From Terriglobales bacterium (lineage in GTDB: Bacteria; Acidobacteriota; Terriglobia; Terriglobales; Acidobacteriaceae), in the NCBI GenBank assembly GCA_035937135.1, contig DASYVL010000047.1, positions 1 to 46,604 of the forward strand: a stretch of DNA of 46,604 bases, read 5' to 3'. The notes under the pieces are model-generated. The model was not told the DNA's origin. It saw nothing but the letters and a program-made list of their open reading frames with translations, and ran no database searches. Shown one piece after another: positions 1 to 46,604 of this stretch (position 1 is its first letter; each line of letters begins with the position of its first letter). Made by a program: the position numbers and the translations under genes.

Positions 1-55
1 GCACGGTACAATGCAGGATTCCTTGTGCGTCGAGGGACGGCGCAGGGAATCTCCC

Positions 56-1165
56 ATGATGAACAAGATGATCGTCGCCAACGTGGTGCACCGGCCGCTG
101 CGCTCGGCCATCAGCGCCGTCGCCATCGCCGTCGAGGTGACTCTGATTCTGGTGATTGTCGGTCTCGCCAACGGCATCCTCAACGACTCCAAGCAGCGCC
201 AAGAGGGCATCGGCGCCGACGTCATGGTGCGTCCGCCCGGCTCCTCCTTCATCATGGGTGTCACCGGCTCCCCGGTCTCCATCAAGGTCGCGGACGTGCT
301 CCGCAAAGCTCCGCACGTGGTCGCCGTCGCGCCCGTGGTGACTCAGATCTCCACCAGCGGAGGCACGGTCGAGGTGCTCTATGGCATCGACCTCGCCAGC
401 TTCGAGTCCATGGGCGGCCCCTTCCACTACCTCAAGGGGGGACCCTTCCAGGGACCCGACGACATCATCGTGGACGACTTCTTCGCCGACTCGAAGAACG
501 TGAAGGTCGGCTCCACCATGGAGGTTCTGAATCACAACTTCCGCGTCGCCGGCATCGTGGAGCACGGCAAGGGCGCGCGCAAGTTCATGCCGATTGCGAC
601 TGTGCAGGACATGGTCGGCGCCCAGGGCAAGGCCTCCATCTTCTACCTGAAGCTCGACGACCCGGCCAACGCCGACGCCGTCGCCGCCCAGATCAAGCTC
701 ATCCCCGGAATGGAAAAATACGGCGTCCAGTCCATGCGGCAGTGGCTCTCGCTCATGACTGCAAGTAATCTCCCCGGCCTCTCTACCTTTATCGACGTGG
801 TCATCGGGGTGGCGGTGTGCATCGGCTTCATCGTCATCTTCCAGGCCATGTACACCGCGGTCATGGAGCGCACCCGCGAGATTGGCATCCTGAAATCTCT
901 GGGAGCCTCCAAGGGCTACATCGTGCAGATCATCCTGCGCGAGACCTTGCTCATGGCGCTGGCAGGCGTCGTGCTCGGCATCCTGCTCAGCTTGACCACC
1001 GCCGAGGGCATCCGCCACGAGTTCCCCACCCTGCGTGTGCTCATCACGAGCGGCTGGATCCTCCGCGCTACGGCCATCGCCTTTGCCGGCGCCATCCTCG
1101 GCGCCATCTATCCCGCCTTCAAAGCCGCGCAGAAAGACCCCGTGGACGCCTTGGCCTACGAGTAG
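56..1165 (+). CDS. FtsX-type ABC transporter permease (MacB-like)
   Basis: Inner-membrane permease of a three-part export or lipoprotein-type ABC transporter; its ATPase partner would lie upstream, outside the window. The 369 residues show one N-terminal membrane helix (about 19-41), a periplasmic domain of about 200 residues, and three C-terminal helices (about 245-270, 297-318, 335-355). The cytoplasmic loop ERTREIGILKSLGASK after helix 2 is the conserved FtsX-family coupling segment. I chose the ATG at 56 because AGGGA lies about 8 nt upstream; an ATG at 11 would add 15 hydrophilic residues and the ATG at 59 is also possible. The family is certain. The substrate cannot be read from sequence. 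Confidence 0.85.
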   Translation: MMNKMIVANVVHRPLRSAISAVAIAVEVTLILVIVGLANGILNDSKQRQEGIGADVMVRPPGSSFIMGVTGSPVSIKVADVLRKAPHVVAVAPVVTQISTSGGTVEVLYGIDLASFESMGGPFHYLKGGPFQGPDDIIVDDFFADSKNVKVGSTMEVLNHNFRVAGIVEHGKGARKFMPIATVQDMVGAQGKASIFYLKLDDPANADAVAAQIKLIPGMEKYGVQSMRQWLSLMTASNLPGLSTFIDVVIGVAVCIGFIVIFQAMYTAVMERTREIGILKSLGASKGYIVQIILRETLLMALAGVVLGILLSLTTAEGIRHEFPTLRVLITSGWILRATAIAFAGAILGAIYPAFKAAQKDPVDALAYE

Positions 1166-1184
1166 GCCGGTGCCCGCGCCCGCG

Positions 1185-1214
1185 TTGACAATCCGCGCGC
1201 CCTTCCGCTATCTT
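1185..1214 (+). promoter_or_regulatory. sigma70-like promoter for rplM-rpsI
   Basis: TTGACA at 1185-1190, an 18-nt spacer, and TATCTT at 1209-1214. It leaves a leader of about 100 nt before rplM. That leader holds a weak hairpin, CCTATC (1253-1258) against GATAGG (1270-1275), which could be a site for ribosomal-protein autoregulation, though nothing proves it. A second weaker pair (TTGACT 1277, TATCTC 1299) sits too close to the start codon to be the main promoter. Confidence 0.6.
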
Positions 1215-1318
1215 TGAAGCTTCAGTTGTCTTGCAGTTGCCCGCCTGAGGTTCCTATCTTAAGTGTTCCGATAGGGTTGACTTGAGCGGTTTTCTTTCTA
1301 TCTCTGGAGATTTTTGGA

Positions 1319-1762
1319 ATGTCTACCTATTTCCCCGGCGCCGGGGAAATCGAGCGCAAGTGGTACGTCGTGGACGCGGCGGGGCAGACCCTCGGCCGCC
1401 TCGCTACGCGTGTGGCCCGCATCTTGAGCGGCAAGGAAAACCCCCGTTTCACGACCTTCCTCGATACCGGCGACCACGTCATCGTCATTAACGCCGCCCA
1501 GATCCACGTCACCGGCCTGCGCGCCGACCAGAAGCTTTACCACCGCTACACCGGCTTCCCGGGCGGACTCAGGACCGAGAGCTTCCGCAAGCGCTTTGAG
1601 CGCAAGCCCGAGGCCATCGTGGAGGACGCCATCGTGGGCATGCTGCCCAAGACCAAGCTGGGCCGCGCCATGGCCAAGAAACTCAAGGTCTATCGCGACG
1701 ACAAGCACCTGCACCAGGCCCAGAAACCGCAGGCGCTGTTGCTGGCCCGCAGAGGGGCATAG
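1319..1762 (+). CDS. rplM: 50S ribosomal protein L13
   Basis: L13 binds 23S rRNA early in assembly of the large ribosomal subunit. The 147-residue product matches the family in length and carries the expected segments: [17 protein letters not shown] near the N-terminus, GDHVIVINA at about 51-59, HRYTGFPGG at about 75-83 and the basic [18 protein letters not shown] segment. The N-terminus has a short extra [12 protein letters not shown] before the conserved core. GGAG at 1305-1308 is the likely ribosome-binding site. It is followed by rpsI, the usual bacterial partner, but a strong hairpin terminator lies between the two genes. Confidence 0.97.
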
Positions 1763-1769
1763 GGTTTCC

Positions 1770-1797
1770 GCAGCCGCTTCGCGGCTGCTATTTTTTG
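1770..1797 (+). terminator. intrinsic terminator or attenuator between rplM and rpsI
   Basis: GCAGCCG (1770-1776) pairs with CGGCTGC (1782-1788) around the loop CTTCG, followed by TATTTTTTG with six T in a row. This is a textbook rho-independent terminator, placed 24 nt before the rpsI start, inside an operon that is normally co-transcribed. It may set the L13:S9 ratio or attenuate the operon. Confidence 0.75.
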
Positions 1798-1820
1798 AAG
1801 AAAGGTTTTGACCGAACAGC

Positions 1821-2216
1821 ATGGCAGAACAGGTTCATTACTACGGCACCGGACGCCGCAAGACCAGCATCGCCCGGGTATATCTGCGCCCCGGCAGCGG
1901 CACCTTCCAGATCAACGGTCGCCCTTTTGAGAGCTATTTCGTGACCGAGTCGCAGCGCAACAAGGCCCGCCAGCCGCTGATGCTCACCGAGACCGCGGCC
2001 ACCTTCAACGTCAGCGCCACCGTCTGCGGCGGCGGCGTCGATGGACAGGCCGGCGCCGTCAAGCTGGGGATTGCTCGCGCCCTGCTCGGATTCAACATCG
2101 AACTGCGTCCCAAGCTCAAGGCCGCAGGCATGCTCACTCGCGATTCGCGCTCCAAGGAGCGCAAGAAGTACGGCCAGAAGGGCGCTCGTAAGCGCTTCCA
2201 GTATTCGAAGCGGTAA
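1821..2216 (+). CDS. rpsI: 30S ribosomal protein S9
   Basis: S9 sits in the small-subunit head, and its C-terminal tail reaches the P-site tRNA. The 131 residues include [16 protein letters not shown] at the N-terminus, [19 protein letters not shown] in the middle and the diagnostic basic end [17 protein letters not shown], so the gene is complete. The upstream purine run AAGAAAGG (about 1798-1805) is a loosely spaced ribosome-binding site. No promoter is obvious between the terminator after rplM and this start, so expression probably depends on read-through from rplM. Confidence 0.97.
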
Positions 2217-2293
2217 GAAATCTCCCCCGGCGGGGGGAATCAATCCCGAGCGGGCTGCAAGCCGCGAAGGATGCAATTCAACAAGGAGGTAGT

Positions 2294-3187
2294 TTGGCGA
2301 ATATCACCATGAAGGAGCTGCTCGAAGCGGGCGTCCACTTCGGGCACCAGACCAAGCGCTGGAATCCCAAGATGAAGGAATTCATCTTCGGCGAGCGCAA
2401 TGGCATTTACATCATCGACCTGCAGAAGACCCTCAAGATGTTCAAGGACGCCTCCAAGTTCGTGCAGGATCAGGCCGCCGCGGGCAAGACCCTCCTCTTC
2501 GTCGGCACTAAGCGCCAGGCGCAGGACGCCATCTCCGAGGAAGCCCAGCGCTGCGGCATGTTCTACGTGAACCAGCGCTGGCTGGGCGGGCTGCTCACCA
2601 ACTGGATCACCGTGCAGAAGTCGGTCAAGCGCCTCAAGGAGCTCGACGAGATGGCCACCGACGGCCGCTACGACCTGCTGCCCAAGAAGGAAGTCATCAA
2701 GCTGGAGCGCGAGCGCAAGCACCTGCAGACGAACTTGGCCGGCATCAAGAGCATGACCCGCCTGCCCGATGCCCTCTTCGTCATCGACTCCAACAAGGAA
2801 CAGATCGCCGTTCGCGAAGCCCGCAAGCTCGGCATCCCCGTGGTCGCGGTGGTGGACACCAACTGCGACCCCAGCGAAGTGGATTACGTCATCCCCGGCA
2901 ACGACGACGCCCTGCGCGCCATCCGCCTCTTTGCCTCCAAGGTCGCCGACTCGGTCGCCGAAGGCGCCCAGTCGCTTTCGGACCAGCAAGGCGCGGAGAT
3001 CTCCGCCATGGCCGAAGCTGCCCCCGTCGAAGGCGAAGCCCCCGCGGCCGATGCGCCCGAGGTCCCGGCCGAGGCAACCGCCGCGGAAGCCGAAGACGTC
3101 AGCATGGAAGACGTCCTGGGCCAGGGCACGCGCAAGAGTCCCGCCGCCAAGGCCGAGGCCGATCCGGTCGAGTCCAAGACGTACTAG
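2294..3187 (+). CDS. rpsB: 30S ribosomal protein S2 with acidic C-terminal tail
   Basis: S2 binds the small subunit late, together with S1. The core (about residues 1-235) starts with the family signature [20 protein letters not shown] and includes [16 protein letters not shown] and the [17 protein letters not shown] segment. The start codon is TTG, supported by AAGGAGGT at 2283-2290 and by the conserved N-terminus. The protein has 297 residues against roughly 240 in E. coli; the extra ~60 residues are Ala/Glu/Pro-rich and acidic and probably disordered. It precedes tsf, the classical rpsB-tsf pair, with a hairpin repeat in the gap. Confidence 0.97.
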
Positions 3188-3196
3188 CATGGACTG

Positions 3197-3224
3197 TGTG
3201 GCACAGGCGTCCTCGCCTGTGCGT
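3197..3224. repeat. hairpin repeat, copy A
   Basis: GCACAGGCG (3201-3209) and CGCCTGTGC (3214-3222) form a perfect 9-bp stem around the loop TCCT, preceded by GTGTG. It belongs to a family with about eight copies in this window. It lies between rpsB and tsf, has no T tract, and so is not a standard terminator. Confidence 0.7.
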
Positions 3225-3308
3225 GGCCCGCGTGCTCAAGACGGCGCGGGTCAAGTCCTGTATAGCCCCGGCAAACCGGGCATCTTCGGAAGGCACTTCT
3301 AAGAGAAA

Positions 3309-3968
3309 ATGGGTACAGCCACCGTGACCATCTCAGCCTCACAAGTCAAAGAACTCCGCCAGAAGACTGGCGCCCCCATGATGGACTGCAAGCAGGCGCT
3401 CGAAGGCGCCAAGGGCGACATGGAACAGGCCATCGTCCTGCTGCGCAAGAAGGGTGTTGCCACCGCCGCCAAAAAGGCCGTGCGCGTCACCAGCGAAGGC
3501 GCAGTGGCCAGCTACATCCACGCCGGCGGAAAGATCGGCGTGCTGGTCGAGGTCAACTGCGAGTCCGACTTCGTCGCCCGCACCGACGACTTCAAGGACC
3601 TGGTGCACGACATCGCCATGCACATCGCCGCCAGCGATCCCAAGTTCATCCGCCGCGAGGACGTCACCCCCGAGGCCTACGAGCGCGAGAAGGAGATCTA
3701 CCGCGGGCAGGCCAAGGCCACCGGCAAGCCTGAGAACGTCGTCGAGAAGATCGTCGAGGGCAAGATGGGCAGGTTCTACGAGGAGGTCTGCCTCTACGAC
3801 CAGCCCTTCATCAAAGAACAGACCATCACTATCTCCCAACTCATCGCCAGCAAGGTCGGCAAGCTGGGCGAGAACCTCTCCGTCCGCCGCTTCGCCCGCT
3901 TCAAGGTCGGAGACGTCGGCGAGACCGTCGCCATCGGCAAGCCGCCCCAGGAGCCCAAAGCCGAGTAG
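3309..3968 (+). CDS. tsf: translation elongation factor Ts (short form)
   Basis: EF-Ts is the nucleotide-exchange factor that reloads EF-Tu with GTP. The N-terminal UBA-like domain reads [19 protein letters not shown], and the EF-Tu-contacting motif appears as NCESDFVAR (usually TDFVA). At 219 residues it is shorter than the E. coli protein (283) and seems to have a reduced C-terminal half, a known short form in many phyla. The C-terminal signature [15 protein letters not shown] is present. The ribosome-binding site is weak (AAGAGAAA just before ATG). It lies downstream of rpsB. Confidence 0.96.
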
Positions 3969-4036
3969 CGTACTTGTTCCCCGGACGGCGGGCTGCCGCC
4001 TCTTCTTTCTTGCCGCGCCTGTATACTTGCTTACCT

Positions 4037-4744
4037 ATGCCGCTGGTCTTCAAACGCATCCTGCTCAAGCTTTCCGGCGAGGCGCTGGCCGCAGGCCAGG
4101 GCTTCGGCGTGGACACCAAGCGCGTGGAGGAGATCGCCTCCGAGCTGCAGGACGTCCACTCCCTCGGCATCCAGATCGCCATCGTAGTGGGCGGCGGCAA
4201 CTTCTTCCGCGGCACCGAGCAAAGCGAGATGGACCGCGTGGCCGCCGACCACATGGGCATGCTGGCCACGGTCATCAACGCCCTGGCCCTGCAGGACGCC
4301 CTGGAGAAGCTCGGCATCTACACCCGCGTCATGTCCGCCATCGAGATGCACGAGGTGGCCGAACCCTTCATTCGCCGCCGCGCCATCCGCCACCTGGAGA
4401 AAGGCCGCATCATCGTCTTCGCCGCCGGCACCGGCAATCCTTACTTCTCCACCGACACCGCCGCCTCCCTCCGCGCCATGGAGATCAAGGCCGACGCCAT
4501 CCTCAAGGCCACCAAGGTGGACGGCATCTACGACGCCGACCCGGTCCAGGTGAAGGACGCGCACATGTTCGACCGCATCAGCTACATGGACGTCCTGAAA
4601 AAAGGCCTGAAGGTGATGGACTCCACCGCCATCAGCCTCTGCAAGGACAACAACCTGCCCATCGTGGTCTTCAACCTCAACACGCGCGGCAACATCCGCC
4701 GCGTGGTCACCGGCGAGAAGATCGGCTCCCTGGTCAGTGCTTAG
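4037..4744 (+). CDS. pyrH: UMP kinase
   Basis: Phosphorylates UMP to UDP with ATP; a bacterial amino-acid-kinase-fold enzyme with no eukaryotic counterpart. It has 235 residues, the normal length. Visible motifs are [11 protein letters not shown] (phosphate loop), [11 protein letters not shown], the [16 protein letters not shown] loop, and VDGIYDADP near the nucleotide site. The ATG at 4037 is chosen over an in-frame ATG at 3974 because homologues begin about here and TATACT (4022-4027) ends only 9 nt before it. No Shine-Dalgarno sequence is present, so the transcript may be leaderless. It follows tsf and precedes frr, the common bacterial order. Confidence 0.95.
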
Positions 4745-4774
4745 CTGTTTTCGTCCGTCATCCTGGGTATCGTT

Positions 4775-4840
4775 TGTCATCCTGAGCGAGGCCGGACCCT
4801 GAGCCGGCCGAAGGGGACGGGCGAGTCGAAGGACCTCTAA
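4775..4840. repeat. dispersed intergenic repeat (GTCATCCTGAG type)
   Basis: Begins TGTCATCCTGAGCGAG (4775-4790) and ends AGTCGAAGGACCTCT. Partial copies appear just before (GTCATCCTGGG, about 4757) and after (GAGTCGATGGATCTCGG, about 4863). Related elements sit at 14547-14576 and 23075-23115. It fills much of the pyrH-frr gap. Confidence 0.6.
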
Positions 4841-4900
4841 CCCTCTCCAGCCGTGCGTAGTGAGTCGATGGATCTCGGCCTGAGAGCTACACGGGTCTCT

Positions 4901-5029
4901 CTACCACCCCCCGATCTCCGCCAGGCTCGCTAGTGCTTCCTCGGCCTGTTTTTGAGTCACGCCCGCGCTCTCTGCGATTTGCTCCAGCGCGCGCGCCGTC
5001 AATCGCGCCTTTTCGTTTCCGGAGTCCAT
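4901..5029 (-). CDS. small hypothetical protein, divergent from frr
   Basis: A 42-residue ORF read away from frr. The product is helix-prone with alternating charged and small residues, beginning MDSGNEKARLTARALEQI and ending in ALASLAEIGGW. This composition is unlike the Arg/Ala-rich shadows elsewhere on the opposite strand. GAGACGAG precedes the ATG. TATAAT at 5047-5052 reads TATA on both strands, so one AT-rich box could serve both genes. I recognise no family. It could be a real small protein or chance; codon statistics are weak at this length. Confidence 0.4.
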   Translation of the reverse strand: MDSGNEKARLTARALEQIAESAGVTQKQAEEALASLAEIGGW

Positions 5030-5046
5030 CGCTCGTCTCTTGTGTT

Positions 5047-5052
5047 TATAAT
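5047..5052 (+). promoter_or_regulatory. -10 box upstream of frr
   Basis: A perfect TATAAT, 35 nt before the frr ATG. I see no convincing -35 hexamer at the usual distance. A start point near 5059 would give a leader of about 29 nt. Confidence 0.5.
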
Positions 5053-5087
5053 GTGCGCTTCGAAATCCTTCGCCAGGCGACCGGACC

Positions 5088-5675
5088 ATGACCCAGCTCA
5101 CGATGGCAAGCGTTCCCGCTCTCAAAGAATCCTACCTGCAACTCAAGGCCCGCATGGACAAGGCGGTCGAAGACTTCCGCCAGGAACTCACCGGCGTGCG
5201 CACTGGCCGCGCCTCGGTGCACATGCTCGACTCCATCCGCCTGGAATACTACGGCTCACAGATGCCGCTGAACCAGATCGCGCAGGTGCACGCCCCGGAG
5301 CCTCAACTGCTCACCGTGCAGCCCTTCGACCCCACGTCGTTGGCCACAATCGAGAAGGCCATCCGCTCCGCCGATCTTGGCCTGAATCCCATGAACGACG
5401 GCAAGCTCATCCGCATCCCGGTGCCGCCACTCACCGAGGAGCGCCGCAAGGAAATGGTCAGGCACGTGCACAAGGTCCTCGAAGACCACCGCACCGCGGT
5501 GCGCAACATTCGCCGCGACGGCAACGAGCTCATCAAGAAAGCGCTCCGGGAAAAGAAGATCAGCGAGGACGAGGAGCGCCGCTCCCACGACGAGATCCAG
5601 AAGCTCACCGACACCGAGATTAAGAAGATAGAAGAGATGAGCGCCGCCAAGGAAAAGGAAGTCATGTCGGTCTAG
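5088..5675 (+). CDS. frr: ribosome recycling factor
   Basis: RRF, with EF-G, splits post-termination ribosomes. The 195 residues include the triple-helix-bundle signature VEDFRQELTGVRTGRASVHM, the LLTVQPFDPTSLATIEKAI segment, and IRIPVPPLTEERRKEMV. The C-terminal helix ends IKKIEEMSAAKEKEVMSV. An in-frame ATG at 5103 would give 190 residues, closer to the family's ~185; either start is plausible and no strong Shine-Dalgarno separates them. The gene ends the translation block and follows pyrH after a repeat-rich gap. Confidence 0.96.
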   Translation: MTQLTMASVPALKESYLQLKARMDKAVEDFRQELTGVRTGRASVHMLDSIRLEYYGSQMPLNQIAQVHAPEPQLLTVQPFDPTSLATIEKAIRSADLGLNPMNDGKLIRIPVPPLTEERRKEMVRHVHKVLEDHRTAVRNIRRDGNELIKKALREKKISEDEERRSHDEIQKLTDTEIKKIEEMSAAKEKEVMSV

Positions 5676-5690
5676 CTCCCGCGTGGGTGC

Positions 5691-5715
5691 GTGGCACGGC
5701 CGTCCTCGGCCGTCG
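5691..5715. repeat. hairpin repeat, copy B
   Basis: GTGGC is followed by ACGGCCG (5696-5702) and CGGCCGT (5707-5713) pairing around TCCT. It lies just upstream of the -10 box of the molybdopterin oxidoreductase gene. Confidence 0.7.
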
Positions 5716-5725
5716 CCTTCACCCT

Positions 5726-5731
5726 TATAAT
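5726..5731 (+). promoter_or_regulatory. -10 box giving a probable leaderless transcript
   Basis: TATAAT ends 9 nt before the ATG at 5741, so the predicted start point falls within about 3 nt of the start codon. No Shine-Dalgarno sequence fits in between. Confidence 0.5.
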
Positions 5732-5740
5732 CATCCCTGG

Positions 5741-7852
5741 ATGAAGCGCGTGGTCCACGCCGCCTGCCCGCACGATTGTCCCGACGCCTGTGGTGTGCTC
5801 ATCACCGTCGAGGACGGGCGCGCTACCAGGATCCAGGGCGATCCCAAACATCCGGTAACGCGCGGATTCCTCTGCGCCAAGGTCGCCAAGTATCTGGACC
5901 GCGTCTATTCGCCCGACCGCGTCCTCTATCCCATGCGGCGCAGGAAGAACGCGCCCAAGGGCGAAGGACAGAAGGGCCCGGGAGACTTCGAACGAATCTC
6001 GTGGGACGCGGCGCTAGACACGATCTGTGAGCGCTTCCGCGGTATCTCGAAGGAGTTCGGCCCCGAAGCCATCCTTCCCTACTCTTACGGCGGGACGCTG
6101 GGCGCTTTGAACGGCGCCTCCATGGACCGGCGCTTCTTCCACCGCCTGGGCGCCTCGCAGCTCAACCGCACCATCTGCGCCACCGCCGGAGGCGATGCGC
6201 TCATCTCGGTGATTGGCGTGAAGGAAGGCACCGAGCCCGAGCAGTTTCGCCATTCGCGCTACATCCTGGCCTGGGGCGCGAACATCCACGGCGCCAACGT
6301 CCACCTGTGGCCGTTCATCGAGGAGGCGCGGCGCGCCGGCGGCAAGCTGGTGGTCATCGATCCCTACCGCACGCGCACCGCCGCCTGCGCCGACTGGTAT
6401 CTGCCCATCCATCCGGGAACCGACGTGGCCCTGGCGCTGGGCATGATGCACGTCATCATCGGCGAGAATCTCTATGACGCCGACTTCGTCGCCCGCCACA
6501 CTCTGGGTTTCGACGAACTGCGCAACCGGGTGCAGGAGTACCCGCCGCTGCGCGTCGCCGCCTGGACCGGCATCGCCGCCGCGGACATCGTCCGGCTGGC
6601 GCGCGAGTACGCCACCTGCCGTCCCGCCGCCATCCGCGTGAACTACGGCGTGCAGCGCTCGGAGAATGGCGGCATGGCCATGCGCTCCATCGCCATGCTG
6701 CCCTGCATCACGGGCTCTTGGAAGGAGGTGGGCGGCGGCCTGCAACTTTCCACCAGCGGCGGATTCCCGCTGGACAAGGCTGCGCTCGAGCGCCCCGACC
6801 TGATGAAGTCCGGCCCCCTCGGCCGTCCGGCGCGCCTGGTCAACATGACGGAGCTGGGCAAGGTGCTCACCTCGCCGGGCTTTTCGCCCGTCCAGGCGCT
6901 TTTCGTTTACAACTCCAACCCGGCGGCCATCGCTCCCAACCACAACGATGTCGTCCGTGGCCTGCGACGCGACGACCTCTTCACCGTGGTGCACGAGCAG
7001 TTCTTCACCGACACTACCGATTACGCCGACGTCCTGCTGCCCGCGACCACATTTTTCGAGCACAAGGATTTGCAGGCCTCCTACGGCCACTATTACCTGC
7101 AGATGTCCGAACAGGCCATCGCACCCCTGGGCGAGTGCCGCTCCAACGTCGAGCTGTTCCGCGGCCTGGCCCAGCGCATGGGCTTTGAGGAGGAGTGCTT
7201 CCAACAGTCCGAGGACGAGATGATGGACCTGGCCCTGGCCAGCGGCCACTCCCGGTTCGCCGGCATCAACCGCCAGCGGCTGGAAGCGGAAGGCCACGTG
7301 CGCTTAAATTTCTCGAACGGCCAGGCTCACGACCGCTCCGCGCCCTTCCTGCCCTTCGCCGAGGGCAGGTTCCCCACCCCCAGCGGCAAGGCAGAGCTTT
7401 CCAGCGACGTCCTGGCGGCCCAAGGGCTGGATCCGGTGGCTTGCTTCGTCCCCCCGCGCGAGTCTCGCCATACCGAGCTGGCCCGTAAGTTCCCGCTGGA
7501 GCTGCTGGCACGCAAGTCGGACAACTTCCTGAATTCCAGCTTCTGCAATCTGGAGTCGCTGCAACCGCTGGAGCAGCCGGAACTCCTCGAGATCCATGCT
7601 GAAGACGCGGCGGCGCGCTCCATCCGCGACGGCGACCGTGTCCGGGTGTTCAACGAGCGCGGCGAGATCGTGCTCACCGCGCGCGTCAACGGCACGGTTC
7701 CCCGGGGCGTGGTGGCCGCGCGCCTCAACTGGGCCAAGCTGACCCCAGGCGGACGCAACATCAACGTGCTCACCTCCGAGCGGCTCACCGACATTGGCGC
7801 CGCCGCCACTTTCTATTCCGTGCTGGCGGAAGTGGAGCGTGCTTCTGCCTGA
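5741..7852 (+). CDS. molybdopterin oxidoreductase catalytic subunit
   Basis: A 703-residue member of the DMSO-reductase superfamily, which holds a bis-molybdopterin-guanine dinucleotide Mo or W centre. The N-terminus binds a [4Fe-4S] cluster: C9, C13 and C17 (CPHDCPDAC) and C45 in RGFLCAK. Other family segments are ILAWGANIHGANVHLWP, KLVVIDPYRTRTA, the DYADVLLPATTFFEHKD region and a C-terminal dinucleotide-binding domain with ARSIRDGDRVRVFNERGE. No signal peptide or Tat motif is seen, so it should be cytoplasmic. No partner iron-sulphur or membrane subunit is adjacent. The ATG at 5741 is preferred to 5687 because the cysteine motif follows at the usual distance. The substrate is not inferable. 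Confidence 0.88.
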   Translation: MKRVVHAACPHDCPDACGVLITVEDGRATRIQGDPKHPVTRGFLCAKVAKYLDRVYSPDRVLYPMRRRKNAPKGEGQKGPGDFERISWDAALDTICERFRGISKEFGPEAILPYSYGGTLGALNGASMDRRFFHRLGASQLNRTICATAGGDALISVIGVKEGTEPEQFRHSRYILAWGANIHGANVHLWPFIEEARRAGGKLVVIDPYRTRTAACADWYLPIHPGTDVALALGMMHVIIGENLYDADFVARHTLGFDELRNRVQEYPPLRVAAWTGIAAADIVRLAREYATCRPAAIRVNYGVQRSENGGMAMRSIAMLPCITGSWKEVGGGLQLSTSGGFPLDKAALERPDLMKSGPLGRPARLVNMTELGKVLTSPGFSPVQALFVYNSNPAAIAPNHNDVVRGLRRDDLFTVVHEQFFTDTTDYADVLLPATTFFEHKDLQASYGHYYLQMSEQAIAPLGECRSNVELFRGLAQRMGFEEECFQQSEDEMMDLALASGHSRFAGINRQRLEAEGHVRLNFSNGQAHDRSAPFLPFAEGRFPTPSGKAELSSDVLAAQGLDPVACFVPPRESRHTELARKFPLELLARKSDNFLNSSFCNLESLQPLEQPELLEIHAEDAAARSIRDGDRVRVFNERGEIVLTARVNGTVPRGVVAARLNWAKLTPGGRNINVLTSERLTDIGAAATFYSVLAEVERASA

Positions 7853-7903
7853 GCCGGCGTTGCAACCCCCCGGCATCCATAAGCATCTTTGTTGTCATAG
7901 TTT

Positions 7904-7932
7904 TTGCGCGGGAGCGGGGCCTACCGTATAAT
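7904..7932 (+). promoter_or_regulatory. sigma70-like promoter for bamA
   Basis: TTGCGC (7904-7909), a 17-nt spacer, and a perfect TATAAT (7927-7932). The leader to the GTG start at 7996 is about 57 nt. Confidence 0.7.
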
Positions 7933-7995
7933 GCCCGTTTCCTCTAACTCTCCGGTCGAGGTCGTCTTATTTCTGGCTCTCATCAGGAAAAGCCC

Positions 7996-10806
7996 GTGAC
8001 CCAACGCGGGCGCGGTTCGTTCCCTCCTCTGCGGGGTCTTTTCCTGCTGGCATTGGCCCTCTTTTTCCTGCCGGGACTGGCGGCGGCGCAGGAGTTGATC
8101 CAGGAGATCCAAATCCACGGCAACCGCCGCATCCCGGCGGAGACCATCCGCGCCCGCATCTTCAGCCGCGCCGGCGACGTCTATGACGAAGCCGCCCTGC
8201 AGCGCGACTTCAACTCCCTGTGGAACACCAACTTCTTCGAGGACGTCCGCTTCGAGCGCGAGGAAGCTCCCAAGGGCTGGCGCGTCCACATCTACATCAA
8301 GGAAAAACCCACCATCCGCGCCATCGACTACAAGGGGCTGAGCTCGGTCTCGGTGAGCGACGTCCTCAACCGCTACAAAGAGCGCAAGGTCGGCCTCACG
8401 GTCGAGAACCAGTACGACCCCACCAAGATCAAGAAAGCCGAGGTGGTGCTCAAGGAACTACTCTCCGAGCACGGGCACCAGTTCGCCACCATCCGTTCCG
8501 AGGTCCGGCCCATCCCGCCGGCCTCCGTGGGTTTGACCTTCATCATCAAAGAAGGCCCCAAGGTGAAGGTGGGCAACATCAGGTTCGAGGGCAACAAGCA
8601 CATCGGGAGCAAAGAGTTGCGCCGGGCGATGAAGAACCTGAAGCCCATCGGCGTTCCCCACTCCATCTTCCTGGAAGGCATCATCCACAAAACCTACGAC
8701 GCCACCAAGCTGAACGAGGACGCGGAGCGGGTGCGCAACGCCTACCAGATGAGGGGTTACTTCAAGGCCCTGGTCGAGGAACCCAAGACCAAGGTAAAGG
8801 ACACCGGGGGGCTTCACATCCCCCTCATCCTCAAGGGCGGTGGCAAGGCGGTCGACATCACCATCCCCATCGAGGAGGGCGAGCGCTACCGCCTGGGCGG
8901 CATCACCTTCAAGGGCAACAAGGCGATCAAGGATGCCGCGCTCCTGCGTTCGCTCTTCCCCATGAAGGACGGGGACATCTTCAACACCGACAACATCCGC
9001 AAGGGCCTGGAGAATCTGCGCAAGGGCTACGGCGAACTGGGCTACATCAACTTCACCTCCGTTCCGGATACCCAGATCGACGATGACAAAAAGCTCATCC
9101 GCCTGGAGATCGACCTGGACGAGGGCAAGCCTTTCTACATCCGCCGCATCGAGTTCGTGGGCAACCAGACCACGCGGGACAAGGTCATCCGGCGCGAGCT
9201 GGCGGTGGAGGAGGGCGGCATCTTCAACGGCCGCGCCTGGGAGTTCAGCATTCTGCGCCTGAACCAGCTCGGCTACTTCGAGCAGCTCAAGCCGGAAGAG
9301 GACTCCGAACGCAGGCTCAACGAAAAGGAAGGGACCGTCGACCTGACCCTGAAGGTGAAGGAGAAAGGGAAGAACAGTGTCGGCCTCACCGGCGGCGTGA
9401 GCGGCCTCTCCGGCTCCTTCATCGGCTTGAACTACGAGACCAACAACTTCCTGGGATTGGGCGAGACCCTGCGCATCGAGGCCAACGTCGGAGACCTTGA
9501 GCGCAACGTCCTGTTCGGGTTCACCGAGCCCTACATGTTCGACCGGCCGCTGCAGTTCGGCTTCACGGTGTATGCTCGCAAGTTCAACTACAATCAGGCG
9601 CGTCAGACAGCCATTGCCCAGGGCCTTCCCCTCAACCTCCCCTCGTCCATCCTCGACCAATTGCAGAACTACAACACCTCCAGCAAGGGAGTCACCACTT
9701 CCCTCAGCTACCCCCTGAAGCGCTCGCTCAAGCGCCTGGGCCTGACCTATTCCTTGGACAGCACCTCGGTCACCGTGTTCAGCGACGCTTCGCGCAGTCT
9801 GTTCGAGCAGCTTGCCTTTCGCGGCATCGCCGGACCGGCTGCGCTCAACGGCGTCATCACCAGCAAGCTCGTTCCCACCTACTCCGTCAGCACCATTGAC
9901 AACCCGCAGCGCGCACATCGCGGACGCAGCTTGTTCGTCGGAGGCGAGATTGCGGGCCTGGGTGGCAACGTCCGCTACATCCGCCCCATCGTCGAGTTCA
10001 AGTATTTCCGCCCCATGAACAAGGACCGCAACACTCTCGGCGTCCGTTTCCAGGGCTCATTCATGACCGGATACGCCGGACGCGTGGCCCCGCCATTTCA
10101 GCGCTTCTACATCGGTGGCGACACCGACCTGCGCGGCTTCGACGTCCGCGCCGTGTCGCCTGTCGCCTTCTTGGTGGATAAAATCGACTTCCCGCTGCTG
10201 AATCCGGACGGCACCAGCGTGCCCAAGGATCCCACCAACCTGCGCCGCGGGGTCTGGACCGTTCCCATTCCCGTGAACCACCTCGTCTTCCCCGGTGGAG
10301 ATACTTCGCTCATTTCCAACATCGAGTACCGCATTCCCATCGTCGGCCCAGTGACCCTGGCGGTTTTCACTGATTTCGGCATGAACTTCATCGCCCGGCC
10401 CTCACAATTGCGGGTGAACGCCACTCAACTCGCCAGTCTCAACACCATCCCCTTTGGCTGCCCGGTCTTGGACGGCTCTTTCAACTGCGTCGGCAACGTT
10501 TCCCTCAATTTCGAGCCCAATCTCAAGGTGGTTTCGAACACCAACTTTGTTCCACGCATGTCTAGTGGCCTCGAATTGCAGATCCTGATGCCGGTGGTCA
10601 ACGCCCCCTTCCGCATCTACTACGCCTACAATCCGTTCCGCATGAACACCTCGACCCCCGCTCCCGTGCAGTTCACCCGCGACATGTTCCCGGTGGGCGG
10701 CGCCGGCGACTTCAGCTATCAGCAGGCGCTGCAAGCCTTCGGCCCCATCTACCGCCTCCGGGACCCGCGCACCACCTTCCGCTTCACCGTCAGCACCACC
10801 TTCTAG
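7996..10806 (+). CDS. bamA: outer membrane protein assembly factor BamA
   Basis: BamA is the central pore of the machine that folds beta-barrel proteins into the outer membrane. A signal peptide (hydrophobic about 14-30) ends AAA31|Q32. POTRA repeats follow up to about residue 450, visible as recurring segments such as IQEIQIHGNRRIPAETIRARI, VGNIRFEGNKHIGSKELRRA and YIRRIEFVGNQTTRDKVIRREL. The 16-strand barrel follows, with the loop-6 motif appearing as GGDTDLRGFD (usually VRGF), and the protein ends in a C-terminal Phe (FRFTVSTTF) as expected for the assembly signal. At 936 residues it is longer than E. coli BamA (810), mainly in the barrel loops. The start is GTG. skp/ompH follows, as in many diderms. 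Confidence 0.95.
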   Translation: MTQRGRGSFPPLRGLFLLALALFFLPGLAAAQELIQEIQIHGNRRIPAETIRARIFSRAGDVYDEAALQRDFNSLWNTNFFEDVRFEREEAPKGWRVHIYIKEKPTIRAIDYKGLSSVSVSDVLNRYKERKVGLTVENQYDPTKIKKAEVVLKELLSEHGHQFATIRSEVRPIPPASVGLTFIIKEGPKVKVGNIRFEGNKHIGSKELRRAMKNLKPIGVPHSIFLEGIIHKTYDATKLNEDAERVRNAYQMRGYFKALVEEPKTKVKDTGGLHIPLILKGGGKAVDITIPIEEGERYRLGGITFKGNKAIKDAALLRSLFPMKDGDIFNTDNIRKGLENLRKGYGELGYINFTSVPDTQIDDDKKLIRLEIDLDEGKPFYIRRIEFVGNQTTRDKVIRRELAVEEGGIFNGRAWEFSILRLNQLGYFEQLKPEEDSERRLNEKEGTVDLTLKVKEKGKNSVGLTGGVSGLSGSFIGLNYETNNFLGLGETLRIEANVGDLERNVLFGFTEPYMFDRPLQFGFTVYARKFNYNQARQTAIAQGLPLNLPSSILDQLQNYNTSSKGVTTSLSYPLKRSLKRLGLTYSLDSTSVTVFSDASRSLFEQLAFRGIAGPAALNGVITSKLVPTYSVSTIDNPQRAHRGRSLFVGGEIAGLGGNVRYIRPIVEFKYFRPMNKDRNTLGVRFQGSFMTGYAGRVAPPFQRFYIGGDTDLRGFDVRAVSPVAFLVDKIDFPLLNPDGTSVPKDPTNLRRGVWTVPIPVNHLVFPGGDTSLISNIEYRIPIVGPVTLAVFTDFGMNFIARPSQLRVNATQLASLNTIPFGCPVLDGSFNCVGNVSLNFEPNLKVVSNTNFVPRMSSGLELQILMPVVNAPFRIYYAYNPFRMNTSTPAPVQFTRDMFPVGGAGDFSYQQALQAFGPIYRLRDPRTTFRFTVSTTF

Positions 10807-10821
10807 CCTCCCCCGCGTGGT

Positions 10822-10851
10822 TTGACGCTCTGGCAAGAAGGCCACTATAAT
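10822..10851 (+). promoter_or_regulatory. sigma70-like promoter for skp
   Basis: TTGACG (10822-10827), an 18-nt spacer, and TATAAT (10846-10851). It gives skp its own promoter with a leader of about 90 nt, independent of bamA. Confidence 0.7.
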
Positions 10852-10949
10852 CCTTGTTAGTCCGCTGGTCAGGAGCGCTTTCCGCCGGTCTTCTGGCGCC
10901 GGCTTTCGGCAGCCCGGACAGGATTCCCTTAAGGAGTACACCCAATCTC

Positions 10950-11603
10950 ATGAAACACAAGTTCGCACCGTACATGCTGGCGCTGTTTGTGGCGATTTCC
11001 TTCACCGCGCTGGCTCAGACCGCCAGGCCGGCTGCCCCTCCCCCGGCTCCTGCCGGACCGCCGCCCACCAAGCTGGGTATCATTAACATCGAGCTGGCCA
11101 TCGTCGGCAGCAACGAGGGTCAGCGCGACTTCGCCGCCCTGCAGAAGCGCTTCGAGCCCAAGCAGAACGAGCTTCAAGCCCTGGGCAAGGAAGTGGACGA
11201 CCTCAAGAAACAGCTCAATACCCAGGGGGACAAGCTGAACGACGACGCTCGCGCCGGCCTAGTGAAGAGCATCGAGCTGAAGCAGAAGAATCTTCAGCGT
11301 TCGCTCGAGGACGCCCAGACCGACTTCCAGAACCAGCAGAAGGAACTGGCCAACCAGATCGGGCGCAAGATGCTGGGGGTCCTGGATAAGTACGCCAAGG
11401 ACCGTAGCTTCGCCGTCATCCTGGACGTCTCCAACCCTCAGAGCGGAGTGCTGTGGGCCGGAGCTTCGACGGACGTGACCAAGGACATCGTGGACGCCTA
11501 CAACGCCCAGTCGGGCGTGCCGCCGCCACCTGCCCCGGCCGCTGGAGCCTCAGGGGCCGCTCGCCGGCCGACCACCACTCCTCCTTCCACCAAACCCAAC
11601 TAG
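10950..11603 (+). CDS. skp: periplasmic chaperone Skp/OmpH family
   Basis: Skp-like chaperones hold unfolded outer-membrane proteins in the periplasm and hand them to BamA, encoded directly upstream. The 217-residue product has a signal peptide (hydrophobic 6-22, ending ALA|Q), a Pro/Ala-rich linker, a core strand KLGIINIELAI, a long coiled-coil (about 55-150) rich in Lys, Gln and Glu that would form the tentacle helices, and a closing strand FAVILDVSNPQSGVLWA. A Pro/Thr-rich tail follows. The ATG at 10950 is preceded by AAGGAG at 10931-10936, a slightly long spacing. The in-frame start at 10854 is rejected because it would precede the signal peptide with unrelated sequence. Confidence 0.88.
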   Translation: MKHKFAPYMLALFVAISFTALAQTARPAAPPPAPAGPPPTKLGIINIELAIVGSNEGQRDFAALQKRFEPKQNELQALGKEVDDLKKQLNTQGDKLNDDARAGLVKSIELKQKNLQRSLEDAQTDFQNQQKELANQIGRKMLGVLDKYAKDRSFAVILDVSNPQSGVLWAGASTDVTKDIVDAYNAQSGVPPPPAPAAGASGAARRPTTTPPSTKPN

Positions 11604-11626
11604 ATTCCAGTAATAGCGAATTCTCC

Positions 11627-11657
11627 GGGCCGCCTTCGAGCGGCCCGATTCGTTCTT
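11627..11657 (+). terminator. probable terminator after skp
   Basis: GGGCCGC (11627-11633) pairs with GCGGCCC (11640-11646) around CTTCGA, followed by the modest T-rich GATTCGTTCTT. Confidence 0.6.
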
Positions 11658-11735
11658 GGGAGGTCTTCCCTCCGCCCGCCCGGGCGCCGCCCACAACCGC
11701 CGCGGTGTCTAAGTCAACATCACCGGAGGCGCGCC

Positions 11736-12454
11736 ATGTTTGCGGAGAGCCTGCTTGAGTCTGCTGGCGGTGTGAGAACCAACCAGCGTTGGACCGTGCT
11801 TTTCTCACTTGCCCTGCAGGCGCGTTCATCAGTCTTCTGGTCTTGATCCCACTGCTCCAGAACCAGGGCCTTCCGCGCGCGTTATGGACCTCCACCGTCG
11901 CCACATCGGTTCCTCCGCCACCTCGCGGCGTGCCGAATCCCGGACACAATGCTGCAGGTCGCAGGCCTCCCCACGCCGTCAACCTGGTCTTGATGCCGCC
12001 GAGAACCATCCCGACAAGCACCGACCGGACTCCCGACGCGCAGGGCCCGAACACCGGCGGGACCGGCCCGGACTTGCCACAGGGTCTGCCGAACGGCGTG
12101 GAGCACTCCACCGGTCCGCTGCTCGATGCGCCTGCGGTTACGCCCCGCCCGGCGGCGCCTCCGCCGCCGCGCCACCCCTCCATCGTGACCGAAGGCAACG
12201 TGATCTACAGGGTCCTGCCGGTGTATCCGCCGATTGCAAAGCAGATCGGAGCCCAGGGGCCGGTGGTCTTGCACGCCGTGATCGGAGCCGATGGAGCGGT
12301 CCAGAACCTTCGCGTCGTCAGCAGCGCGCATCCCACGCTCAACGACGCAGCGCTCGCGGCCGTCGCGCAGTGGCGCTTCCGCCCCTATCTGCTGAACGGC
12401 GTTCCGGTTGAGGTCGAGGCCCAGATTACGGTGAACTTCATCATGTCTCACTAA
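11736..12454 (+). pseudogene. TonB-family protein with a frameshift near its membrane helix
   Basis: TonB proteins transmit proton-motive force to outer-membrane receptors. The start at 11736 has an ideal ribosome-binding site (GGAGG 11725-11729) and encodes MFAESLLESAGG followed by a hydrophobic segment, typical of acidobacterial TonB N-termini. That frame stops soon after 11815. The rest of the membrane helix (FISLLVLIPLL), the Pro-rich linker and a complete TonB C-terminal domain (YPPIAKQIGAQGPVVLHAVI, then AVAQWRFRPYLLNG) continue in the other frame to 12454. Removing one CG from the GCGCG at about 11820 restores a continuous helix. This is either a recent mutation, a phase-variable site or a sequencing error. 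A TTG at 11789 would give a 221-residue in-frame product lacking the proper N-terminus. Confidence 0.75.
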
Positions 12455-12686
12455 ACCCGCCCGGCAATTTGCTTTCCTCGGGCTGTGGAAAATCTGTGGA
12501 ATTCTCTGGATTGCCGCCCACCTGACCCGAACCGCACCGTAAACCGCAAACTGTGCGATAACTCATTGTAGATAAACTACTTAGCTGATATATAACCGTG
12601 CGCTGCCGGGGTTTCGAGCCACCGGGAGACCTACGGAGTTTTTGCACAGTTAACGCAGCACGTTGGCGACCAGGGCGGCCGCTCCG
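12455..12686. other. AT-richer intergenic region, no gene seen
   Basis: The gap between converging tonB and lepA has an unusually AT-rich core (about 12555-12600, including TGATATATAACC). A short GTTTCGAG stretch at about 12609 resembles a tRNA T-loop, but no cloverleaf can be built. I see no convincing ORF or terminator here. Confidence 0.4.
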
Positions 12687-14492
<1,806 letters not shown>

Positions 14493-14546
14493 AGGCGGCA
14501 GGAACTGCGCGGGTAGTCTTCGATTCTAACATCCGCTTTTGATTTG

Positions 14547-14576
14547 CATTCCGAGCGCAGCGAGGAAGCCCTCTGC
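14547..14576. repeat. dispersed intergenic repeat (ATTCCGAGCG type)
   Basis: CATTCCGAGCGCAGCGAGG followed by AAGCCCTCTGC. It resembles the GTCATCCTGAGCGA element at 4775 and 23075. It lies between the divergent lepA and amidohydrolase starts, directly upstream of the latter's -10 box. Confidence 0.5.
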
Positions 14577-14592
14577 TTTACAATTCCACCCC

Positions 14593-16017
14593 ATGAAGAA
14601 GCTGCTGCTGTTCTGCCTCCTCTCGGCCATGGCCGCCGCCCAGACGCTCTCGCCCGCGGTCCGCGAGTACGTGAAGATTGACTCGCCGGTCGTCGCTCTC
14701 ACCCACGTCCGCGTCATTGACGGCACCGGCGCACCTGCGAAAGAAGACCAGACCGTGGTCCTCGCCAGCGGATGGATCCAATCTGTCGGCGGCCCCGTCC
14801 CGGCCGACGCCAAGGTCCTCGACCTCGCCGGCCGCACCGTTCTGCCCGGCATGGTGATGGTGCACGAGCACCTGTTCTATCCCGCGGGCGGCGCCGTCTT
14901 CCACGAGATGGCGTACAGCTTCCCGCGGCTCTACCTGGCCGCCGGCGTCACCACCATCCGCACCGGCGGCAGCATCGAGCCTTACACCGACCTCGAGATC
15001 AAGAAGCTCATCGACGCGGGCCAAACGCCCGGCCCCAAGATGCACGTCACCGGGCCCTACCTCGAAGGCAAGGGCTCGTTCACGCCGCAGATGCACGCCA
15101 TTCCTGACCCTGACGACGCGCGCCGCACGGTGAACTTCTGGGCCGACCAGGGCGCCACCTCGTTCAAGGCCTACAACTTCATCACGCGCGACGAGTTGAA
15201 GGCGGCCATTGACGCCGCCCACGCTCGCGGCTTCAAGGTCACCGGACATCTCTGCTCCATCGGCTTCCGCGAAGCCGCCGAGCTGGGCATCGACGACCTG
15301 GAACACGGCTTGGTGGTGGACACCGAGTTCTTTCCCGAGAAGAAGCCCGACCAGTGCCCCAATCCGACCAAAGCGGTCGTCCATTTGACCAGCATGGAAG
15401 TCGCCGGGCCGGAGATCCAGCAAACCATCCGCACGCTGGTCGAAAAAAAGGTGGCAGTCACCTCCACCCTGCCGGTCTTCGAGATGTTCGTCCCCGGCCG
15501 CGCGGCGACGCCGCAGCGCGTGCTCGACGCTATGAGCGAGAATGCCCGCGTCAGCTTCCTCACCTCGCGCGCCCGCCTGGACGACGCCGCCCGCAACCAG
15601 CAGCGCTATGGCCGGCCGGACTCCCCGTGGACCAAGGCCTTCCGCATGGAAATGGAGTTCGAGTACGCCTTCGCCAAAGCCGGCGGGCTGCTCATCGCGG
15701 GGGTCGATCCCACCGGCAACGGCGGCGCGCTGCCCGGCTTCGGTGATCAGCGCCAGGTCGAGCTGCTGGTCGAGGCCGGCTTCACCCCGCTCGAGGCCAT
15801 CAAGATCTGTACCTGGAATGGCTCGCAATTCCTCGGCGTCGCCGACCGGGTGGGCTCGATCGCTCCCGGCAAGGCCGCCGACCTCATCGTGGTGAAGGGC
15901 GACCCGGGCAAGAACATCGCCGACATCGAGAACGTGGAGATCGTCTTCAAGGACGGCGTCGGCTACGACTCGGAAAAGCTCATCCAGTCGGTGCGCGGGC
16001 TGGTGGGAATCCGCTGA
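14593..16017 (+). CDS. secreted amidohydrolase family protein
   Basis: A metal-dependent hydrolase of the imidazolonepropionase/prolidase-like amidohydrolase branch. It has 474 residues with a signal peptide (MKKLLLFCLLSAMAAA|Q), so it should be periplasmic. The metal-binding HxH of the first barrel strand appears as H91-E-H93 (MVMVHEHLF). Later ligand strands are VTGHLC and DDLEHGL, and the late Asp strand lies around IAGVDPTG. The C-terminal KAADLIVVKGDP segment is typical of the second beta domain. The substrate is unknown. The ATG at 14593 is supported by the signal peptide and by TACAAT (14579-14584) ending 8 nt before it, with no Shine-Dalgarno, so it may be leaderless. Confidence 0.85.
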   Translation: MKKLLLFCLLSAMAAAQTLSPAVREYVKIDSPVVALTHVRVIDGTGAPAKEDQTVVLASGWIQSVGGPVPADAKVLDLAGRTVLPGMVMVHEHLFYPAGGAVFHEMAYSFPRLYLAAGVTTIRTGGSIEPYTDLEIKKLIDAGQTPGPKMHVTGPYLEGKGSFTPQMHAIPDPDDARRTVNFWADQGATSFKAYNFITRDELKAAIDAAHARGFKVTGHLCSIGFREAAELGIDDLEHGLVVDTEFFPEKKPDQCPNPTKAVVHLTSMEVAGPEIQQTIRTLVEKKVAVTSTLPVFEMFVPGRAATPQRVLDAMSENARVSFLTSRARLDDAARNQQRYGRPDSPWTKAFRMEMEFEYAFAKAGGLLIAGVDPTGNGGALPGFGDQRQVELLVEAGFTPLEAIKICTWNGSQFLGVADRVGSIAPGKAADLIVVKGDPGKNIADIENVEIVFKDGVGYDSEKLIQSVRGLVGIR

Positions 16018-16025
16018 AACTCCGC

Positions 16026-16607
16026 TTGAGACTTGGAACTCGAAACCCGAAACTGATCCTGGCCTCGGCTTCGCCCCGCCGCGCCGAATTGCTGCGTAAC
16101 GCCGGAATCGCTTTCACGGCGCAGGCCACCAGGATTCCCGAGCGCCGGCGGCAAGGGGAATCACCCAGGAAATTCGCCGAGCGCCTGGCGCGGGAGAAGG
16201 CGCACGCCATCCTCGCGCAGCGCCCGCGCAGTCTTGTCCTCGGCGCCGACACCATCGTGGTCGTTCGCGGCAAAGTCCTGGGCAAGCCTCGCGACCACAG
16301 CGACGCCAGGCGCATGCTGCGCCTGCTATCCGGGCGCTCTCACCAGGTCACGACAGCCGTCTGCCTCGCCGGCCCGAGCTTCGAAGACCTCCGCTCGGAG
16401 ACCACGCGGGTGACCATGCGCAAGCTGAGCCAGAAGGAGATCCGCGACTACGTCTCGAGCCGCGAGCCTAGGGACAAAGCCGGCGCCTATGCCATTCAGG
16501 GAATCGCCTCGCGCTGGATCTCACGCATCGAGGGATGCTACTTCAACGTGGTGGGCCTGCCCGTGCCCCTGGTCTACCGCATGCTCCAGGCGCACGACTG
16601 CCTCTAA
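16026..16607 (+). CDS. maf: Maf-like nucleoside triphosphate pyrophosphatase
   Basis: Maf proteins hydrolyse non-canonical or modified nucleoside triphosphates to monophosphates and are linked to septum control. The 193-residue product has the core signature LILASASPRRAELLRNAGI, the LGADTIVVV segment with the catalytic Asp, and GAYAIQGIASRWISRIEGCY near the C-terminus. The TTG start at 16026 adds about nine residues (MRLGTRNPK) encoded in a GAAACYCGAAACT-like low-complexity stretch, so the native start may lie nearer the LILASAS core. It follows the amidohydrolase by only 8 nt. Confidence 0.92.
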   Translation: MRLGTRNPKLILASASPRRAELLRNAGIAFTAQATRIPERRRQGESPRKFAERLAREKAHAILAQRPRSLVLGADTIVVVRGKVLGKPRDHSDARRMLRLLSGRSHQVTTAVCLAGPSFEDLRSETTRVTMRKLSQKEIRDYVSSREPRDKAGAYAIQGIASRWISRIEGCYFNVVGLPVPLVYRMLQAHDCL

Positions 16608-16663
16608 GTCTGGCTAAAGGAAGAAAAGCTGGAATCGGGCAGGAAAGACTCGGCGGAGCCGCG

Positions 16664-16831
16664 CTACTTCTTCTCCGGCTCTTTTTCGCCGTCTTTGACC
16701 GAGGACTTGAAGTTGCGGATGCCCTCGCCCATGCTCTTGCCCAGATTCGCCAGACGGCCCGGACCCCAGATGAGCAGGACAATGGCCAGGAGTATGAGAA
16801 TCTCGGGCAAACCCAACTTACCACCGAACAT
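16664..16831 (-). CDS. tatA: twin-arginine translocase subunit TatA/TatE
   Basis: TatA oligomers form the conduit that moves folded proteins across the inner membrane. This 55-residue protein has a short N-terminal periplasmic segment, a single membrane helix (about residues 9-22), the conserved hinge (FGPGR-type, here WGPGRLANLG) and an amphipathic helix (KSMGEGIRNFKSSV), then a charged tail ending in EKK. GGAGG lies 5 nt before the ATG, and the promoter TTGACT-N17-TAGAAT is just upstream. No TatC or TatB is nearby, as is common for split tat loci. It is shorter than E. coli TatA (89) but normal for this phylum-wide short form. Confidence 0.93.
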   Translation of the reverse strand: MFGGKLGLPEILILLAIVLLIWGPGRLANLGKSMGEGIRNFKSSVKDGEKEPEKK

Positions 16832-16850
16832 GGTGCCTCCACTGGCTCCG

Positions 16851-16879
16851 ATTCTAGGCCCTGTTTACTGAGGAGTCAA
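16851..16879 (-). promoter_or_regulatory. sigma70-like promoter for tatA
   Basis: On the minus strand TTGACT (16879-16874), a 17-nt spacer, and TAGAAT (16856-16851). The short leader carries the GGAGG ribosome-binding site of tatA. Confidence 0.7.
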
Positions 16880-16895
16880 AGGCATCCGGCTGGGG

Positions 16896-18092
16896 TCAGA
16901 TAGCTTCAATGAGTCCTGCCAGCAGCGCCGCCCGCCGCGGCAGCTCCGCGACCAGCACCGATTCGTGCTTGGCGTGCGCACCCTCGCCCACTCCTCCCAG
17001 ACCATCGAGGGTTGGGATGCCGAGGGCGGCCGTGAAGTTGCCGTCCGAGCCTCCCCCGACCGCTGCCTCCCGCAAATCCATGCCCAACGACTTGGCCACG
17101 CCCTTCGCCAGGCCGTAGAGCCGCGCCACCGCCGGGCTCCGCGGCATAGGCGGACGCTCGATCCCGCCGCTTACCTCCAGCCGGCAGCGCCCGTCGAAGG
17201 GCTTCAGGGAGCGGAACTTCCGCTCCAGAGTTCGCGCGTCGCTCGGCCGCTGGATGCGGACGTCCACCTCCGCCACCGCCTCGCCGGCGATCACGTTGGT
17301 CCGCGTCCCGCCGCGGATCACGCCCACGCTCACCGTGACTCCACGCTTCAGGTCGGTGAACTCTTCCAGGCGCGCGATCTGCCGCGCCAGCTCCGCGATG
17401 GCGCTCGCGCCCTTCTCATAGTCCAGGCCGGCGTGCGCCGCCTTCCCGGTCACCCGCACGATGTACTCGCCCACTCCCTTGCGCGAGGTCTTGACCGCTC
17501 CCTCCAGGCCATGCGCCGGTTCGCACACCAGCACCGCCGCCGACCTTCGGGCCAGGCCTTCGATGAGCGCGCGCGAGGACTCGCTGCTCACCTCTTCGTC
17601 GGAGTTCAGCAGCACGGTGACCCGGCGCTGCAGGCCGCCGCGCACCTCGCGCAGCGCCGTCAGGGCGAAGATCATCTGGGCGATACCGGACTTCATGTCG
17701 AAGACGCCCGGCCCCCATGCGCGCCCGTCACGCACCGCGAAGGGCATGGCGTCCAGCGTGCCAATCTCCCAAACCGTGTCCAGATGCCCCAGCAGCAGGA
17801 TGGGCGGGCCGCCACCGGCCTTCGCCGGAAACTCCACCTGCAGGTTGTCGCCGGCGCGCGAGTCCGGGTGGACGATGATTTGGCCGCCCACCCGCTTGAA
17901 TTCTGCGGCAACGAACTCTCCCAGCCGGTCCACCGCCGCCTTGTCGTGGCTGGGCGACTCCATCTCCACCAACTCCCGCAGCGTTTGGAGCATTACCTCC
18001 CGCTGCCGCTCCAGAAACCGGAGCAGCTCGCCCACGCCGCCCGGCTCATCCTCCGGCATCACGGCCTTACGGTTCGGAATGGACTTTTTCAT
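16896..18092 (-). CDS. M20 family metallopeptidase (glutamate carboxypeptidase-like)
   Basis: A di-zinc exopeptidase of the M20 family. The 398 residues carry the expected ligands: H103 and D105 (LLGHLDTVW), D132 (GPGVFDMKSG), the catalytic Glu pair E166/E167 (NSDEEVSSESS), E191 (CEPAHG), and a C-terminal His in GAHAKHES. The internal dimerisation domain shows the usual VTGKAAHAGLDYEKGASA. There is no signal peptide, so it is probably cytoplasmic. It resembles CPG2-type carboxypeptidases, but the actual substrate (acyl amino acid or dipeptide) cannot be told. It ends 64 nt downstream of the tatA promoter region and reads toward it; the start is divergent from fabZ. Confidence 0.88.
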   Translation of the reverse strand: MKKSIPNRKAVMPEDEPGGVGELLRFLERQREVMLQTLRELVEMESPSHDKAAVDRLGEFVAAEFKRVGGQIIVHPDSRAGDNLQVEFPAKAGGGPPILLLGHLDTVWEIGTLDAMPFAVRDGRAWGPGVFDMKSGIAQMIFALTALREVRGGLQRRVTVLLNSDEEVSSESSRALIEGLARRSAAVLVCEPAHGLEGAVKTSRKGVGEYIVRVTGKAAHAGLDYEKGASAIAELARQIARLEEFTDLKRGVTVSVGVIRGGTRTNVIAGEAVAEVDVRIQRPSDARTLERKFRSLKPFDGRCRLEVSGGIERPPMPRSPAVARLYGLAKGVAKSLGMDLREAAVGGGSDGNFTAALGIPTLDGLGGVGEGAHAKHESVLVAELPRRAALLAGLIEAI

Positions 18093-18110
18093 CGGCGCTC
18101 GCGCTCCCGC

Positions 18111-18138
18111 TTTACCTGCGCGCGGAATCCACTATAAT
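18111..18138 (+). promoter_or_regulatory. promoter of the fabZ-lpxA lipid A operon
   Basis: TTTACC (18111-18116), a 16-nt spacer, and a perfect TATAAT (18133-18138), with the fabZ ATG 28 nt further on. No clear Shine-Dalgarno precedes fabZ. Confidence 0.6.
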
Positions 18139-18166
18139 CAACCGCCTGTAAACATAGCATTTCACC

Positions 18167-18688
18167 ATGACGGAAGCCGCAAATCTCCCGGTGGAACTCT
18201 CCGAAGGCCCGGCCGACTCGACCGTGCTGGATGTCACCCAGATCCAGCGCATCCTGCCGCACCGCTATCCCTTCCTGCTGATCGACCGGGTCATCAGCCT
18301 CACGCCCAGGAAGCGCCTCGTCGCCCTGAAGAACGTTTCCGCCAACGAACCCCACTTCGCCGGACACTTCCCGGGCTACCCCATCATGCCCGGGGTGCTG
18401 ATTATCGAGGCCATCGCCCAGGCGGGCGGCACGCTGGTGCTCAGCGAGATCCCGGACCGCGAAGACAAGCTCGTGGTCTTCACCAGCATCGAGCGCGCCC
18501 GCTTCCGCAAGCCCGTGGTCCCCGGCGACCAGCTACGCATCGAGGTGGAGGTCCTGGCCTGGCGCAAAACCGCCGTGCGCATGCGGGGCACGGCCTATGT
18601 GGGCGACAAGCTGGCCTGCGAAGCCGTGGTCAGCTGCGCACTCGTGGACCGACCAGCTTCCCCCAATGCCGGGGCTCCCTCGCCGTAG
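18167..18688 (+). CDS. fabZ: 3-hydroxyacyl-ACP dehydratase FabZ
   Basis: Dehydrates (3R)-hydroxyacyl-ACP in fatty acid elongation and so competes with LpxA for hydroxyacyl-ACP. The hot-dog-fold core shows ILPHRYPFLLIDRV, the active-site His in EPHFAGHFPG (H67) and the Glu in PGVLIIEAIAQ (E81). At 173 residues it is slightly longer than usual because of an N-terminal extension of about 20 residues. It is the first gene of an lpx block; lpxA starts 7 nt after its stop, indicating co-translation. lpxC, lpxD and lpxB are not in the window. Confidence 0.95.
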   Translation: MTEAANLPVELSEGPADSTVLDVTQIQRILPHRYPFLLIDRVISLTPRKRLVALKNVSANEPHFAGHFPGYPIMPGVLIIEAIAQAGGTLVLSEIPDREDKLVVFTSIERARFRKPVVPGDQLRIEVEVLAWRKTAVRMRGTAYVGDKLACEAVVSCALVDRPASPNAGAPSP

Positions 18689-18695
18689 CTCCCGC

Positions 18696-19472
18696 ATGCC
18701 CATTCATCCGACTGCGATTGTCGATCCCGGCGCGCACATTCCCTCGTCCTGCAGCATCGGCCCCTACTGCGTGGTCGGAGCCGGGGTGGAGATGGGCGAG
18801 GACTGCGAACTCGTCTCCCATGTCACCCTCGACGGCCCCACGCGCTTGGGGAGCCACAACCGCATCTTCCCCTTCGCCTCCGTGGGCCAGGAGCCCCAGG
18901 ACCTGAAGTTCCAGGGCGAGAAGACGCGCCTGGAGATCGGCGACCACAACATCATCCGCGAATTCGTCACCCTGCATCGCGGCACGCCCGGCGGCGGCGG
19001 CGTCACCCGCATCGGCAGCCACACGCTCATCATGGCCTACGCCCACGTCGCCCACGACTGCATCGTCGGCGACCACTGCATCCTCGCCAACGCGGCTACC
19101 CTGGCCGGCCACGTGACCGTCGAAGAGTGGGCGGTGGTCGGGGCGTTCTCCGCGGTGCACCAGTACGGGCGCGTCGGAGCCCACGCCTATATCGGCGGCG
19201 GAACCATCATCACCCGGGATGTGCTGCCCTTCTCCAAGACCAGCGCCGCCCGCGAGGCCCGCGCCTACGGCGTGAACTCCACCGGCCTGGAGCGCCGCGG
19301 CTTCACCCCGGAGCGCATCCGCCAGCTCCGTCACGCCTTCAAGGTCCTGATGGCTTCGAAGCTCAATACCTCGCAGGCCCTGGAGCGACTCAAGGCGGAG
19401 GGTGACCTGGGCGAGGACGTGGCTCAACTCCTGCGCTTCATCGAGACCAGCGAACGCGGCGTCATCAAGTGA
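18696..19472 (+). CDS. lpxA: UDP-N-acetylglucosamine acyltransferase LpxA
   Basis: First step of lipid A synthesis: transfers 3-hydroxyacyl from ACP to the 3-position of UDP-GlcNAc (or to UDP-GlcNAc3N). The 258-residue protein is a left-handed beta-helix built of hexapeptide repeats (for example IHPTAIVDPGAHI at the start, IGPYCVVGAGVEMG) with the catalytic His in MAYAHVAHDC (H120) and the C-terminal helical domain RIRQLRHAFKVLMAS. The ATG at 18696 is set by the conserved MPIHPTAIV start; an in-frame ATG at 18597 lies inside fabZ and is rejected. No ribosome-binding site is visible, consistent with coupling to fabZ. Confidence 0.95.
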   Translation: MPIHPTAIVDPGAHIPSSCSIGPYCVVGAGVEMGEDCELVSHVTLDGPTRLGSHNRIFPFASVGQEPQDLKFQGEKTRLEIGDHNIIREFVTLHRGTPGGGGVTRIGSHTLIMAYAHVAHDCIVGDHCILANAATLAGHVTVEEWAVVGAFSAVHQYGRVGAHAYIGGGTIITRDVLPFSKTSAAREARAYGVNSTGLERRGFTPERIRQLRHAFKVLMASKLNTSQALERLKAEGDLGEDVAQLLRFIETSERGVIK

Positions 19473-19528
19473 CCGCGCTGGCGGCAAGGTTCTCGCTACC
19501 GATTCGCGCGGATTGGCACCGATACCTG

Positions 19529-19558
19529 TAAAATCCGTGTTCATCCGTGTAATCCGTG
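19529..19558. repeat. ATCCGTG tandem-like repeat at the lpxI start
   Basis: Three near copies, ATCCGTGTTC, ATCCGTGTA and ATCCGTGG, follow each other. The last one supplies the GTG start codon of lpxI. Sequences of this style are common intergenic fillers in several phyla (recollection, not searched). Confidence 0.5.
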
Positions 19559-20416
19559 GCGAACCAGGAAAAACTCGGCCTCATCGCCGGCAACGGGCGC
19601 TTCCCGCTGCTGGTGCTGGACGCCGCCCGCGCCCGCGGCCTCGACGTGGTCGTAGCAGCCATCCAGGAGGAGACCTCCCCGGAGATCGAGTCGCACGGCG
19701 CCGCAGCCGTTTACTGGATGTCCCTGGGCGACCTTTCCAAGCTCATCGACACCTTCAAGCGCGAAGGCGTCACCCGAGCCATCATGGCCGGGCAGGTGAA
19801 GCACAAGCAGATTTTCTCCAGCATCAAGCCGGACTGGCGCCTGGCCAAACTGATAGTGTCGCTCACCACGCGCAGTACCGATTCCCTGATCGGCGCCGTG
19901 GCCAAAGTCCTGGCCGACGAAGGCATCACCCTGCTGGACTCGACTTCGTTCCTCGAGCCGCTGCTGGCCCGTGCCGGCGTGCTGACCAAACGCGCTCCCA
20001 GCGAGGAAGAACGGAAGAACATCGCCTACGGGCGCGCGGTCGCCCGCCACCTGGCGCAGTACGACATCGGCCAGACGGTAGTCATCGCCGAATCCGCCTG
20101 CGTCGCCGTCGAAGCCATGGAGGGCACAGACGCGACCATCCAGCGCGCCGGCGAGATCATGCGCGGACTGGAAGGCACGGCCTCGACCCTGAGTCGCGCG
20201 CTCACCGTGGTCAAGGTCGCAAAGCCCAACCAGGACATGCGCTTCGACGTCCCCGTCATCGGCCTCTCGACCATCGAGACCATGCAGCGCGCCGGCGCCA
20301 CCTGCCTGGCGATTGATGCCGGCAGGTGCCTGCTGCTCGACGGCGATAAGATTGTCGCGGCTGCTGACGCCGCTGGCATCAGCATCGCCGCCACTTCGGT
20401 CGAGGCGTCGTCATGA
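19556..20416 (+). CDS. lpxI: UDP-2,3-diacylglucosamine pyrophosphatase LpxI
   Basis: Hydrolyses UDP-2,3-diacylglucosamine to lipid X and UMP, the step done by LpxH in E. coli. LpxI (DUF1009) is the unrelated replacement. The 286-residue product has the characteristic N-terminal KLGLIAGNGRFPLLVLDAAR, VTRAIMAGQVKHKQIF in the first domain, and in the second the VVIAESACVAVEAMEGTD and VVKVAKPNQDMRFDVPVIG segments. The GTG start lies in a short repeat; homologues begin about here. It sits in the expected order after lpxA and overlaps the next gene by 4 nt (ATGA). Confidence 0.93.
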   Translation: MANQEKLGLIAGNGRFPLLVLDAARARGLDVVVAAIQEETSPEIESHGAAAVYWMSLGDLSKLIDTFKREGVTRAIMAGQVKHKQIFSSIKPDWRLAKLIVSLTTRSTDSLIGAVAKVLADEGITLLDSTSFLEPLLARAGVLTKRAPSEEERKNIAYGRAVARHLAQYDIGQTVVIAESACVAVEAMEGTDATIQRAGEIMRGLEGTASTLSRALTVVKVAKPNQDMRFDVPVIGLSTIETMQRAGATCLAIDAGRCLLLDGDKIVAAADAAGISIAATSVEASS

Positions 20417-20880
20417 GTGAGACCGAACGCATCGCCGACCAGCTCCACCGCGCCTACCACGGCGGCGCCTGGCACGGCCCAGCGTTGTGCGAGCTGCTGG
20501 TCGGCGTCACCGCAAGGCAAGCTGCGGCGCGGCCACTCGCCGGCACCCACAGCATCTGGGAACTCGTCCTGCACATCACCGCCTGGAAGAAGGCGGTACG
20601 CCAGCGTGTGATGGGAAAAGCCATCGAGCTTTCTCAGCGCGAGGACTGGCCGCCCGTTGGCAAAGCCAGCGCCGCCGCCTGGCGGAAGGCCCTCAACGCG
20701 CTGGAGCGGGCGCATCGCGAACTTGAGAGGACCGTTGCCCGGCTGCCGGAATCGCGGCTGAAGCGCATCGTCCCTGGCCGCAAGCACACGGTCTACTTCC
20801 TGCTCCACGGCCTGGTGCAGCACGACCTCTACCACGCCGGCCAGATCGCCCTGCTGAAGAAGCCGAGGACGAAGCGTTGA
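20413..20880 (+). CDS. DinB-like four-helix metal-binding protein
   Basis: A 155-residue DinB/YfiT-type four-helix bundle. The three putative metal-binding histidines are H54 (ELVLHITAW), H137 and H141 (QHDLYHAGQ), at the family spacing. Many such proteins are thiol-S-transferases using bacillithiol or mycothiol, but none of that can be concluded here. Its ATG overlaps the lpxI stop (ATGA, 20413-20416), and its stop overlaps the TTG start of the next gene (TTGA, 20877-20880), so it is translationally coupled on both sides inside a lipid A operon. That placement is unusual and its role there is unknown. Confidence 0.8.
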   Translation: MSETERIADQLHRAYHGGAWHGPALCELLVGVTARQAAARPLAGTHSIWELVLHITAWKKAVRQRVMGKAIELSQREDWPPVGKASAAAWRKALNALERAHRELERTVARLPESRLKRIVPGRKHTVYFLLHGLVQHDLYHAGQIALLKKPRTKR

Positions 20881-21911
20881 CGTCAGACAAGCCAATCCGC
20901 GCGGCGGTCGTCGGGGTGGGCGCCTTTGGGTGCAACCACGCGCGGGTGTACCGCGAACTGGCCCAGCAGGACGGCAATGTCGAGCTGGCCGGCCTCGTGG
21001 ACAGCCACCCGGCTCGCGCCGCCGCGGCAGCCACTGAATACGGCACAGCCGCCTTCGCCTCGCTGAAGGAACTGGTGCAGTCCGGCGTCCAGGCGGCGAG
21101 CATCGCCGTTCCCACCGTCGAGCACCTGAAGGTCGCGCGCGAGCTGATGGAAGCCGGCGTGGACGTGCTCGTCGAAAAGCCGCTCGCCTCCTCGCTGGCC
21201 GAAGCCGATGAGCTCATCCGCATCGCGCAGCGCACCGGGCGCGTCGCCCAGGTGGGACATCTGGAGCGCTTCAATCCCGCGGTGCGCGCCACGCTGCCGC
21301 TGGTGACGCAGCCGCTCTTCTTCGAGGTTCACCGCCTCAGCGTCTTCACGCCCCGCGCGCTGGACGTGGACGTGGTCCTCGACCTCATGATCCACGACCT
21401 CGACATCGTGCTCAGCTTCGTGAAATCGCCGGTGAAAGAAATCCGCGCCGTCGGCCTGCCCATCCTCTCCGGCAAAGTGGACATCGCCAACGTGCGCATG
21501 GAGTTCGACTCCGGCTGCGTAGCCAACTTCACCGCCAGCCGCGTCTCGACTGAAAAGGTGCGCAAACTGCGCTTCTTCCAGCCCCACCAGTACGTCTCCG
21601 TGGACTATAGCCGGCAGGACGTGCTGGTCTTCAGCGTCGCGGGCGACCCCGGCGCCGCTCAGGACGCGAAGGCCGCGGAGCCGCCCGCGCATCCCTCCAG
21701 CCCCAACATCGGCGTGACCCGGCCGGCAGTAACGGCGGAAGAGCCGCTGCATGCCGAGCTGCGGTCCTTCCTCGACGCCGTCCGCCGGCGTTCCAAGCCC
21801 GTCGTCCCGCTCGAGGACGGCCGCCGCGCCCTGGCCGTCGCTCTCGACATCCTGACCCAGATCCGCGAGCACGGCCGCCGTATTAATCTCGAAGGAATAG
21901 TGCGACAATAG
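20877..21911 (+). CDS. Gfo/Idh/MocA dehydrogenase, candidate UDP-GlcNAc 3-dehydrogenase
   Basis: An NAD(P)-dependent sugar oxidoreductase of 344 residues. The Rossmann motif is VVGVGAFGCNH (about 11-21), the catalytic-lysine motif is VEKPLASS (K101), and the second domain carries MIHDLDIVLSF. Its place after lpxA-lpxI suggests action on a nucleotide sugar of lipid A. GnnA, which oxidises UDP-GlcNAc at C3 before GnnB transamination, is of this family and is encoded beside lpxA in some bacteria. No GnnB aminotransferase is in the window, so GnnA identity is an inference. The TTG start overlaps the dinB stop; the conserved Rossmann strand begins seven residues later. Confidence 0.8.
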   Translation: MTSDKPIRAAVVGVGAFGCNHARVYRELAQQDGNVELAGLVDSHPARAAAAATEYGTAAFASLKELVQSGVQAASIAVPTVEHLKVARELMEAGVDVLVEKPLASSLAEADELIRIAQRTGRVAQVGHLERFNPAVRATLPLVTQPLFFEVHRLSVFTPRALDVDVVLDLMIHDLDIVLSFVKSPVKEIRAVGLPILSGKVDIANVRMEFDSGCVANFTASRVSTEKVRKLRFFQPHQYVSVDYSRQDVLVFSVAGDPGAAQDAKAAEPPAHPSSPNIGVTRPAVTAEEPLHAELRSFLDAVRRRSKPVVPLEDGRRALAVALDILTQIREHGRRINLEGIVRQ

Positions 21912-22011
21912 TTACTAGGGAGCCGCCGGTGGCGGCAGCCTGCCGGCCCCTTCCGGCATCCAATCGCTAACAACTCTGGCCGGCGGCCGGGGTTCACGCT
22001 CAATCAGTCCC

Positions 22012-23061
22012 TTGGCTGTGTCTCCCATCCCGCCCCTGGAATACGCGCCGCGCCGCGGGGATGCTCCCCCACCCGGGCTGCACGACGTCCCCGTCCTGCT
22101 CATCGAGTACGCCGACGAGAGCGCGCGCTGGCGCCTGCTGGCCATCGCGTTGTTGTCAGTCCTGTTTCACATCGCCCTGATTTCCTCGCTGCCCCTGCTG
22201 GGCCGGCTGCTCCCGGAGCGCTCTTACATCGCTCTGGCCGTTCCCATGGACATGTTCAAGGGCAAGGACTTTACCTTTCTTGCGATGCCTCCTGACTCGC
22301 AGAAGCTCGACCATCCGACCAACACCAACATCCTCTCCGACAAGAACCGCATCGCCACTTCGCGCGCTCCCTCGCCGGACAGGAAGGTGCTCGACCAGCT
22401 GGTGGACGCCGCGCGTCCCGGCGCTCCCGGCCTGAGCGCGCCTCCGGCGCCGCCGCCCCAGCCCGGCTCACAGGCGGCACCATCCGGAGCAAGCCGTGCA
22501 GGCTCGCCCCCGACCCAGTCGGGGCCCGCCAACCAGATGGCCGAGCTGCAGCCCCCTGCCTTCGCCGGCAAGGGCGGCTTTGGCAACGGGGTGTCCGCCG
22601 GCTCCGCCATCCAGCAGGCGGCGCACGCCGCCGCTGCCAACCGCGGCGGCACGGGCGGGATGGACGGCGACTTCGGCCTGGGCTCTTCGCCGCGCGGCAA
22701 CGTCCGCAGCGGCTTCGACGTCTTGAGCGACACCATGGGCGTGGATTTCGGCCCCTACCTGGCTCGCGTCGTCCACGACGTCCGCGCCAACTGGATCATC
22801 CTGATCCCCGAAGTCGCGCGCGCGCCGCTGATGAAGCGCGGCCGCGTGGTCATCCAGTTCGCCATCCTCAAGGACGGCAGCGTCGCCGGCCTGAAGCTCG
22901 ACAGCACCTCGGGTGACATCGCGCTCGACCGCGCCGCCTGGGGCGGCGTCACCGCTTCCAACCCGTTCCAGCCCCTGCCCCCGGAGTTCCGCGGCCAGTA
23001 CCTCGCGCTCCGCTTCTATTTCTTCTACAACCAGGACCCGGAGAAGGAAGGCCTGCGGTAG
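22012..23061 (+). CDS. TonB/TolA-like protein with C-terminal TonB domain
   Basis: An inner-membrane energy-transducer-like protein of 349 residues. It has a cytoplasmic N-terminus, one membrane helix (about residues 44-64, LLAIALLSVLFHIALISSL), a Pro/Ala/Gly-rich periplasmic linker of about 140 residues, and a C-terminal domain (about 245-349) of TonB_C/TolA type (VIQFAILKDGSVAGLKLDS). It differs from the frameshifted TonB at 11.7 kb in its N-terminus. The start is uncertain: TTG at 22012 or GTG at 22018. A GC-rich 100-nt gap with hairpins separates it from the dehydrogenase, so it may have separate expression. Confidence 0.75.
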   Translation: MAVSPIPPLEYAPRRGDAPPPGLHDVPVLLIEYADESARWRLLAIALLSVLFHIALISSLPLLGRLLPERSYIALAVPMDMFKGKDFTFLAMPPDSQKLDHPTNTNILSDKNRIATSRAPSPDRKVLDQLVDAARPGAPGLSAPPAPPPQPGSQAAPSGASRAGSPPTQSGPANQMAELQPPAFAGKGGFGNGVSAGSAIQQAAHAAAANRGGTGGMDGDFGLGSSPRGNVRSGFDVLSDTMGVDFGPYLARVVHDVRANWIILIPEVARAPLMKRGRVVIQFAILKDGSVAGLKLDSTSGDIALDRAAWGGVTASNPFQPLPPEFRGQYLALRFYFFYNQDPEKEGLR

Positions 23062-23074
23062 CGTTTTTCGCGGT

Positions 23075-23115
23075 TGTCATCCTGAGTCCCGCCTAGCGGG
23101 ACGAAGGACCTTGCG
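23075..23115. repeat. dispersed intergenic repeat (GTCATCCTGAG type)
   Basis: TGTCATCCTGAGTCCCG and its continuation hold the inverted arms TCCCGC / GCGGGA (23087-23102) followed by CGAAGGACCTTG. It matches the ends of the element at 4775-4840 but has a different middle, so it is a second copy of the same family. Confidence 0.6.
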
Positions 23116-23158
23116 TTTCGCCGCGAGCGCCACGAAAGCCCCGCGTTAGAATGACCCC

Positions 23159-23266
23159 GTGCGACCCCTGCGCCAGCAAGTCCTCGGCTACCTCATCATC
23201 GCGCTGCTCATTCTGGCGCTGATCATCGCGCGCCACTTCCGGCATATCCCCTGGGGCGCGCGCTGA
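23159..23266 (+). CDS. small single-pass membrane protein
   Basis: A 35-residue ORF with a GTG start. It has a basic N-terminus (MRPLRQQ), one strongly hydrophobic helix (YLIIALLILALIIA, about residues 11-24) and a basic C-terminus (RHFRHIPWGAR). A -10-like TAGAAT (23147-23152) ends 6 nt before the GTG, with no Shine-Dalgarno, so its transcript may be leaderless and may also carry miaA, which starts 4 nt after its stop. No family is recognised. Length and hydrophobicity fit small membrane regulators, but function is unknown. Confidence 0.5.
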   Translation: MRPLRQQVLGYLIIALLILALIIARHFRHIPWGAR

Positions 23267-23270
23267 CTCC

Positions 23271-24323
23271 GTGAGCCGCCCGGGCAAAAATGTGTGGATG
23301 CGGGCGACCTCGCCCGCACGCGCGGCCGAGTCGGCTGCTTCCACACAGGCCAGGCAGGAGCCCCTGCTGGTGGTCATTCTCGGCCCCACCGGGAGCGGCA
23401 AGACCGCGCTCTCTCTCGCCCTGGCCGAGCGCTTCCAGGGCGAGATCGTCAACTGCGACTCCGTCGCCCTCTACTGCGAGGTAGAGATCGGGACGGCCAA
23501 GCCCACGGCCGCCGAGCGCGCTCGAGTCCCCCACCATCTCTTCGACATTGCCGGACTCGACGAAGCGGTCACTGCCGGCGACTACGCCCGCCGCACCCGT
23601 GTCGTGCTGGCCGAGATCGCCGGCCGGGGCAGGATTCCCATCGTGGTCGGCGGGACCGGATTTTATCTGCGCGCGCTGCTCGAAGGACTCTTCTCCGGCC
23701 CGCCACGGGCGGAAGAGTTGCGCCAGCGTCTGCGCGCCCGCGCCACGAAGGCCGGGAAGGCTACAAAGAACGACCCGGCGGGCCTGCACCGGCTGCTCCA
23801 GCGCCTGGACCCGGCCGCCGCCGCCAAGATCCACGCCAACGACACGCCCAAGCTCATCCGCGCGATCGAGGTCGGCATGCAGTCGCGCGAGAAGATGTCC
23901 GAGCTGTGGCAGCGCGGCCGCGAGCCGCTTACTGGCTTCCGCGTTCTGCGGATTGGCCTCGACCCGGAGCGCAACGCGCTCTACGCCCGCATCAATGAGC
24001 GCGCCCGCCACATGTTCGACTCCGGGCTAGTGGAGGAGACGCGCGCGCTGCTCGCGAAGTACGGCGACGCCCGGCCGCTCCAGTCCCTGGGCTACAAGCA
24101 GGCCGGACAACTGCTGCGCGGCGAGATTGACCGCAAGCTTGCCATCTGGGCCACCCAGCAGGCCCACCGCAACTACGCCAAGCGCCAAATGACATGGTTC
24201 CGGCGCGAGCCCGAGGTGCACTGGCTCAAGAGCTTCGGGGACGTCATGCAAATCCAGTCTGAAGCTATGGATCTAGTTCAGTCCGCTGCTAGTCGCACAG
24301 CCGGGGGCGACTGCGCCGTATGA
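23271..24323 (+). CDS. miaA: tRNA dimethylallyltransferase
   Basis: Adds a dimethylallyl group to N6 of A37 in tRNAs reading UNN codons. The Walker A motif is ILGPTGSGKTALS (about 37-49); further signatures are FQGEIVNCDSVALY, EIGTAKPTAAER, HHLFDI, VGGTGFYLRALL and the tRNA-contacting SLGYKQAGQLL. The start GTG at 23271 is uncertain. The first ~30 residues are encoded partly by a hairpin repeat (copy C) and are not conserved in the family, so translation could begin nearer residue 31. The C-terminal ~10 residues also overlap a degenerate copy (F). The enzyme core is intact. Confidence 0.93.
   Translation: MSRPGKNVWMRATSPARAAESAASTQARQEPLLVVILGPTGSGKTALSLALAERFQGEIVNCDSVALYCEVEIGTAKPTAAERARVPHHLFDIAGLDEAVTAGDYARRTRVVLAEIAGRGRIPIVVGGTGFYLRALLEGLFSGPPRAEELRQRLRARATKAGKATKNDPAGLHRLLQRLDPAAAAKIHANDTPKLIRAIEVGMQSREKMSELWQRGREPLTGFRVLRIGLDPERNALYARINERARHMFDSGLVEETRALLAKYGDARPLQSLGYKQAGQLLRGEIDRKLAIWATQQAHRNYAKRQMTWFRREPEVHWLKSFGDVMQIQSEAMDLVQSAASRTAGGDCAV
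23299..23318. repeat. hairpin repeat, copy C (inside the miaA 5' end)
   Basis: TGCGGGCG (23299-23306) and CGCCCGCA (23311-23318) pair around ACCT. It lies within the predicted N-terminal codons of miaA. Confidence 0.65.
24295..24316. repeat. hairpin repeat, degenerate copy F (miaA 3' end)
   Basis: GCACAGCC (24295-24302) faces GACTGCGC (24309-24316) with two mismatches. It overlaps the last codons of miaA. Read on the other strand it matches the family layout. Confidence 0.4.
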
Positions 24324-24368
24324 CCTGAGCACTGACAACCGCCAACCGCTCTGGTATTGTCACTAGCC

Positions 24369-26291
24369 ATGTTCCGGCGGCTGCTCGTCCTCCTGCTCCT
24401 GCTCGCGCCGCTGGCCTTTCCCAAAGACAAGTACCAGCAGCCCGGGCCCGTCCACCTCGACCATGACGGCGAGAAGTGGGCGGAGAAGACCCTGCGCAAG
24501 CTCACGCTCGAAGAAAAGATCGGGCAGATGTTCATGCTGCGCGCGCCGGCCGAGTTCCTGAACCTGGCCAGCCCGGAGTACACACAGCTCCGCGACAGCA
24601 TCCAGAAGTACCACGTGGGCGGACTGCTGCTGACGGTGCGCTTCGAGGCTCCGTTCCTCTACCGCAATCCGCCTTACGAGGCGGCCATGTTCGCCAACCA
24701 GTTGCAGGGCGAGTCGGAGCTGCCGCTGATCGTGGCCGCCGACTTCGAGCGCGGCCTGGCCATGCGCTTCTACTCCACCACGGGATTTCCCCACGCCATG
24801 GCCTTCGCCGCCACCGGCAAGCCGGAGTACGCCGCGACGCTCGGCCGGGTGACGGCGCGGGAGTCGCGCGCCATTGGCGTGGAGTGGGGTTTCTTCCCGG
24901 TGGCGGACGTGAACTCTTCGCCGAACAATCCCATCATCAATACTCGCGCCTTCAGCGAGGACCCGCAGGAGGCCGGGACCTTCGCTGCCGCCTACATCAA
25001 GGCGGCGCGCGAGAACGGCCTGTTGACCACGGCCAAGCACTTCCCCGGACACGGCGACACCGATACCGACTCGCACCTCTCGCTGGCGCGGGTGACCGGC
25101 GACCGGGCGCGCCTGGACGCGGTGGAGCTGGTCCCGTTCCGCAAAGCGATTGAGGCCGGGGTGGATTCGGTGATGGTGGCGCACCTGACGGTGCCGGCGC
25201 TCGAGCCCGATCCCGAGCGCATCGCGACCACCTCGCCGGCGGTGGTGACACGGCTGCTGCGGGGTCAGCTCGGCTTCCGGGGAGTTGTCGTCACCGACGC
25301 CATGGACATGAACGCGCTCACCCGGCTCTTCCCCGCCGAGCCGGGAAAGAACGCGTCGGGGCGCGCGGCGGTGGAAGCGGTGAAGGCGGGCAACGACGTG
25401 ATCCTGCTGCCCGCCGACCTCGATGGGTCGTTCAACGCGCTGCTGGCGGCGGTGCAGAGTGGCGAGATCTCGGAAGAGCGCATTGACGCCTCGGTCCGAC
25501 GCATCCTGCGGCTGAAGGCCTCCGTGGGCCTCAACAAGGCGCGCCTGGTGGACATTGGAGCCCTTTCCAGCATCATCGCCCGGCCGGAGAATCTGGCCGC
25601 CGCGCGCGAGGTGGCCGAGACCGCCGTGACCCTGGTGCGCGACAACGGGCAGGTACTGCCGCTCAAACACAATGGAACCCCGGCTCCGGCCGGCGCGTAT
25701 ACCACACCAGGGGAAGGACAGAAACGCCTGGTGGCGGTGCTGTTCACCGACGACGTGCGCACGGAGTACGGGCGGGTATTCGAGCAGGAGCTGCGCGCGC
25801 GCGTTCCGGATGCCCGCATCTTTTTTGTCGATCCCCGCAGCGCCGCGGCCCTGGGGGATTCGATCGCCAACGCGGTTGCGCAGGCGCGCGCGGTGGTAGC
25901 GGCGGTGTACGTGACTCCCTCGGCAGGGAAAAAGGTCCAAGTGCAGGGCGTGACCACCAATTCGGTTTCTCTCGACGACGCAACCGCCGCCCTGCTCAAC
26001 CGCATCCTCGAGCAGGCGGCGCCGCTGACGGTGGTGGTGGCGCTGGGCAGCCCATACGTTGCCGCCGGCTTTCCCCAGACCCAGAATTATCTCTGCACTT
26101 TTTCCGGGGTGCCGGTTTCGGAGACAGCGGCCGTGAAGGCGCTGTTTGGAGAGATCCCCATCCACGGGCGGCTGCCGGTAACCATTCCCGGCGTGGCCGA
26201 GCGCGGCGCCGGGCTCGACCGCCCGGCACAATCCACATTCTTGCGGCACTCTCAAGGAGGCTTTCATGCGAGACCAAGAACGATTCCATAG
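24369..26291 (+). CDS. GH3 family beta-N-acetylhexosaminidase-like (NagZ-type)
   Basis: A secreted glycoside hydrolase family 3 enzyme of 640 residues, with a signal peptide (MFRRLLVLLLLLAPLAF). The NagZ diagnostic motif KHFPGHGDTDTDSH (about 223-236) supplies the acid/base His236, and the nucleophile Asp is D310 in VVVTDAMDM. Family members release GlcNAc from muropeptides or chitin fragments. Unlike short NagZ (~340 residues) it has a second C-terminal domain of about 250 residues, as in longer GH3 enzymes. TATTGT (24355-24360) ends 8 nt before ATG with no Shine-Dalgarno. Its 3' end overlaps the next gene by 26 nt and carries that gene's ribosome-binding site. Confidence 0.88.
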   Translation: MFRRLLVLLLLLAPLAFPKDKYQQPGPVHLDHDGEKWAEKTLRKLTLEEKIGQMFMLRAPAEFLNLASPEYTQLRDSIQKYHVGGLLLTVRFEAPFLYRNPPYEAAMFANQLQGESELPLIVAADFERGLAMRFYSTTGFPHAMAFAATGKPEYAATLGRVTARESRAIGVEWGFFPVADVNSSPNNPIINTRAFSEDPQEAGTFAAAYIKAARENGLLTTAKHFPGHGDTDTDSHLSLARVTGDRARLDAVELVPFRKAIEAGVDSVMVAHLTVPALEPDPERIATTSPAVVTRLLRGQLGFRGVVVTDAMDMNALTRLFPAEPGKNASGRAAVEAVKAGNDVILLPADLDGSFNALLAAVQSGEISEERIDASVRRILRLKASVGLNKARLVDIGALSSIIARPENLAAAREVAETAVTLVRDNGQVLPLKHNGTPAPAGAYTTPGEGQKRLVAVLFTDDVRTEYGRVFEQELRARVPDARIFFVDPRSAAALGDSIANAVAQARAVVAAVYVTPSAGKKVQVQGVTTNSVSLDDATAALLNRILEQAAPLTVVVALGSPYVAAGFPQTQNYLCTFSGVPVSETAAVKALFGEIPIHGRLPVTIPGVAERGAGLDRPAQSTFLRHSQGGFHARPRTIP

Positions 26292-26859
26292 GCTGGCCCG
26301 GGGCGGAGCCGCCGCTGCGACGGCAGCGGTGCTTCTGCTCGGCCTCAGCGCCTGCAGCATGAACGTGGGCAAGCAGGGCGAAGCCAAGAAGAGCGTGGAC
26401 ATCCAAACGCCCTTCGGCGGCCTCAAGGTGCGCACCGAGGTCGACCCCAAGGAGATCGGCCTGCCGGTGTACGCGGGCGCGCGTCGCGTGCCGGACGAGG
26501 GCCACGATTCGAGCAGCGCCAACGTCACCCTGGGACTCCCTGGCTTCGGCCTGAAGGTGATTGCAGCGAAGTTTGAATCCGACGATTCCTCGGACAAAGT
26601 GCTCGAGTTCTACCGCAAGGAGTTGAAGACTTACGGCAGCGTCACCGAGTGCAAGGGCGGCATCAACCTGAAGGGCGATCCCGGCAACCAAGAGATCACC
26701 TGCAAGGAAGGCTTGGGGGCGGAGATGCGAAACAAGGTGGAGCTGGCGGTTGGCAAGGGCTCCAGCCACCGCATCGTTTCGGTGGAGCCGCTGACAAAAG
26801 GATGCAAGTTCGCCCTGGTCTATCTCCAGATGCACGGCGGCAAGGAAAGCACCATGTAG
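26266..26859 (+). CDS. putative lipoprotein, unknown function
   Basis: A 197-residue protein with a lipoprotein signal: hydrophobic segment about 14-28 and lipobox LSAC with Cys30. The mature part begins with a charged linker (KQGEAKKSVD) and contains the segment IGLPVYAGARRVPDEG followed by KFESDDSSDKVLEFYRKEL, a pattern seen in uncharacterised acidobacterial proteins. Cys residues at about 129 and 145 may pair. The start is certain: AAGGAGG lies 5 nt before the ATG. It is translated from within the 3' end of the GH3 gene, implying co-expression with a periplasmic glycosidase. I do not recognise the function. Confidence 0.75.
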   Translation: MRDQERFHRLARGGAAAATAAVLLLGLSACSMNVGKQGEAKKSVDIQTPFGGLKVRTEVDPKEIGLPVYAGARRVPDEGHDSSSANVTLGLPGFGLKVIAAKFESDDSSDKVLEFYRKELKTYGSVTECKGGINLKGDPGNQEITCKEGLGAEMRNKVELAVGKGSSHRIVSVEPLTKGCKFALVYLQMHGGKESTM

Positions 26860-26904
26860 CCGGGGTTGCGCCACCGCCCGGACTTCCTGTAGCTTGACCT
26901 GCGC

Positions 26905-27579
26905 GTGGAACATCTCTGCCCCAGTTGCGGCGCTTCGATCCAGGAGGGCGTCCCTTTTTGCGGACAGTGCGGTGCCCGGCTGGCGCCGCTGGGGGATCCG
27001 GCCCCGCAAATCCTCGCAGTAGCCGCTGCTGCACCAAGCCCTCCTCCGCCGGCGCCTTCGCCCGCGATTCCGCCTTCTACGCCCCGCATTGACTGGCACA
27101 AAGCCTGGCCCGGCGTGCTCATCGCCGGAGGCGTGGCGGGACTGATCTCCGCCGCTCCCGTGCTGAGCATCGGATGCTGCCTGTGGGTGCTGGCCGCGGG
27201 CGCAGTTTCGGTCCTGTTCTACCGCAACCGCGCCGCCATCAGCGTTCCTGTCGGCCTGGGAGCGCGCCTGGGCACCGTCACTGGGATGGTGGCCTCGCTC
27301 GTCAACTCCGCCGTCACCACTCTGACCATCCTGGTGATGGGCTCGGGCAAGATGCGCGACACCATGCGCCAGGCCATGGAGCAGTCCGCCACCCGCAATC
27401 CCGATCCCAACGCTCAGCAAATGGTCCACGGGATCATGCAGTTCATAACCTCCCCCGGCGGTTTCGCGCTCATGATGACCCTTGGATTCGCCATCAACTT
27501 TCTTGCACTGATGGCCTTCGCCGCCGCCGGCGGAGCCTTGGGCGCTTCACTGTTCGGGAAGCGGAAATCAAGCCAGTAA
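26905..27579 (+). CDS. zinc-ribbon membrane protein
   Basis: A 224-residue protein that starts with a zinc ribbon: C5 and C8 (LCPSCG), then C19 and C22 (FCGQCG). A Pro/Ala-rich linker (about 35-58) follows, then two or three membrane-spanning segments (about 70-110, where a Cys pair lies in SIGCCLWVL, and about 190-215), separated by a soluble region with an Asn/Gln-rich amphipathic helix. This zinc-ribbon plus membrane-domain build is common for uncharacterised bacterial proteins. The start is GTG at 26905. It stands between the lipoprotein gene and pyrR, and its partners are unknown. Confidence 0.7.
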   Translation: MEHLCPSCGASIQEGVPFCGQCGARLAPLGDPAPQILAVAAAAPSPPPPAPSPAIPPSTPRIDWHKAWPGVLIAGGVAGLISAAPVLSIGCCLWVLAAGAVSVLFYRNRAAISVPVGLGARLGTVTGMVASLVNSAVTTLTILVMGSGKMRDTMRQAMEQSATRNPDPNAQQMVHGIMQFITSPGGFALMMTLGFAINFLALMAFAAAGGALGASLFGKRKSSQ

Positions 27580-27684
27580 GTCTTTCATTAACAGTCACTT
27601 AGATTGGCGGCGACCTCCGCGCCCGGACCCGATCCCCGAGCCCGCTTCGGCACCTCCACCTCGTAGCCAGAAACTCGAAGCTGT

Positions 27685-27690
27685 TATGAT
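27685..27690 (+). promoter_or_regulatory. -10 box of the pyr operon, leaderless type
   Basis: TATGAT ends 9 nt before the pyrR ATG at 27700. There is no Shine-Dalgarno sequence and no room for a PyrR-binding attenuator upstream of pyrR, unlike the Bacillus arrangement. Confidence 0.5.
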
Positions 27691-27699
27691 TTCGCTCGC

Positions 27700-28320
27700 A
27701 TGGCTTCCCAGCCCCGAATGCGACCGCCCGAACTGCGCGAAAAGGCGCAATTGATGTCCGCTTCGGAGATCGAGCGCACTCTGGTGCGTCTGGCGCACGA
27801 GATTGTGGAGAAGAACGCCGGGGTCGCCAACCTGGGTCTGGTGGGGATCCGGCGGCGGGGCGTGCCGCTGGCCGAGCGGCTGGCGCGGCTGATCCAGCGC
27901 ATCGAGCGGACGCGCATCCCGGTGGGGACTCTGGACATCACGTTCTACCGCGACGACCTCTCCACCGTGGGACCGAAGCCCGTGGTGCAGAAGACGCCGA
28001 TGGAGTTCGCGGTGGCGGGCATGGACATCATCCTGGTGGACGACGTGCTCTATACCGGCCGCACCGCGCGCGCCGCCCTCGACGCCCTCTTCGACCACGG
28101 ACGCCCGCGGCGCGTGCAGCTCTGCGTGCTCATCGACCGCGGGCATCGCGAGCTTCCCATCGAAGCCACTTTTGTCGGCCGCACCACCCAGACCACCGCT
28201 GAAGAACTTGTCGAAGTGCGGCTCAAGGAGACTGACAGCACGGAAAAAGTCCTGCTTCTGGCCGGGAAGCCGGCCGAGCGCTCTACCAAGAAGCCGGGGA
28301 AACCCTTCGCCGACGCATGA
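27700..28320 (+). CDS. pyrR: PyrR bifunctional pyr regulator / uracil phosphoribosyltransferase
   Basis: In Gram-positive bacteria PyrR attenuates the pyr operon by binding mRNA and also makes UMP from uracil and PRPP. The 206-residue protein has the PRPP-binding loop [16 protein letters not shown] (about 111-126), the N-terminal [11 protein letters not shown] helix and [12 protein letters not shown]-type strand ([17 protein letters not shown]), and [11 protein letters not shown]-terminal extension of about 20 basic residues is unusual. Its stop overlaps pyrB (ATGA). With no leader before pyrR, RNA-mediated control of the operon is not evident here. Confidence 0.93.
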
Positions 28321-29228
28321 AAACCAAGCGCCGCTCCCTTCTCGACATCGAATCGCTGGCGACGGACGAGATTACCGCGTTGCTGCGCCTGGCCCGGCGC
28401 ATGAATCCCGCCAAGCCGCGGCCGCTCCTGCGCAAGAAGCGCGTGGCGCTGCTCTTCTACGAAGCCTCTACCCGCTCCCGGGTCTCGTTCGAGTTTGCCG
28501 CCAAGGCGCTGGGCGCGACCACCAGCGTCATCCACGCCGAGGCTTCCAGCATCGAGAAGGGCGAGTCGCTGCTCGATACCGGCTACACCCTGCGGGCGCT
28601 GGGCGCGGACTTGATCGTGGTTCGCCATCCCGCCGCCGGAGCGCCGCATCTGATGGCCCGCCACCTCGACATCCCGATCATCAATGCCGGCGACGGCATG
28701 CACGAGCATCCCTCCCAGGCGCTGCTCGACGCTTTTACCATCCTGCGGCATAAGAGGAATCTTCGCGGGCTGCGCGTGGTGATCGTGGGCGACATCTACC
28801 ACAGCCGCGTGGCTCGATCGAACGTCCACCTGCTGAGCCAGTTCGGCGCTCAAGTCACTCTCTGCGGCCCGGTCGAGATGGCCCCGGACGTCGCCGCCAC
28901 GCTCGCCCCCCGAGTCCGCGTCACGCGGCACTTCGAGGAAGCCCTGCGCGGCGCCGACGTGATCATGATGCTGCGGGTGCAGAAAGAGCGCCTGGCGGGA
29001 CGGCAGATCAAGGTGGGCGAGTACGTCGCCGGCTATCAGCTCACCAGCGAGCGCCTGCGCTTGGCGCGGCGGGACGCCCTGGTGATGCATCCCGGACCCA
29101 TTATCCGCGGCATGGAGCTGACCGCCGAGGTCGCGGATGGGCCGCAATCCGTGATCCTTGAGCAGGTGCAGAACGGTGTGGCGGTGCGCATGGCCATCCT
29201 CGCCAGTTCGATGGGAGTGGCGCGATGA
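28317..29228 (+). CDS. pyrB: aspartate carbamoyltransferase catalytic subunit
   Basis: Second step of pyrimidine synthesis: carbamoyl phosphate plus aspartate gives carbamoyl aspartate. The 303-residue length is standard. The carbamoyl-phosphate-binding signature is [13 protein letters not shown] (S51-T52-R53-S54). Other segments are [38 protein letters not shown] and the aspartate-binding [10 protein letters not shown]. No regulatory pyrI is present, consistent with the PyrR-type arrangement. It overlaps pyrR (ATGA) upstream and pyrC (ATGA) downstream, so the three genes are translationally coupled. Confidence 0.96.
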
Positions 29229-30529
29229 CCCGCGACAGCAAACCCGTGTCCTGGCTGCTGAAGGGCGGCCGCGTCATCGACCCTGCCTCGCGCATCGACG
29301 CGGAGATGGACGTGCTCCTGCGCGATGGCCGCGTCGCCGAGATCGCGCCGCGCAACAAGCTCCGCGGCTCGGCCGACGAGACCTTCAACGCCCGCGGCCT
29401 CATCGTCGCTCCCGGCTTCATCGACCTGCACGTTCACCTGCGCGAGCCCGGCCAGTCGCACAAGGAGACCATCGCTACCGCCACCGCCGCCGCCGCCGCC
29501 GGAGGCTTCACCTCCGTCTGCGCCATGCCCAACACCTCGCCGGTGAACGACTCCCCGGAAATCACCACCTGGATGCAGGACCCGGCGCGGGGCGCGGTGG
29601 TCAACGTCTTTCCCGTGGCCGCCGCCACTCTGGGCAGCAAGGGAGAGCAACTTACGGACTTCCGCGCGCTGCAGCGCGCCGGGGCAGTCGCCTTGACCGA
29701 TGACGGTAGGCCCATCCTGGGCGACGAACTCATGCGCGACGTTCTGCACGCCGCGGCGGCGCTGAACCTTCCCGTCATGCAGCACGCAGAGGACACGCGG
29801 CTGAGCGCCGGCTGCTCCATGAACGATGGGCCGACGGCGTTCCGCCTGGGCTTGCGCGGCATGAGCGCGGAATCCGAGGCCGCCATCGTCGATCGCGACG
29901 CGCGGCTGGCGCAGGCCGCGGGAGCCCACCTGCACGTGGCCCACATCTCCACCGCTCAGACCATCAAGGCCGTCCGCCGCGGGCGCCGCAACCGCGCCCA
30001 CGTCACCTGCGAGATCACACCCCACCACTTTGCGCTCACCGATGAGAACGTCGGCGACTACAACACCCACTGCAAGATGAACCCGCCGCTGCGCTCCGCC
30101 GACGACCGCGAGGCCCTGCTGATCGCGCTGGCCGACGGCTCGATCGACGCCATCGCCACCGACCACGCGCCCCACGCGGCGCACGAAAAGCAGGTGGAGT
30201 TCGAGCGCGCCGCCTTCGGCGTCACCGGGCTGGAAACGGCGCTGGGCCTGGCCATCACCAAGCTGCAGCGCGAGCGCAAGATCGGTTTGACCCGCATCAT
30301 CGAACTGCTCTCCACCAATCCCGCGCGCATCGTCGGCCTAAAAGGACGCGGCAGCCTGGCACGCGGCTCCATCGCCGACGTCACCATTTTCGACCCCGGC
30401 GTCCGCTGGACCTTCCACGCGGAAAAGTCGCGCTCCAAGTCGCGCAATACTCCCTTCGACGGCTGGCAGCTCACCGGCAGAGTTGTGGCTACGATTGTGG
30501 GCGGGCACTTCGTTTACCGGCTGGACTGA
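29225..30529 (+). CDS. pyrC: dihydroorotase (type I)
   Basis: Third step of pyrimidine synthesis: cyclises carbamoyl aspartate to dihydroorotate. The 434-residue length and motifs fit class I dihydroorotase: metal ligands H69 and H71 (GFIDLHVHLREPG), the VALTDDGRPI strand, MQHAEDT, HVAHIST and the catalytic Asp in ATDHAPH. The C-terminal segment GSLARGSIADVTIFDP is typical. The ATG overlaps the pyrB stop. The following DUF2085 gene is convergent, ending one base after the pyrC stop. Confidence 0.96.
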   Translation: MTRDSKPVSWLLKGGRVIDPASRIDAEMDVLLRDGRVAEIAPRNKLRGSADETFNARGLIVAPGFIDLHVHLREPGQSHKETIATATAAAAAGGFTSVCAMPNTSPVNDSPEITTWMQDPARGAVVNVFPVAAATLGSKGEQLTDFRALQRAGAVALTDDGRPILGDELMRDVLHAAAALNLPVMQHAEDTRLSAGCSMNDGPTAFRLGLRGMSAESEAAIVDRDARLAQAAGAHLHVAHISTAQTIKAVRRGRRNRAHVTCEITPHHFALTDENVGDYNTHCKMNPPLRSADDREALLIALADGSIDAIATDHAPHAAHEKQVEFERAAFGVTGLETALGLAITKLQRERKIGLTRIIELLSTNPARIVGLKGRGSLARGSIADVTIFDPGVRWTFHAEKSRSKSRNTPFDGWQLTGRVVATIVGGHFVYRLD

Positions 30530-30530
30530 T

Positions 30531-30986
30531 TCACCGCACAGTCACGGAGGCGCTGAAAACATCGCGCTTCATCGAGTTCGCGACCAGGGACCCGGCGGCA
30601 AGCCCCAGCAGCGCACCCAAGATCAACCGGGTCAGCTTCCAATTCCCGTGCCACGCAGCGGCCTCCGTCAAAACGTCCGCGAGGTTGAGGGCCGCAAACA
30701 GCGCCAATCCTGCTAGGAGCACCCGTCGAGGCGCCGGAATCCACGCTCCCACCGCCGCTCCCAGGTAGATCCCCAGGCAGCGTGCGCAAACGGCGACAGG
30801 CCCGCCAAAGATCCAGAACAACCGCGCCGGGTCTTGATGGCAGACCGGCGAGAAGAAGAGAAGAATCCCGAAAGCCGTCAGGCCGTAGCCGCCGGCAGAA
30901 AGGACCGGCGCCATCACCGCCGCGCCGGCAAGCGCCGTGGGAAGGGCCGACACCGCAGCCCAGCGCGTTGGAATCCAATCTCTCAA
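30531..30986 (-). CDS. DUF2085 small membrane protein
   Basis: A 151-residue membrane protein with four or so hydrophobic helices. The DUF2085 hallmark cysteines and His are clear: PVCHQDPARLFW and, 20 residues later, AVCARCLGIYLG, which together look like a metal or haem site. Function in the family is unknown. The start TTG at 30986 overlaps the kbl stop (TTGA), so translation is coupled to kbl. A much longer ORF in the same frame extends back into kbl, but that part is a shadow of kbl and is left out. It is the last gene of the minus-strand operon. Confidence 0.75.
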   Translation of the reverse strand: MRDWIPTRWAAVSALPTALAGAAVMAPVLSAGGYGLTAFGILLFFSPVCHQDPARLFWIFGGPVAVCARCLGIYLGAAVGAWIPAPRRVLLAGLALFAALNLADVLTEAAAWHGNWKLTRLILGALLGLAAGSLVANSMKRDVFSASVTVR

Positions 30987-32203
30987 TGGGCCAGGATGCC
31001 TTTCTTCTTCCCTACGCGTTTCAGGATCTCCAGCGCCTGCTCCAGCTCCTCGCGCGTGTGGGTGGCGGTCACGATGGTGCGGATGCGCGCCTTGCCCTCG
31101 GGCACGGTGGGGAAGGCGAGACCGGTGCCCATCACGCCCTCGGCGAACAGCTCGCGCGAGAACTCCATGGTCAGCCTTCCGTCGCCGATGATGATGGGCG
31201 TGATCGGCGTCTCGCTCTTGGGCGTGGTGACCCCGCCGATGTTGAACCCCAGGGCTGCCAACTCCTTCTTCCAGAAGCGCGTGTTCTCCCACAGCTTCTC
31301 GATGCGCTCCGGCTCGTTTTCCAGAACATCAAAAGCCGCGATGCAGGTGGCCGCCACGGCCGGCGGATGCGAGGTGGAGAACAGGAAAGGCCGGGCGCGG
31401 TGGTAGAGGAACTCGATGAGGTCGCGCGTGCCGCAGACGTATCCGCCCAGCGCTCCGATGGCTTTGGAGAGCGTACCCACCTGCACGTCCACGCGGCCGT
31501 GGACGTTGAAGTGGTCGATGGTGCCGCGGCCGTTGTGCCCCAACACCCCGGAGGCGTGCGCGTCGTCCACCATCATGATGGCGCCGTACTTCTCCGCCAG
31601 CTCGCACAGAGGCGGCAGCGGCCCGATGTCGCCGTCCATGGAAAAGACGCCGTCGGTGATGAGCAGCTTGCGCCCGGGCTGGTCTTTGACGGAGGCCAGT
31701 TGCTCCTCGGCGTGCGTTATGTCCTTGTGGCGGAAGACGAGGATCTTCGCGCGCGAGAGGCGCGCCCCGTCGATGATGGAGGCGTGGTTGAGCTCGTCGG
31801 AGATGATGAAGTCGTCCTTGCCCAGGATGGCGGAGACCGTACCAGCGTTGGCGGCGAAGCCCGATTGGAAGACCACGCAGGCTTCCACGCGCTTGAAGCG
31901 CGCGATGCGCTCCTCCAGTTGCATGTGCAGCGTCATGGTGCCGGCGATGGTGCGCACCGCGCCCGAGCCCACGCCGTACTTCTTGGTCGCCGCGAGCGCC
32001 GCCTCCCGCAGCTTGGGGTGCGTGGTCAGCCCCAGGTAGTTGTTGGACGCCAGGTTGATGACTTTCTTGCCGTCAAAGGTGCACAGCGGCGCCTGCTCGT
32101 CTTCGAGCACGCGCAGCTTGAAGTAGGTGCCTTTTTCTTTCAGGTTGTTCAACTCGCCGGAAAGATAGGAGAGAGGATTGGTGCGCGCAGTCGTCGTGGC
32201 CAT
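30983..32203 (-). CDS. kbl: glycine C-acetyltransferase (2-amino-3-ketobutyrate CoA ligase)
   Basis: A PLP enzyme that cleaves 2-amino-3-ketobutyrate with CoA to glycine and acetyl-CoA, completing threonine breakdown begun by Tdh two genes upstream. The 406 residues include NLASNNYLGLTTHP, YGVGSGAVRTIAGT, the PLP-ring pocket DELNHASIIDGAR, MMVDDAHASGVLG (Asp213, His216) and the Schiff-base lysine K247 in VGTLSKAIGALGGYVCG. The fold is shared with other alpha-oxoamine synthases (BioF, SPT), so the linked tdh is what makes Kbl the best call. It has a 56-nt gap from the dinB gene, containing a palindromic repeat. Confidence 0.9.
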   Translation of the reverse strand: MATTTARTNPLSYLSGELNNLKEKGTYFKLRVLEDEQAPLCTFDGKKVINLASNNYLGLTTHPKLREAALAATKKYGVGSGAVRTIAGTMTLHMQLEERIARFKRVEACVVFQSGFAANAGTVSAILGKDDFIISDELNHASIIDGARLSRAKILVFRHKDITHAEEQLASVKDQPGRKLLITDGVFSMDGDIGPLPPLCELAEKYGAIMMVDDAHASGVLGHNGRGTIDHFNVHGRVDVQVGTLSKAIGALGGYVCGTRDLIEFLYHRARPFLFSTSHPPAVAATCIAAFDVLENEPERIEKLWENTRFWKKELAALGFNIGGVTTPKSETPITPIIIGDGRLTMEFSRELFAEGVMGTGLAFPTVPEGKARIRTIVTATHTREELEQALEILKRVGKKKGILAH

Positions 32204-32231
32204 GGCCGGATAAGTCTAAAACAACCGCCGT

Positions 32232-32255
32232 AGAGACGTTGCATGCAACATCTCT
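32232..32255. repeat. 24-bp near-perfect palindrome
   Basis: AGAGAC-GTTGCATGCAAC-ATCTCT: the central 12 bases are a perfect palindrome and the arms pair except for one position (C32237 / A32250). It lies between dinB and kbl in the operon. It resembles a widespread MITE-like palindrome family known from several phyla (recollection, not searched). Confidence 0.55.
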
Positions 32256-32259
32256 GCCC

Positions 32260-32811
32260 TCAGGGCGTCTTCCTCTGGGCCAGCGCCTGCTCCGCCTGCC
32301 ACAGGTGTCGCCGCTCGTGTGCCGCTAGCACATGGAAGCAGGAATAGGCGTTGTAGCGCATGCGCTTCGAGAATGGGGAGGTGATGGTGGTCTTCTCCAG
32401 CGCCTTGCCCCGCGCCGCTTCCAGCAGCCTCAGAAGCTCGTCCTGAGAGGCAAGGAAGGCGGCCAGCACCTGCTCGGGGGACGCGCCCCTCTGCGGCTCC
32501 ATGCTGGGCATGGTCTTCACCCCGCTGCGATAGGGTGGCTCCAGGATCCAGCGCAGCAGTCGCCCGCGAAAGTCCATGCCGTAGGGACCGTCGCCCGGCG
32601 GCGCCTGCTCCAGCGCCCCGCGGATGAGCAGAGGATAGTGCTGGTTGGTAAGCGTGAGGTGGGCGATGCACTCCGCCGCCGACCAGCGCTCGGGCTGCGG
32701 GCGGCGGGTGAGGATATCCGAGCTATTTCCGGTGAGCAACTGCTTGGCCTGCGAGGAGGCCGCCTCGAACTGAGCCTTGACCTCGTCGAGCTGCTGGCTG
32801 CCGTTTGCCAA
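32260..32811 (-). CDS. DinB-like four-helix protein
   Basis: A second DinB/YfiT-type protein (183 residues). Putative metal-ligand histidines are H51 (ECIAHLTLT), and H165 and H169 (HERRHLWQ). Its TTG start follows immediately after the TGA of tdh (TGATTG), so it is translated with tdh and placed between the two threonine-breakdown enzymes. No catalytic role in threonine metabolism is known for this family. Sequence similarity to the DinB protein at 20.4 kb is limited to the histidine pattern. Confidence 0.78.
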   Translation of the reverse strand: MANGSQQLDEVKAQFEAASSQAKQLLTGNSSDILTRRPQPERWSAAECIAHLTLTNQHYPLLIRGALEQAPPGDGPYGMDFRGRLLRWILEPPYRSGVKTMPSMEPQRGASPEQVLAAFLASQDELLRLLEAARGKALEKTTITSPFSKRMRYNAYSCFHVLAAHERRHLWQAEQALAQRKTP

Positions 32812-33864
32812 TCACTTTACCCCGTTGGGGTACAGCAGGATCTTCGAGGCCTCTCCGGTCTTCAGCCGTTCCATCCCCTTGTCAAAGTCGCGCATGGAGA
32901 GGCGGTCGGTGATCACAGGATGCAGGTCGAGTTTGCCGCTCTTGAGCAGCGCGGTCATCTGGTACCAGGTCTCGTACATGCGCCGCCCGTTGATGCCCTG
33001 GATGGTGATGCCCTTGAAGATGATGTCCTCGGAAAAATTGAGCGAGATGGGCTTGGAGGTCAGTCCCAGCAGGGAAAGGCGTCCGCCGCGGCGCACCACG
33101 TCGAAGGCGGTGCGGATGCCGTCGGGGTGGCCGGACATCTCCAGCACTACGTCCGCGCCCACGCCATCGGTGGCGTCAAAGATGCGCGCCTTCACATCGT
33201 CGGTGGCGGGATTGAGCACCAGGTCGGCTTTCATCGTCTCCGCCAGCTTGCGGCGATGCTCGTTGACCTCGACGGCGAAGACCTGGGTCGCGCCCGCGGC
33301 CCGCGCCACCGCGATGGCGAACAGCCCGATGGGCCCGCAGCCGGTGATGGCCACCGTCCGGCCGGCGATGGGGCCCGCCAGCACGGTGTGCACAGCGTTG
33401 CCCAGCGGGTCGAGCACCGAGGCGTACTCCACGGGAATGGCGGGATCGATCTTCCAGATGTTCGACTCGGGGATGCGCACGTACTCGGCGAAGGCGCCGT
33501 CGGAATCCACGCCGATGATCTTCACGTTCTGGCAGATGTGGGCTTCGCCGATGCGGCACTGGAAGCACTCGCCGCAGGCCACGTGCATTTCGGCGGAGAC
33601 GAAGTCGAACGGCTTGACGGCGGTGACCTCACGGCCGACCTCGGCCACCTCGCCGCAGAATTCGTGCCCGGGGATGAGCGGCGGATGGATGCGCCGTTGC
33701 GCCCATGCGTCCCAGTTGTAGATGTGCAGGTCGGTACCGCAGACCGAGGCCACCTTCACCCGCACCAGCACGTCAGTGGGGCCGAGGCTGGGGATGGGGA
33801 CGTCGCGGAGCTCCACGCCCGGCTTGGCCTCCGGCTTCACCACCGCCAGCATGGTCTCAGGCAT
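32812..33864 (-). CDS. tdh: L-threonine 3-dehydrogenase (zinc-dependent)
   Basis: An MDR-family NAD+ dehydrogenase oxidising threonine to 2-amino-3-ketobutyrate, passed on to Kbl. The 350-residue protein has the catalytic zinc site (C42 in SVCGTDLHIYNWD, H67 and E68 in PGHEFCGEV), the structural zinc cysteines C97, C100, C103 and C111 (CGECFQCRIGEAHIC), and the nucleotide-binding ITGCGPIGLFAIAVARAAGA. The DLHIYNWDAWAQ segment is the threonine-dehydrogenase form of this loop. It lies 25 nt after hyuB and directly abuts dinB. Co-occurrence with kbl in the same operon makes the assignment strong. Confidence 0.95.
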   Translation of the reverse strand: MPETMLAVVKPEAKPGVELRDVPIPSLGPTDVLVRVKVASVCGTDLHIYNWDAWAQRRIHPPLIPGHEFCGEVAEVGREVTAVKPFDFVSAEMHVACGECFQCRIGEAHICQNVKIIGVDSDGAFAEYVRIPESNIWKIDPAIPVEYASVLDPLGNAVHTVLAGPIAGRTVAITGCGPIGLFAIAVARAAGATQVFAVEVNEHRRKLAETMKADLVLNPATDDVKARIFDATDGVGADVVLEMSGHPDGIRTAFDVVRRGGRLSLLGLTSKPISLNFSEDIIFKGITIQGINGRRMYETWYQMTALLKSGKLDLHPVITDRLSMRDFDKGMERLKTGEASKILLYPNGVK

Positions 33865-33889
33865 CAGGAATCACCGCGCGCATTCTAAA

Positions 33890-35524
33890 TCACGCCTTTA
33901 TGTTTCGCTTGCCCCAGCCGCCGCCGCCGGGCGACTCGATGCGCACTCGCTCGCCCACCCGTAGCCGCGCGCTTGTCTTGCCGGGCAACTCTTCGACCGA
34001 GCCGTCGCGGCGAATGATCTGCGTCCTTCCGGGCGCGCCCGCATCGCCGCCGGCCAGGCCGTAGGGCCCGCGGGAGCGGCGGTCGGCGAGCACCGCGATG
34101 TCGGAGTCGGTCAACACTTCGATCTCGCGCACGATGCCGTCGCCGCCGCGGAATCTTCCAGGGCCGCCCGAGCCCGGGCGCAGGGAGTAGCGCGTCACAC
34201 GGAAGGGATAGGCGTGCTCGAGCGCCTCCGCCGGCGTGTTGAGCGAGTTGGTCATGTGGGTGTGGATGCCGGAGACGCCGTCCTTGGTAGGCCGCGCACC
34301 CATGCCGCCGGCGATGGTCTCGTAGTATGCGAAGGGTTCGCCGCTCCTGGGATCGATCCCTCCCAGGGTGAGGTTGTTCATCGTCCCTGACGAGCCGGCC
34401 GGGATGCGCTGCGGAATGGCCTGGGCCAGCGCGCGCAGCAGGACGTCCACGATGCGCTGCGAGGTCTCTACGTTTCCTCCGGCCACCGCGGCCGGCGGCC
34501 GCGCGTTCACTATGCTGCCCTCGGGCGCAATCACGCGGATGGGTCGCATCAGCCCCGCGGTCGCCGGTACGTCCTCCGCCAGCAGGCAGCGAAAGACGTA
34601 GAAGCACGCCGAGTAAGTGATGGCCTCCACTGCGTTGACGCTGCCCGCCACCTGCGGGTCGCTGCCGGTGAAGTCCACGGTGACGACGGGACCGCGGCCG
34701 AGGGCGGCCGCGCCACGTGGCCCGGTATGGAACGCGATGCTGACGGCGATGCGGATGGGGCGGTCCGTGATGCCGTCGTCGTCCAGAAAATCCTCGGCAC
34801 GGAAGGTTCCGCGTGGGACATGGGCGAGGAAGGCGCGCATCACCTCCTCAGAGTAATCAAGCAGCGCACTCATCGCGCGGCGGACGCGCGGTCGGCCGTA
34901 GCGCACGCACACCTCGCGCAGGCGCGTGGCCCCGGTGTGGCAGGCGGCGAGCTGCGCCCCCAAGTCGCCTTCGCGCTCGCGCGGCGTGCGCACGTTGGCC
35001 AGTAGCAGCGCCAGCACGTCTTCGTCCGTCTTGCCCCTGCGCACCAGTTTCACCGGCGGGATGCGGACGCCTTCCTGGTAGATCTCGCGGCACGGGCCCA
35101 TGGAACCGGCGTAGGCGCCGCCGACATCGGCGTGGTGCGCGCGGGAGGCTACGTAGAAGTCGGGCGCGCGGCCGAGGGCGGCCGCGCCATGTGGTCTTGT
35201 GTTGTACACCGGCGCCACCAGCGTGATGTCCGGCAAGTGGGTGCCGCCGCAAAAGGGATCGTTGAGCATGGCGACGTCCCCGGGCGCGAGCGGAAAGGCC
35301 CGGATGGCGGCGCGCACCGACATGGGCATGGAGCCCAAGTGCACGGGCATGTGATCCCCCATGGCCACCACCTCGCCGCGCGCGTCGAACACCGCGCAGG
35401 AGTAGTCGCGCCGCTCTTTGATGTTGGGGGAGAAGGCGGTGCGGCGCAGCGCCGCGCCCATCTCTTCCGCGATGGAGTGGAAGAGGTTCTTGAAAACCTC
35501 GAGCTCGATGGGATCGCGCCGCAC
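33890..35524 (-). CDS. hyuB: N-methylhydantoinase B / 5-oxoprolinase beta-like subunit
   Basis: HyuB-type subunit of an ATP-dependent hydrolase of hydantoin or 5-oxoproline rings. It has 544 residues, with family segments RRDYSCAVFDARGEVVAMGDHMPVHLGSMP (here split: VFDARGEVVAMGDH), NDPFCGGTHLPDITLV, FYVASRAHHADVGG, VDFTGSDPQVAGSVNA and a Gly-rich end (ESPGGGGWGKR). The usual partner HyuA, which carries the ATPase-like fold, is absent from the window. Two in-frame hairpin-repeat insertions encode PHGAAALGRAP (about 111-121) and PRGAAALGRGP (about 269-279). The GTG start is supported by GGAGG about 12 nt upstream. It is the first gene of the operon with tdh and kbl. Confidence 0.88.
   Translation of the reverse strand: MRRDPIELEVFKNLFHSIAEEMGAALRRTAFSPNIKERRDYSCAVFDARGEVVAMGDHMPVHLGSMPMSVRAAIRAFPLAPGDVAMLNDPFCGGTHLPDITLVAPVYNTRPHGAAALGRAPDFYVASRAHHADVGGAYAGSMGPCREIYQEGVRIPPVKLVRRGKTDEDVLALLLANVRTPREREGDLGAQLAACHTGATRLREVCVRYGRPRVRRAMSALLDYSEEVMRAFLAHVPRGTFRAEDFLDDDGITDRPIRIAVSIAFHTGPRGAAALGRGPVVTVDFTGSDPQVAGSVNAVEAITYSACFYVFRCLLAEDVPATAGLMRPIRVIAPEGSIVNARPPAAVAGGNVETSQRIVDVLLRALAQAIPQRIPAGSSGTMNNLTLGGIDPRSGEPFAYYETIAGGMGARPTKDGVSGIHTHMTNSLNTPAEALEHAYPFRVTRYSLRPGSGGPGRFRGGDGIVREIEVLTDSDIAVLADRRSRGPYGLAGGDAGAPGRTQIIRRDGSVEELPGKTSARLRVGERVRIESPGGGGWGKRNIKA
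34693..34712. repeat. hairpin repeat, copy D (in frame inside hyuB)
   Basis: CGCGGCCG (34693-34700) and CGGCCGCG (34705-34712) pair around AGGG, the complement of the usual YCCT loop. On the coding strand it adds GAAALGR to HyuB. Confidence 0.7.
35166..35187. repeat. hairpin repeat, copy E (in frame inside hyuB)
   Basis: GCGCGGCCG (35166-35174) and CGGCCGCGC (35179-35187) form a 9-bp stem around AGGG. It is read in the same frame as copy D, encoding the same GAAALGR. Confidence 0.7.
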
Positions 35525-35736
35525 CTTCCCTGTCCGCCTCCGAAAGAGTCTACGTCATGGCGATTCCCCTCCCCGGTCTCCGGCGCAGGCGAGCCGGCGG
35601 CCCGCCCGCGGCATCTTTTTTTGTTGACATGCTTCGGCTTCTGCCCCAACATCTAGTGCAGTACCTCATACCCACACCACAGATTGGGCCATGAGGGCAA
35701 ATCGGGCCCCAAACTTCTAGGGAGGAAAGCCAACTG

Positions 35737-35775
35737 ATGAAGAAAAAGAAAAAGGCAAAGAAGAAAAAGAGGTAA
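35737..35775 (+). CDS. 12-codon poly-lysine micro-ORF
   Basis: ATG followed by Lys codons, one Ala and a final Arg gives MKKKKKAKKKKR, then TAA. GGAGG (35721-35725) lies 11 nt upstream in AGGGAGGAAAG. Two hairpin terminators follow within 90 nt. No other ORF on this strand explains the sequence; the opposite strand reads as a Phe run. It may encode a very basic nucleic-acid-binding peptide, or be a leader whose translation is monitored. Function is unknown and chance is possible because of the A-rich stretch. Confidence 0.4.
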   Translation: MKKKKKAKKKKR

Positions 35776-35780
35776 CAACA

Positions 35781-35802
35781 GCGAGGCCAAAACCTCGCTT
35801 CT
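35781..35802 (+). terminator. hairpin after the micro-ORF
   Basis: GCGAGG (35781-35786) pairs with CCTCGC (35793-35798) around CCAAAA, then TTCT. It is a modest terminator just 5 nt after the micro-ORF stop. Confidence 0.5.
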
Positions 35803-35827
35803 AAAAAGGGAGCCTGCAACAGGGTTC

Positions 35828-35865
35828 GAGGGCCGCCGCGCAAGCGCTGGCCCTCTCTCATTTTC
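35828..35865 (+). terminator. strong hairpin terminator upstream of merR
   Basis: GAGGGCC (35828-35834) pairs with GGCCCTC (35849-35855). An inner CGC-GCAA-GCG stem closes with a GNRA tetraloop. TCTCATTTTC follows. Confidence 0.65.
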
Positions 35866-35882
35866 GTCGCTGTACTCTGCGG

Positions 35883-35911
35883 TTGACGCTGGGGCGCACG
35901 CGCCGTAGTAT
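35883..35911 (+). promoter_or_regulatory. sigma70-like promoter for merR
   Basis: TTGACG (35883-35888), a 17-nt spacer, and TAGTAT (35906-35911), 21 nt before the ATG at 35933. The leader would be only about 15 nt with no Shine-Dalgarno. Confidence 0.65.
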
Positions 35912-35932
35912 CGCGCTAACACGCTTCCCCTC

Positions 35933-36337
35933 ATGCCCACGCGAACCAAGTCCCGCTCCAGCCGGTCGACGCCCTCCGAAGTCGTGGTTCCCGACAAGCT
36001 CTATTTCCGCATCGGCGAAGTGTCGCGGCTATGCCGTCTGCCGGCCTACGTGTTGCGCTTCTGGGAGACAGAGTTTCCCCAGCTCCGGCCCACCAAGAGC
36101 AGCACCGGGCAGCGGATGTACCGCCGGCGCGATGTGGAGAGCGTCCTGGTGATCAAGCGGCTGCTGTACGAGGAAGGCTTCACCATCGCCGGGGCGCGCC
36201 AGCACTTGCGGGCGGAGGTCAAGGCCGGCAAGGAGCAGCCCGCGCTTCCCTTTTCGCGCAAGGCTTCCCAGGAAGGGCTGCTCGCCGTCCGCCACGGTTT
36301 GAAAGAGATTCTGGAGATCCTCTCCGCGCGGCACTAA
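35933..36337 (+). CDS. MerR-family transcriptional regulator
   Basis: A 134-residue DNA-binding protein. The winged helix-turn-helix spans about residues 24-90: [20 protein letters not shown] (recognition part) then [20 protein letters not shown] and [11 protein letters not shown]. The C-terminal tail is a short helix with no metal-binding Cys, so it is not a metal-sensing MerR; short MerR proteins of this build occur in deltaproteobacteria and acidobacteria. The target genes are unknown. A basic, Ser/Arg-rich N-terminal extension of about 20 residues precedes the domain. Confidence 0.88.
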
Positions 36338-36350
36338 GCGGGCGCGGGGC

Positions 36351-37043
36351 TCAGGTGAGCTTCAGGTAGTCATCGATCCAGGGCCGGAGCTGCAGGCGGC
36401 GGTCGTCCGCCGGCTCGAAGCGCAGGCCCACCAACTCGGGCTCGTGCCGCCACAGGATGGTGGCTCCCACCTTCACCCCGGTCTCGTTGGGCAATTTGAA
36501 GGAAACTTCGCCCGCGTGGTCCACGGAGACGCGCGTCGACGTGATTACCGACATGCCGCCATAGCTCAGGTCGCGGGTGAGGCCGGCGACCTTCCCGCCG
36601 CCCATCAGATCCATCACGCACTCCAACACGATGGGGACGCGGATGTAGCGGCGCAGCTCATGGATGATGAGCAGGTGGGCGGAGCGCACGCCGCGCATGG
36701 CGTCCTGGCGCTCCAGCGGATCGCGCAGCAGGGCGTTGATGCCGTATTTGGAGAAACGCAGGGCCTGCGGCGTGCTGGAACAAATGCCCAGGATGGGCAC
36801 GTTGCGGTTGCGGGCGGAATCCCGCAGGGTCTGGAGGGTGCGCTCCGCGCCCTCGTCCAGCCGCAGCACGCAGGCTTCAAACTTTTTCTGGTTCACAAGC
36901 TTCGCGACGTCTCCGGAGACGGTCTCGCTCGCGATGGAGAACTGGCGAAAGACGCCGCCCAGCAACTCGGCTTCATCCTTTTCCAGGTGAATGAGCAGCG
37001 CGGTGGGTCCGTGCTTGGCCTTGCCTTTGTTTTCCGGCGGCAT
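36351..37043 (-). CDS. receiver-like plus PilZ domain protein
   Basis: A 230-residue cytoplasmic protein. Residues about 14-110 look like a degenerate response-regulator fold (ALLIHLEKDEAELLGG, then FEACVLRLDEG and VPILGICSS) but lack the usual phosphorylatable Asp pattern. Residues about 128-230 form a PilZ domain: the c-di-GMP-binding RxxxR is R131 to R135 (RRYIRVPI), and DxSxxG is D158-S160-G163 (RDLSYGGMSV). It should bind c-di-GMP, made for example by the GGDEF protein at 41 kb. It is convergent with merR. Confidence 0.85.
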   Translation of the reverse strand: MPPENKGKAKHGPTALLIHLEKDEAELLGGVFRQFSIASETVSGDVAKLVNQKKFEACVLRLDEGAERTLQTLRDSARNRNVPILGICSSTPQALRFSKYGINALLRDPLERQDAMRGVRSAHLLIIHELRRYIRVPIVLECVMDLMGGGKVAGLTRDLSYGGMSVITSTRVSVDHAGEVSFKLPNETGVKVGATILWRHEPELVGLRFEPADDRRLQLRPWIDDYLKLT

Positions 37044-37125
37044 GAGGGTTTGGGGGTCGAGCCATCAAGTTTCGGCTATCCAGCGGCCCAGGTCAAAGAG
37101 AAAATATTTCCCCTTGCAGAAACGC

Positions 37126-37575
37126 TCAGGGAGCCCGGCCGGGCAGCTCGGGGTCGCCGGTGATCAGCCGCGTGCCGCGCTGGTAGGTGATGTACGCCCA
37201 AGTCCACTGGATGAAGACCAGCAGGCGGTTGCGGAAGCCGATGAGCCAGAAGATGTGGATGGTGAGCCAGGCCCTCCAGGCGATGAGCCCGGAGATGCGC
37301 ATGCGCCCGAAGTCGGCGACCGCGGCGGCGCGCCCGATGGTCGCCAGGTTCCCCCGGTCCCGGTAGCGGAAGTTCTGGCGGGGCTCCGAGCGCAGGTCGC
37401 GCGCGATGTTTTCCGCCGCGGCCCCCTGATAGAGCAGCGGCTGGAAGGTGTGGTGGTTCTTGCGGTCCACCAGCGTGATGCGCACGGGATGCCGCGCCAG
37501 CGCGCGCGCGGCGTACAGCCCGCCAAAGCCGCCGCCGAGGATGACGACGTGAGGAGGGTTGACGGTCTTCTCCAT
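37126..37575 (-). pseudogene. internally deleted NADH dehydrogenase type 2 (NDH-2)
   Basis: NDH-2 is a ~430-residue flavoprotein. Here only both ends remain, fused in frame in 149 residues. Residues 1-50 hold the N-terminal Rossmann motif VVILGGGFGGLYAAR and HHTFQPLLYQ. From about residue 54 the sequence continues with the family's C-terminal end: FRYRDRGNLATIGRAAAVADFG and the membrane-anchoring amphipathic helices through WAYITYQRGTRLITG. About 280 middle residues, including the NADH-binding domain, are missing. The junction is near plus-strand position 37415-37425. The reading frame is unbroken, so the product could be made, but it cannot be an active oxidoreductase. It may be a true deletion or an assembly artefact. 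Confidence 0.8.
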
Positions 37576-37736
37576 GGGCGGTCCCATTAGCTTTAGATGA
37601 ACCACAAAGAAGAGAGCCGCGAAGATGTGCGAAAACTGAGGTCGCGGTTGTAGAATGCGCGGCACTATCCCCGCTCACCGGAGGCGCGGTCTCCGCTCCG
37701 GGAGCGGGCTGTGGGGTACCCAGGAGTTCTGTTCCC

Positions 37737-38984
37737 ATGCACTGCCTCCAGTGCGGCGCGTCCAACCTCGAGAGCCACCGTTTCTGCACCAAGTGTGGCG
37801 CCGCCCTGGCCCCGGCTTCCGCGGCCGCCGCAGCTCCGCTGGCCGTGGCCGCCGTTCCGGCTGGAGCCGGCATGCCGCCGCCGGCGCCCGCGCCGAGCCA
37901 TCAGATCCACCTCATTGACTCTCTCAAGGGACGCATCGATCGCCTGGCCTCGACCGAAAAGCTGGAGGGCTTCAGCCTGAGCGAGATGTTCTCCGAGGTC
38001 TTCAAGCACCGCAGCCAGGAGGACACGGAGCAGTATTTCCTGGTGGGAACCTCGCACACCACGCCGGCCATCCAGGACTGTCCCACCGGCTGGCCCAAGC
38101 CCTGGTTCTTCATGCGCATGCTGGCGTTCCTATGCTTGACGTACGCGGTGCTCGACTACGCCCTGCACCTCTGGCCGGACAATCTGAACCTCATCCCCGG
38201 CTTGCTGATGATGGGGTCGCTGGCCGTGCCGCTTTCCACCGCCGTCCTGGTCTTCGAAATGAATACGCCGCGCAACGTCTCCTTCTACGAGGTCCTGCGC
38301 CTGTTCCTGATCGGCGGGGTGATCTCAATGCTGGTCGCGCTGTTCGAGTTCGAGTGGTCGCCGCTTTCCTGGCTGGGCAGTCCGGAGGCGGGCGTCATCG
38401 AAGAGACGGCCAAGCTGCTGACGGTGGTCGCGCTTAGCCGCGGCGGAAGCCGCTACAAGTACATCCTGAATGGACTGCTGCTGGGCGCGGCCGTGGGCGC
38501 CGGCTTCGCCGCCTTCGAAAGCGCCGGATACGCCTTCCGCTACCTGCTGATATCCAAGGGAAACTACGGCCAGATGACCAGCGTCATCTACCTGCGCGGC
38601 TTCCTCGCGCCCTTCGGGCACGTGGCCTGGACCGCCATCGCCGCCGCCGCCTTCTGGCGCGTGCGGGGAGACGCCAGCTTCCAACTCAACATGCTTTGGG
38701 ACAAGCGCTTCCTCAAGGCCATGCTCATCCCGGTGGCGCTGCACATGATCTGGGATTTCCCCTACTTCCCCAGCATCTTCTTCCTGAAGTACATTGCGCT
38801 GGGCCTGGTCGCCTGGTACGTGCTCTTCGGCTTCGTCCAACAGGGCTTGCGCCAGGTGAAGAAGGAACAACTCGAGGGACTGAAGGTGCAGCTCCGCCAA
38901 ACCCTGACCGGCTCGCTCAACGTGAAGGAGATCCAGGCCATGCTGGCGCAGGCCAAGGCGAGCCAGGCGGCGGAGAATGCTTAG
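37737..38984 (+). CDS. zinc-ribbon PrsW-like membrane protease
   Basis: A 415-residue protein. The N-terminus is a zinc ribbon: C3 and C6 (HCLQCG), C17 and C20 (FCTKCG), then a Pro/Ala linker. A membrane region of about eight helices (about 125-375) carries PrsW-family residues: the EExxK motif in GVIEETAKLL (about 222-226), an FES motif at about 261, GHVAW (about 295) and HMIWDFP (about 336). PrsW proteases cleave anti-sigma factors within or near the membrane. The target here is unknown. TAGAAT at 37651-37656 may be its -10 box; AGGAG lies upstream of ATG. Confidence 0.8.
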   Translation: MHCLQCGASNLESHRFCTKCGAALAPASAAAAAPLAVAAVPAGAGMPPPAPAPSHQIHLIDSLKGRIDRLASTEKLEGFSLSEMFSEVFKHRSQEDTEQYFLVGTSHTTPAIQDCPTGWPKPWFFMRMLAFLCLTYAVLDYALHLWPDNLNLIPGLLMMGSLAVPLSTAVLVFEMNTPRNVSFYEVLRLFLIGGVISMLVALFEFEWSPLSWLGSPEAGVIEETAKLLTVVALSRGGSRYKYILNGLLLGAAVGAGFAAFESAGYAFRYLLISKGNYGQMTSVIYLRGFLAPFGHVAWTAIAAAAFWRVRGDASFQLNMLWDKRFLKAMLIPVALHMIWDFPYFPSIFFLKYIALGLVAWYVLFGFVQQGLRQVKKEQLEGLKVQLRQTLTGSLNVKEIQAMLAQAKASQAAENA

Positions 38985-39026
38985 TGGCGACCGCGAGCTG
39001 GCGGCGCTTCCCGGAGAACGAACGCG

Positions 39027-39779
39027 GTGAAGGTTCTGATTTTCGGCGCAACCGGCGGAACGGGCAGGGCGCTGCTCGAGCAAGCGCTGGAGCAGGGACA
39101 TGTGGTGACGGCCTTTGCCCGTGACCCAGCCAAGGTCCGAAGCACGCACCAGAACCTGACCGTCGCACAGGGCAACATGCTGGACCTCAACTCGGTTGAG
39201 GCAGCCGTAAAGGGGCAGGACGCTGTGTTGTCGGCGCTTGGCACTCACCTTCCCGTGTGGACTATCGTCTTTCTTACCTTCGCCTTTCAGATCCTTGCCC
39301 GAGTCCTGACGCTCACGGGGCCGCTCGGCTGGTCGGTTCGGATCGGCGGGCCGATCCTGGCGCTATTGTTTCTGACCAGACGGACCACCGCCCTCTCGGA
39401 GGGAACCAAGAACATCGTCCAGGCGATGAAGAAGCACGGCGTGCAGCGCCTGATCTGCGAGTCGTCGCTCGGCGTCGCTGACAGCAGAGGGCGGCTGGGG
39501 ATTTTCTACAACCTCATTCTGGTGCCTCTGTTACTGCGGAACATGTTTGCCGACAAAGCGGTGCAGGAGCAGATCATCCAGGCAAGCGGACTCGCCTGGG
39601 TGATTGTTCGGCCTTCTTCCCTGACCAACGGGCCGCGAAAAGGCATTTATCGGGCCGGCATGGACATTGGCGGCTGGTTTCGCCCGACGAAGATCTCTCG
39701 CGCCGATGTGGCCGACTTCATGCTCAAACAACTGACCGACGACACCTATCTGCGCAAGACACCCGGTGTTGCCTACTGA
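39027..39779 (+). CDS. NAD(P)-binding (NmrA/SDR-like) protein with a hydrophobic insert
   Basis: A 250-residue atypical short-chain dehydrogenase-like protein. The dinucleotide-binding motif is IFGATGGTGRAL (about 5-16), followed by VTAFARDPAKV, GNMLDLNSVEAAV and DAVLSALGT. The middle holds a hydrophobic stretch (about 75-118, including IVFLTFAFQILARVLTL and ILALLFL) which would place two membrane helices between SALGT and LSEGTKNIV. Homologues of this type are normally soluble with a short loop there. C-terminal segments WVIVRPSSLTNGP and ISRADVADFM are typical. The start is GTG. Function is unknown. Confidence 0.78.
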   Translation: MKVLIFGATGGTGRALLEQALEQGHVVTAFARDPAKVRSTHQNLTVAQGNMLDLNSVEAAVKGQDAVLSALGTHLPVWTIVFLTFAFQILARVLTLTGPLGWSVRIGGPILALLFLTRRTTALSEGTKNIVQAMKKHGVQRLICESSLGVADSRGRLGIFYNLILVPLLLRNMFADKAVQEQIIQASGLAWVIVRPSSLTNGPRKGIYRAGMDIGGWFRPTKISRADVADFMLKQLTDDTYLRKTPGVAY

Positions 39780-39881
39780 ATGGGAGACGATGCTGACAAC
39801 TATGAAGACCAATGCGGTTTAATAAGACGTGGGCCGGACTGTGAGCAGATTGCTTCGGAATTCCAAGAACAGGAGCGAGGG

Positions 39882-39917
39882 ATGAGCAAGGTACGGGTAC
39901 TGGTGGGCACCGGTTAG
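39882..39917 (+). pseudogene. truncated start of a BNR/WD40-like protein gene
   Basis: ATG followed by codons giving MSKVRVLVGTG and then TAG, with GGAGCGAGGG just upstream. It looks like the first residues of the acidobacterial VLVGTRKGAF-type beta-propeller (BNR/sialidase-like) proteins cut off after four residues of the motif. The match is by eye to a known start pattern, so it is a weak call. It lies in a gap otherwise devoid of genes (39780-39959). Confidence 0.35.
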
Positions 39918-39959
39918 GGAAATCCTCAATTCTCGCTCCGAGAACGTAGACTAGGAGCG

Positions 39960-40664
39960 ATGGCTGACCCGCCCAAACGCACCTGGTTCTTGCGCCGCGC
40001 GGAGAGCGCGCTCCGCCGCGGCTTCCAGCGCGCCTACGAAACCGTGCGCGTCGACCCCCAGCAGTACCTCTCCCACCTGCAAGCCGCCCACCGCCTTCCC
40101 GTGAGCAGCTTTCAGGACATGGACTCGCTCCCCGTGGAACTGCTCGACGAGCTGGCCGCGCAGACCATCCGCGCCGGAATGAAGATCGCCGCTGCGGAGG
40201 GAGCGGGGTTCGGCCTGGCCGGCATTTTCTCCCTGCTCCCCGACCTCAGCATTCTCGCCGTCATCACCCTGCGCACGGTGCAGAAGCTCAGCCTGATCTA
40301 CGGCTTCGAGTACAACACGGACGAGGAGGTTGCCGAGCTATGGATCGCCGCCGCCAGCGCCGCCGGCGTGGACATCGGGCGCGAACTGGTAGAGAGGCAG
40401 ATCGTGAACAAGTTCGTGCCACGCGTCATCGAGCGCATCGCTGCCCGCGCCAGCGTGGAGGTGGTGGAGAAGTGGTCGGCGCGGGTGATCCCCCTCGCCA
40501 GCTCGATCCTGGGCGCTGGGCTCAACTACTACTTCGTACGTGCCTGGGGTGAGCGCGCCCGCAATCACTTCCGCGAGCGCCACCTCGTCCTGCGCCAGCA
40601 ACGCGCCGGGCGCGCCCTGCCAGAGGGGGTAAGACTTCTACCACGGGCTCAAAGAGAAGAATAG
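39960..40664 (+). CDS. EcsC-family protein
   Basis: A 234-residue EcsC-like protein. It has helical segments, including a Gly/Ala-rich hydrophobic stretch (about 72-105, AAEGAGFGLAGIFSLLPDLSIL) and LGAGLNYYFVRAWGERA near the C-terminus, both typical of EcsC. EcsC in Bacillus is linked to an ABC exporter, but stand-alone members like this are uncharacterised. TAGACT (39947-39952) ends 7 nt before the ATG, and AGGAG overlaps the same gap, so both a leaderless and a leadered transcript are possible. A basic tail (about 200-234) ends the protein. Confidence 0.8.
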   Translation: MADPPKRTWFLRRAESALRRGFQRAYETVRVDPQQYLSHLQAAHRLPVSSFQDMDSLPVELLDELAAQTIRAGMKIAAAEGAGFGLAGIFSLLPDLSILAVITLRTVQKLSLIYGFEYNTDEEVAELWIAAASAAGVDIGRELVERQIVNKFVPRVIERIAARASVEVVEKWSARVIPLASSILGAGLNYYFVRAWGERARNHFRERHLVLRQQRAGRALPEGVRLLPRAQREE

Positions 40665-40717
40665 TCGGAACGGGCAGATTCTCGAACTGGGAACTGACAC
40701 TGCGGACTGAGAAGAAA

Positions 40718-40749
40718 ATGGTCGGCCCTAGCGGACGATTTTAGAACTC
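40718..40749. repeat. 32-bp direct repeat, copy 1
   Basis: Begins ATGGTCGGCCCTAGCG and ends TTTTAGAACTC. A second copy, differing at one base, is at 43777-43808. The pair bounds a 3.1-kb block holding two minus-strand genes. No terminal inverted repeats or transposase are seen. Confidence 0.65.
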
Positions 40750-40854
40750 ACGAAATCCTGATTGCAGGAGTTGGGGGATGGGAATACGGGAGGCCCAGCA
40801 GAGCGACACAAGGGAGTAAGTGATTCCCCGGCCGTTTGCTAGCACGACTCGACG

Positions 40855-42075
40855 CTACGGAGCCAATGCACCCGAGGCGCGAGCGCTCTCCGCGACCCAG
40901 AGGCAGTTGCGTCCCGCTTCTTTCGCTTGGTAGAGCGCCTGGTCAGCGGCCCGCAGCACAGCCTCTGGGCTGGAATCCTTACTGGAGGCCTCGGCCAAGC
41001 CGATGCTTATTGTGATGGGGACGGAGGTTTTCTTGTCCGAAGCCGGCAACGGACCCTGGACTAGTCTTTCCGCGGGGCGATTCGGTCCACGGATGGTAAA
41101 ACCGGCGTCCGCTATGGCCTTGCGCACGGAATCAGCGAGCGGCTCCGCCTCTTCCGCCAAGAGACCGCGAAAGGCGATGACAAACTCTTCCCCGCCAAAA
41201 CGGAATACTTCGCTGTCGCCCGACACGCGCGAGAGGCGCGAGGCTACCATCCGGAGCACTTGGTCGCCGGTCTCGTGGCCGTAGGTATCGTTGAAGCGTT
41301 TGAAGTGGTCCACGTCGCACATCGCAAGCGCATAGCGACGGCCGAGCTGTTCCAAAACACGGTTAAGCGCCCGCCGGCCAGGAAGACCAGTCAACTCGTC
41401 GCGGTCGGTGATCTCAGCGCTGTGCTCCATCACTGCGAACATGACGACCAACCCGGCGGTGCCGTAGTAGAAGTACATTGCTTCAGGCTTCCGGGCATGC
41501 GCCCCGAGGAATGCCGCTAGCAAAGCCCAGAGCATGGCTTGCTCCGTCTTGCTCCGCCGACGGATGGCGAAAAACAAGATCAGGAGCGCCCCCACAGCGA
41601 ACGACAGCTGCTCGGCCCAGGGCAGCCACGTCCATGTGCTCCGACCTCCTCCCCACGCAAACAAAGCGGTCCACCATCCATCCTTCGCACCGCTCATCCA
41701 GGCCACGCCAAGAGCGGCGCAGACTACCAAGCCAATGCGTAGGCAACCAATGCGCGTCAGAACGCGCTGCTCGGAGAAGACCTCCGTCAGGAGAAAGATC
41801 AGAGGCAGGAAGAACATCATCGCCAGCCTGGCGGTATTCGCCTCCGCCGGCAGCCGTACCCAACCAAATACCGTGAACGCGAGCGCCAGGGAAATCGCGA
41901 GTAATCGCGATTGGTCGTGATACCAGCTGAGCAGCACCGGCACGATGAGAGCGCTGAAGCAGAAGTAGACGGCGTAGGGCGCCGCCATCCCCCGCACCAC
42001 CTCTTCCTGTTGCACGGCCCAGGCGGCCAGCAGCAATACACCTCCGGGTGCCAACATGCCAAAAAGATGACGCAT
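40855..42075 (-). CDS. membrane GGDEF diguanylate cyclase
   Basis: Makes c-di-GMP. The 406-residue protein has an N-terminal membrane sensor region of about seven helices (residues about 5-235) and a C-terminal GGDEF domain: DELTGLPGRRALNRVL, DVDHFKRFNDTYGH, the catalytic RFGGEEF (about 288-294) and ALYQAKEAGRN. The signature is GGEEF, an accepted active variant. No inhibitory RxxD is obvious. The ATG at 42075 is preferred to an upstream in-frame start at 42159 because AGGAAAGG precedes it and the earlier residues are Cys-rich and unlike the family. It follows the 42122 gene by 46 nt in the same direction. Together with PilZ (36.4 kb) it implies local c-di-GMP signalling. Confidence 0.9.
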   Translation of the reverse strand: MRHLFGMLAPGGVLLLAAWAVQQEEVVRGMAAPYAVYFCFSALIVPVLLSWYHDQSRLLAISLALAFTVFGWVRLPAEANTARLAMMFFLPLIFLLTEVFSEQRVLTRIGCLRIGLVVCAALGVAWMSGAKDGWWTALFAWGGGRSTWTWLPWAEQLSFAVGALLILFFAIRRRSKTEQAMLWALLAAFLGAHARKPEAMYFYYGTAGLVVMFAVMEHSAEITDRDELTGLPGRRALNRVLEQLGRRYALAMCDVDHFKRFNDTYGHETGDQVLRMVASRLSRVSGDSEVFRFGGEEFVIAFRGLLAEEAEPLADSVRKAIADAGFTIRGPNRPAERLVQGPLPASDKKTSVPITISIGLAEASSKDSSPEAVLRAADQALYQAKEAGRNCLWVAESARASGALAP

Positions 42076-42121
42076 TGCGCTTGCCTCTGCCTTTCCTGCA
42101 CCACCACACCGCTGCCCGCAA

Positions 42122-43276
42122 CTACCGAGTCTTGCGTCGGAATAGCAGCACGATGGCAACGCCCCAACCGAGCAACGCGAACCAGAATGCGGGCTGCGAA
42201 ACCAACCTGATGACGGTCCCTGGCGGTGGAGCCGGGGCCACGGCGACGGTCTTGGTGGTCTGCTGCTCCGGCGGATGGGTCTTCACTGCGACTTCCGGCG
42301 TAGGCGCTCTGGCACGCCGTGGAACACTAACGGGCTTGATCTCTGGCGGCGGCAATTGGAGATTGCCGGCCGCCCCGGTGGAAAGCGACCGCGCATTCTC
42401 GGCACTCTGTACGGCAGCGCGCGCGAACTGCACCACGTCCTGGCCTTTTGGATTCGTCTGATAAGCAGCTTCGGCCTTGGCCAGGAAAGATTTCGCCTGC
42501 GCCAGTCCCGCACGTGTGTATTCCTCTTCCTTGAGGAGGGTCCCCGTAGGACGGTTCACCAGGATCCCGGACTCAGACGCCAACTCCACCGCTTTTCGCG
42601 CTTGTAACAGCTGGTTCGGCACTGGCTCGAGCGGGCTTCCCACCGCCGAGTCATAAACGTTGTAGTGGGTGAAGTAGAACAGCTTCCCTGGGATGACGAG
42701 TGCCTTGCTCTCGGGGGGCATGCTGTTCGGCAGTCCTCTGCTGTACATCACCACCAAGCGGCTCGGGTCGATGACCGCATAATTCGGTTCGGCCGTCACC
42801 ATCAACCAGAAGGTCTGGAGCGGTGTGGTCAGTTTCGTGTTGTTCGCGCGGTTGCCGCTGAAGGCGACTTCGCCGAGGTTCGAAGCCTTGCCATCTGCTG
42901 ATACTGCCCAAACTACGTAGGTCAGGAAGTCCTTGCCGAAGGTATGCGCCGGTCGCAATCCGCTCACCGCGCTGCCGTTGATCTCGACCTCCACAAGTCC
43001 CGGTCGTTTCCCGATGTTCAGGCCCAGGAATCCGGGCCGGCTTCCAACCTTCATGTCAATCTGTGCTTCTGGCGCGAGCTTGGTGCCGCGCATCTGGACA
43101 GTGATCGAGCCGGCACGTTGCTGGTAACTCAGAATCTGGCCGTTCGGCTCGTTAATCTCAACGACCTTGAGCTGCAGCGGTTTCACCGCATGAGGAGCGT
43201 CCGCACCAGGGGAGAACGGAGGCGCTGCCAGGCACGACAACAGGAAGATGGATCGAATGCGCTGCGAAAGAGTCAA
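42122..43276 (-). CDS. secreted membrane-anchored protein, unknown
   Basis: A 384-residue protein with an N-terminal signal peptide (about 5-20, IFLLSCLAAPPFSPG), a beta-rich domain (about 35-225), a helical segment rich in Ala/Glu/Lys (about 225-305, TPLARAGLAQAKSFLAKAEAA type), a Pro/Lys/Thr-rich linker, and a C-terminal membrane helix (about 360-380) followed by RRKTR. It would sit in the periplasm anchored at its C-terminus. The start is TTG at 43276, without a strong ribosome-binding site. It lies upstream of the GGDEF gene in the same operon and could be its sensor partner. No family is recognised. Confidence 0.65.
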   Translation of the reverse strand: MTLSQRIRSIFLLSCLAAPPFSPGADAPHAVKPLQLKVVEINEPNGQILSYQQRAGSITVQMRGTKLAPEAQIDMKVGSRPGFLGLNIGKRPGLVEVEINGSAVSGLRPAHTFGKDFLTYVVWAVSADGKASNLGEVAFSGNRANNTKLTTPLQTFWLMVTAEPNYAVIDPSRLVVMYSRGLPNSMPPESKALVIPGKLFYFTHYNVYDSAVGSPLEPVPNQLLQARKAVELASESGILVNRPTGTLLKEEEYTRAGLAQAKSFLAKAEAAYQTNPKGQDVVQFARAAVQSAENARSLSTGAAGNLQLPPPEIKPVSVPRRARAPTPEVAVKTHPPEQQTTKTVAVAPAPPPGTVIRLVSQPAFWFALLGWGVAIVLLFRRKTR

Positions 43277-43444
43277 AGTAAAGTGTCCTTCCCACCAACT
43301 GAAAGGGGACGATTCGTGTCAGAAGTGTAAAACGAAACCCCAAGAGTTGCAGCAGAATTCCGCAAGTTCAACGACTTCCACAACCAATCTGGCCGCAACT
43401 TTCATCGAATAATTACGGACAACCTCGCATACTTAGGAGGCACT

Positions 43445-43636
43445 TTGAGCGCGAAGCGAATCACGATTGGCGGCGTTTAGGCTGACATCCTCGTGGACCG
43501 TCGCGGCTCGGAGGACATCTGGCCCGTTGAAGCCTCGCCTATTGTTTTTACTATTTCGCGGACTATTCGCGGCTTTGGACCGGAACTTGGGTGTGGTTGC
43601 TTACCAGGGGTTCACAGTCAGAACCCCTGGCCTTAA
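43445..43636 (+). pseudogene. stop-interrupted small ORF
   Basis: GGAGG (43436-43440) stands 4 nt before TTG at 43445. The frame gives MSAKRITIGGV, then TAG, then continues ADILVDRRGSEDIW in the same frame to TAA at 43634. A single stop interrupts what could have been a 62-residue protein. I do not recognise a family for certain. It may be noise. Confidence 0.25.
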
Positions 43637-43655
43637 TTTGCTTACCAGGGGTTCA
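43597..43655. repeat. duplicated hairpin (41-nt period)
   Basis: TTGCTTACCAGGGGTTCA occurs at 43597-43614 and again at 43638-43655. The first copy forms a perfect 10-bp stem: CCAGGGGTTC (43604-43613) with GAACCCCTGG (43621-43630). The second half-repeats as AGGGGTTCAGCGCCCCT. Confidence 0.6.
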
Positions 43656-43776
43656 GCGCCCCTAACGTGCGGGATAGGTAGGATTGATTGGGGGTAAGCA
43701 CCTGAACAGGAAGATCCAAAATGTGGAAATCCCGAAAACCGGAAGCTCGCTAATCCAATGAACTGCTTGGGAAAAG

Positions 43777-43808
43777 ATGGTCGGCCCTAGCAGACGATTT
43801 TAGAACTC
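43777..43808. repeat. 32-bp direct repeat, copy 2
   Basis: Matches the copy at 40718-40749 except for A in place of G at the sixteenth base. It lies between the minus-strand gene at 43276 and the kinase gene. Confidence 0.65.
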
Positions 43809-43843
43809 TGGCGGCCCACGGCATACCCGAACTGCCCGCCTTA

Positions 43844-43861
43844 GCACAGGCCCCCCTGTGC
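43844..43861. repeat. hairpin repeat, copy H
   Basis: GCACAGG (43844-43850) and CCTGTGC (43855-43861) pair around CCCC. It matches the family stem of copy A. Confidence 0.5.
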
Positions 43862-44072
43862 GCGGAATCGGTCCGAGCGCTGTTTCGACACGCCCCCAGC
43901 TCACCTCTGCCCGCTGGCCTTGGGCGTGGGAGCCATCACAGTGCCGGAAGAAAGGGTTTCGGCGCGCCCTGTCTGGTCGGTACAGCAATGGGCTAAAGGC
44001 GACCGACCTTCCATGCGTTGACCTGCCAAGACTGGCAGCCTAAGATTTCGCCCCAAGCTAGATTCCTTCGCC

Positions 44073-46445
44073 ATGATCGGGCAGACACTCGGCCATTATC
44101 GCGTGCTGGAACAGATCGGCGCCGGAGGCATGGGCCTGGTCTTTCGCGCCCACGACGAGCGCCTGGACCGCGAGGTCGCGCTGAAGGTTCTCCCGCCGGG
44201 CACGCTCACCGATGAAAACGCCCGCAAGCGCTTCCGCAAGGAAGCGCTCACGCTATCGAAGCTCAACCACCCCAACATCGCGACCGTCTTCGACTTCGAC
44301 ACACAGGACGGGGTGGACTTCCTAGTCATGGAGCTGATTCCCGGCGTGACCCTGGACGAAAAGTTGGCGGCGGGCGCGCTTCCGGAGAAGGAGGTCATTC
44401 GTCTAGGGATGCAATTGGCGGAAGGTCTGGCGGCGGCCCACTCCGAGGGCGTGATTCATCGTGACTTGAAGCCGGGGAACCTGCGCCTGACGCCGGACGG
44501 GCGACTGAAGATTCTCGATTTCGGGCTGGCGAAGCTGCTGCATCCAGTCAGCGACGCCGCCCCGACGGAAAGCCTGAGCCAGACCCACGGAGCCGTGGGA
44601 ACGCTGCCCTACATGGCGCCGGAGCAGTTGCAGGGCCAGCCCGCGGACGCGCGCTCGGACATCTGGGCGGCGGGTGCGGTGCTCTACGAGCTGGCCACCG
44701 GCCGGCGGCCGTTCCCGCAGTCCAGCGCGCCCATGCTGACTGACGCCATCCTGCGCCAGGCGCCGGTGGCGCCGGTGCGGTTGAACCCGTATATTTCGCC
44801 GGAGCTCGAAGAAATCATTCTGAAAGCGCTCGAGAAGGACTGCGAGACGCGCTACCAGCATGCAGCGGATATTCGCGCGGATCTGAAGCGGCTGAAACGC
44901 GATATGGATTCAGCTCGGGTGGGTACGATAACCGCAGTGGCCCCTGCGGTCCAGCCTCGACCGTGGTGGCGCGCCAAGTGGGCACTCGCAGGGGGAGGAG
45001 CTGCGCTGGCCGCCCTGCTGGTGGTCGCCATATGGTTCACCCTGTTTCGAGGGCGGGGCGAGGCCATCGACTCGGTGGCTGTTTTGCCGTTTGTCAACGC
45101 CAGCACTGATCCGGATACGGAATACCTCAGCGACGGGATTACCGAAACTCTAATCAGGCAGTTGTCTCAAATACCCCGGCTGAAGGTCATGGCGCGGAGT
45201 ACCGTGTTCCGCTATAAAGGCCGCAATATTGATCCGCAAAAAGTTGGACGCGACCTCAATGTCCGCGCGGTTCTGACGGGGAGAGTCTCGCAGCGCGGCG
45301 AAACGTTGACCATCAGCATGGAGTTGATGGACGTCAGGGATGGCTCCGAATTGTGGGGCGAGCAGTACAACCGCAAGCTCGCGGACATCCTCGCCGTGCA
45401 GGAAGATATCGCCCGTGAAATCACGGACAAGCTGCGCCTGCGGTTGGAGGGTGAGGAGGAAAAACGGCTGACCAAACACTTCACAGAGAATACTGAGGCT
45501 TATCAACTTTATCTAAAGGGTCGATACTACTGGAATAAACGCACACCGGATGGCATACAGAAAGCCATCGAGTACTTTCAAGAGGCGATCGAAAAAGACC
45601 CGAGCTACGCTCTGGCTTACGCGGGGTTGGCTGACTGTTACCATGTGCCAGCGAATCCGCTGCCGCCGAGAGAAAGAATGCCACGCGCGAAGGCCGCAGC
45701 GATGAGGGCCCTGCAATTAGACGACACGCTTGTTGAAGCGCACACCGCACTGGCCCGCGTACTATTTGTATACGATTGGGATTGGTCGGCCGCCGAGAAA
45801 GAATTCAAGCGCGCGATTGAGCTGAATCCGCGCTATGCGCCGGCTCACCAATGGTATGGGGGTTATCTGAGTGCAACAGGTCGGCTCCGAGAAGGCGACG
45901 CAGAGGAAAAACGAGCTCAAGAGCTGGAGCCGCTTTCACTCGTTAACAACTTTGGGGTGGCATTGGCTTTCTACTATTCCCGGAACTACGGCCAGGCGAT
46001 CGATCAATTCCAGAAGACCCTGGAGCTAGACCCGAACTTCCCCCCGCCCCACACGTACCTCCCAGCGGCTTATGAGCAAAAGGGCATGTTTGAGGAAGCC
46101 ATCACCGGGTTTCAAAGAGCGATCACGGTTACGAAAGGCGCTGACAAGATACTGGCAATGGCTAGCCTCGGCCACGTCTATGCCGTGTCCGGCAGGAAGA
46201 CCGAAGCACGCAAGATACTCGCGGAGTTGCAGAGGTTATCCGAACACAGCTATGTCCCAGCGCACGACGTGGCCCTTGTCTATGCAGGCCTGGGTGAGAG
46301 AGACAAGGCCTTTGCGTGGCTGGATAAGGCATATGAGGAGCACTCGTTCAATCTGAGTAATCTCAAAGTGGAGCCCCGGTTCGATCCCCTGCGTTCCGAT
46401 CCGCGCTTCGCAGACCTGCTGCGTCGCATCGGCCTCCCGCAGTAG
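44073..46445 (+). CDS. Ser/Thr protein kinase with TolB-like and TPR domains
   Basis: A 790-residue membrane kinase. The N-terminal Hanks-type domain has GAGGMG (16-21), the ATP lysine K38 in VALKVL, the catalytic HRDLKPGN (H129-N136) and DFG (149-151), and YMAPEQ with the GTLPY activation-loop end. A membrane helix follows (about 302-325). The outer part starts with VAVLPFVNASTDPDTEYLSDGITE, a TolB/adenylate-cyclase-associated region (about 335-465), then tetratricopeptide repeats (about 480-780, for example AIEYFQEAIEKDPSYALAYAGLADCY). This build is very common in acidobacteria. From about 45.4 kb codon use is visibly more AT-rich than the kinase half. The start ATG lacks a Shine-Dalgarno. 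Confidence 0.92.
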   Translation: MIGQTLGHYRVLEQIGAGGMGLVFRAHDERLDREVALKVLPPGTLTDENARKRFRKEALTLSKLNHPNIATVFDFDTQDGVDFLVMELIPGVTLDEKLAAGALPEKEVIRLGMQLAEGLAAAHSEGVIHRDLKPGNLRLTPDGRLKILDFGLAKLLHPVSDAAPTESLSQTHGAVGTLPYMAPEQLQGQPADARSDIWAAGAVLYELATGRRPFPQSSAPMLTDAILRQAPVAPVRLNPYISPELEEIILKALEKDCETRYQHAADIRADLKRLKRDMDSARVGTITAVAPAVQPRPWWRAKWALAGGGAALAALLVVAIWFTLFRGRGEAIDSVAVLPFVNASTDPDTEYLSDGITETLIRQLSQIPRLKVMARSTVFRYKGRNIDPQKVGRDLNVRAVLTGRVSQRGETLTISMELMDVRDGSELWGEQYNRKLADILAVQEDIAREITDKLRLRLEGEEEKRLTKHFTENTEAYQLYLKGRYYWNKRTPDGIQKAIEYFQEAIEKDPSYALAYAGLADCYHVPANPLPPRERMPRAKAAAMRALQLDDTLVEAHTALARVLFVYDWDWSAAEKEFKRAIELNPRYAPAHQWYGGYLSATGRLREGDAEEKRAQELEPLSLVNNFGVALAFYYSRNYGQAIDQFQKTLELDPNFPPPHTYLPAAYEQKGMFEEAITGFQRAITVTKGADKILAMASLGHVYAVSGRKTEARKILAELQRLSEHSYVPAHDVALVYAGLGERDKAFAWLDKAYEEHSFNLSNLKVEPRFDPLRSDPRFADLLRRIGLPQ

Positions 46446-46604
46446 CCTTCCAGCGCCGAAATGATGTGGTTTCGGCTCGCTAGTAACCCAGGCCATTTGA
46501 TCTTGCAATTCCAGCAGCTTAGAGGCGTCTAGTCGAGAGGATTTTCCGCACAGTCTGGGAAGCGGGTTCTTTGCCACGCCTGTCTCAGGCGTAGGGTAGG
46601 CGCA
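46446..46604. other. end of window, no gene; hairpin repeat copy G
   Basis: ACGCCTG (46576-46582) and CAGGCGT (46586-46592) pair around TCT, a further copy of the hairpin family. A minus-strand ORF through here overlaps the kinase end and looks spurious. Confidence 0.5.

Follow-up and report, generated by a model that had tools for sequence, protein, structure and literature searches.

A conserved lysine-rich micro-gene of Acidobacteriaceae with a predicted NrdR-type operator, probably encoding a minimal nucleic-acid-binding polycation

The window analysed in this study, i.e. the whole 46,604-nucleotide stretch of DNA of a Terriglobales bacterium, contains a 12-codon open reading frame which, as judged by comparison with related genomes, is shown to be a real micro-gene: the gene itself, its basic composition (kept through synonymous DNA change) and its place are conserved. 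It belongs to a family found at two kinds of loci, designated type A and type B, and the window copy is of type B. In our best reading, to which we assign a probability of about 0.6, positions 35624-35855 form a one-gene unit, which encodes a minimal polycation resembling a histone H1 tail and is predicted to be controlled by NrdR, in response to dNTPs. The most likely role of the product is that of a nucleic-acid-binding polycation; it is probably a protein of minimal size that binds DNA or RNA.

The micro-gene is located on the plus strand (positions 35737-35775; ATG at 35737, TAA at 35773-35775) and encodes MKKKKKAKKKKR, a Lys/Ala-rich, low-complexity basic chain in which all 12 of the 12 residues are M, K, A or R. 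Its Shine-Dalgarno sequence, AGGGAGG (35719-35725, plus strand), is placed 11 nt 5′ of the ATG, and a GGAGG-type site occupies the same position in relatives. Inspection of the sequence thus confirmed both the ORF and the ribosome-binding site recognised in a preliminary description of this DNA. Further upstream, on the same strand, are (i) a sequence matching a -35 element, TTGACA, of the type B promoter (35624-35629), (ii) an NrdR-type box, CCCCAACATCTAGTGC (35644-35659), which covers the -10 region and fits the core CNANATNTNG exactly, and (iii) a second, degenerate box, ACACCACAGATTGGGC (35674-35689), located 30 bp past the first and carrying one mismatch to the core.

Two plus-strand hairpins follow the ORF. 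Hairpin 1 (AGCGAGG..CCTCGCT; 35780-35799) has a folding energy of -11.5 kcal/mol (z -5.4), and many type B relatives carry a GCGAG..CTCGC hairpin at this position. Hairpin 2 (35828-35855; -23.3 kcal/mol, z -1.9) has a weak U-tract with the tail CATTTTCG, and occupies the site where relatives carry a terminator. Both had been described as terminators, which holds only in part for this copy; the two hairpins do fold, but the first is devoid of a U-run, the tail of the second is weak, and neither a terminator scan of the region nor our own criterion indicated a terminator in the window. By the same criterion, a terminator is present in all 72 type A loci scored and in 66 of the 85 type B loci; these figures are purely descriptive, since the stem search keeps the best-scoring placement out of many and was not compared with a null.

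The gene for hydantoinase B (hyuB; 33890-35524, minus strand; Pfam Hydantoinase_B, 4.8e-211) is the divergent upstream neighbour, and a MerR-family gene (35933-36337, plus strand; Pfam MerR_1, 3e-20) lies downstream as a separate unit, to which the promoter scan attributes a promoter-like site at 35883-35911. The flanking genes are therefore those named in the preliminary description, on the same strands, and its proposal of a small independent transcription unit is borne out by the promoter-like site of merR and by the terminators placed behind the ORF in relatives. Elsewhere in the window, ARAGORN predicted a tRNA-Asn (gtt) at 42807-42898, whose 92 nt are rather long for a tRNA-Asn.

Of 120 genomes of the same family, 64 match the pattern ATGNNNNNNAARAARAARGCNNNNAARAAR (M-x-x-KKK-A-x-KK), and 28 of these contain at least two copies, whereas the reversed pattern, used as a control, gave no match in the same 120 genomes. 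As many genomes are incomplete, presence counts are lower bounds. Nearly all of the 93 distinct matches (90) are ORFs of 12-19 aa, the other three being longer. Genes of this kind also occur in one further family belonging to the class; pattern matches occur in 49 of 299 genomes of the class and 35 of 396 of the phylum, some of these being longer, probably unrelated proteins. One distantly related family of the phylum has a pair of Lys-rich starts that fit the pattern and are separated by approximately 240 bp (G652:C22:13815 and 14058); these are perhaps tandem micro-genes. The peptides are mostly 11-26 aa long and Lys/Ala-rich, often with a C-terminal His or Arg.

A DNA search with positions 35640-35870 as the query revealed a relative that is 76% identical over 83 nt spanning the Shine-Dalgarno sequence, the ORF and the first hairpin; other relatives encode peptides of 13-18 aa, e.g. 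MPMKKKAKKKKKH, MATKKKAKKKKKH and MPVKKKAAKKAAKKKAKK. Scanning of named genomes for the 13-aa form yielded 88 stretches, and the 80 that were listed all originate from Acidobacteriota (Acidobacteriaceae, Terriglobia and Ca. Sulfotelmatobacter among them), nearly all being metagenome assemblies. No report of a lysine-rich micro-protein or small-ORF family in Acidobacteria was found among the matches listed for the open-access PMC literature.

After removal of duplicates, 162 short ORFs were retained, while nine longer pattern-matched ORFs (28-284 aa) were set aside. The first classification left 9 of the 162 unassigned and placed the type A loci L256 and L257 in type B. Eight rows were reassigned by eye (L256, L257 and L301 to type A; L115, L227, L234, L253 and L305 to type B) and L140, L143 and L188 were omitted from both classes, to give 159 classified loci, comprised of 85 of type B and 74 of type A.

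The preliminary description proposed a check of conservation across relatives, which recovered Lys-rich micro-ORFs with synonymous changes: Lys codons alternate between AAA and AAG, and all four Ala codons are used across the loci. At codons not forced by the search, pN/pS is approximately 0.35 (94 loci outside the His-ended scan; a pairwise estimate that ignores kinship). Searches blind to the ORF, the most stringent test applied here, led to genes of the same kind. The type A promoter alone has matches in 54 of 120 genomes, and a Lys-rich micro-ORF was present at the right distance in all 29 scanned promoter sites (30 were fetched, with L329 falling outside the scanned stretch), including forms that the ORF pattern does not cover, i.e. 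MATKKGGKKKGGKKKH, MAKKAKKAKKKKH and MATKKAAKKAVKKAVKKATKKTAKKK. The search for TTGACA plus a box gave matches in 28 of 120 genomes, with a micro-ORF behind 26 of the 28 type B sites and something else behind L361 and L369. On the evidence of these loci, the conserved trait is a short lysine-rich chain and not an exact sequence. The site in L369 (position 1501 onwards; G126:C97) is a TTGACA and NrdR-like box preceding an ORF of non-Lys-rich composition, which may be a further target of NrdR.

The genome under study also contains a type A paralogue, MAKKKKAKKKKKH (contig C28). Type A genes have a strong sigma-70-like promoter without boxes (TTGACWTC..TATACAT), and the ORF is followed by a clean terminator, GGGGACGC..GCGTCCCC and a T-run. 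Type A and type B leaders differ. Between promoter and ORF, the type A leader forms two hairpins with compensatory changes, e.g. GCAAC/GTTGC versus GCAGT/ACTGC; the alignment of these leaders, in which L052 is misplaced and L102 over-long, was excluded as a basis for counts. The leader hairpins (e.g. of L136 and L224) could stabilise the RNA or serve in autoregulation. In the nearer relatives of the window the product is mostly 12-19 aa long, whereas other genera of the family have forms of 20-24 aa, e.g. MATKKAAKKAPAKKAAKKATKK; genus group g35, some of whose genomes are single contigs, has a form of 20-22 aa, in most cases next to thiolase.

Each type has its own neighbourhood. Type A lies between thiolase and helicase/RmuC genes: thiolase was detected near 55 of 74 loci, helicase near 55 of 74, and RmuC near 21 or 19, depending on the query. 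Thiolase is present in 16 of 19 inspected loci of family f1, and one of the remaining three, L391, has a 90-aa ORF. A convergent gene follows type A in six loci that were inspected. RmuC adjoins a type A gene in a different family of the class (f5) as well, so the type A locus is probably old. Type B is usually located upstream of merR, with MerR near 58 and hyuB near 37 of the 85 loci; both were found near 0 of 74 type A loci. The preliminary description contained neither the paralogous type A locus and the fixed neighbourhoods, nor the NrdR-type operator and the weakness of the second hairpin as a terminator.

Type B is strongly predicted, from the arrangement of its promoter, to be under NrdR control. 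When the type B loci are aligned on the promoter, two palindromic boxes are visible 30 bp apart (31 bp in f5), the first of them over the -10 region. Of the 82 loci assigned to type B at that stage, a set that includes L256 and L257, later moved to type A, 80 have TTGAC at a distance of 19-21 nt 5′ of box 1. The core CNANATNTNG was written as what we take to be the NrdR consensus. Box pairs with at most two mismatches and a spacing of 30-32 occur in 75 of 85 type B loci versus 1 of 74 type A loci; shuffled sequences gave an average of 0.75 of 85, and off-phase spacings 5 and 10 of 85. Across the type B loci, box 2 is often degenerate.

The same kind of box pair precedes ribonucleotide reductase (RNR) genes in genomes carrying micro-genes: with at most one mismatch it was found upstream of 11 of 30 RNR loci and nowhere in the downstream sequence, of which approximately twice as much was searched; with at most two mismatches it was found at 18 of the 30 loci. 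The remaining 12 of the 30 RNR loci have no box pair even at two mismatches. The spacing parallels that of type B, i.e. 30 in f1 and 31 in f5, with the exception of the f1 locus L194, where it is 31. Scanning with a matrix built from the type B boxes agreed with the core-based RNR result. The genome under study contains nrdR; directly upstream of its own RNR gene no clear box pair was observed. A CAAGATCTTG palindrome occurs shortly before this gene, within the preceding ORF (G000:C175, L163), as a single site with no clear partner.

NrdR binds paired 16-bp palindromes with spacers of 14-17 bp (PMC12051234), and the Streptomyces NrdR boxes have conserved C/G pairs 31 bp apart and overlap the start site (PMC9110341). 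Type B resembles this regulon in its two 16-bp boxes, spaced 30-31 bp apart over the promoter, and in the box pairs that precede some RNR genes of relatives. The difference lies in the target: the published accounts consulted list RNR genes, often nrdR itself, and topA, whereas here it is a micro-protein gene. Nothing relevant on NrdR in Acidobacteria was found among the matches listed for the open-access PMC literature.

Histone H1-like proteins rich in Lys, Ala and Pro are known in bacteria, e.g. the chlamydial Hc1 and Hc2. The micro-protein shares with bacterial H1-like proteins, such as AlgP and PhaF with their C-terminal tails, a Lys/Ala-rich, low-complexity and strongly basic chain. It differs from them in being only 11-26 residues long, with no other domain, and in its two dedicated genes, which have separate promoters and of which type B carries an NrdR-type operator. 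DNA is bound by H1-like tails and, in vitro, by short peptides of KPAA repeats (PMC9239181). Elsewhere in the class and phylum we identified Lys/Ala/Pro H1-tail-like proteins, ranging from 25 to over 100 aa, with similar starts and, in one family, the same GGGAGAAT site. None of the tested neighbours of the micro-gene was found near these longer genes. At the type A locus the micro-gene family shades into the forms of 20-24 aa, which share that neighbourhood, and in composition it is similar to the longer H1-like proteins of the phylum. In family f6 of the class (L372, L374, L376-L380), H1-like proteins of 50 to more than 100 aa are preceded by a type A-like GGGAGAAT ribosome-binding site and are possibly long cousins.

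The basic composition alone fits binding to DNA, RNA, polyphosphate or the ribosome alike, and the partner may be a polyanion other than DNA, namely polyphosphate granules or ribosomal RNA; in the latter case the peptide would be an accessory ribosomal protein of very small size, and basic ribosomal proteins that small do exist. AlgP, itself H1-like, acts on polyphosphate granules (PMC9239181). We nevertheless consider a target of this kind rather unlikely, as type B has an NrdR-type operator, which suggests a link with DNA synthesis, and ribosomal or polyphosphate genes were not seen beside the inspected loci of either type. It is improbable that the RNA is the working molecule, i.e. a small regulatory RNA with the ORF as a by-product or second function. 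The compensatory changes that retain both type A leader hairpins, and the short monocistronic transcript unit, are in keeping with such an RNA; yet Lys codons are kept through synonymous change and length variation, which an RNA role does not need, the type A and type B leaders differ, and the window has no Rfam match at the gathering score. Membership of a known RNA family was also considered and rejected: an Rfam search by E-value of eight loci gave five weak matches, all below the gathering scores.

The preliminary description suggested that the lysine run might stall ribosomes and act as a leader; the gene under its control would then be expected downstream, as with an attenuator. Ribosomes can be slowed by runs of lysine, and like leader peptides the micro-gene has a short ORF with a Shine-Dalgarno sequence, followed by hairpins. 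Unlike them, it shares its transcript with no regulated gene: merR has its own promoter-like site, type A faces a convergent gene in the six loci that were inspected, and a terminator-like hairpin follows the ORF in most relatives (by the descriptive counts given above). Peptide length (11-26 aa) and Ala/Gly/Ser/Thr content vary as well, and we regard this function as very improbable. Cationic peptides can be antimicrobial, as also suggested earlier for this one, but a secreted antimicrobial or signalling peptide is scarcely credible here: exporter, modifying enzyme and immunity genes were not seen recurring at either locus, the adjoining genes have housekeeping roles, and type B carries an NrdR-type operator in its promoter. 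A run of 12 codons is not significant by itself; the origin of the ORF by chance is nonetheless ruled out by the matches in 64 of 120 genomes against none for the reversed pattern, by the synonymous change, and by the recovery from promoters alone.

As NrdR is predicted to tie type B to the dNTP supply, the simplest interpretation is a polycation that coats nucleic acid and is linked with DNA synthesis. In the mechanism we propose, NrdR loaded with dATP/ATP would occupy both boxes, which cover the -10 region and the start, and repress type B; when dATP is low, the type B peptide would be made, as ribonucleotide reductase is. Type A would be made from its strong promoter without boxes. The peptide would act as a free polycation, a minimal H1-type tail, and neutralise or coat nucleic acid; its most likely target would be the nucleoid or DNA under replication. 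Genomes often carry two copies, and we tentatively suggest, as a possibility below even odds, that a constitutive type A and an NrdR-governed type B allow the cell to meter free chromosomal polycation by its dNTP pool.

A 12-codon frame skipped by gene finders thus belongs to a gene family that is conserved in soil bacteria and has promoters of its own; by implication, other very small genes for polycations may have escaped notice elsewhere. The family offers a minimal test case for a bare lysine tail as a nucleoid or RNA factor. If the proposed control is correct, the predicted NrdR regulon reaches past the DNA-precursor enzymes and topoisomerase. If the proposed function is also correct, few dedicated chromatin proteins would be smaller than these peptides, and nucleotide sensing would be directly linked to the state of the nucleoid.
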